Shown here piece after piece: positions 1-32,974 of a stretch of 32,974 nucleotides of DNA (the first letter of the stretch is position 1; each line of letters begins with the position of its first letter). The stretch lies in the NCBI RefSeq assembly GCF_002155965.1, contig NZ_MUMH01000112.1:1-32974 (forward strand), read 5' to 3'. This stretch comes from Allokutzneria sp. NRRL B-24872. GTDB lineage: Bacteria > Actinomycetota > Actinomycetes > Mycobacteriales > Pseudonocardiaceae. The translations under genes and the position numbers were made by a program. The notes under the pieces were generated by a model, which saw nothing but the letters and a program-made list of their open reading frames with translations, was not told the origin of the DNA and did not search any database.

Positions 1-18
1 CTTGTCGGGGGTCTGGCC

Positions 19-24
19 TAGGGT
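19..24 (+). promoter_or_regulatory. -10 box of a leaderless promoter for the RecB-like gene
   Basis: TAGGGT lies 7 nt before the GTG at 32. A TANNNT box 6-8 nt ahead of the start codon is the usual sign of a leaderless transcript in actinobacteria. The -35 region lies outside the window. This box is the main reason for choosing the GTG at 32 as the start. Confidence 0.5.
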
Positions 25-31
25 GCGGGGC

Positions 32-1021
32 GTGGCGGAGATCGCGAACGACCCCCCAGCCGGTTCCGCGCCGGAGGAGACGTCCGGACCGGCGGGCCCG
101 GCTCCGACGGCGGCCCCGGCTGAGATGGGGAATCCGGCGGCGGGGAGCCCGGCGGAGGAACGCGGGGCGCGGCGGCCGGTTCGGCGGCCGGCGCTGTCGC
201 CGTCACGGGCCAGCGACTTCAAGCAGTGCCCGCTGCTGTACCGCTTCCGCGCGGTGGACCGGTTGCCGGAGAAGGCGACCAGGGCACAGGTCCGCGGCAC
301 GGTCGTGCACTCCGTGCTGGAGCGGCTCTTCGGGATGCCCGCGCGGCAACGCGTGCCGGACACCGCCAAGGGGCTCGTGGAACCGTCCTGGGCCGACCTG
401 CTGACCGAGCGCCCGGAACTGCTGGCGGAGATGTTCGAGAGCTCCGAGGACCCCGAACTCGCGGAGTGGCTGGACTCGGCGAAGTCCCTTGTGGACGGTT
501 ACTTCCTGCTGGAGGACCCGCGCAGGCTCGAACCCGACGCGTGCGAGCAACTGGTGGAGACCGAGCTGCCGTCGGGGGTGCTGCTGCGCGGCTACATCGA
601 CCGCATCGACGTGGCGCCCACCGGCGAGATCCGCGTCGTGGACTACAAGACCGGCGCGGCGCCCCGCGAGATCGGCGAGGCCAAGGCGCTGTTCCAGATG
701 AAGTTCTACGCGCTGGTGCTCTGGCGGCTGCGCGGAGTCGTGCCGAGGCAGCTGCTGCTGATGTACCTCGCCGACCGGCAGAACCTGGCCTACACCCCCG
801 ACGAAGGGGAACTGCTGCGCTTCGAGCGCACCCTCGACGCGATCTGGCAGGCGATCCTGCGCGCCGGGCGCACCGGCGACTTCCGGCCGAATCCCGGAAA
901 ACTGTGCGCTTTCTGCGACCACCAGGCGCTGTGCCCGTCCTTCGGCGGCACTCCCCCGCCCTACCCCGGATGGCCGGAACCCGACGCCGGAACCGAGACG
1001 ATGGCCGATCGGGCGGATTGA
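32..1021 (+). CDS. RecB-family PD-(D/E)XK nuclease with Fe-S cluster cysteines
   Basis: A cytoplasmic single-domain nuclease of the RecB/Cas4/AddB exonuclease family, 329 aa from the GTG at 32. The frame stays open to the left edge of the window, and an ATG at 125 is another possible start because the first 50 or so residues are a low-complexity Pro/Ala/Gly leader. The nuclease core shows GYIDRIDV near residue 187 and VVDYKTG near residue 203, the acidic and Lys residues of the PD-(D/E)XK active site. Four cysteines at about residues 66, 292, 295 and 301 form the split one-plus-three iron-sulfur staple known from AddB and Cas4. DNA repair or end processing is inferred from the family; the exact substrate is unknown. 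From memory the M. tuberculosis counterpart is Rv2119, upstream of hisG. Confidence 0.88.
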   Translation: MAEIANDPPAGSAPEETSGPAGPAPTAAPAEMGNPAAGSPAEERGARRPVRRPALSPSRASDFKQCPLLYRFRAVDRLPEKATRAQVRGTVVHSVLERLFGMPARQRVPDTAKGLVEPSWADLLTERPELLAEMFESSEDPELAEWLDSAKSLVDGYFLLEDPRRLEPDACEQLVETELPSGVLLRGYIDRIDVAPTGEIRVVDYKTGAAPREIGEAKALFQMKFYALVLWRLRGVVPRQLLLMYLADRQNLAYTPDEGELLRFERTLDAIWQAILRAGRTGDFRPNPGKLCAFCDHQALCPSFGGTPPPYPGWPEPDAGTETMADRAD

Positions 1022-1074
1022 CGACCGCGCGAAAGTGCGGCCTTTCCCCTCGGTAGGCGGTATTCGGCGAGGGT

Positions 1075-1101
1075 GGTGCCAAGGTATCCATGAATGGCAC
1101 C
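1075..1101. promoter_or_regulatory. Perfect 7-bp dyad upstream of the lysozyme gene, possible operator
   Basis: GGTGCCA (1075-1081) and TGGCACC (1095-1101) are exact inverted copies separated by 13 nt. They end 26 nt before the lysozyme ATG, where a dimeric repressor could act or where the 5' leader could fold. No protein is known to bind here; the call rests on symmetry and position only. Confidence 0.35.
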
Positions 1102-1127
1102 CCAATCGCTGTCTCGGGGGAGGGCGA

Positions 1128-1733
1128 ATGAGCTCTGGAATCGACGTCTCACGACATCAGGACGTGAACTGGTACGGCGTCCGCGACGCCGGGTACGAGT
1201 GGGCCTACATCAAGGCGACCGAGGGAATCGGTTATGTGGACCCGGTTTTCGACGCACATCTGAACGCGGCCCGCTCGGTCGGCTTCACCGTCGGCGGCTA
1301 CCACTTCGCCCGGCCGGACACCAACCCACCGGAGGCCGACGCCGAGCACTTCGCCACCGAGCTGAACGCGCGCGGCCTCGGCGGCGAGGGAAACCTGCCG
1401 CCCTGCCTGGACATCGAGCGCGACAACGGCGGCGACCTCGCCGAGTGGGTGCGGGTCTTCATCGCCGAGACCCGCAGGATCACCGGCCGGAACCAGATCA
1501 TGGTCTACGCCAGCACCAGCTGGTTCCGCGACAAGCTCAACCCCGACCACTGGCTGGACGACGGCGTGCGGCTCTGGGTCGCCCACTACGGGCGCCCGCC
1601 CGGCCAGCCCGGCTACCTCACCGACAAGGTGTGCGCGCACCAGTACAGCGACACCGGACGGCTGCCGGGAATCGACGGACCCGTCGACCTGAACCTGTGC
1701 ATGGTCGAGCTCGATCAGCTGACCGCGCACTGA
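1128..1733 (+). CDS. Glycoside hydrolase family 25 lysozyme (endolysin-like muramidase)
   Basis: A 201-aa GH25 domain alone, predicted to cut the beta-1,4 bond between MurNAc and GlcNAc in peptidoglycan. Family motifs are the N-terminal GIDVSRHQ, the IKATEG strand, the catalytic DIE (in CLDIERDNGGD) and a late HQYSDTGRLPGI segment. The ATG at 1128 is chosen because a GGGGGAGGG ribosome site lies just upstream and the protein then begins directly with the GH25 fold. There is no signal peptide, so export would need the holin encoded 36 nt downstream; that is a phage-type lysis arrangement. No wall-binding domain is present. No other phage gene was seen nearby, so it may be a domesticated lysin or a remnant. 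Confidence 0.9.
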   Translation: MSSGIDVSRHQDVNWYGVRDAGYEWAYIKATEGIGYVDPVFDAHLNAARSVGFTVGGYHFARPDTNPPEADAEHFATELNARGLGGEGNLPPCLDIERDNGGDLAEWVRVFIAETRRITGRNQIMVYASTSWFRDKLNPDHWLDDGVRLWVAHYGRPPGQPGYLTDKVCAHQYSDTGRLPGIDGPVDLNLCMVELDQLTAH

Positions 1734-1769
1734 AAACGGTAACGGCACAAAGGGAGAAAGGACACTCCT

Positions 1770-2069
1770 ATGTGGACGAAACTGTTCTGGCTCGGTGCAC
1801 TCGAGCGCGCGATCAAGACCTTCGCGCAGGCAGCGGTCGCGGTGCTCGCGGCCAACTCCGTCGGACTGCTGGACGCGCCGTGGGGAGCCGCGGCGTCGGC
1901 GGCGGGCATGGCGGCCGTGCTGTCGCTGCTGACCTCCATCGGCTCGGCGACCATCGGCGACCGCGACAGCCCGAGCCTGGTGCGCACCGCGGCGGCACCG
2001 GCCGGATCGGCGACGCTGACCAGCACCCCGCAGGCCAGCCCGACCGTTCCACCGGGACCGATGCCCTGA
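1770..2069 (+). CDS. r1t-type holin-like small membrane protein
   Basis: A 99-aa protein preceded by a GGGAGAAAGG ribosome site. Residues from about 12 to 55 form two hydrophobic segments (TFAQAAVAVLAANSVGL and AASAAGMAAVLSLLTSIG) separated by a short Asp-containing loop, and the last 35 residues are a Pro/Ala/Thr-rich tail. The opening residues (MWTKLFW, LERAIKTFAQA) resemble actinophage and actinobacterial members of the phage r1t holin family. Such proteins permeabilise the membrane so that an endolysin can reach the wall. Its position directly behind a signal-less GH25 lysozyme supports that reading. The family call is from memory of its pattern; the role is inferred. Confidence 0.72.
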   Translation: MWTKLFWLGALERAIKTFAQAAVAVLAANSVGLLDAPWGAAASAAGMAAVLSLLTSIGSATIGDRDSPSLVRTAAAPAGSATLTSTPQASPTVPPGPMP

Positions 2070-2074
2070 GCTGA

Positions 2075-2103
2075 CGGGCGGGGGTCCAGCAGGCCCCCGC
2101 CCG
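2075..2103 (+). terminator. Strong GC hairpin after the holin gene
   Basis: A perfect 10-bp stem, CGGGCGGGGG with CCCCCGCCCG, closes a 9-nt loop 6 nt after the holin stop. There is no T-tract, which is common for actinobacterial terminators. It closes the lysozyme-holin unit and separates it from the next promoter. Confidence 0.7.
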
Positions 2104-2109
2104 CTCGGC

Positions 2110-2120
2110 TCCACTGTGGA
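2110..2120. repeat. TCCACWGTGGA palindrome, copy 1 (intergenic)
   Basis: TCCACTGTGGA, a perfect 11-bp palindrome between the holin terminator and the next promoter. It is the only intergenic one of four exact copies in the window. Confidence 0.6.
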
Positions 2121-2158
2121 CCGCCAGACCTCGGCAGGGACTTCACGTGCGGTGCTTG

Positions 2159-2164
2159 TAGCGT
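2159..2164 (+). promoter_or_regulatory. -10 box of a leaderless promoter for the Lon-like protease gene
   Basis: TAGCGT is followed by 7 nt and then the GTG at 2172. This supports 2172 over the in-frame GTG at 2163, which would lie inside the box. Confidence 0.45.
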
Positions 2165-2171
2165 GTGGAGC

Positions 2172-2927
2172 GTGAGCCGCCGCGTCGTGACCTTGGTGTT
2201 GAGTGCGTTGCTGGCCGCGGGACTGGCCCTCGGCTCGACCACCCTGACCGTGCCGTACGTGGCGCTCGGGCCCGGCGAGATCCGGGACACCCTGGCCTCG
2301 GTGGACGGCAGACCGGTCGTGGAGGTCACCGGAGCGCCCACCTTCCCGACGACGGGCTCGCTGTACCTGCCGACGGTCTCGGTCACCGACGACCTGACCC
2401 TCTACGACGCCGCGCGGATGTGGGCCTCCTCGCGCTTCGCGCTCGCCCCGCGCGAGCAGATCTTCCCGCCGGACAAGACCTTCCAGCAGGTCCAGCAGGA
2501 CAACACCAAGGCGTTCACCGGCTCGCAGTCGGTCGCCGAGGACGCGGCGCGCGCCTTCCTCAAGCCCGCTTCGCCGGTCACGGTCTCCGTCGGGATCAAG
2601 GACATCGGCGGCCCCTCGGCCGGGTTGATCTTCGCGTTGACCGTCGTGGACAAGCTGACCCCCGGCGACCTGCTCAAGGGGAAGTCCGTCGCGGGCACCG
2701 GCGAGATCAAGGCGGACGGCGCGGTCGGCGGCATCGGCGGCATCCGGATGAAGATGGTCGCTGCCAAGGAGATCGGCGCGACCGCCTTCCTGTCCCCTGC
2801 CGAGAACTGCAAGGAGGCGTTGCAGACCGTTCCGGACGGCCTGCGCCTGGTCAGGGTGAGCACCCTGACCGAGGCCGTCGCCGCGCTCACCGCGCTCGGC
2901 GAAGGCCGCGAAGCCCCCTCCTGCTGA
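2172..2927 (+). CDS. Membrane-anchored Lon-like (S16) protease, YlbL family, PDZ domain absent
   Basis: A 251-aa protein with an N-terminal membrane anchor (about residues 4-24), an extracytoplasmic domain starting VPYVALGPGE, and a C-terminal Lon-type proteolytic domain. Catalytic residues are Ser149 in GGPSAG and Lys194 in GGIRMKM, 45 residues apart as in the Lon Ser-Lys dyad. The usual YlbL-family proteins, such as the mycobacterial one recalled as Rv3194c, are about 340 aa with a PDZ domain between these two parts. Here the segment jumps from AFLKPASPVTVSVGIKD straight to the catalytic GGPSAG, so about 80-90 residues corresponding to the PDZ are missing. The reading frame and the dyad are intact, so the protein may be active with altered substrate choice. 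Leaderless expression from 2159 is likely. Confidence 0.85.
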   Translation: MSRRVVTLVLSALLAAGLALGSTTLTVPYVALGPGEIRDTLASVDGRPVVEVTGAPTFPTTGSLYLPTVSVTDDLTLYDAARMWASSRFALAPREQIFPPDKTFQQVQQDNTKAFTGSQSVAEDAARAFLKPASPVTVSVGIKDIGGPSAGLIFALTVVDKLTPGDLLKGKSVAGTGEIKADGAVGGIGGIRMKMVAAKEIGATAFLSPAENCKEALQTVPDGLRLVRVSTLTEAVAALTALGEGREAPSC

Positions 2928-3009
2928 GCCCCGCCGGGCTTGCCCCGGACCGGACGACGCTCTGGCCTGCGCGCTGGCCATCCCACGTCCTATGTCTGGA
3001 GGAGGCGGC

Positions 3010-4203
3010 ATGGTCGGGTTCAGCAGGCGCGCGTTCGCGACGATGGCCACGCTGCTGCCGCTCACCCCGGGCACCGCGGCGGCGGAGCCCGCTGGCCGTG
3101 CGGACTGGGCGCGACTCGCCCCGCTGCCGCCGAATCCGACCGAGTGGCATCCGGCGATCCCCGTCGGCGAACCGCACTGGCGGCAGCTCGGCCTCGCCGG
3201 TCCGGTCGCGGGGGCGCACGCGGGGCACCTGATCGTCGCGGGCGGCGCGAACTTCCCGGAGCCCGCGAAGACCTCCAACCGGCGCAACGAGCTCGGCAAG
3301 GTCTACTGGAACGACGTGTTCGTCATGGCGCCCAACGGTTCCTGGCTGCCGACGACGTTCCGCTTGCCCAACAGCATCGCCTATTCCGCGTGCCTGAGCA
3401 CCGAACGCGGGGTCCTCGTCATCGGCGGCGAAGGATTCCCTGGTGGCCCAAGCGGTTCCGCGCTCGCACCGGTGCGGAAGTTCGCTGAGGTCTTCTACCT
3501 GCGCTACAACTCGCGGCGGCACGCGATCGAGCAGGAGCAGCTGCCCCCCTTGCCGCGCCCGATGTCCTACGGCGTCGCCGGAATCGTCGACGACGTCGTG
3601 CACGTGGCCGAGGGAGCGGACTTCTACGCGCTCGACCTCGCCCGGCCTGGTGATGGTTGGCGGACGTTGCCGACCTGGCAGGGCGATCCGCGCTCGGTCG
3701 CGGTGGGCGCGGCCCACGACGGACGGTTCTACCTGCTCAGCGGGCGCGCGCAGACGACAACGGGCTGGCAGTTCTACCGCGACGCGCACGCCTACTCGCC
3801 ACGTCGACGGAGCTGGCGACGCCTCGCCGAACTGCCGTGGTGCGTGACGGCCGGGCTGGCCTTCCCCGGCGAGGGCGGCCTGCTCGTGCTCGGCGGTGAC
3901 CGCGATCTGGCGCGGTGGAACCTGATCCAGGAGCAGACCGCGCTGCGCGACCGCGAGCCGAAGGACTCCCCGCGCTGGCACGAGCACAACGACGTGATCA
4001 CCTGGATCTACGACCACCACACCGGGTTCACCCCGGAGGTGCTGCGCTACGACGCGGCGCGGAACTCCTGGCACACCGCGGGGCACTTCCCCGGCCCGCC
4101 GCCCGCGACCACCCCCGCGGTGCTCTGGAACGGGCACCCCGTGGTGGCCAGCGGCGAGATCAGGCCGGGGGTGCGCACCCCGGCGGTGTGGCGGCTCGGC
4201 TAG
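3010..4203 (+). CDS. Tat-exported kelch-type beta-propeller, cyclically permuted mutarotase/NanM-like
   Basis: A 397-aa protein starting with the twin-arginine signal FSRRAF, followed by a hydrophobic stretch and an Ala-rich cleavage region (TAAAEP), so export across the membrane is predicted. The rest has repeated blade signatures (HLIVAGGANFPEP, GVLVIGGEGFPGG, FYLLSGRA, GLLVLGGD) of a kelch/galactose-oxidase propeller. GGANFPEP followed by a W/YWND segment recalls the cyclically permuted mutarotase family related to N-acetylneuraminate epimerase NanM. An ATG at 2992 is in frame, but GGAGGAGG at 2998-3005 sits ideally for the ATG at 3010, and the Tat motif then falls at residue 5. No sialic acid genes are nearby, so the sugar substrate is unknown. 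It ends 3 nt from the hisG stop, convergently. Confidence 0.75.
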   Translation: MVGFSRRAFATMATLLPLTPGTAAAEPAGRADWARLAPLPPNPTEWHPAIPVGEPHWRQLGLAGPVAGAHAGHLIVAGGANFPEPAKTSNRRNELGKVYWNDVFVMAPNGSWLPTTFRLPNSIAYSACLSTERGVLVIGGEGFPGGPSGSALAPVRKFAEVFYLRYNSRRHAIEQEQLPPLPRPMSYGVAGIVDDVVHVAEGADFYALDLARPGDGWRTLPTWQGDPRSVAVGAAHDGRFYLLSGRAQTTTGWQFYRDAHAYSPRRRSWRRLAELPWCVTAGLAFPGEGGLLVLGGDRDLARWNLIQEQTALRDREPKDSPRWHEHNDVITWIYDHHTGFTPEVLRYDAARNSWHTAGHFPGPPPATTPAVLWNGHPVVASGEIRPGVRTPAVWRLG

Positions 4204-4206
4204 TGC

Positions 4207-5055
4207 CTACAGCCGGCAGGAGCGGATGTCGGAGACCAGGATCGCCTTGGCCCCCAACGCGATCAGCCGGTCCATCACCAGGTTCGCGTCCTTGCGGGCG
4301 ACCATGGCGCGCACCGCGACCCACTGCGGGTCGGCCAGCGGGGACATCGTCGGCGAGTCCAGGCCGGGCGTGATCTCCACCGCCGCGTCGAGCAGGTCCT
4401 GCGGGCAGTTGTAGTCCAGCATCATGTACTGCTGGGCGAACACCACGCCCTGCAACCGGCCGGCCAGCTGCGACTTCTCCGCCGAAGCTGGCGAGTTCGC
4501 GCGCTCGATGAGCACGCCCTCGGAGCGGCAGATCTCGTCCCCGAAGGCGACGAGGCCGTGCTGGCGCAGCGTGCGGCCGGAACCGACCACGTCGGCGACC
4601 GCGTCGGCGACGCCGAGCTGGATGGAGATCTCCACCGCGCCGTCGAGGCGGATCACCTCGGCGGCGGTGACGCCGTGCCGGGCCAGGTCGGTGCGGACCA
4701 GGCGGGGGTAGGCGGTGGCGATCCGCTTGCCCTCCAGGTCGCCGACCTTCCACTCGCGCCCGCTCGGCGCCGCGTAGCGGAAGGTGGAGAAGCCGAAGCC
4801 GAGCGAGAGCGACTCGGCGACCGGCGCGCCGGACTCCAGCGCGAGGTCGCGGCCGGTGATGCCCAGGTCCAGCTCGCCGGAGCCGACGTAGATGGCGATG
4901 TCCTTGGGGCGCAGGAAGAAGAACTCGACCTCGTTGACCGGGTCGAGCACGGTCAGGTCGCGCTGCTCATGCCGCTGCCGGTAGCCAGCCTCGGTGAGCA
5001 TCTCGGAGGCGGCACCGGCCAGTGTGCCCTTGTTGGGCACAGCGACACGCAACAT
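4207..5055 (-). CDS. hisG: ATP phosphoribosyltransferase HisG, long form
   Basis: Catalyses the first step of histidine biosynthesis, joining ATP and PRPP to give phosphoribosyl-ATP, in the cytoplasm. The 282-aa length and the C-terminal regulatory domain (from about residue 205, ending [12 protein letters not shown]) mark the long, hexameric, histidine-inhibited form, which needs no HisZ. Typical motifs are the N-terminal [10 protein letters not shown], the DLGITGRDL strand, and the PRPP-binding region in [14 protein letters not shown]. It lies 36 nt downstream of hisE on the same strand, so the two are co-transcribed. The same hisE-hisG pair is known in Mycobacterium (recalled as Rv2122c-Rv2121c). 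Confidence 0.97.
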
Positions 5056-5091
5056 CGTTTCTTCTCCCTGTTCGCTGCTGGGGTTTCGGGT

Positions 5092-5355
5092 CTAGAGGTA
5101 GCGGTAGACGTCGTCGAGGCTGATGCCGCGGCCGATCATCAGCACCTGCAGGCGGTAGAGCAGCTGCGAGATCTCCTCGGAGAGCTGCTCGTCGGACTGG
5201 TACTCGGCGGCGATCCAGACCTCGCCCGCCTCCTCCAGCACCTTCTTGCCCTGCGCGTGCACACCGGCGTCCAGCGCGGCCACCGTGCCGGAGCCCTCCG
5301 GCCTGGTGGCTGCCCGTTCCGTCAGCTCCGCGAACAGCGCGTCGAACGTCTTCAC
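5092..5355 (-). CDS. hisE: Phosphoribosyl-ATP pyrophosphatase HisE
   Basis: Hydrolyses phosphoribosyl-ATP to phosphoribosyl-AMP, the second step of histidine synthesis. At 87 aa it is the stand-alone all-alpha MazG-like form rather than a HisIE fusion. Diagnostic features are the [14 protein letters not shown] helix, whose acidic residues bind Mg, and [16 protein letters not shown]. Translation starts at a GTG at 5355 with AAAGGA about 8 nt upstream. It is the first gene of the hisE-hisG operon and is divergent from the GrpB gene; the 99-bp gap must hold both promoters. Confidence 0.96.
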
Positions 5356-5395
5356 GCCCTGAATCCTTTCATCCCACTAGACCGAACGGCTGCCT

Positions 5396-5424
5396 CGGGT
5401 GGTCGGCCTCACCCGGGTTATTCT
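5396..5424. promoter_or_regulatory. Dyad and -10-like box between hisE and the GrpB gene
   Basis: CGGGTG (5396-5401) and CACCCG (5410-5415) form a dyad with an 8-nt spacer. It is followed by TATTCT (5419-5424), a TANNNT box about 30 nt ahead of the GrpB ATG. A regulator bound here could affect both divergent genes. This is based on pattern only. Confidence 0.3.
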
Positions 5425-5454
5425 GGTCGACTGCCCTCAGGAAGGAACTCGATC

Positions 5455-6015
5455 ATGACCACCCCGTCCAGCGACGCCGAGATCATCGCCGCGAACGTGG
5501 ACTTCGACCCCACGCACAACGCGGCGATCACCCTCGCCGAGTACGACCCCGAGTGGCCCGCGCTCTTCGAGCGGGAGGCGGAACGCCTGCGGTCGCTGCT
5601 CGGCGACGCGTTCGTCCTCGCCGAGCACACCGGCTCCACGTCCGTGCCCGGCCTGGCCGCGAAGCCGATCATCGACATGACCGTCGCGGTCGTCGACTCC
5701 GCGGACGAGGCCGCCTACGTGCCGCAGATGGAGGCAGCGGGGTACGTGCTGCGGGTGCGCGAGCCGGAGTGGTTCGAGCACCGCATGTTCAAGGGGCCGG
5801 ACACCAACGTCAACCTGCACGTGTTCACTGCGGGGTGCTCAGAGATCGAGCGGATGACGCGCTTCCGCGACCACCTGCGCGCCAACGACTCCGACCGGGA
5901 GCTGTACGAGCGGACCAAGCGCGATCTGGCCGGGCGCACGTGGAAGTACGTGCAGAACTACGCCGACGCCAAGACCGAGGTGATCCAGGAGATCATGCGG
6001 CGCGCAGGCGGCTGA
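5455..6015 (+). CDS. GrpB family protein (nucleotidyltransferase fold)
   Basis: A 186-aa cytoplasmic protein of the GrpB/UPF0157 family, with a nucleotidyltransferase-like fold; the family is sometimes fused to dephospho-CoA kinase. Clear signatures are ITLAEYDPEWPALFEREAERL, EHTGSTSVPGLAAKPIIDMTVAV (the GST..GLxxKPIID core), HRMFKG and NLHVF. The ATG at 5455 is supported by CAGGAAGGAA just upstream; the frame is open much further upstream only because it runs antisense to hisG and hisE. The biochemical function is not established for the family. Its last 23 nt overlap the end of the convergent EspG gene. Confidence 0.9.
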   Translation: MTTPSSDAEIIAANVDFDPTHNAAITLAEYDPEWPALFEREAERLRSLLGDAFVLAEHTGSTSVPGLAAKPIIDMTVAVVDSADEAAYVPQMEAAGYVLRVREPEWFEHRMFKGPDTNVNLHVFTAGCSEIERMTRFRDHLRANDSDRELYERTKRDLAGRTWKYVQNYADAKTEVIQEIMRRAGG

Positions 6016-6667
6016 CCAGGTCGCTCGCGGCGGCGGGACCGACGACCAGCCAGGGGTCCCCGGCGGCGTCGGCCCGTCGCACGCACAGGTAGCGCCCGCC
6101 TCCGGTGTCGAAGTAGTGCACCGACGCGCCGATGCCCTCGCGCGTGGTGCGGAGCATGAGGCCGCCACCGCTCCTCGGGCTCTCCAGCAGCGACCGGCAG
6201 CGCCGCAGTTCCAGCTCCTCGGGATGCGCCTGGACAAGCAGCGAATCCCGTGCGCGTGGGCGCTCGGGCACCGAGACCACCCCGCCTCGCCCCGGCGGCA
6301 TCGGGGGCAGTGCCGAGACCAGCACCTCCGCCGCCCGCTCGGCGGGAGCCGTCTCCAGCGTGACGTGCCCCGGCTCCACCACCACGCGCAGCGCGGCCCG
6401 CTGACCAGCCGCGACGTGCGCCGAACAGCTCCGCTCCACGCCGCCGAACCAGCCGGAGTACTCCACCGACGGCGCGCGCAGCAACGACATCTCCGCCGCC
6501 AGATCGCCGTGCGGCTCCAGTTCCCGCCACGCCAGCTGTTCCAACTCCTGCCGCTCCTGGGCCGTTCTGCCCGGCGAGGGCACCATCGCCAGCGCGGGCG
6601 GTTTCGTGCCGAGGCCGTGCCACTGCCACAGCACGTCGAAGGCCAGCGCGGAAATCGTCACCCGCAT
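5993..6667 (-). CDS. EspG-like ESX secretion chaperone
   Basis: A 224-aa protein resembling the EspG family of type VII secretion. These are cytoplasmic chaperones that bind the tip of PPE proteins in PE-PPE pairs and keep them soluble until the ESX machine takes them. Family-like features are the opening VTISALAFDVLWQWHGLG (EspG proteins typically start with such a strand followed by an LxxxLG segment), the central strands ALRVVVEPGHVTLETAP, and the GGRYLCVRRADAAGDPWLVVGPA end. It starts 2 nt after the PPE stop, so it is translated from the same mRNA, and is the last gene of the cassette. No ESX core gene (eccB, eccC, eccD, mycP) is in the window, so the secretion machine must be encoded elsewhere. 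Family membership is from pattern memory. Confidence 0.78.
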   Translation of the reverse strand: MRVTISALAFDVLWQWHGLGTKPPALAMVPSPGRTAQERQELEQLAWRELEPHGDLAAEMSLLRAPSVEYSGWFGGVERSCSAHVAAGQRAALRVVVEPGHVTLETAPAERAAEVLVSALPPMPPGRGGVVSVPERPRARDSLLVQAHPEELELRRCRSLLESPRSGGGLMLRTTREGIGASVHYFDTGGGRYLCVRRADAAGDPWLVVGPAAASDLVSRLRAA

Positions 6668-6669
6668 GT

Positions 6670-7872
6670 TCAGGGCTCCTCACCGATGACGGGCGGAGCG
6701 ACCTTCTGCATGTCGTTGGTGAACACGTCGTCGACCTCCACCAACCACGACGGGCGCTGGTGCTCCTCGTCCTCCGCGCCACCCGCCTGCCCGCCCATCG
6801 GCCCCGCCATGGGCGCTCCGCCCGGCTTCGCCGCTGCCCGTGCCGCCGGGGTCATCCCCGCGACACCGCGCCCGGTCTCTCCGCGCCCCGTTTCGCCCAG
6901 CGTGCCGCGCCCGGCGCCTTGTCCTGCTTGTCCTGCTTGTCCTGCTTGTCCTGCGCCCAGCCTGCTGCCGCCCGCGCCCCTGGCGCTCCCCGCGTCGCCA
7001 GCTCCACCTGCTCCCAGCGCGAGCCCGCCCATCGCTCCCAGGCCACCGATCGCTCCGCCGAGCCCCTGGTCCGTGGCACCGCTCTGGCCCCCGGATTCCG
7101 GTCGCCACGGCTGCGGGCCCGCTTGGCCGTGCTGCGGCGGAGGAGGCACGAAGGAGGCGCTCTCCGACTCGCCGCGCTGTCCCGTGCCGCCCTGTTCCGC
7201 GCCGCTTCCTCCGGCCCCTTGCCAGCCTCCGCCCAGGTCACCGCCACCGCCGCCTCGTGGACCGCGTCCTTCTGGTGGCAGGCGTGGAGGGCTCGGATCA
7301 CGCGGCGGCGCTTCCGGCGGCTTCACCTCTCCGCCCGCGCCGCCGGGCGGGCTGAACTCCGGCATCGCCTGGACCGCCGTGTTGGAGCTCGTCCCGTAGC
7401 CCTCCGCCACCCGGACGTTGTGCTCCAGGTTCGCCACCCACCGCTGCATCGTCTTCACGTATTGCGACGCGTCGGGAGCTCCACTGAGCCCGACCGTGAA
7501 CTGCTTCGTGTCCGGGACCGGGCTCGGCGGCTCGACGCTGTTCTTGGCGCGGAAGAACGCGTCGCGCAACAGCGCCACCTGCTTCTGCGTACCGTCCGCG
7601 ACCTGCTTGATCCCGTCCGCCCACGCCACCATCGGGCTCATCCCGCCCCTGGCGGACTCCGCGGCGCCGCCCGTCCAGAACGCCCGCGACTCCTCGACCC
7701 CCGCCTTGAGGATGCTGTGCACCTCCGCGTGGATCGTGGTGATCCGCTTCAGCGTGTCCTCCGCGATCGAGCACGCGGCCTGCGGCCCCGGCCCTCCGTG
7801 GAACCAGTTGTAGATCGTCTGCGAGTCGTAGCCCGCCGGCCGCGCCTCACCCACGATGGTCTTGGTGAACAC
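6670..7872 (-). CDS. PPE-domain protein, type VII secretion substrate with Gly/Ala-rich tail
   Basis: A 400-aa protein with three parts. Residues 1 to about 165 form a helical PPE-type domain (YNWFHGGPGPQAACSIAED, then a turn with W66-T-G68 in AFWTGGAAES, then MVAWADGIKQVADGTQKQ). Residues about 185-360 are low-complexity Gly/Pro/Ala, including a four-fold Ala-Gly-Gln repeat. The last 40 residues are an acidic tail (PSWLVEVDDVFTND). Translation begins at a GTG with GGGGAG 6-9 nt upstream, 3 nt after the lipoprotein stop. The WxG turn is the partner half of the composite ESX secretion signal. Its neighbours, an EspG chaperone and PE-like proteins with YxxxE tails, fit export as a heterodimer. 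The function outside the cell is unknown. Confidence 0.8.
   Translation of the reverse strand: MFTKTIVGEARPAGYDSQTIYNWFHGGPGPQAACSIAEDTLKRITTIHAEVHSILKAGVEESRAFWTGGAAESARGGMSPMVAWADGIKQVADGTQKQVALLRDAFFRAKNSVEPPSPVPDTKQFTVGLSGAPDASQYVKTMQRWVANLEHNVRVAEGYGTSSNTAVQAMPEFSPPGGAGGEVKPPEAPPRDPSPPRLPPEGRGPRGGGGGDLGGGWQGAGGSGAEQGGTGQRGESESASFVPPPPQHGQAGPQPWRPESGGQSGATDQGLGGAIGGLGAMGGLALGAGGAGDAGSARGAGGSRLGAGQAGQAGQAGQGAGRGTLGETGRGETGRGVAGMTPAARAAAKPGGAPMAGPMGGQAGGAEDEEHQRPSWLVEVDDVFTNDMQKVAPPVIGEEP
6918..6953 (-). repeat. 9-bp tandem repeat, four perfect copies, inside the PPE gene
   Basis: CTTGTCCTG (plus strand) is repeated four times without a mismatch. On the coding strand it encodes Ala-Gly-Gln in frame, so copy changes alter tail length in steps of three residues without a frameshift. 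Such perfect arrays are prone to slippage. Confidence 0.9.
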
Positions 7873-7875
7873 CGC

Positions 7876-8460
7876 TCAGCTCCCCGCCTTCAACTTCTCC
7901 AACACCCACAACGCCACCTTGTCCGCGGGCTTGCACGGCTGCTCGTAGTCCGCGTTCGGCCGGTGTGCAGACGCAGCCACCTGATAGGCGACAAGCGGAG
8001 CGATACCCACGGTCGTGAAACAGCTGCCTTCCGGCGTCGTGGTCCCGATCGGCGTCTTGTTGTCACCGTTGATCGCCGGGTACCCACCGATCGTGGTCTC
8101 CGCGAAGTAGCCCCAGTCGCGGCGCTGGTAAATCGGAACAAGACCAGCGCCGTTCACGAACAGCGTGACCGAGATACCGGTGTCCATCGACTTGTCGGCC
8201 TCCCACGTGCAGTTGGGGCCGAGTGGGTACGACGTCACCTTGCCCGGATCCGTAATGATGCCGATCGTCGCCAACTGGTCTCGCGAGAGTAGATCGCAGG
8301 GCCTGGCAACGAACTTGTCGTAGGACAGTTCGGGCTGCGTGAACGGCGGCGGAACGGTGCTGTCAGGGCCGCGAACGACTTCCATCGGCTGCCCCACCGT
8401 CGCCTGACCGCAACCCGCAGCCACCAACACGAACGTGCAGCACAACCAGCGTCCTCGCAT
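7876..8460 (-). CDS. DUF3558-type lipoprotein, copy 1 (next to PPE)
   Basis: A 194-aa exported lipoprotein. MRGRWLCCTFVLVAAGC is a lipoprotein signal peptide with lipobox AAGC (lipidated Cys17), followed by a Pro-rich linker and a domain with four more cysteines (RPCDLL, PNCTWE, GSCFTT, QPCKPA) that could make two disulfides. The pattern PCDLLSRDQL, then SYPLGPNCTWE, then AYQVAASAH fits the actinobacterial DUF3558 family. The ATG at 8460 is chosen because it starts the signal peptide and overlaps the upstream stop as TGATG, indicating coupled translation. It probably sits on the outer face of the membrane. Its place between PE-like and PPE genes suggests a role in handling or anchoring the secreted proteins, but that is inference. 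Confidence 0.82.
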   Translation of the reverse strand: MRGRWLCCTFVLVAAGCGQATVGQPMEVVRGPDSTVPPPFTQPELSYDKFVARPCDLLSRDQLATIGIITDPGKVTSYPLGPNCTWEADKSMDTGISVTLFVNGAGLVPIYQRRDWGYFAETTIGGYPAINGDNKTPIGTTTPEGSCFTTVGIAPLVAYQVAASAHRPNADYEQPCKPADKVALWVLEKLKAGS

Positions 8461-8870
8461 CAAACACCCCGACCAAACCTGCGACGGTTCCGCTCCTCGG
8501 CGTCCTGATAGATCTTCAGCGACGCCTCCAACTTCGCGATCAAGCCATCCAACTGCGCGATCGCTCCCTCGTTCGCCCACGAGTAGCCGCCGGGCTCGGG
8601 CCCCAGCCTCTTCATGATCACCTCCACCGCAGCGATGCTGTAAGGGTCATGAGGCAGAGGCGCATGCCCAAACTGATAGTGAAGGTTGCGCAGGCTCGTC
8701 AGCTTGGCTCGTGCTTCGCGCAAGGCCCGGATGAGACGTGGAGCTCCGTCAGGATCGACGGTGTAGCCGCCGCTCGAACCCACACCACCAACGCTGACCT
8801 GCGGTATCTCCGCCGACTCGACATACGGACCGCCTTGGCCAGCCCCCGGTGTCATCCCCGATCCAGACAT
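8460..8870 (-). CDS. PE-like small helical protein with YxxxE tail, copy 1
   Basis: A 136-aa protein without signal peptide. A Gly/Ser-rich start is followed by YTVDPDGAPRLIRALREAR, an amphipathic helix, a central DPYSIAAVE..GPEPGGYSWAN turn, and a second long helix LDGLIAKLEASLKIYQDAEER. Tyr121 and Glu125 make a YxxxE motif just after the second helix, matching the general YxxxD/E signal of type VII secretion substrates. The two-helix layout, the motif and the PPE/EspG neighbours suggest it is the PE-like partner of the PPE protein. I do not recognise a named family, so this role is inferred. The ATG at 8870 follows GGGGAGGA, which itself lies inside the PPE stub left by the duplication. Confidence 0.65.
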   Translation of the reverse strand: MSGSGMTPGAGQGGPYVESAEIPQVSVGGVGSSGGYTVDPDGAPRLIRALREARAKLTSLRNLHYQFGHAPLPHDPYSIAAVEVIMKRLGPEPGGYSWANEGAIAQLDGLIAKLEASLKIYQDAEERNRRRFGRGV

Positions 8871-8872
8871 CG

Positions 8873-8905
8873 TCAGTCCTCCCCTGCGATGGTCTTGGTG
8901 AACAC
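8873..8905 (-). pseudogene. 10-codon stub of the PPE gene left by tandem duplication
   Basis: Three nt after the upstream lipoprotein stop, the minus strand reads GTG followed by codons for FTKTIAGED and a TGA stop. The intact PPE gene begins MFTKTIVGE at exactly the same spacing from its own upstream lipoprotein. This is therefore the severed 5' end of a PPE gene, cut when the unit was duplicated. Its GGGGAGGA now serves as the ribosome site of the next PE-like gene. If translated it would yield only a 10-residue peptide. Confidence 0.85.
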
Positions 8906-8908
8906 CGC

Positions 8909-9499
8909 TCAGCCCCCCGCCTTCAGCTTCTCCAACACCCACAACGCCACCTTGTCCGCAGGCTTGCACGGCTGCTCGTAGTCCGCATTCGGCCTGTGCG
9001 CCGACACGGCCACCTGATAAGCGACCAGCGGAGCGATCCCCACGGTCGTGAAACAAGTGGCTTCCGGCGTCGTGGTCCCGATCGGCGTCTTGTTGTCGGT
9101 GTTGATCGCCGGGTAACCACCGATCGTGATCTCCGCGAAGTAGCCCCAATCACTGCGCTGGCGCTGGTACGCAGGAACCAGGCCAGCGCCGTTCACGAAC
9201 AGCGTGACCGCGATACCGGTGTCCATCGACTTGTCGGCCTCCCACGCGCAGTTGGGACCGAGGGGGTACGCCGAGACCTTGCCTGGGTCGGTGATGATGC
9301 CGATCGACGCCAACTGCTCTCGCGAGAGCAGATCGCAGGGCCTGGAAACGAACTTGTCGTAGGACAGGACGGGTTGTGTGAACGGCGGCGGGCCCGAGCC
9401 GCCGGGGCCGCTGACGACTTCCGTTGGCTGTCCCGCCATGACCTGACTGCAGCCCGACACCACGAGAACGAACGTGAAGCACAACAGGCGACGCCGCAT
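8909..9499 (-). CDS. DUF3558-type lipoprotein, copy 2
   Basis: A 196-aa paralogue of the lipoprotein at 7876-8460, with the same layout: signal peptide MRRRLLCFTFVLVVSGC (lipobox VSGC, Cys17), Pro-rich linker, and the same four further cysteines. It differs mainly in the linker (EVVSGPGGSG) and by a two-residue insertion at YQRQRSDWGYFAE. The ATG at 9499 overlaps the stop of the PE-like gene as TGATG. Both copies keep the lipobox, all cysteines and an intact frame, so neither is decaying. Membrane-anchored on the outer face by family logic; its relation to the PPE protein is inferred from gene order. Confidence 0.82.
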   Translation of the reverse strand: MRRRLLCFTFVLVVSGCSQVMAGQPTEVVSGPGGSGPPPFTQPVLSYDKFVSRPCDLLSREQLASIGIITDPGKVSAYPLGPNCAWEADKSMDTGIAVTLFVNGAGLVPAYQRQRSDWGYFAEITIGGYPAINTDNKTPIGTTTPEATCFTTVGIAPLVAYQVAVSAHRPNADYEQPCKPADKVALWVLEKLKAGG

Positions 9500-9909
9500 C
9501 ACACCCCCCGACCGAACCGGCGACGGTTCCGTTCCTCGGCGTCCCGATAGATCTTCAGTGACGCCTCCAACTTCGCGATCAAAGCGTCCAGTTGCACGAT
9601 CGCTGCTGTGTTCGCCCACACGTATCCCCCGGGCTCTGGCCCGAGTCGTCGTTTGATCGCCTCCACCGCAGCGATGCTGTACGGATCAACAGGCATAGGC
9701 ACATGCCCAAACTGCTCCTGGAGCCTGCCGAGGCTCGCCAGTTTGTCTCGCGCCTCGCGCAAGGCGCGGATGAGGCGCGGGGCGCCGTCGGGATCGACGG
9801 TGTAGCCACCACTCGAACCCACGCCACCAACGCTGACCTGCGGAATTATCGTTGACTCCGCGTACGGGCCACCCTGGTCAGCCCCCGGTGCCGTCCCTGA
9901 TCCGGACAT
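9499..9909 (-). CDS. PE-like small helical protein with YxxxE tail, copy 2 (first gene of the cassette)
   Basis: A 136-aa paralogue of the protein at 8460-8870 with identical length. The segments VGGVGSSGGYTVDPDGAPRL and ALREAR are unchanged; differences cluster in the loop after the first helix (KLASLGRLQEQFGHVPMPVDP) and in the second helix. The YxxxE motif is kept (Tyr121, Glu125). The variable loop could change partner choice. Translation starts at an ATG at 9909 behind GGGGGAGGG. It is the promoter-proximal gene, with only 54 bp to the end of the HAD gene upstream on the same strand, so the cassette either has a promoter in that gap or is read through from metH. I saw no clear promoter there. 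Confidence 0.65.
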   Translation of the reverse strand: MSGSGTAPGADQGGPYAESTIIPQVSVGGVGSSGGYTVDPDGAPRLIRALREARDKLASLGRLQEQFGHVPMPVDPYSIAAVEAIKRRLGPEPGGYVWANTAAIVQLDALIAKLEASLKIYRDAEERNRRRFGRGV

Positions 9910-9963
9910 CGTCCAGCCCTCCCCCTGTGCGCTCCCCGCAACCAGGAAAGCAGATCGGGAGAA

Positions 9964-10644
9964 TCAGCGGGACAGGAGCGCGGTCAATTCGGCGAGGTCC
10001 ACTCCGACAAGCGATTCGCGGAATATCCGGCGTTCGCCTGAATTCACCGGGACGTCGCAGGGAATCACCAGAACGGTGGCTCCGGAAGCGACTCCGGCGG
10101 TGACCCCGGTCGGGGAGTCCTCGACGACGACGCAGCGGGTGATGTCGACGCCGAGGCGGGCGGCGGCGGTCAGGTAGGGCTCCGGATCGGGCTTGGGGTT
10201 GGTGACCTCGTCGCCGCAGACGGTGAGGTCGAAGTGCTCGCGGCCGATGGTGTCGAGGGCGATCTCGGTCAGCTCGCGGACGGTGGAGGTGACGAGCGCG
10301 GTGGGGACGCCGCTGGAGCGGATCGCGCGCAGCGCCTCGGGGGCGCCGGGGCGCCACGGCAGCCCGGCGGCGAACAGCTCACCGGTGCGCGCGATGAGCC
10401 AGTCACCGGCCTCGGTGAGCGCGGCGGGCTCGGGCGGGCGGCCGAGTGCGGCGAAGAGCAGGCGCAGGGTGCGTTCCTGGTTGGAGCCGACCATCTCCGC
10501 CCTGGTCTCGGCGGACAGCTCGCCGCCGAGGCGGACCGCGAGCTCGGCCAGCGGGATGTCCCAGATCTTCTCCGAGTCCACGAGCGTGCCGTCCATGTCC
10601 CACAGCACGGCCGCCGGGCCGTCCACAAAGGACGGTCTGGTCAC
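9964..10644 (-). CDS. HAD-superfamily phosphatase/phosphomutase-like (subfamily IA)
   Basis: A 226-aa cytoplasmic haloacid-dehalogenase-fold hydrolase acting on a small phosphorylated metabolite. Motif I is DMDGT with Asp16 nucleophile and Asp18; motif II is the T/S in PTALVTST; motif III is the Lys in NPKPDP; motif IV is VVVEDSPTGV. The helical cap between motifs I and II places it near beta-phosphoglucomutase and related phosphatases. The GTG start at 10644 has GAGGAG upstream and lies only 11 nt after the metH stop, so it is co-expressed with metH. The substrate cannot be told from sequence. Confidence 0.9.
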   Translation of the reverse strand: MTRPSFVDGPAAVLWDMDGTLVDSEKIWDIPLAELAVRLGGELSAETRAEMVGSNQERTLRLLFAALGRPPEPAALTEAGDWLIARTGELFAAGLPWRPGAPEALRAIRSSGVPTALVTSTVRELTEIALDTIGREHFDLTVCGDEVTNPKPDPEPYLTAAARLGVDITRCVVVEDSPTGVTAGVASGATVLVIPCDVPVNSGERRIFRESLVGVDLAELTALLSR

Positions 10645-10655
10645 GGTGTTCTCCT

Positions 10656-13600
10656 CTACGCGTTGAAGTACTTGGCTTCGCGGTGGTGCAGCACGAAGGC
10701 GTCGGTGGACTGCTCGGGGTGCAACTGCAGTTCCTCGGACAGGGCGACGCCGATCCGGCCGGGCTCCAGCAGGTCGACGAGCTTGGCGCGGTCCTCCAGG
10801 TCCGGGCACGCGCCGTAGCCGAGGGAGTAGCGGGCGCCGCGGTAGCCGAGCTTGAAGAACTCCTCGACGTCGTCGGGGTCCTCCGCGGCGACCGTGCCGC
10901 CGTCGGGCCAGACCAGCTCCTCGCGGATGCGCTTGTGCCAGTACTCCGCGAGGGCTTCGGTCAGCTGAACGCCGAGCCCGTGCACTTCGAGGTAGTCGCG
11001 GTAGGCGTCCTTGGCGAAGAGCTCGTTGGCGAAGTCGGCGATCGGCTGGCCCATGGTGACGAGGTGGAACGGCAGCACGTCGACCTCGTCGGCGGCGACG
11101 GCGAGCTCGCGCGGGCGGAGGAAGTCGGCGATGCAGAGCCTGCGGTCGCGGCGCTGACGGGGGAACTCGAAGGTGTGCCGCACGGGCGCGTCGGGACGCG
11201 GTTCGGTCAGCACGTGCACGGCGTTTCCCTCTGCCACAACGGGAAAGTAGCCGTAGACGACCGCGGCGTGCTGGAGGATGTTCTCCGTCGACAGGCGCTC
11301 CAGCCAGTACCGCAGTCGCGGGCGGCCCTCGGTCTCCACCAGCTCCTCGTAGCTCGGGCCGTCGCCGCCGCGGCTGCCGCGCAGGCCCCACTGGCCGAGG
11401 AAGGTGGCGCGCTCGTCCAGCAGCGCGGAGTAGTCGGCGAGCGGAACGCCTTTGACCACACGGGTTCCCCAGAACGGCGGGCTCGGCAGCGGCAGGTCGA
11501 CCGCCACGTCCGAGCGCCCGAGGTCGGCGGCGGGCTCGGGCGCGGCGGCCCTGCGCTGCTCGGCGATGCGGCGCGAGCGCTCGTGGCGGGCCCTGCGCTC
11601 GGCGGCCTTGGCCAGTTCTTCCTGGGAGAGAACGGGATCAGCACCGCCGCGCTTGGTCGCCATGATCGCGTCCATCAGCCGCAGGCCCTCGAAGGCGTCC
11701 CTGGCGTAGCGGACGTCGCCCTGGTAGACCTCGGACAGGTCGTTCTCCACGTAGGAGCGGGTCAGCGCGGCGCCGCCGAGCAGGACCGGCCACCGCACGG
11801 CCACTCCTCGGGAGTTCATCTCCTGGAGGTTCTCCTTCATGATCACCGTGGACTTGACCAGCAGCCCGGACATGCCGATCACGTCGGCGCCGTGCTCGGC
11901 GGCGGCGTCCAGGATGGTGCTGATCGGCTGCTTGATGCCGATGTTCACCACGTCGTAGCCGTTGTTGGACAGGATGATGTCCACCAGGTTCTTGCCGATG
12001 TCGTGCACGTCGCCCTTGACGGTGGCCAGCAGCAGCCTGCCCTTGCCGTCATCGTCGGTGCGGTCCATGTGCGGTTCGAGGTGCGCGACGCTGGCCTTCA
12101 TCACCTCGGCGGACTGGAGCACGAACGGCAGCTGCATCTGCCCGGAGCCGAACAGCTCACCGACGGTCTTCATGCCGCCGAGCAGCGTGTCGTTGATGAT
12201 CTGCAAGGCCGGGCGCTGCTCCAGTGCCGCGTCGAGATCGGCCTCCAAGCCCTTGCGCTCGCCGTCGACGATGCGCCGTTCCAGCCGCTCGAACAGCGGC
12301 AGCGCGGCCAACTCCTGCGCGCGGGTCTCCTTTGAGGAGGACGCGGTGACGCCATCGAACAGCTCCATGAAGCGCTGCAACGGGTCGTAACCCTCGCGGC
12401 GGCGGTCGTGGACGAGATCGAGTGCGACCGCGCGCTGCTCGTCGGGAATGCGCGCCATCGGCAAGATCTTCGAGGAGTGCGCGATGGCTGTGGTCAGCCC
12501 GGCTTGGACGCACTCGTGCAGGAACACCGAGTTGAGCACCTGGCGCGCGGCGGGGTTGAGGCCGAAGGAGATGTTGGACAGGCCGAGGGTGGTCTGCACC
12601 TCGGGGAAGCGGCGGTTCAGCTCGCGGATCGCCTCGATGGTCTCGACGCCGTCGCGCCGGACCTCCTCCTGGCCGGTGGAGATCGGGAAGGTCAGCGTGT
12701 CCACCACGATGTCGCTGACGCGCATGCCCCAGTTGGTGGTGAGGTCCTCGATCAGCCGCGCGGCGACCCGGACCTTCCACTCGGCGGTGCGGGCCTGGCC
12801 CTGCTCGTCGATGCACAACGCGACGACGGCGGCGCCGTGCTCCTGGACGTGCCGCATGATCCGCTGGAAGCGCGAGTCCGGGCCCGCGCCGTCCTCGTAG
12901 TTGACGGAGTTGACGATGCTGCGCCCGCCGAGCCGTTCCAGGCCCGCGCGCAGCACCTCCGGCTCGGTCGAGTCGAGCATGATCGGCAGCGTCGAGGCCG
13001 TGGCCAGCCTGCCCGCGAGCTCCGACATGTCCTCGGTGCCGTCGCGGCCGACGTAGTCCACGCAGAGGTCGAGCATGTGCGCGCCGTCGCGGGTCTGGCC
13101 GCGCGCGATCTCCACGCAGTCCTCGAGCTTGCCGGAGAGCATCGCCTCGCGGAAGGCCTTGGAGCCGTTGGCGTTCGTGCGCTCGCCGATCATCAGCACA
13201 GAGGCGTCCTGCTGGAAGGGCACCGCCTGGTACACCGAGGAGGCGCCCGGCTCCGGGCGGGGGCGGCGGCGCGCGGGGGTGAGGTCTCCGGCGATCTCCG
13301 CGATGGCCCGCACGTGCTCGGGGGTGGTGCCGCAGCAGCCGCCGAGCAGGCGGACACCGAACTCCGTCGCGAAGCCCGCGAGCGCTTCGGCCAGCTCGTC
13401 CGCGCCGAGCGGGTACACCGCGCCGTCCGGGCCGAGCTGCGGCAGGCCCGCGTTGGGCATCACCGACAGCGGGACGCGGGAGTGCTTGGACAGCTGACGC
13501 AGGTGCTCGCTCATCTCGGCGGGCCCGGTGGCGCAGTTGAGGCCGATGAGGTCGATGCCGAGCGGTTCGAGGGCGGTGAGCGCGGCGCCGATCTCGCTGC

Positions 13601-14213
13601 CGACCAGCATCGTGCCGGTGGTCTCCACGGTGACGTGGGCGATGATCGGGACGGCGCGGCCCCGCTCGGCCATGGCCCGCTTGCAGCCGATGATCGCGGC
13701 CTTGGCTTGCAGCAGGTCCTGGCAGGTCTCCACCAGCATCACGTCGACGCCGCCGACGAGCATGCCCCGCGCCTGCTCCTGGTAGGCGTCGCGGAGCTTG
13801 GCGAAGCGCACGTGGCCGAGAGTGGGCAGCTTCGTGCCGGGCCCGATCGAGCCGAGCACGAACCTGGGGCGCTCGGCCGTGGCGAACTCGTCGGCGACCC
13901 CGCGCGCGATCCTGGCCCCGGCCTCGGCCAGTTCGAAGATCCGCTCGGGGCAGTCGTACTCGGCCAGGTTCGCCCAGTTCGCGCCGAAGGTGTTGGTCTC
14001 CACCGCGTCGGCCCCTGCCTCGAAGTAGGCGCGGTGCACCGAGGCCACGACCTCGGGCCGGGTCACGTTGAGCACCTCGTTACAGCCCTCCAGCCCCTGG
14101 AAGTCCTCCAGGGTCAGCGGCCACGACTGCAACATGGTGCCCATCGCCCCGTCGCCGACCAGAACGCGCTGGTCAAGGACGTCGAGAAACGGCGATGCGA
14201 CGCGATCGGCCAT
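10656..14213 (-). CDS. metH: Cobalamin-dependent methionine synthase MetH
   Basis: Transfers methyl from 5-methyltetrahydrofolate to homocysteine through cobalamin, giving methionine. The 1185 aa show the full four-module order. The homocysteine-binding barrel has zinc cysteines near residue 225 (GLNCATGP) and residue 291 (LLGGCCGTT). The pterin-binding barrel holds VLMIGERTNANGSKAFREA. The cap and cobalamin domain holds DVHDIGKN near residue 735, whose His ligates cobalt. The C-terminal AdoMet reactivation domain holds RGARYSLGYGACPDLEDR. Length and order match mycobacterial MetH. The start at 14213 is supported by TACGCT 6 nt upstream (leaderless). I saw no cobalamin riboswitch upstream. 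A HAD gene follows after 11 nt. Confidence 0.97.
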   Translation of the reverse strand: MADRVASPFLDVLDQRVLVGDGAMGTMLQSWPLTLEDFQGLEGCNEVLNVTRPEVVASVHRAYFEAGADAVETNTFGANWANLAEYDCPERIFELAEAGARIARGVADEFATAERPRFVLGSIGPGTKLPTLGHVRFAKLRDAYQEQARGMLVGGVDVMLVETCQDLLQAKAAIIGCKRAMAERGRAVPIIAHVTVETTGTMLVGSEIGAALTALEPLGIDLIGLNCATGPAEMSEHLRQLSKHSRVPLSVMPNAGLPQLGPDGAVYPLGADELAEALAGFATEFGVRLLGGCCGTTPEHVRAIAEIAGDLTPARRRPRPEPGASSVYQAVPFQQDASVLMIGERTNANGSKAFREAMLSGKLEDCVEIARGQTRDGAHMLDLCVDYVGRDGTEDMSELAGRLATASTLPIMLDSTEPEVLRAGLERLGGRSIVNSVNYEDGAGPDSRFQRIMRHVQEHGAAVVALCIDEQGQARTAEWKVRVAARLIEDLTTNWGMRVSDIVVDTLTFPISTGQEEVRRDGVETIEAIRELNRRFPEVQTTLGLSNISFGLNPAARQVLNSVFLHECVQAGLTTAIAHSSKILPMARIPDEQRAVALDLVHDRRREGYDPLQRFMELFDGVTASSSKETRAQELAALPLFERLERRIVDGERKGLEADLDAALEQRPALQIINDTLLGGMKTVGELFGSGQMQLPFVLQSAEVMKASVAHLEPHMDRTDDDGKGRLLLATVKGDVHDIGKNLVDIILSNNGYDVVNIGIKQPISTILDAAAEHGADVIGMSGLLVKSTVIMKENLQEMNSRGVAVRWPVLLGGAALTRSYVENDLSEVYQGDVRYARDAFEGLRLMDAIMATKRGGADPVLSQEELAKAAERRARHERSRRIAEQRRAAAPEPAADLGRSDVAVDLPLPSPPFWGTRVVKGVPLADYSALLDERATFLGQWGLRGSRGGDGPSYEELVETEGRPRLRYWLERLSTENILQHAAVVYGYFPVVAEGNAVHVLTEPRPDAPVRHTFEFPRQRRDRRLCIADFLRPRELAVAADEVDVLPFHLVTMGQPIADFANELFAKDAYRDYLEVHGLGVQLTEALAEYWHKRIREELVWPDGGTVAAEDPDDVEEFFKLGYRGARYSLGYGACPDLEDRAKLVDLLEPGRIGVALSEELQLHPEQSTDAFVLHHREAKYFNA

Positions 14214-14219
14214 ACCCCG

Positions 14220-14225
14220 AGCGTA
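14220..14225 (-). promoter_or_regulatory. -10 box of a leaderless metH promoter
   Basis: On the minus strand TACGCT is followed by 6 nt and the metH ATG. The spacing fits a leaderless mRNA and leaves no room for a 5' riboswitch. Confidence 0.45.
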
Positions 14226-14290
14226 GTGGCAGCACCTCGGGCGAGCCCACGCTGAGGACACCGGCGTCCGCCCAGTGGGACCGAACGTGC

Positions 14291-14380
14291 TGAATGACTC
14301 ATTTGTGTGGTTGAGCGTCCTCAATGACTCATTCAGTCCGTTCAAGTACCTCAATGAGTCATTCAGCGCATGAGGCGCGC
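14291..14380. repeat. Three-dyad element, 30-bp period, copy 1 (AATGASTCATT type)
   Basis: Three units of exactly 30 bp start at 14291, 14321 and 14351. Each carries a dyad around AATGACTCATT or AATGAGTCATT, followed by a spacer with TTGAGCG or TTCAAGT. Read on the minus strand, about 79 bp align without gaps to the element at 21971-22080, at roughly 72% identity by hand count. It lies in the 220-bp divergent gap between metH and the PAC2 gene; apart from this element and the two -10 boxes I see nothing else in that gap. Confidence 0.85.
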
Positions 14381-14421
14381 GGGTTGTGGCGGCGGTGGAC
14401 AAAGTGGTCGGTGCGGGGTCG

Positions 14422-14427
14422 TAGGCT
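14422..14427 (+). promoter_or_regulatory. -10 box of a leaderless promoter for the PAC2 gene
   Basis: TAGGCT is followed by 6 nt and the GTG at 14434. The same box and spacing recur before the TetR gene at 16479. Confidence 0.5.
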
Positions 14428-14433
14428 GGCGCG

Positions 14434-15354
14434 GTGACAGATCCAGACCTCACGAGCGGCGCACACGGGGCCACCGGCGACCCGGGCGGGCTGCCGAAGC
14501 TGAACAACCCGGTGATGGTGGCGGCGTTCGAGGGGTGGAACGACGCCGGCGACGCGGCGAGCACCGCGATCGAGCACCTGCTGCTGATCTGGGACGCGGC
14601 CCCGCTCGCCGAGATCGACCCCGACGAGTACTACGACTTCCAGGTCAGCAGGCCGTCGGTGAAGAACGTCGACGGGGTGACCAGGCGGATCGAGTGGCCG
14701 ACGACGCGGTTGTCGGTGTGCCGCCCGCCCGGCTCCGACCGCGACATCGTGCTGGTGCACGGCATCGAGCCGAACATGCGCTGGCGCGCCTTCTGCGCGG
14801 AGCTGCTGCGCTACGTCAACGAGCTGGAGATCACCACGGTGATCACCCTCGGCGCGCTGCTGATGGACAACCCGCACACGCGCCCGGTGCCGGTGACCGG
14901 GACGGCCTACGACGCGGAGTCGGCGGCCAGGTACTCGCTGGAGCGCTCGCGCTACGAGGGCCCGACCGGGATCGTCGGCGTGTTCCAGGACGCGTGCGTG
15001 CAGTCCGGGGTGCCCGCGATCTCCTTCTGGGCCGCGGTCCCGCACTACGTCTCGCAGCCGCCCGCGCCCAAGACCACGCTGGCGCTGCTGCACCGCGTCG
15101 AGGACGTGCTGGACGTGGAGGTCCCGCTCGGCGCGCTGCCGGAGCAGGCCGAGGAGTGGGAGCAGACGGTCAGCGAGATGGCCGAGGAGGACGAGGACGT
15201 GCGCGACTACGTCCGGTCCCTGGAGGAGCGCGGTGACGAGGACACCAAGCTCACCGAGCTGAGCGAGGCCAGCGGGGACGCGATCGCCGCCGAGTTCGAG
15301 CGCTACCTGCGCAGGCGGTGGGGCGGGGACGGGCCACCACGACCGGGGCTGTGA
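14434..15354 (+). CDS. PAC2 family protein (proteasome assembly chaperone-like)
   Basis: A 306-aa cytoplasmic protein of the PAC2 family, related in fold to eukaryotic proteasome assembly chaperone 2. Recognisable parts are PVMVAAFEGWNDAGDAAS at residues 28-45, DEYYDFQVSRP, IVLVHGIEPNMRWRAF, VITLGALLMDNPHTRPVPVTG, and a C-terminal acidic helical region (about residues 245-300) that is highly charged. Bacterial members have no proven function; a link to the actinobacterial proteasome is only by family name. It is divergent from metH, an arrangement recalled from M. tuberculosis (Rv2124c-Rv2125). The GTG start is set by the leaderless box, and its stop overlaps the next start by 4 nt. Confidence 0.9.
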   Translation: MTDPDLTSGAHGATGDPGGLPKLNNPVMVAAFEGWNDAGDAASTAIEHLLLIWDAAPLAEIDPDEYYDFQVSRPSVKNVDGVTRRIEWPTTRLSVCRPPGSDRDIVLVHGIEPNMRWRAFCAELLRYVNELEITTVITLGALLMDNPHTRPVPVTGTAYDAESAARYSLERSRYEGPTGIVGVFQDACVQSGVPAISFWAAVPHYVSQPPAPKTTLALLHRVEDVLDVEVPLGALPEQAEEWEQTVSEMAEEDEDVRDYVRSLEERGDEDTKLTELSEASGDAIAAEFERYLRRRWGGDGPPRPGL

Positions 15355-16463
15355 GGTCCTCCTGGCTGACGGCCGGGCTGTACGCGGGCGGGTTCCTGGG
15401 GCCCTTCGGCGGCGGAGTGGTCACCGCGATGCTGCCCGAACTGGGCGAGGCGTTCGGCGTCTCGGCCGGGGCTGCTTCGGCGTCGCTGACCGTCTACATG
15501 ATCCCGTTCGCGGCGCTCATGCTGGTGTCGGGAACCTACGGCGAGCGCTGGGGTGCCCGGCGCACCGTGGTGCTGGCCTACGTCGTGTACACGGCGGCGT
15601 CGGTGTGCTGCGCGCTCGCCCAGTCCGAGGCGTTGTTCCTCGCCGGGCGGGCGGTTCAGGGCGCGGCGAACGCGTTCACCACGCCGTTGTTGCTGTCGGC
15701 GGTCGCGGCCGTCACCGCGCCGGAACGGCTCGGCAGGGCGCTGGGGTGGTTCGCCTCGATGCAGGCGGCGGGGCAGACGTTCTCACCGCTGGTGGGCGGG
15801 TTCGCGGCTGAGCTGTCGTGGCGCTTTGCCTTCGTCGGGGTCGCTGTCGTGTCCGCGGCGCTGGCCGTTCTCGGTGTGCCGCAAGGGGAATCGACGAGCC
15901 GCCCGAGCCTGCGCAGCGCATGGCGGCCCCGCGTGCTGCGCTCGGGGTTCGTGGCGATGGTGTGCTGGGGCTGCCTCGGCGGGCTGTCCTTCCTGGTCTC
16001 CCTGCGGCTCGTGGACACCTTCGAGCTGGGCGCGGGAGCCCGGGGCGCGCTGCTGACCGGCTTCGGCGTGTGCGGGTTGCTGACGGCGCGCGCGGTGGGC
16101 CGGGCGGTCGACCGGTTCGGCTCGACGCGCTGCGTCCTGGTGGGCGCGCTCGTCGGCGGCGTGCTCGTGGTGTCCGTCGGAGTGCTGCCGTGGCTGCCGA
16201 CGGTCGCGCTCGCGTGGGCCTTCGCGGGCACGGCGACGCAGCTGATGCTGGTCGGCCTCAACGCGATCGTGCTGACCTCGCACGGCGGGAACCGGGGTGG
16301 GGCGATCTCGGTGGTGCAGTCGCTGCGCTTCCTCGGCGGAGCGCTCTCCCCCGCCGCGCTCGTCCCCGTCTACCACCTCAGCCACGGCGCGGCGTTCGTG
16401 CTGCCCGCGGTGGTGCTCGCGCTCAGCGCTCCCGCCGTGCTGCCCCGTTCCGGCGGTCCGTGA
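15351..16463 (+). CDS. Major facilitator superfamily transporter (drug-efflux type)
   Basis: A 370-aa inner-membrane protein with about 12 hydrophobic segments, predicted to be a proton-driven exporter. The loop between helices 2 and 3 carries the MFS signature (GTYGERWGARRTVV), with a second-half counterpart at GRAVDRFGSTRCVL. The GTG at 15351 overlaps the PAC2 stop as GTGA, so translation is coupled; an upstream frame start at 15318 would lie inside PAC2 and adds a non-membrane leader. A TetR regulator follows 15 nt downstream with its own promoter, which suggests it controls this transporter. The substrate is unknown. Confidence 0.88.
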   Translation: MRSSWLTAGLYAGGFLGPFGGGVVTAMLPELGEAFGVSAGAASASLTVYMIPFAALMLVSGTYGERWGARRTVVLAYVVYTAASVCCALAQSEALFLAGRAVQGAANAFTTPLLLSAVAAVTAPERLGRALGWFASMQAAGQTFSPLVGGFAAELSWRFAFVGVAVVSAALAVLGVPQGESTSRPSLRSAWRPRVLRSGFVAMVCWGCLGGLSFLVSLRLVDTFELGAGARGALLTGFGVCGLLTARAVGRAVDRFGSTRCVLVGALVGGVLVVSVGVLPWLPTVALAWAFAGTATQLMLVGLNAIVLTSHGGNRGGAISVVQSLRFLGGALSPAALVPVYHLSHGAAFVLPAVVLALSAPAVLPRSGGP

Positions 16464-16466
16464 ACG

Positions 16467-16472
16467 TAGGCT
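16467..16472 (+). promoter_or_regulatory. -10 box of a leaderless promoter for the TetR gene
   Basis: TAGGCT lies just after the MFS stop and 6 nt before the GTG at 16479, so the regulator can be expressed independently of the upstream genes. Confidence 0.5.
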
Positions 16473-16478
16473 TGGCGG

Positions 16479-17012
16479 GTGGCGAGGGCTTCGGACACCA
16501 GACAGCGCATCCAGGCGGTCGCGCGCGATCTCTTCCGCCGCAACGGCGTGCAGAAGACCAGCCTCCAGGCCATCGCCGCCGAGCTCGGCATCACCAAACC
16601 CGCGCTGTACTACCACTTCGCCTCGCGCGAGGAGCTGGTGCGCAGCATCGTGCAGCCGCTGATCGAGGACGGCGAGGCGTTCCTGCGCCGGCAGGAGGAG
16701 CACGCCGTCGTCGACCAGCGCGCGCTGCTGGAGGGCTACTTCGACTTCCACTACGAGCACCGCGACCTGATCGTGCTGGTGCTCAGCGAGATGCCCACGC
16801 TGGCCGAGCTCGGCATGATCGAGATCGTGCTGACCTGGCGCCACCGCCTCGCCGAGCTGCTGTTCCCGCCGACGCCGGACCTGGCCCAGTCGACCAGGGC
16901 GGTGATGGCGCTCGGCGGGCTCCAGGACTGCACGATCCAGTTCCCGGACGTGCCGAGGGAGCAGCTGCGCGAGGCCGCGGTCAGCGCGGCGGTGGCGACC
17001 CTAACCGGATGA
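16479..17012 (+). CDS. TetR family transcriptional regulator
   Basis: A 177-aa DNA-binding protein. The N-terminal helix-turn-helix spans about residues 5-50 (TRQRIQAVARDLFRRNGVQKTSL, then IAAELGITKPALYYHFASREEL), a textbook TetR pattern. The remaining 125 residues form the ligand-binding and dimer domain. Expression from its own leaderless promoter after an MFS exporter gene suggests drug-sensing control of that exporter, but no clear operator dyad was found near the PAC2 promoter. Its last 12 nt overlap the convergent hydrolase gene. Confidence 0.92.
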   Translation: MARASDTRQRIQAVARDLFRRNGVQKTSLQAIAAELGITKPALYYHFASREELVRSIVQPLIEDGEAFLRRQEEHAVVDQRALLEGYFDFHYEHRDLIVLVLSEMPTLAELGMIEIVLTWRHRLAELLFPPTPDLAQSTRAVMALGGLQDCTIQFPDVPREQLREAAVSAAVATLTG

Positions 17013-17882
17013 GGTCGCTGACCGGATGATCTCGTGCACGGCGGCGGCGACCACCTCGGGGCGGTCGAGGCCGAGCAGGTGGTCAGCGCCGCCGACGACC
17101 TCGTGCCTGCCGAGCGCGCTCACCGCGGCGAGGTCGGCGTGCGCGGCGAGCAGCCGGGCGGCGGCACGGCCGGAACCCATCGCGGAGGCGGCGGTCAGCA
17201 CGGTCCACGGAATCGCGAGCGGAGTACTTGACGACGCGCGCATCTTTTCCAGTTCGCGAATCCGCGAAGGATAACTGGCGAACTCGGCGAGAAAGTCCGT
17301 AAAGAGGCCGGAATCGGCGAAACGGGCGCGCGCCGCCACCGGGTCGGGATCGGGCGCGGAGAGGGTGCCGAAAGTCATCATCAGCCCGCGCAGCGCAGGG
17401 CCGAGCCGCCGCGCCAGCCCGGGGTGCCGACGCACGGTGCCACGCCGCACCAGCCCGCGCACGGCCTTGGTGACCGGGTCGTCGACGGCGGTGCTGCCGG
17501 GCGGTTCCGGGCTCGGGTCGACGAGCACGGCACCCGCCGTCAGCTCGGGGTGCTCCCGCGCGTACGCCTCGACGATCATACCCGCCATCGAGTGCCCTAC
17601 CAGCACAAACGGCATATCGGACGCAGAGTGCGCACGGAGTCGTTCGAGCGCGGCGACGCACTCGCGGAGCGGGAGGCCGCCGGGGGTGAACTCGACGGCG
17701 ATGCCCGCGACACCGGGCTCCAGCAGCCGTGAGACCGGGTACCAGTCGGAAGCGAGTCCGCCGAGCCCGGAGCACAGCGCGACGACCGCGCGCGTCGGCT
17801 CGCCGGTGACCTCGACCCGGCCGAGGCACCGATCCCCGAAATGGCCGGAGTCCCCGGAATGTGAGCGGGCGCTGCTTCCCAT
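17001..17882 (-). CDS. Alpha/beta-fold hydrolase
   Basis: A 293-aa serine hydrolase without signal peptide. The nucleophile elbow is GHSMAG with Ser98. The likely acid is the Asp in AVLVDPSPEPPG, and the likely His is in VVGGADHLLGLDRP near the C terminus, so the triad looks complete. An oxyanion strand (VVALCSGLGGLASDWYPV) precedes it. The start at 17882 avoids running into the lysX leader; the frame is open as far as 17993, and no strong ribosome site decides between them. It is divergent from lysX with a 53-bp gap. Substrate unknown; esterases, thioesterases and peptidases share this fold. Confidence 0.82.
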   Translation of the reverse strand: MGSSARSHSGDSGHFGDRCLGRVEVTGEPTRAVVALCSGLGGLASDWYPVSRLLEPGVAGIAVEFTPGGLPLRECVAALERLRAHSASDMPFVLVGHSMAGMIVEAYAREHPELTAGAVLVDPSPEPPGSTAVDDPVTKAVRGLVRRGTVRRHPGLARRLGPALRGLMMTFGTLSAPDPDPVAARARFADSGLFTDFLAEFASYPSRIRELEKMRASSSTPLAIPWTVLTAASAMGSGRAAARLLAAHADLAAVSALGRHEVVGGADHLLGLDRPEVVAAAVHEIIRSATSSG

Positions 17883-17935
17883 TCCGCTAGTCTCGCCCAC
17901 GAAGTGACCGTTCGACGAGCTGGAGAAGTCCGAAC

Positions 17936-20900
17936 ATGGGCAGTGATTCCGCCGACAACTCCGCCGCGACGGGAAAACAGACCGCAACGACAACGGCGGA
18001 CAAGCCCAGGAGGACCAGCCGCCCGCCGCGCCACGAGGTGCCCGCGTGGAAGCACACGGCGGCGGCGGTCATCGCGACCGTCGTGGAACTGGGTGCGCTC
18101 TGCTCGCTGGTGCTCCTGCTGCTCGGCGACGACTACACCGACGCCGGCGACGCCATCCGCAGCGTCTTCGACTACACCGGCCTCCCGGTGGACGCCAACA
18201 TCTTCATCGTCCTGGTGCTGGTCGTGCTCGGTGCCGCGCTGCGCAGGCGCAAGCGGGCCGCGCTGTGGGTGCTGGTGCTGTTCCAGGTCCTCTACGTGGT
18301 CGTCTACAACGCGATCGTGGCGCTGATCTGGCTGTACCTGCTGGCCATCGGCGACGCCACGGTGTCCGAGGACGACCTCCAGGACCTCGCCGTCTCGGAC
18401 ACCCTCTGGGACCTGGTGATGGCCAACCTGGTCGGCATCGGGCTCATCGTGGTGCTGCTGGTGCTGCGCCCCGCCTTCCCCGCCCGGCTCAACGAGGGCG
18501 CGGGCTGGCGGGCGCTGGGTTCGCTGGCCATCGGCATGGTGCTGGTGACGCTGATCGGCTGGGGTCTCGCGCCGTTCGCCTCCGCTACGCCCTCGGGCAC
18601 CTTGGAGCAGCTGCTCTGGTCCTTCAGCCAGGTCACCGGCAACTGGATCCCGATCGACCAGATCGGCATCGACCAGGCCTCGTCGTCGTGGCTGACCTTC
18701 CTGCTGGACCTCAGCGGCACCCTGGTCGGCGCCTACGCGCTGGCCCGCTTCTTCCGCTCGGCGCGCAGCAAACGGCTGCTCTCCCAGGAGGAGGAGCTTG
18801 CGCTGCGCGAACTGCTGGCCGAGCACGGCGACGGCGACTCACTCGGGTACTTCGCCACCCGCAGGGACAAGTCGGTGGTGTTCGCGCCGTCCGGCCGCGC
18901 CGCGGTGACCTATCGCGTGATTGGCGGCACGTGCCTGGCCAGCGGTGATCCCATCGGCGACGAGGACGCGTGGCCCGCCGCGATCAACGCGTGGCTGGCC
19001 GAGGCCTACAGCTACGGCTGGGTCCCCGGCGTGCTCGGCACGAGCGAGGAGGGCGCGCACGCCTACACCGAGGCCGGGCTCAAGGCGCTGGAGATCGGTG
19101 ACGAGGCGATCCTGGACGTCCGCGACTTCACCCTCACCGGCCGCGAGCGCCGGGGCGTGCGGCAGGCGGTCAGCCGGGTCGAGCGCGCCGGGTACACCGC
19201 GCGCGTCCGCAGGCACGGCGAGATCCCCGACGAGGAGATGGACCAGCTGATCGCCGCCGCGCAGATGTGGCGCGGCGAGGCGACCGAGCGCGGTTTCTCC
19301 ATGGCGCTCGGCAGGCTCGGTGATCCTTCCGACGCGCGGTGCGTGATGGTCGAGGCCTACGACGCCGACGGTGCGCTGCGCGGGCTGCTCTCGTTCGTGC
19401 CATGGGGTCGCACGGGTCTGTCGATGGACCTCATGCGCCGCGACCGCGCCGCCGAGAACGGGCTCAACGAGTTCATGATCTGCGAGCTGGTCGAGGCGGG
19501 CGGCCGGCTCGGCGTGCAGCACATCTCGCTGAACTTCGCGATGTTCCGCGCGGTCTTCGAGGAGGGCGCGCGCATCGGCGCCGGACCCGTGCTGCGGCTG
19601 TGGCGGTGGGCGCTGAGCTTCGCGTCCCGGTTCTTCCAGCTGGAGTCGCTGTACCGGTCCAACGCGAAGTACGGGCCCAAGTGGGACCCGCGTTTCCTGT
19701 GCTACCGCAGCGCACGGCAGCTCGCGCGGGTCAGCCTCATCGCCGGTGTCGCGGAGGGCTTCGTGCCGAGCAGGCGCGCGCTGCTGCGGCCGAGCGTGGC
19801 GCGGCGTGAACTGCACACGCCCGAGGTGGCCGAGGCTTTCGTGCAGCAGGTGCACGCGATCGAGGAGCGCGTGCGCGAGCCGAAGTCCGCGCGGCGCCTG
19901 CCGGAGCAGGTGCGCGTGCGGCGCGACAAGCTCGACCGGCTCCGCGAGGAGGGCGTCGACGCCTACCCCGTCGGCTTCACGCGCGGGTGTTCGCTGGGCG
20001 AGGCGCGCGAGCGCGCGGGCGAACTCGCGCCGGACACCAGGACGGGCACGCGGGTCAGCGTCGCGGGCCGGGTCGTTGCCAAGCGCGAGGTCGGCAGGCT
20101 GTGCTTCGCGGTGCTGCGCGACTTCACCGGCGAACTCCAGCTGATGCTCTCCGAGGACCAGCTCGGCGCGGAGCGGCTGGCGGCGTGGAAGACCGCGATC
20201 GACCTCGGCGACCAGGTCGGCGTCGAGGGCGAGGTGATCACCTCCAAGCGCGGCGAGCTGTCGGTCTCGGTGACCGAGTGGATGATCACCGCGAAGTGCC
20301 TGCACCCGTTGCCGGACAGGCGCAAGGGGCTCGCCGACGCCGAGGCGCGGGTGCGCAGGCGCTACCTGGACCTGGTGGTCAACGACGAAGCGCGGACCAT
20401 GTTGCGCGCACGGTCCACAGTGGTCAGAACGCTGCGGGAGTCCTTGCACACCAGGGGTTTCCTCGAAGTCGAGACGCCCATGTTGCAGGCCGTGCACGGT
20501 GGCGCGACCGCGCGGCCCTTCGTCACCCACATCAACGCCTACGACATGCGGATGTACCTGCGGATCGCGCCCGAGCTGTACCTGAAGCGGCTGTGCGTCG
20601 CCGGGGTGGACCGGGTCTTCGAGCTGAACCGCAACTTCCGCAACGAGGGCGCGGACGCCACGCACAACCCCGAGTTCACGATGTTGGAGGCGTACCAGTC
20701 CTACGCCGACTACAACACCATGCTGCACACCGTCCGCGAGCTGATCCAGGAGGCCGCGGTCGCCGCGCACGGGGCTCAGGTGGCACGGCACACCAACCCG
20801 GATGGAACCGTGACCGAGCACGACATCAGCGGTGAGTGGCCGGTGATCGGCGTGCACGAGGCGCTCGCGCAGCGCCTGGACGAGGAGATCACCCCCGACA

Positions 20901-21388
20901 CCCCGTTCGACGAGCTGCGCAAGCACTTCGACGCGGCGGGCGTGCCGTTCCAGGACGGGTGGAGCCGGGGCAAGTACGTGGTGGAGGCGTTCGAGCACCT
21001 GGTGGAGGGGCAGACCGTGCGGCCGACGTTCTACCGCGACTACCCCACCGACGTGTCGCCGCTGACCCGCCAGCACCGCGAGGACCCCAGGCTGGCCGAA
21101 CGGTGGGACCTGATCGCCTTCGGCGCGGAGATCGCCACCGCGTACTCCGAGCTGACCGATCCCGTCGAGCAGCGCGAGCGGTTGCAGTCGCAGTCGATGA
21201 AGGCGGCCAGCGGTGACGTCGAGGCGATGGAGCTGGACGAGGACTTCCTGCGAGCGCTGGAGTACGGCATGCCGCCGACCGGCGGGCTCGGGCTCGGCGT
21301 GGACCGGCTGCTGATGATGCTGTGCGGCGGCACGATCCGGCAGACCGTGCTGTTCCCGTTCGTGCGCCCCGAAGGCTCTTCGGTATGA
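17936..21388 (+). CDS. lysX: Bifunctional lysylphosphatidylglycerol synthetase / lysyl-tRNA synthetase LysX
   Basis: A 1150-aa fusion that charges tRNA with lysine and transfers the lysine to phosphatidylglycerol, giving positively charged lipid that protects against cationic peptides. Domain order: membrane segments from about residues 37 to 260; an MprF-type DUF2156 transferase (DSLGYFATRRDKSVVFAPSG to SNAKYGPKWDPRF, about 300-590); an OB-fold anticodon-binding domain (about 660-780, VSVAGRVVAKREVG); and a class II LysRS core with motif 2 (ELNRNFRNEGADATHNPEF) and motif 3 (GGLGLGVDRLLMM). This matches mycobacterial LysX (1172 aa from memory). GGAGAAG precedes the ATG. The last 4 nt overlap the DUF998 gene. 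Confidence 0.95.
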   Translation: MGSDSADNSAATGKQTATTTADKPRRTSRPPRHEVPAWKHTAAAVIATVVELGALCSLVLLLLGDDYTDAGDAIRSVFDYTGLPVDANIFIVLVLVVLGAALRRRKRAALWVLVLFQVLYVVVYNAIVALIWLYLLAIGDATVSEDDLQDLAVSDTLWDLVMANLVGIGLIVVLLVLRPAFPARLNEGAGWRALGSLAIGMVLVTLIGWGLAPFASATPSGTLEQLLWSFSQVTGNWIPIDQIGIDQASSSWLTFLLDLSGTLVGAYALARFFRSARSKRLLSQEEELALRELLAEHGDGDSLGYFATRRDKSVVFAPSGRAAVTYRVIGGTCLASGDPIGDEDAWPAAINAWLAEAYSYGWVPGVLGTSEEGAHAYTEAGLKALEIGDEAILDVRDFTLTGRERRGVRQAVSRVERAGYTARVRRHGEIPDEEMDQLIAAAQMWRGEATERGFSMALGRLGDPSDARCVMVEAYDADGALRGLLSFVPWGRTGLSMDLMRRDRAAENGLNEFMICELVEAGGRLGVQHISLNFAMFRAVFEEGARIGAGPVLRLWRWALSFASRFFQLESLYRSNAKYGPKWDPRFLCYRSARQLARVSLIAGVAEGFVPSRRALLRPSVARRELHTPEVAEAFVQQVHAIEERVREPKSARRLPEQVRVRRDKLDRLREEGVDAYPVGFTRGCSLGEARERAGELAPDTRTGTRVSVAGRVVAKREVGRLCFAVLRDFTGELQLMLSEDQLGAERLAAWKTAIDLGDQVGVEGEVITSKRGELSVSVTEWMITAKCLHPLPDRRKGLADAEARVRRRYLDLVVNDEARTMLRARSTVVRTLRESLHTRGFLEVETPMLQAVHGGATARPFVTHINAYDMRMYLRIAPELYLKRLCVAGVDRVFELNRNFRNEGADATHNPEFTMLEAYQSYADYNTMLHTVRELIQEAAVAAHGAQVARHTNPDGTVTEHDISGEWPVIGVHEALAQRLDEEITPDTPFDELRKHFDAAGVPFQDGWSRGKYVVEAFEHLVEGQTVRPTFYRDYPTDVSPLTRQHREDPRLAERWDLIAFGAEIATAYSELTDPVEQRERLQSQSMKAASGDVEAMELDEDFLRALEYGMPPTGGLGLGVDRLLMMLCGGTIRQTVLFPFVRPEGSSV

Positions 21389-22002
21389 CGCGGTGGTTGC
21401 TCCTGCTCGGCACGCTCGTGTACTCCGCGTGGCTGCTGGAGTTCGTGCTGCCCGATGATCTGAGCCTGCTGCACAGCTACGTCTCGGAGCACATGGCCGG
21501 CGGGCAGCCGTACCGCTTCCTGTTCCGCACCACCGACGTCATCGCGGGCACCCTGTTCGTGGCCGCCGCGTTCTCGGTGCGGCACAAGCTCGTTCGCGTG
21601 GGGCTCGCGGTGTTCGGCGGAGTGACGGTGCTCGACGCGCTCGTGCCCTTGGACTGCGCGCCGAGCGTCGACCGCGCGTGCCGCCAGCGCGAGATCGACA
21701 ACACCGTGTCGCTGTCCCACGAGATCCACCAGGCGTCGAGCGTGCTCGTGTTCTTCGGCATCATCACCGCCGTCATCGGCCTCCTCGCCCTGCGCGAAAC
21801 CCTTGGCCCCCAAGCACGTCTCATCCTCTGGGCGTGCTTCGCGGTGCTGGCCGTGACCGGCTTGCTCTCCGCCGTGCTCGTCGGTGGCCCCTGGGCCGGG
21901 ATCGTGCAACGCGTCCAACTCGTCGCCACCAACGCCGCACTCGTCCTGACCGCCGTAGCCCTCCCCCCGCGAACGCCCCCTTTGGTGCGTCCAAAGCCCT
22001 GA
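21385..22002 (+). CDS. DUF998-type multi-pass membrane protein
   Basis: A 205-aa integral membrane protein with about six hydrophobic segments and short charged loops; between helices lies PLDCAPSVDRACRQREIDNTVSLSHEIHQ, which keeps two cysteines and His residues on one side. This pattern fits the DUF998 family. The ATG lies inside the lysX stop (ATGA overlap), so the two proteins are made together, which suggests a role in handling lysylated lipid or in the same membrane response; that is inference. The last ten codons and the stop lie inside the second 30-bp repeat element, so the C-terminal tail (RTPPLVRPKP) appears to come from repeat DNA. Confidence 0.78.
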   Translation: MTRWLLLLGTLVYSAWLLEFVLPDDLSLLHSYVSEHMAGGQPYRFLFRTTDVIAGTLFVAAAFSVRHKLVRVGLAVFGGVTVLDALVPLDCAPSVDRACRQREIDNTVSLSHEIHQASSVLVFFGIITAVIGLLALRETLGPQARLILWACFAVLAVTGLLSAVLVGGPWAGIVQRVQLVATNAALVLTAVALPPRTPPLVRPKP

Positions 22003-22080
22003 ACGACCCGTTCAGGTACTTGAGCGCACTGAACGACCCGTTCAGTGCGCTCAAGGCACCAAACGAGCCGTTCGCGCGAG
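21971..22080. repeat. Three-dyad element, 30-bp period, copy 2 (AACGASCCGTT type)
   Basis: Units of 30 bp start at 21971 (degenerate), 22001, 22031 and 22061. The dyads are GAACGACCCGTTC twice and AAACGAGCCGTTC once. Compared with copy 1, every dyad has T changed to C in one arm and the paired A changed to G in the other. It fills the convergent gap between the DUF998 gene and a small secreted-protein gene. Confidence 0.85.
22019..22055. terminator. Perfect 17-bp hairpin in the repeat element, likely bidirectional terminator
   Basis: CTTGAGCGCACTGAACG (22019-22035) pairs with its exact reverse complement (22039-22055) around a 3-nt ACC loop. It lies between two convergent genes, 17 nt after one stop and 31 nt from the other, which suits termination in both directions. 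There is no T-tract. Confidence 0.6.
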
Positions 22081-22085
22081 CGGGG

Positions 22086-22364
22086 TCAGCAGAGGCCGAT
22101 GTACCACGCTCCCTCGGCCACCGGCCCCAACGCCTTCGTCCACAGCAGGTTGTCACCGGGACGGACGCACTTCGTCCGGTCGATCTCGAACCTCACGTCG
22201 ATCTTGATCATCACGTGCGTCGGGCCGCAGTGGTGGTAGAAGTACGCGTAGCCGCCGTCACGAAAGCCCCCGCACCCGGGAACCGCGTTCGCCATCGGGG
22301 CCGTCAGGCTCATCGCCGCCAGCGCGGTGGCGAACACGATGGCCGCTCGTTGTCTCACCCGCAT
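22086..22364 (-). CDS. Small secreted four-cysteine protein, DUF6355-like (copy A)
   Basis: A 92-aa protein with a Sec signal peptide (MRVRQRAAIVFATALAAMSL to ANA) and a mature part of about 65 residues with four cysteines (PGCGGF, HHCGPT, TKCVRPG, IGLC at the very end) that could form two disulfides. The pattern of Cys-G, AYFYHHCG, I.I.V, KCV.PG and WYIGLC resembles DUF6355, a family listed as natural-product-related with no known function. The ATG at 22364 is preferred over 22379 because CTGGAG lies 7 nt upstream. It follows its paralogue 27 nt downstream, so both are probably made from one mRNA. Confidence 0.7.
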   Translation of the reverse strand: MRVRQRAAIVFATALAAMSLTAPMANAVPGCGGFRDGGYAYFYHHCGPTHVMIKIDVRFEIDRTKCVRPGDNLLWTKALGPVAEGAWYIGLC

Positions 22365-22391
22365 GCTCACTCCAGACATCGGTCAAGGGGC

Positions 22392-22658
22392 TCAGCAGGG
22401 CCCGACGTACCAGGCGTTCGTGGTGCGCGGCCACAGGCCGATGTTGTTCTTGGAGTTCGGCTCGACGCACTTGGTGAAGTCCCGGCCCCACGCCACGTCG
22501 ACGTCGATCAGGACGCGGTCCGGGCCGCAGTGCGAGTAGTACGCGTAGGTCGCGTCGTTCCAATAGCCGCACGTTTCAGCGGCGGCAGCGGTCCCCGGAG
22601 CGGCCAGGCTCATCGCGGCCAGGGAGAGGGCAGCCGCGGCTGCTGCTCGAATCTTCAT
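22392..22658 (-). CDS. Small secreted four-cysteine protein, DUF6355-like (copy B)
   Basis: An 88-aa paralogue of the protein at 22086-22364. The signal peptide is MKIRAAAAAALSLAAMSLAAPGTAAAA, and the mature part has the same four cysteines (ETCGYW, SHCGPD, TKCVEPN, VGPC at the end). Shared positions include AYAYYSHCGP, the alternating I.V.V strand, and a Trp-Tyr before the last Cys. Sequence between them is well diverged, so the duplication is old. It is the first gene of the pair. Two TGAAA boxes 11 bp apart lie 25-40 nt upstream, as in response-regulator sites. Function unknown; candidates are extracellular binding proteins or peptide signals. Confidence 0.72.
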   Translation of the reverse strand: MKIRAAAAAALSLAAMSLAAPGTAAAAETCGYWNDATYAYYSHCGPDRVLIDVDVAWGRDFTKCVEPNSKNNIGLWPRTTNAWYVGPC

Positions 22659-22682
22659 GCCGCGCAACGTAAGCAGCGGCCC

Positions 22683-22698
22683 TGAAATCCTGATGAAA
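22683..22698 (-). promoter_or_regulatory. 11-bp-spaced direct repeat upstream of the secreted-protein pair
   Basis: On the minus strand TTTCA occurs twice with an exact 11-bp step (plus-strand TGAAA at 22683 and 22694). One-helical-turn direct repeats are typical of OmpR/PhoB-type response regulators. A TAGGGT box at 22721-22726 (minus) could be the -10. Weak evidence. Confidence 0.25.
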
Positions 22699-22767
22699 GG
22701 GAAATCCGTTCGCGAAAGCGACCCTACGAACAGGTGTGAGCCGACCGCGACGGGGTCTTGCCGAGCG

Positions 22768-23030
22768 TCAGCAGCGACTCGCGCACCGCGCGCGCAGCGA
22801 CGGTTCGGGTTCTGGTTCGGGAGCAGCTTCCTCACCGCTGGCGCGCACCCAGATCCGGTGCAGCTCGATCAGCTCGTCCCGCTCGGCGCCGCAGACCTTG
22901 GCGAAGTGCTCGGCGAACCTGACTCCGTCGGCACGGCCGCGCTGGAGCGGTAGCGGTGCAGCATGGAGCGGCTGATCCCGGCCCGGTTCGCCAGCACGTC
23001 GTAGCTGCGCCCCGACCGCTCGGCCAACGG
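22768..23030 (-). pseudogene. Frameshifted XRE-type helix-turn-helix regulator remnant
   Basis: Two pieces of one regulator are in different frames. The first (from about 23030) reads LAERSGRSYDVLANRAGISR then SMLHRYRSSAAVPTE, the helix-turn-helix of a common actinobacterial XRE-like family. The second, from about 22925, reads FAEHFAKVCGAERDELIELH then RIWVRASGEEAAPEPEPEPS, the continuation seen in that family. A short deletion near 22925 breaks the frame at the VPTE junction. The region before the helix-turn-helix has no typical start, and the C terminus stops early after the Glu-Pro repeat. The gene is therefore inactive unless frameshifting rescues it. Confidence 0.65.
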
Positions 23031-23195
23031 GACGGCCACTCCTGCCCACCCACAGCAGGTCAGAGCCGCCTTCTCATCCCGCCGCCCCAGTTTAACGCGC
23101 CCCCTGTCCGGTCGGGTGTGACTGGACATCCCGTTGTTGTTGTTGTCCTGCAACGAATCTGGCGCTGAACGAGAGCAGCGACGAGGTGAGATCGT

Positions 23196-23441
23196 TCAGG
23201 CGAAGAGGTTGTAGAAGCCGAAGAGCCACCCGGAACCCACGATCAGGCCAGCCAGCAGCAGGCCGCCGACGATGCCGAAGAGCACGTCGCCCGCGCTGGT
23301 CGGGCGGTAGCACTCGGCGCAGTAGCAGTTCTCCGCCGGACGCGTGATGTGCGCGGGGCGCGCGGAACGGACAGGCGGCCTGCGGCGCTGCGGAACACGG
23401 GCGGCCGGGCTGTATCGGTAAGCGTGCACCGGTGCGCTCAT
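23196..23441 (-). CDS. Small single-span membrane protein with a CxCxxC segment
   Basis: An 81-aa hypothetical protein. The first 40 residues are basic and Pro/Arg-rich (RVPQRRRPPVRSARP), followed by ENCYCAECYRP, a C-x-C-x2-C cluster that could bind metal or form disulfides, and then one hydrophobic segment (GDVLFGIVGGLLLAGLIVGSG) ending GFYNLFA. The basic side should be cytoplasmic. The start is fixed by GGGGGAGG 8 nt before the ATG at 23441. No family is recognised. A promoter-like and palindromic region lies just upstream. Confidence 0.7.
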   Translation of the reverse strand: MSAPVHAYRYSPAARVPQRRRPPVRSARPAHITRPAENCYCAECYRPTSAGDVLFGIVGGLLLAGLIVGSGWLFGFYNLFA

Positions 23442-23470
23442 CGTGAGTCCTCCCCCTGGAAACCCCATCA

Positions 23471-23518
23471 AGTGATCACTCTCAAGACGTGGTCTTACCC
23501 AGGACGGTTGCGTGTCAA
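23471..23518 (-). promoter_or_regulatory. Putative promoter with two palindromes for the small membrane protein
   Basis: On the minus strand a perfect TTGACA (23513-23518) is followed 15 nt later by TAAGAC, a possible -10. Downstream come AAGAC-GTG-GTCTT (23484-23496) and the perfect palindrome AGTGATCACT (23471-23480), which could be operators. The spacing is short for a standard promoter. Confidence 0.4.
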
Positions 23519-23567
23519 GCGTCTCGTAACAAGATCGTTGCTGCGCGCGACCCGGACCGGTGCACAA

Positions 23568-23601
23568 CGGCGCCCGCCGCGCGAAAACGCGACGGGCGCC
23601 G
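23568..23601 (-). terminator. Hairpin terminator after mshC
   Basis: CGGCGCCCG (23568-23576) pairs exactly with CGGGCGCCG (23593-23601), with an inner CGCG-AAAA-CGCG stem-loop. It begins 8 nt after the mshC stop. Confidence 0.7.
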
Positions 23602-23608
23602 GGATGAA

Positions 23609-24844
23609 CTACAGCTCGATGCCGAGCAGCGCGTCGACGGCGTCGCGCACGAGAGCGGGGGCGCCCGCGTCGGTGCCGCGCCGGGTCAGCGCTTCGGCGG
23701 CCCAGACGTCGACGGCGGCGAGGGCGCGCGGGGTGTCGAGGTCGTCGCCGAGGTGGTCGCGCAGGCGCCGCACGAGCGATTCGGCGGTCGGGCCCTCAGG
23801 CAGCGACACGGCCTCGCGCCACCGGATGAGGCGCTCCTCGGCGGCGGAGAGCAGTTCGGCGCTCCACGAGCGATCTGAGCGGTAGTGATCAGCCAGCAGC
23901 GCCAGGCGCACGGCCATCGAGTCGACCTCGTCGGCGCGCAGCTTGGACACGAAGACGAGGTTGCCCTTGGACTTGGACATCTTCTCGCCGTCGAGGCCGA
24001 TCATGCCGCTGTGGCTGTAGTGCCGCGCGAACGGCGCCTGGCCGGTCAGCTGCTCGGCGTGGGCGGCGCTGAACTCGTGGTGCGGGAAGATCAGGTCGGA
24101 GCCGCCGCCCTGCACGTCCACGGTCGCGCCGAGGCGGTTGACGGCGATGGCGGTGCACTCGATGTGCCAGCCGGGGCGGCCGGGGCCGAGCTCGCCGTCC
24201 CACGAGGGCTCGCCCTCGCGCGCGCAGCGCCACAGCAGCGCGTCCAGCGGGTGCCGCTTGCCGGGGCGGTCGGGGTCGCCCCCGCGCTCGGCGAAGTACT
24301 TGAGCATGGTCGGCTCGTCGTAGTTGGACTCGGAGCCGAAGCGCCCGGTGGCGGTGTGGTCGAAGTAGATGTCCGGGTGCTCGTCCTCCAGCCGGTAGGC
24401 AGCGCCAGAGGCGAGGAGCTTGCCGACGGCCTCGATGATCTCCGGGATGGCCGCGACGGCGCCGACGTACTCGCGCGGCGGCACCACCCGCAGCGCCTCC
24501 ATGTCCTCGCGGAACAGCGCGGTCTCGCGCAGCCCGAGCACCACCCAGTCCTGTTTGTCCCGCTTCGCCCGCTCCAGCAAGGGGTCGTCGATGTCGGTGA
24601 CGTTCTGCACGTAGTGCACCTCGTGGCCGTTGTCCAGCCAGACGCGGTGCACCAGGTCGAAGGCGAGGTAGGTCGCCGCGTGCCCGAGGTGGGTGGCGTC
24701 GTACGGGGTGATCCCGCAGACGTAGAGCTTGGCCACCTGACCCGGCGAGGTCGGCCTGACCTCAGCGGATGCGGTGTCGTAGAGCCGAAGCGGGCGGGGC
24801 GTGCCAGGCACGCGCGGAACCGGGACGGATGACCAGGGTTGCAT
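23609..24844 (-). CDS. mshC: Cysteine:GlcN-Ins ligase MshC (mycothiol biosynthesis)
   Basis: Joins cysteine to 1-O-glucosamine-inositol using ATP, the third committed step of mycothiol synthesis; mycothiol is the main thiol of actinobacteria. The 411-aa protein is a cysteinyl-tRNA-synthetase paralogue. It has [19 protein letters not shown], with the zinc Cys and the HIGH-like motif; [26 protein letters not shown]; the substrate-site segment [14 protein letters not shown]; and [10 protein letters not shown] (KMSKS). THLGHA after TPYDA and the short C terminus without an anticodon domain separate it from CysS. TAGGGT 7 nt before the ATG indicates a leaderless transcript. Confidence 0.96.
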
Positions 24845-24851
24845 GATTACG

Positions 24852-24857
24852 ACCCTA
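24852..24857 (-). promoter_or_regulatory. -10 box of a leaderless mshC promoter
   Basis: On the minus strand TAGGGT is followed by 7 nt and the mshC ATG. It lies in the 30-bp gap after the MMPL gene, so mshC can be expressed apart from it. Confidence 0.55.
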
Positions 24858-24874
24858 GACAGTTACCTGGCTCA

Positions 24875-27076
24875 TTAACCACTCAAGGCGTCCGGCCCGT
24901 CCTCCGAGCGCCGAGCCGGTTCCGCGCGCCACAGCTTCCCGGGCCACCACACGGCCCGCCCGATGTGGATGGTCAGCGCGGGCACGAGCAGCGAGCGCAC
25001 GACGAGCGTGTCGAGCAGCACACCGAAGGCCACCAGGAACGCCAGCTGCGCCAGGAACAGCAGCGGCAGCACGGCCAGCGCCGCGAAGGTGGCCGCGAGC
25101 ACGACACCGGCCGAGGTGATCACGCCGCCGGTCACCGTGAGCCCGCGCAGCGTGCCGGTGACGGTGCCGTGCTTGATCGTCTCCTCGCGCACGCGCGTCA
25201 TCAGGAAGATGTTGTAGTCGATGCCGAGTGCGACGAGGAACACGAAGGCGAACAACGGCACGCTCGGATCGGCGCCGCCCCAGCCGAGCAGGTGCTCGAA
25301 GATCAGCCCGCTGACGCCGAGCGTGGCGGCGAAGGACAGCACCACCGTGGCGGTGAGCAGCAGCGGCGCCAGCAGGGAGCGCAGCAGCAGCGCGAGCACG
25401 AGGACGATCACCACGAGCACCGCCGGGATGATCACCCACCGGTCCCGCGAGGACGCCTCCTGCACGTCGTACTGCAACGCCGTGAAGCCGCCGACCTTCG
25501 CCTCGGCGTTCGGGACCTTGTGCACCGCATCGCGCAGCGTCTGCACGGCGGCAACGGACTCCGGGGAGTCGGCGGGAGCGGAGAAGGTGGCGAAGATCTG
25601 CACCTTCCCGTTGACCACCTTCGGCTTGAGCGCGGTCACGTCGGCGGGTGGCGGGGCGCCGGGCGGCAGGTCGAAGCCGATGGTGACGTCGGCGATACCG
25701 GGCACCTTGGCCGCCGCCATCACCGCCGGAGCGGTCTGGGCGTTGGCGATGATCGCGGCCGGGCTGCCGATGCCGCCGGGGAAGTGCGCCGAGAGCGCCT
25801 TCTGCCCGGCGACCGACTCGACCTTGGTCAGGAAGAGGTCGGTCTGCGAGGTGCCCGCCGACTTGAACTGGGGCAGCAGCGCGGCGCCGCCGAGCAGCAC
25901 CAGCGCGGTGATCATCCAGGTGAGCCGGGGCCGGTTGCCCACGGCGGCGGCCACCCGCGCCCAGGAGCCGTGCTGCTCGATGTCGCTGGGCACCTTGGCG
26001 TGCTTGCCGGTGACCGCCATCGGCCGGAACGGCCAGAAGGCCACCCGTCCGAAGATCACCAGCACGGCGGGCAGGAAGGTCAGCGAGGCCAGCAGCGACA
26101 TCACGATGCCGGTGGCCGCGACCGGGCCCAAGCCCCGATTGGAATTGAGTTCCGACAGCAGCAGGCACATCAGGCCGAGCACCACGGTGCCCGCCGAGGC
26201 CAGGATCGGCTCGAAGGAGGCGCGGTAGGCCTTGCCCATCGCGGTGTAGGGCGAGGCGTGCCTGCGCAGTTCCTCGCGGTACCGGGCCACCAGCAACAGG
26301 GCGTAGTCCGTCGCGGCACCGAATACCAGGATGAACAGGATTCCCTGACTGGAGCCGGAGAGCGTGAGGACCTCGTTGGCGGCCAGCTCGTAGACCACGA
26401 ACGTGGAGCTGGCCAGCGCGAGCCCGGCGGAGGCCAGCACCAGGATCGGCAGCAGGGGGCTGCGGTAGACGACCACCAGGATCAGGGCGACGACGGCGGC
26501 GGTCACCCCGAGCAGCAGTTCGTCGATGCCCTTGAAGATGTCGGCGAGATCACCGAGCAGACCGGCGGGACCGGTGATGTAGGCGTTGAGCCCGGCGGGC
26601 AGGTTCTTGCCCGCGATCTCGCGCAGCTCGGCGATGGTCCTGGCCAGCTTGGCGCCGTCCTGGGCGTCCAGCGCGGCGACCGCCTGCACGGCCTGGCCGT
26701 CCTTGGCCAGGTCGGGCGGGGAGATCTGGCCGTTGATGCCGGGCAGCGCGGCGAGCTGGGCCAGCCGCTCCTGCAAGGCGTTCTGGTCGGTCATGGTCAG
26801 CCCGGCCGGGCGTTCGAAGACCAGCACCGCGGGCAGCACGCGCTTGTCGGAGAACGCGGCCTGGAGGTTGGTCGCCTCGGTGGATTCCGCGCTCGCGGGC
26901 AGGAAGGAGGCGTTGTCGTTCTTCTGCACCTCGGCGAGACGGCTCTGGAACTGGCCGCTGAACCCGCCGAAGACCAACCAGGCGAGGACCATCAGCGCGG
27001 GCAGCACCCACCGCCACCGCGGTCTTCGCTGCTTTTCGACCTCCACGGGGGAAGTCCTCCCCTCCGGTGCAGACAT
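24875..27076 (-). CDS. MMPL family RND-type membrane transporter
   Basis: A 733-aa inner-membrane transporter of the MMPL family, which exports lipids or hydrophobic compounds. The layout is the usual one: a first helix (WRWVLPALMVLAWLVFGGF), a large extracytoplasmic domain (about 45-190), helices 2-6 (with GAATDYALLLVARYREELR, the conserved TDY), a second soluble domain (about 370-530), and helices 7-12 with VALGIDYNIFLMTRVREE (the matching GIDYN). Each TDY/IDY carries the proton-relay Asp-Tyr pair. The start is uncertain: ATG 27076 is used, but a GTG at 27046 has a better ribosome site (GGAGGGGAGG) and a TTG at 27124 is also open. No lipid-synthesis gene is adjacent, so the cargo is unknown. 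Confidence 0.9.
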   Translation of the reverse strand: MSAPEGRTSPVEVEKQRRPRWRWVLPALMVLAWLVFGGFSGQFQSRLAEVQKNDNASFLPASAESTEATNLQAAFSDKRVLPAVLVFERPAGLTMTDQNALQERLAQLAALPGINGQISPPDLAKDGQAVQAVAALDAQDGAKLARTIAELREIAGKNLPAGLNAYITGPAGLLGDLADIFKGIDELLLGVTAAVVALILVVVYRSPLLPILVLASAGLALASSTFVVYELAANEVLTLSGSSQGILFILVFGAATDYALLLVARYREELRRHASPYTAMGKAYRASFEPILASAGTVVLGLMCLLLSELNSNRGLGPVAATGIVMSLLASLTFLPAVLVIFGRVAFWPFRPMAVTGKHAKVPSDIEQHGSWARVAAAVGNRPRLTWMITALVLLGGAALLPQFKSAGTSQTDLFLTKVESVAGQKALSAHFPGGIGSPAAIIANAQTAPAVMAAAKVPGIADVTIGFDLPPGAPPPADVTALKPKVVNGKVQIFATFSAPADSPESVAAVQTLRDAVHKVPNAEAKVGGFTALQYDVQEASSRDRWVIIPAVLVVIVLVLALLLRSLLAPLLLTATVVLSFAATLGVSGLIFEHLLGWGGADPSVPLFAFVFLVALGIDYNIFLMTRVREETIKHGTVTGTLRGLTVTGGVITSAGVVLAATFAALAVLPLLFLAQLAFLVAFGVLLDTLVVRSLLVPALTIHIGRAVWWPGKLWRAEPARRSEDGPDALSG

Positions 27077-27158
27077 CCGGTACAGGCAAACCGTCTCCGG
27101 ACGCCCATCATGCCGTGTGATCAACTGTTCCGCGCAATGACACGGCGACCTTTCGAGT

Positions 27159-27173
27159 TGTCCTAGTTGGACA
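27159..27173. promoter_or_regulatory. Dyad upstream of the MMPL gene, possible repressor site
   Basis: TGTCC and GGACA flank a 5-nt spacer (TAGTT), about 85 nt before the MMPL start and just after the VWA gene stop. MMPL genes are often under TetR control with such sites. No regulator gene lies directly beside it. Confidence 0.3.
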
Positions 27174-27179
27174 GTCGCG

Positions 27180-29132
27180 TCAGCCGCGCCTGTTCCTCAG
27201 GTAGTCCGCCACCACGGCGGCACCGAGTCCGTCCGTCGTCGGCGCGAGAACGCGGCCCCCGGTGCGGCGCGCCACGGTGTCCACGAACGCCTCCAACCTG
27301 GGGTTCTCCCCCAACATGAACACGGTGATCCCCGCGCCGCGCCTGGCGAGCGCGTCGACCTCGACCATGGTCTTGGCGATGGTCTCGCGGCGTGGCGGGT
27401 AGTCGAAAACGGCTTCGCCGTCGGGTTCCAGGTGCGCGGTGGGTTCGCCATCTGTCACAACGAGTACGACCGGATGCGCGTCCGGGTGCCGCCGAAGGTG
27501 GCGTCCTGCCAGCATCAGCGCGTGGTGCAGGTTGGTCCCCTGCTCGTGAGTTCCTTCCAGCGCCGTGAGTTCACCGATGTCCACGCTCATCGCGTGCCTG
27601 CCGAAGGTGATCAGCTGGAGCTCGTCGGTGCGAAAACGCGTGCGCACCAGGTGGTGCAGCGCGAGCGCGGTGCGCTTCATCGGCACCCACCGGCCGTCCT
27701 GGACCATGGACCACGACGTGTCCACGCACAGCGCGACGACCGCCCGCGACCGCTGTTCCGTCTCGGCGATCTCCACGTCGGCGACGTCGATCGTCAGCGC
27801 CTCACCGGTTCCCGCCGTGCGCAGGACAGCGTTTCCCACCGTGCGCGCCGCGTCCCACGGCTCGGTGTCGCCGAAGCGCCACGGCCTGGTGGAGCCGGTC
27901 CGCTCCCCCGCGGCGCCCGCGCGGTCGGCGTCGCGTTCGCCGCGCGCTCCGCGCAGCTGGCCGAGCACATCGCGCAACGTGTCTTCGCCCAGACGGCGCA
28001 ACGCCTTGGGGCTCAAACGGAGGTCTCCGTCCGGGCCGCGCTGCAACATCCCCTGCGCGCGCAGCTGCCGTTCCAGCTCAGCGAGCGCCCTGGCATCCAC
28101 AGTGGACTGTTCGCCGAGGTGCCGTTCCAGCAGCTCGGAATCGATGTCCTCCATGCGCGCGCCCGGGTGCGCCTGCGCGAGCTGCTCGGCGAGCTGGTCG
28201 AGTTCTCCCAGCTCCTGCAACGCCTCCGTCGCCTCGGAGAGCCCCATGGCCTGGTCGCCGCGGAAACGCCCGCTCCCAGCCCAGTCCTCGCCAGGGCGCA
28301 GTGCGCGCAGTTTGTCGTCCACTTTGGACAGTGCTTCGGCCAGCCGGGGGTCGCCGAACGCCTGCTGGGACAGTTCGGCCAGCTCGGCGCGCTGCTGCGG
28401 CGTCATCGAGTTCAGCAGCCGCTGCGCCGCCGCCGAACGCGCCGCGAGCAGGTCGATCAGCTCGTCCACCGTGCGCGGGTTCTCCGGGAAGAACTCCCCG
28501 TGCTTGCCCATGAACTCCTGGAAGCGCGACTGCGTGTCCGCGCGCCCCTGGGCATGCGCGGCCAGCAGGAGGTCCAGGTCGGCCAGCATCTCGCGAACGC
28601 GCTCAGCGTCCTCCGGTTTCGCCTGCTTCAGCGCCTCGCTCATACCTTTGAAACGCTGCTCCATCATCTGCTGGCCGAGCAGCTGCTGGATCTCCTGGTA
28701 CGCCTCAGCCGCTTCGGCCGAACGCCAGTCATAATCAGCCAGCTCGCGCACGGCCCCGCCGACGTTGTTGGGCACCATGTCCAACCGCATCTGCCGGAAC
28801 TGCGCGTCCTCGCCGCTGTCGGCGCCCAACGCGCGGCGCTCCGCCGCCAACGCCCGGTCGAGCAGCCGCTTGGCCTCCTGCACGGTCCCGTCGAGCCGGT
28901 GCCTGCGCTGCAACGCCGCACGTCGCTGCCACACCTGCCTGGTCAGCTCATCCAGTCCGCGAGTACCGGGCATGCCCTGGCGCAGCAGCTCGCGCAGCGC
29001 CGACTCCGGTGAGGACCCCGCCATCACCTCGCGACCGATCTCCGCCAGCGCCGCGCGCAGGTCCGGCGGGGGCGCGAGCGGGTCACGCCCGCCGTCCCAC
29101 GGTCCGTACCGGTAGCTACCGGGCTCAGCCAT
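27180..29132 (-). CDS. VWA-domain (MIDAS) protein, magnesium-chelatase-subunit-like
   Basis: A 650-aa cytoplasmic protein. Residues 1 to about 380 are helical, Gln/Glu/Arg-rich and probably coiled-coil. From about 455 to the end lies a von Willebrand A domain with a complete metal site: DTSWS near residue 470, the Thr in EQGTN, and the Asp in VVTDGEPT near 559. The nearest known type is the actinobacterial VWA protein that works with a magnesium-chelatase-like AAA ATPase (recalled as Rv0959/Rv0958). No such ATPase is in this window, so its partner is elsewhere. The ATG at 29132 follows GGGGAGG and gives MAEPGSYRYGPW. The function of the pair is not established. Confidence 0.85.
   Translation of the reverse strand: MAEPGSYRYGPWDGGRDPLAPPPDLRAALAEIGREVMAGSSPESALRELLRQGMPGTRGLDELTRQVWQRRAALQRRHRLDGTVQEAKRLLDRALAAERRALGADSGEDAQFRQMRLDMVPNNVGGAVRELADYDWRSAEAAEAYQEIQQLLGQQMMEQRFKGMSEALKQAKPEDAERVREMLADLDLLLAAHAQGRADTQSRFQEFMGKHGEFFPENPRTVDELIDLLAARSAAAQRLLNSMTPQQRAELAELSQQAFGDPRLAEALSKVDDKLRALRPGEDWAGSGRFRGDQAMGLSEATEALQELGELDQLAEQLAQAHPGARMEDIDSELLERHLGEQSTVDARALAELERQLRAQGMLQRGPDGDLRLSPKALRRLGEDTLRDVLGQLRGARGERDADRAGAAGERTGSTRPWRFGDTEPWDAARTVGNAVLRTAGTGEALTIDVADVEIAETEQRSRAVVALCVDTSWSMVQDGRWVPMKRTALALHHLVRTRFRTDELQLITFGRHAMSVDIGELTALEGTHEQGTNLHHALMLAGRHLRRHPDAHPVVLVVTDGEPTAHLEPDGEAVFDYPPRRETIAKTMVEVDALARRGAGITVFMLGENPRLEAFVDTVARRTGGRVLAPTTDGLGAAVVADYLRNRRG
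28096..28106. repeat. TCCACWGTGGA palindrome, copy 2 (inside the VWA gene)
   Basis: TCCACAGTGGA. On the coding strand it encodes Ser-Thr-Val-Asp in EQSTVDAR, with ACT for Thr. Confidence 0.6.
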
Positions 29133-29254
29133 GGCCACCTCCCTGCCCCAGGCTGCCACGCCCGACCAGCCCGCGACCACGTGCATTCCCGGCGAGGAAC
29201 GCGGGCAACCCCGGGGTGTCGTTCAAGCACCAACCGGGTGATGATGGGCGGAGC

Positions 29255-30127
29255 ATGCACAAGACCAGCGGCTGCGCCGCGCTCGCCTCCGCAGAACCCC
29301 TCGCCGGGACCGCCCCGGTCGCGGCGAGCTGGCTCTGCGTGGAACAACCCGGCCCGTGGGGCGCGGACGCGCTGGTGGACAGCCATCTCGACCCCGGGAT
29401 CGGAGCCCAGCTGGTACGCCGTGCCAAAGAGGCCGGTCACCGCGTCGTGCTGATCCGCCGCCCGGGACGGCATCCCGACATGCACCGCCCGCGACCTCGC
29501 CGCGTGTACCTCGCCTCGACCCGACCTGACGCGATGTGGCTGTTCAAGCACACCGTGGACAGGCCGGAGGACCTACTGGAACTCGATCTCACCCGGCCCT
29601 TCGGCCAGTCCGTGGCGGAACCGCTGCTGCTGGTCTGCACGAACGGCAAGCGCGACCGGTGCTGCGCGTTGCTCGGCCGGCCGATCGCGGCGGAGCTGGC
29701 CACCGAGTACGGCGAGTCGGTGTGGGAGAGCACGCACACCGGCGGCCACCGCTTCGCGCCCGCGATGGTCGCCCTGCCGACCGGCTTCGTGCACGGCAGG
29801 CTCGACGTCTCCCAGGCACGGGACCTCCTGAAGGCGACCGCCGCCGGGGAGATGGTGGTGCAGGGCTGCCGGGGCCGGGCGACGTGGAGCCCGATCGGCC
29901 AGGCCGCCGAGCTGGCCGTCCGCTCCGCGATCGGCGAGGTCACGGCGAACTCGCTCACCGTCGCGGCCGAGTCGGCGGACGCCGTGACCGTCGAGCACGT
30001 CGACGGACGGCGGTGGCGGGTGCGGATGGCCGTCACCGAACTGCCCGCGTGGCCGAACAGCTGCGGCAAGATGGCCACGGCGGGCTCGTCCTTCTCCTGT
30101 CTGGGCGTGGAGCCCGCCTCCAGCTGA
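29255..30127 (+). CDS. Sucrase/ferredoxin-like (Suc-Fer) thioredoxin-fold Fe-S protein
   Basis: A 290-aa cytoplasmic protein of the sucrase/ferredoxin-like family, a thioredoxin-fold [2Fe-2S] ferredoxin relative. The C-terminal half shows LLLVCTNGKRDRCCALLGRP, with the first cluster cysteines, followed by ESTHTGGHRFAPAMVALPTG, a conserved HxGGHRFA segment that in this family supplies cluster-binding His residues. A late WPNSCGKMATAGSSFSC holds further cysteines. The ATG at 29255 is chosen because it begins the family's N terminus (MHKTSGCAAL); the ribosome site is weak. It is divergent from the VWA gene across 122 bp and is followed after 9 nt by the CPBP protease gene. Its redox partner is unknown. 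Confidence 0.85.
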   Translation: MHKTSGCAALASAEPLAGTAPVAASWLCVEQPGPWGADALVDSHLDPGIGAQLVRRAKEAGHRVVLIRRPGRHPDMHRPRPRRVYLASTRPDAMWLFKHTVDRPEDLLELDLTRPFGQSVAEPLLLVCTNGKRDRCCALLGRPIAAELATEYGESVWESTHTGGHRFAPAMVALPTGFVHGRLDVSQARDLLKATAAGEMVVQGCRGRATWSPIGQAAELAVRSAIGEVTANSLTVAAESADAVTVEHVDGRRWRVRMAVTELPAWPNSCGKMATAGSSFSCLGVEPASS

Positions 30128-30136
30128 GGGGGCGGA

Positions 30137-30946
30137 ATGACGAGGACCGGCCGAGCGCTGCTCGTCGGTGGGATCGCGGTGTTCGCGGCGGCGGTGCTGG
30201 GGTTGGTGCTCAGCGGGCACACGGCTCTGCGGTACTCCGCCGACCACGACGGAGCGCGGTCGCTCTGGCAACTCTGGACTCCGGTCGCGGTCGGACTGCT
30301 GGTAGCGGTGTTGCTGGCACCGAAAAAACCGGCGGCCGATCCGTTCGCAGGTACGGAACCCCGAAAGCTCACCGTGCAGGCGTGGAGCTTGGCGGCACTG
30401 GGTGCCGCGTTCGCGGTGGGCTACTACCTGTCACCACGCGGTGATCTGTGGTTCCTGGGCCTGAAGTTGGCTCTGCTGCTGGCGATCCCGCTCGCCGTGG
30501 GCGCCACCTGGCGGGAGTGGTCCACTGTGGACCTTCGAGGCCGATGGCTGCGCCCGCTGCTCGTCGTGACCGTCTACATCGGACTGCTCTCGGTGCTGAC
30601 GCCGTGGAGCGGGGCCGCGGTACCGCTGTCGGTGATCGCGGTGGTGTTCCTCGTGAACGCGGCACTGGAGGAGATCTTCTACCGGTTCTGGCTGCAAACC
30701 CGGCTGGAGTCCCTGTACGGACGCTGGCCCGCCATCGTCGTGTCCGCGCTGGTGTGGGCCGCGTGGCACGCGGCGATCCAGGGCGGCGCGGGACTGCCGC
30801 TGGACCTCGCGTCAGTCGTCGCCAACCAGGGGGTCACCGGGCTCCTGCTCGGCTACCTGTGGTCGCGGCACCGCAACCCCTGGCTGCTGCTCCTGGCCCA
30901 CGGGCTGCTCAACGCTCCCCCGGCCATGCTCGTCGCGCTGTTCTGA
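30137..30946 (+). CDS. CPBP-family intramembrane metalloprotease
   Basis: A 269-aa multi-pass membrane protein (about eight hydrophobic segments) of the CPBP/Abi family, related to Rce1 prenyl-protein protease. The three active-site motifs are present in order: EEIFYR near residue 178 (EExxxR), a His in LVWAAWHAA near residue 212, and LLLAHGLLNAP near residue 255. In bacteria such proteins process membrane proteins or confer bacteriocin self-immunity; no bacteriocin gene is adjacent. GAGGGGGCGGA precedes the ATG, and the gene is 9 nt after the Suc-Fer gene, so they form an operon. Its last 135 nt are overlapped on the other strand by a TetR gene. Confidence 0.9.
   Translation: MTRTGRALLVGGIAVFAAAVLGLVLSGHTALRYSADHDGARSLWQLWTPVAVGLLVAVLLAPKKPAADPFAGTEPRKLTVQAWSLAALGAAFAVGYYLSPRGDLWFLGLKLALLLAIPLAVGATWREWSTVDLRGRWLRPLLVVTVYIGLLSVLTPWSGAAVPLSVIAVVFLVNAALEEIFYRFWLQTRLESLYGRWPAIVVSALVWAAWHAAIQGGAGLPLDLASVVANQGVTGLLLGYLWSRHRNPWLLLLAHGLLNAPPAMLVALF
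30519..30533. repeat. TCCACWGTGGA palindrome, copy 3 (inside the CPBP gene)
   Basis: GGTCCACTGTGGACC, the longest copy at 15 bp. The coding frame reads Ser-Thr-Val-Asp (WSTVDL), with ACT for Thr. Confidence 0.6.
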
Positions 30947-31543
30947 AGCACTGGGAACGGCGGCGTCGAACAGGCCCCGGCCGAGGTCCTGGGAGTCGTC
31001 GAGCCCGAGCTTGCCGAGCGCGTCGTCCGGCAGAGCCAACAGGGAGATCGACACGCCCAGGAAGTACGCGTCCAGCAACGCCGCGTCGCGCGGGGTGGTG
31101 TCGAGCCCGGCCGAGCGGTGCACCGCGATGACGCCCTCGGCGTTGGCCCGCACCATCTCGCCGAGCGCTTCGCGGACCTCGGGACGGCGCACGCCTTCCA
31201 GGTACAGCTCGAAGAGGGCCAGCGTCTGCGTGCGGTCGCCGTGCACGGCACGCGTCAGCATCGCCGGGTACAGCTCGCGGACCTGGTCCGGGCGCACCTC
31301 GGCGGGCGTGGTGTCGCGCAGCACTTGCACGGCCGCGCTGTGCTCGTCGGCCATCCGCCGCGCGGCCGCGACCAGCAGCGCGTTGCGCGTGGGGTAGTAG
31401 TTCTTGGTGGTGCCGAGGGGAACCTGGGCCTCGCGGTCCACCGCGCGGTGGGTGAGGCCGCGACCGCCTTCCCTTGCCAGCACGTCGATCGCCGCGTCCG
31501 CGAGCAGTTCGCGGCGCGAGTGTGCGCGTGCCCCAGAAGCCAT
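30812..31543 (-). CDS. TetR family regulator with an antisense-overlapping C-terminal tail
   Basis: A 243-aa regulator. The helix-turn-helix is at about residues 7-55 (SRRELLADAAIDVLAREGGR, then GLTHRAVDREAQVPLGTTKNYYPTRNALL); the ligand domain follows to about residue 195 (SQDLGRGLFDAAVP). Beyond that the frame continues for about 45 hydrophilic residues (SASEQRDEHGRGSVEQPVGQ and on) that are simply the reverse strand of the CPBP gene, so the natural stop appears to have been lost. The ATG at 31543 follows CGGGGAC. A 7-bp dyad with TAGGGT inside it lies upstream, suggesting autoregulation. Confidence 0.87.
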   Translation of the reverse strand: MASGARAHSRRELLADAAIDVLAREGGRGLTHRAVDREAQVPLGTTKNYYPTRNALLVAAARRMADEHSAAVQVLRDTTPAEVRPDQVRELYPAMLTRAVHGDRTQTLALFELYLEGVRRPEVREALGEMVRANAEGVIAVHRSAGLDTTPRDAALLDAYFLGVSISLLALPDDALGKLGLDDSQDLGRGLFDAAVPSASEQRDEHGRGSVEQPVGQEQQPGVAVPRPQVAEQEPGDPLVGDD

Positions 31544-31561
31544 GTCCGTCCCCGACCCGAC

Positions 31562-31591
31562 CACCACAACAGCGGTACCCTAACTGTGGTG
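31562..31591 (-). promoter_or_regulatory. Dyad operator overlapping the promoter of the TetR gene
   Basis: CACCACA (31562-31568) and TGTGGTG (31585-31591) are exact inverted copies with a 16-nt spacer. On the minus strand the spacer contains TAGGGT, a good -10 box. A repressor on this dyad would block the promoter, as expected for TetR autoregulation. Confidence 0.45.
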
Positions 31592-31674
31592 CGGCGTTCG
31601 CGGCCACTCGAAGTGATCTCCCCTACTCGGAAACCGAGTCGTGCTCGCGCCGCCGATGTGTCAGGGTCTGCGCC

Positions 31675-32208
31675 ATGTCCGCCACCCCGACCGCCCTGCC
31701 GCGTTGGCAGTTCGACCTCACCTGGTCGCTGTTCGAGTTCCACCTCGACCGCCTCGAAGACGCGGATTTCCTGTGGGAGCCCGGAAAAGCCTGCTGGACC
31801 GTGCGCGAGGGCGACGACGGCGCGTGGCGGCCGGACTGGGACGAGAGCGAGCTGGACCCGATCCCCGTGCCCACGATCGCCTGGCTCACCTGGCACATCG
31901 GCTGGTGGTGGAGCACCGCGATCGACCACGCGCTCGGCCGGACCCCGCGCGAGCGCGTCGACGTGACGTGGCCCGGCGACGGCGCGGCGACCGTGGCATG
32001 GCTGCGCGAGCTGCGCGCGGAGTGGGTGAGTGTGCTCGACGCACTCTCCGAGGAAGATCTCGCCGCTGTGGCACCGTTTCCGTGGCCGAGCGACCCCGAG
32101 CACCGCGTCGCGCACATGCTCGCGTGGGTGAACGCGGAGCTGATGAAGAACGTCGCCGAGATCGGTCAGCTCCGCCTGATCCGCGCCACGTCCACTGTGG
32201 ACAGTTAG
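31675..32208 (+). CDS. DinB family protein (putative metal-dependent enzyme)
   Basis: A 177-aa protein with the four-helix DinB fold: RWQFDLTWSLFEFHLDRL, then TIAWLTWHIGWWWSTAIDHA (metal-binding His in the second helix), then a late HMLAWVNAELMKN helix with another His. The relatives include mycothiol- and bacillithiol-dependent transferases, which fits an organism that makes mycothiol, but substrate choice cannot be read here. The ATG at 31675 is 7 nt after CAGGGT, a possible leaderless -10, and the frame upstream is not conserved. Its stop overlaps the convergent zinc-ribbon gene by 4 nt. Confidence 0.83.
   Translation: MSATPTALPRWQFDLTWSLFEFHLDRLEDADFLWEPGKACWTVREGDDGAWRPDWDESELDPIPVPTIAWLTWHIGWWWSTAIDHALGRTPRERVDVTWPGDGAATVAWLRELRAEWVSVLDALSEEDLAAVAPFPWPSDPEHRVAHMLAWVNAELMKNVAEIGQLRLIRATSTVDS
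32190..32202. repeat. TCCACWGTGGA palindrome, copy 4 (end of the DinB gene)
   Basis: GTCCACTGTGGAC, a 13-bp perfect palindrome encoding Ser-Thr-Val-Asp two codons before the DinB stop (TSTVDS), again with ACT for Thr. Confidence 0.6.
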
Positions 32209-32411
32209 CCCGTCATCGCGGTGTCCGGAACGCCCGCCGTGCCCACGAGGGCGTTCCCGAGCAACACCAGGCGCAGTCCGCACACGCACCGCACGTAGCG
32301 GACCGCGCCGGTCGAGGTGTGGTGCGAGGAGGCGACGGCGGGACCGGCCCCCTCGGCAGGCCATCCGCAGTTCGGGCAGGTAACCGCGTCCGGGATCTCA
32401 TTGCGCTGCAT
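32205..32411 (-). CDS. Small zinc-ribbon protein, hypothetical
   Basis: A 68-aa protein with two cysteine knuckles, CPNCG at residues 12-16 and CVCG near 42-45, spaced as in a zinc ribbon; the middle holds HH and the C-terminal third is mildly hydrophobic (LRLVLLGNALVGTAGV). It may bind zinc as a small regulatory or scaffold protein; no family is recognised. CAGGCT 6 nt before the ATG could be a leaderless -10. It is divergent from the CGNR gene with only 25 bp between the start codons, so their promoters must overlap. Confidence 0.6.
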   Translation of the reverse strand: MQRNEIPDAVTCPNCGWPAEGAGPAVASSHHTSTGAVRYVRCVCGLRLVLLGNALVGTAGVPDTAMTG

Positions 32412-32436
32412 GCCCCCAGCCTGCTGTCATGGGCTA

Positions 32437-32961
32437 GTGCACATCAACCCTTACGGCAGTGACAAGGCGTCGCTCGCGGTCGGGCTGGTCAACGCCGACC
32501 CCGGCATCGACCCGCCCGCGATGGGTGAGCTGCTGCGGCACTACAAGACGACCAGGCCCACCGTCGACGCCGAGGAGACCGCCGATCTCCTTGCGTGGGC
32601 GGCGAAACTCCGCGTCGTCTTCGAGGCGGCCGACCTCGACGAGCGCATCGACGTGCTCAACCGCCTGCTCGGCGAGGCCGCGATCCAGCCGACCATCGCG
32701 CGCCACGACGGCGAGATGACGCCGCACCTGCACTACTCGCTCGACACCGACAGCACCGTGAAGCGGGTGAAGGCCCGCACCGCGACCGGCCTCGCGCACG
32801 TGGTGTGCGCCTCCGGCGGCGGCCGGCTCGGCTGCTGCGCCCGCGAGGGCTGCACCACCGTGTTCATCGACACCTCGCGCAACGGCCGCAGGCGCTTCTG
32901 CTCCACCCAGTGCGCCAACCGCATCTACGTGGCCGACCACCGCGCCCGCCGCCGCGCCTAA
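32437..32961 (+). CDS. CGNR zinc-finger domain protein (ABATE-type regulator)
   Basis: A 174-aa protein with an N-terminal stress-sensor-like ABATE domain (INPYGSDKASLAVGLVNADP to about residue 110) and a C-terminal CGNR-type zinc finger: CCAREGCTTVFIDTSRNGRR, then CSTQCANRIYVADHRARRR. The four zinc cysteines and the basic tail are intact, but the name-giving CGNR reads CANR here. Such proteins are thought to be DNA-binding transcription factors. The GTG at 32437 gives the family start VHINPYG; the frame is open further upstream without family similarity. It ends 13 bp before the edge of the window. Confidence 0.85.
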   Translation: MHINPYGSDKASLAVGLVNADPGIDPPAMGELLRHYKTTRPTVDAEETADLLAWAAKLRVVFEAADLDERIDVLNRLLGEAAIQPTIARHDGEMTPHLHYSLDTDSTVKRVKARTATGLAHVVCASGGGRLGCCAREGCTTVFIDTSRNGRRRFCSTQCANRIYVADHRARRRA

Positions 32962-32974
32962 GGGCTGTCTCGTA

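Follow-up and report, generated by a model that had tools for sequence, protein, structure and literature searches.

In the 32,974-nucleotide stretch of DNA from Allokutzneria sp. NRRL B-24872 analyzed in this work (hereafter the window, which is the whole of contig C16 in a genome of 8.19 Mb and 475 contigs), six genes of the minus strand very probably constitute, judging from their sequences, a stand-alone export cassette for a PE/PPE pair that depends on a secretion machine encoded elsewhere. Besides the genes for PE-like proteins, a PPE-like protein and a chaperone of the EspG family, this cassette includes genes for lipoproteins of the DUF3558 family, and given that the four-gene set recurs across the Pseudonocardiaceae, the lipoprotein is probably a dedicated extracytoplasmic partner of the exported pair. 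Chance does not explain the arrangement, which is repeated in the majority of 80 related loci and is general in this family.

The six genes, which extend from 5993 to 9909, were all confirmed at the coordinates listed in Table 1. Upon rechecking the sequence, the coordinates, gene overlaps and TGATG couplings (at positions 9499 and 8460) of the original prediction, as well as its residues Tyr121 and Glu125 and its W66-x-G68 turn, were all correct. Its description of the genes as overlapping or abutting holds except for lipoprotein 1 and PE-like 2, which are 38 nt apart, the gap being occupied by a remnant of a PPE start; likewise, the YxxxE motif at which the 136-aa proteins were said to end is present, but 11 more residues follow it. 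Next to the cassette Pfam identifies the genes for GrpB, hisE and hisG at one end, and those for a HAD hydrolase and a B12-dependent methionine synthase (metH) at the other. The espG gene and the grpB gene (plus strand, 5455-6015) overlap tail-to-tail by 23 nt (5993-6015). The GC content is 64% at positions 8001-10000, where the duplicated pairs are located, against 68-73% elsewhere in the window (measured in 2-kb steps), perhaps denoting fast-evolving or foreign DNA. The six proteins showed no match in a scan of NCBIfam, and PE-like 1, lipoprotein 1, the PPE-like protein and EspG showed none in a scan with PADLOC.

Table 1. Features of the cassette in the window
Feature	Coordinates	Strand	Description and basis
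PE-like protein 1	9499-9909	-	136 aa; related to PE25 through profile A1
YxxxE motif of PE-like 1 (Y121-E125)	9535-9549	-	Sequence
DUF3558 lipoprotein 1	8909-9499	-	196 aa; lipobox VSGC17; TGATG overlap with PE-like 1
PPE start remnant, 11 codons (VFTKTIAGED-stop), duplication scar	8873-8905	-	Sequence and repeat
PE-like protein 2	8460-8870	-	136 aa
YxxxE motif of PE-like 2	8496-8510	-	Sequence
DUF3558 lipoprotein 2	7876-8460	-	194 aa; lipobox AAGC17; TGATG overlap with PE-like 2
PPE-like protein	6670-7872	-	400 aa; PPE helical N-domain, Gly/Ala/Pro/Ser/Gln-rich middle, conserved C-terminal tail
WxG turn of the PPE-like protein (W66-G68)	7669-7677	-	Sequence; in A8, Gly invariant and Trp nearly so
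Conserved PPE C-terminal tail (last 34 residues)	6673-6774	-	Tail profile/alignment
EspG-family chaperone	5993-6667	-	224 aa; PF14011, 129.5 bits

The proposal that the YxxxE proteins are partners of the PPE protein is likely to be right, since by profile comparison both 136-aa proteins are distant homologues of PE proteins: profile A1, obtained from their relatives, had PE25 of Mycobacterium tuberculosis as its first match in the PDB (E 1.4e-4), and 15 of 27 relatives matched Pfam PE at E <= 0.1. The two window proteins themselves gave no match to Pfam PE (PF00934) at E <= 1, and for this reason they are called PE-like and are not assigned to PF00934. The PE family is named for a Pro-Glu motif near the N-terminus, which is absent from that region in PE-like 1 and 2, where a single internal Pro-Glu precedes GGY. 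The predicted model of PE-like 1 includes helices at residues 43-67, 76-89 and 96-132, with Y121-E125 in the last one and low confidence for residues 1-36; it is thus a helical hairpin with a YxxxD/E motif, though helical hairpins are common folds. Foldseek retrieved nothing for this model at E <= 0.001, and in the VIA comparison unrelated helical hairpins equalled the score of PE25 against it. A match of the PE-like proteins to DUF6907 (E 0.0016 and 0.011, below the cut-off) was dismissed as chance. A Y...[DE] motif lies close to the C-terminal end in 73 of the 80 PE domains of the panel described below. In the genome of this strain, a DUF3558 gene is found directly downstream of seven of the eight PE genes and upstream of the eighth (L075); under uniform placement, the probability that at least six of eight have one downstream is about 2e-14, a value to be read knowing that paralogues are not independent.

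The 400-aa protein is referred to as PPE-like because its own score for Pfam PPE (PF00823), 18.4 bits, falls under the curated cut-off of 26, which relatives exceed (e.g. L075, 52 bits). Its N-terminal domain is homologous to PPE, as indicated by a profile match to PPE4 at 1.1e-6 and by the matches to Pfam PPE of all 17 rows scanned out of 17; a search of the PDB with the single sequence using phmmer gave no match. The PPE family owes its name to a Pro-Pro-Glu motif near the N-terminus; this motif is absent from that part of the window protein and occurs by chance in its Pro-rich middle. Among 71 PPE domains (67 from the panel and four from the same genome) WxG is present in 66. The proteins end in a conserved tail with the consensus ...ED-x-EH...YLVE-x-DD-x-F...VAPPVIGE, so that a PPVIG-type end is recognized by pattern in 66 of 71 and the tail by profile in 62 of 71. 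In this genome the tail profile yielded seven strong matches (E <= 1.7e-11), the next two being at 0.4 or worse, and an espG gene lies within approximately 2 kb of each of the seven. Two of these proteins had been missed by the PPE profile and by Pfam (L078:5140-6369 and L079:1342-2667), and they occupy the place expected for PPE beside PE-like, DUF3558 and EspG genes. The corresponding distant cassettes, on C67 (L078, 2442-6369) and C447 (L079, 1342-4355), comprise a PPE-like gene recognized by the tail only, PE-like and DUF3558 genes, and then espG; in L078 the PE-like and DUF3558 pair appears twice in tandem. We also considered that the tail could be tied to the lipoprotein and rejected it: L160, devoid of the lipoprotein, has much of the tail, and L157, L167, L168 and L192, which carry it, have a reduced one.

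EspG (PF14011) was assigned to the window protein with 129.5 bits over a cut-off of 27. Searches of the PDB with the single sequence (phmmer) and with a six-row EspG profile gave no match, though the Pfam assignment is clear. The genome contains 10 espG genes, and no tail protein was detected near three of them (two on C23 and one on C29); at these sites, namely L086 (C23, 3045-4687, two espG genes in tandem) and L085 (C29, 2948-3682), neither PE, PPE tail nor DUF3558 was detected nearby. In 19 Pseudonocardiaceae genomes listed, EspG matches amounted to at least 7 to 16 per genome, these being minimum values given that the best 16 candidates of each genome were scored.

Profile A1 found matches at E <= 1e-5 in 196 of the 200 genomes of this family, a figure to which weak, chance matches may have contributed given the helical nature of the profile. 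From the matches listed, a panel of 80 PE-anchored loci from 68 Pseudonocardiaceae genomes was picked by hand, with the best match or another high one from each genome and 12 additional loci from genomes already used; the stretches were up to 10 kb long, and neighbours were counted within 4.2 kb on the same strand. A DUF3558 gene was present in 72 loci, PPE in 67, EspG in 58, and all four genes in 56. As a test set beforehand, the original prediction had held that homologues of the 136-aa gene should usually lie near PPE and EspG genes, and these counts agree with it. The most frequent order was PE-LIP-PPE-EspG, where LIP is the lipoprotein gene (30 loci), along with EspG-PE-LIP-PPE (10), PE-LIP (10), LIP-PE-PPE-EspG (5), LIP-PE-LIP-PPE-EspG (5), PE-LIP-PPE (5) and others. 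PE and the lipoprotein without a detected PPE were found in 11 of 80 loci, and PE alone in two, one at a contig end (L116) and one broken (L122). The profiles used in the panel were trained on the same loci; an outside check with Pfam, which covers the lipoprotein, PPE and EspG of the PE-anchored loci, recovered DUF3558 in 72 of 72 lipoproteins, PPE in 66 of 67 proteins (E <= 0.01), and EspG in 58 of 58.

In order to avoid a choice based on PE, 40 EspG-anchored loci were also picked by hand among the matches listed, 28 from Pseudonocardiaceae and 12 from family f8, presumably Mycobacteriaceae. Some of the stretches used in this work (L113, L116, L245, L264 and L280) end early at contig ends. 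Around the 28 Pseudonocardiaceae espG genes we found PPE in 23, PE in 17, the lipoprotein in 16 and the PPE tail in 15, and five espG genes were alone. The 12 loci of family f8 all included PPE, and two included PE at the threshold used; the tail was found in none.

The original prediction had described the cassette as the parts of an ESX export unit without the ESX machine, and the searches bear this out. Using as tblastn queries both EccB proteins, the EccC, both EccD proteins and the mycosin-like subtilase of the same genome (E <= 1e-8; stretches of approximately 10 kb, some of them shorter), no machine gene was detected in the 80 loci of the panel, the 28 EspG loci of the family or 18 named loci, but of the 12 EspG-anchored loci from family f8, 11 contained matches. 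Contig C41 of this genome encodes EccB, EccE and the subtilase, which adjoin, in our reading, ribosomal-protein genes; EccD, EccC and two WXG100 proteins are encoded on C439, and C43 carries another set made up of EccB, EccD and a subtilase. On C442 (L205, 5144-10200) there are two adjoining genes for EccC-like ATPases, with no other ESX gene recognized alongside. Of 36 Pseudonocardiaceae genomes listed, 35 contained EccE.

The doubled PE-lipoprotein pair of the window is a tandem duplication local to this lineage. The two units are direct repeats formed by two blocks, 91% and 85% identical, with spacings of 1033 and 1039; the 91% block (7845-8128 and 8878-9161) extends into the first PPE codons, and the gap upstream of PE-like 2 retains a PPE start closed by a stop codon (8873-8905). 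Allokutzneria sp. A3M-2-11 16 has, at the syntenic locus (L095), a single PE, a single lipoprotein, PPE and EspG, within the same flanks (protein identity of 97% for HisG, 97% for HisE, 82% for GrpB, 90% for the HAD hydrolase and 93% for MetH). In the lipoprotein tree, from which the history was read given that the PE tree is too poorly resolved for dating, both window copies and a paralogue on C430 form a clade (100/99) apart from the L095 orthologue. Both copies are under purifying selection, with dN/dS of 0.18 for PE and 0.23 for the lipoprotein. The presence of two YxxxE proteins for one PPE, which had been said to allow partner exchange, is therefore a local event; the exchange is possible and is not indicated, since the other loci with two pairs (L190 in G002, L124 in G034, and L078 in this genome) are a minority. 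In the C430 paralogue (L080, 3675-5024) the stop codon of PE has been lost, leaving PE and the lipoprotein in one frame of 347 aa, and the PPE is truncated to approximately 100 codons. A true fusion product was discarded; the internal start and the signal sequence are kept and the PPE is truncated, which points to a decaying copy.

The window lipoproteins scored 76.3 and 84.7 bits for DUF3558 (PF12079), over a cut-off of 34.1, and both carry the lipobox cysteine, Cys17. The interleaved lipoprotein, coupled to the PE gene, had been singled out as the new part of the cassette, an idea that the analysis supports; the specificity for each substrate that was proposed along with it is conjectural. 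The model of lipoprotein 2 is a predicted alpha-beta sandwich that may be Mog1/PsbP-like, its Foldseek matches being weak and only 4-14% identical where aligned. DUF3558 proteins also have roles outside the cassette, because DUF3558 arrays without a detected PE exist; these arrays, on C57 (L091) and C49 (L092), contain in some cases two domains per open frame.

The steps of PE/PPE export that we transfer to this cassette are established in mycobacteria, according to passages of PMC11217815. By analogy, we infer that helical contacts formed in the cytosol would join the PE-like protein to the PPE, uniting the YxxxE of the former with the WxG of the latter, and that EspG would bind the PPE and hand both proteins over to an ESX machine encoded in trans. 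The DUF3558 lipoprotein would exit by Sec, become lipidated and stay on the outer side of the membrane, where a domain of putative Mog1/PsbP-like fold may bind the exported pair and keep it at the surface of a cell that has no mycolate outer membrane. Whether the lipoprotein acts in this way, as a holder or receptor, is in our judgement evenly balanced. More tentatively, and with chances below even, DUF3558 lipoproteins could be per-cassette membrane receptors in the PE/PPE secretion of mycolate-free actinomycetes, capturing their substrates perhaps via the PPE tail, so that one or two ESX machines would serve many interchangeable cassettes, with which the cell surface would be decorated.

Other roles for the lipoprotein were weighed. 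It could be an immunity-like factor that shields the membrane of the producer from the exported pair, as the T6SS immunity protein Tsi3, of possibly similar fold, blocks Tse3; this role seems unlikely, given that no toxin domain was seen at Pfam E <= 0.01 in 10 PPE or PPE-like proteins (eight matched the PPE, WXG100 or EspB families only, and two were matchless), that the region between the PPE domain and the tail consists of 52-81% G/A/P/S/Q across the 71 proteins, and that the lipoprotein gene is usually placed between PE and PPE and not behind an effector. A role in export itself, in which the lipoprotein would belong to the outer face of the ESX channel as a component or docking site loaded per cassette for this class of substrates, would account for the near-constant position of the gene beside PE and PPE, and for the many substrate sets and few machines of this genome (10 espG genes versus two EccB and one full-length EccC above the cut-off); we nonetheless regard it as doubtful, since six of the 80 loci have PE and PPE without the lipoprotein (PE-PPE and PE-PPE-EspG among them) and the lipoprotein appears in none of the 12 EspG loci of family f8.

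It is still less probable, and in fact very unlikely, that the lipoprotein is an unrelated envelope protein merely co-transcribed with the PE/PPE genes. In its favour, of the 33 matches to DUF3558 in this genome, 20 have no known PE neighbour, and lipoprotein tandems without an extra PE are present in L081, L117, L139 and L183; nevertheless, the gene is kept in 72 of 80 loci from 68 genomes and in several gene orders, which argues against a frozen order, and tandems of two PE-lipoprotein pairs are found in L190, L124 and L078 as well as in the window.

PE/PPE proteins are usually discussed as mycobacterial. The finding that cassettes of PE, PPE and EspG are common in a family that belongs to an order described as devoid of mycolic acids, with no ESX genes found beside the sampled loci, bears on the origin of pe, ppe and espG, and separates the function of PE/PPE proteins from transport across an outer membrane. 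It also provides DUF3558, for which the open-licence papers searched gave no described function (the one paper mentioning it being unrelated, judging by title and abstract), with a genetic context and a testable role. The description of the order as mycolate-free comes from passages of PMC4791881, which name only ESX-4 for Pseudonocardiales species and present a model, dated 2016, in which pe, ppe and espG were recruited on a plasmid of a mycolate-bearing species. The abstract of one review calls PE/PPE unique to mycobacteria (PMC12209268), and for an Amycolatopsis eccB, eccC, eccD and mycP are listed in an article whose main text does not contain the term PPE (PMC11004387). Among the matches listed in a search of titles and abstracts of open-licence papers, no description of a PE-lipoprotein-PPE-EspG cassette was found.

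Several known systems resemble this cassette in part. The Mog1/PsbP-like proteins Tsi3 (T6SS immunity), SciW and EagT6 (T6SS effector chaperones) and LpqN gave weak Foldseek matches with the lipoprotein, at 4-14% identity, and differ from it in partner and role. The mycobacterial PE-PPE-EspG sets, such as PE25-PPE41-EspG5, have in common with it a PE-like hairpin with YxxxE, a PPE domain with WxG, and EspG; in contrast, here a DUF3558 gene is usually located between PE and PPE, the PPE has a conserved tail, there are no ESX genes nearby, and the window proteins do not have the N-terminal Pro-Glu and Pro-Pro-Glu motifs that give the families their names. The ESX-4EVOL clusters, as described in passages of Newton-Foot et al. 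2016 (PMC4791881), are similar in that pe, ppe and espG occur together with eccE outside the mycobacterial ESX-1, ESX-2, ESX-3 and ESX-5 clusters; there, however, the genes are located inside an ESX cluster of mycolate-bearing species, whereas in the Pseudonocardiaceae they are scattered and separate from the machine.
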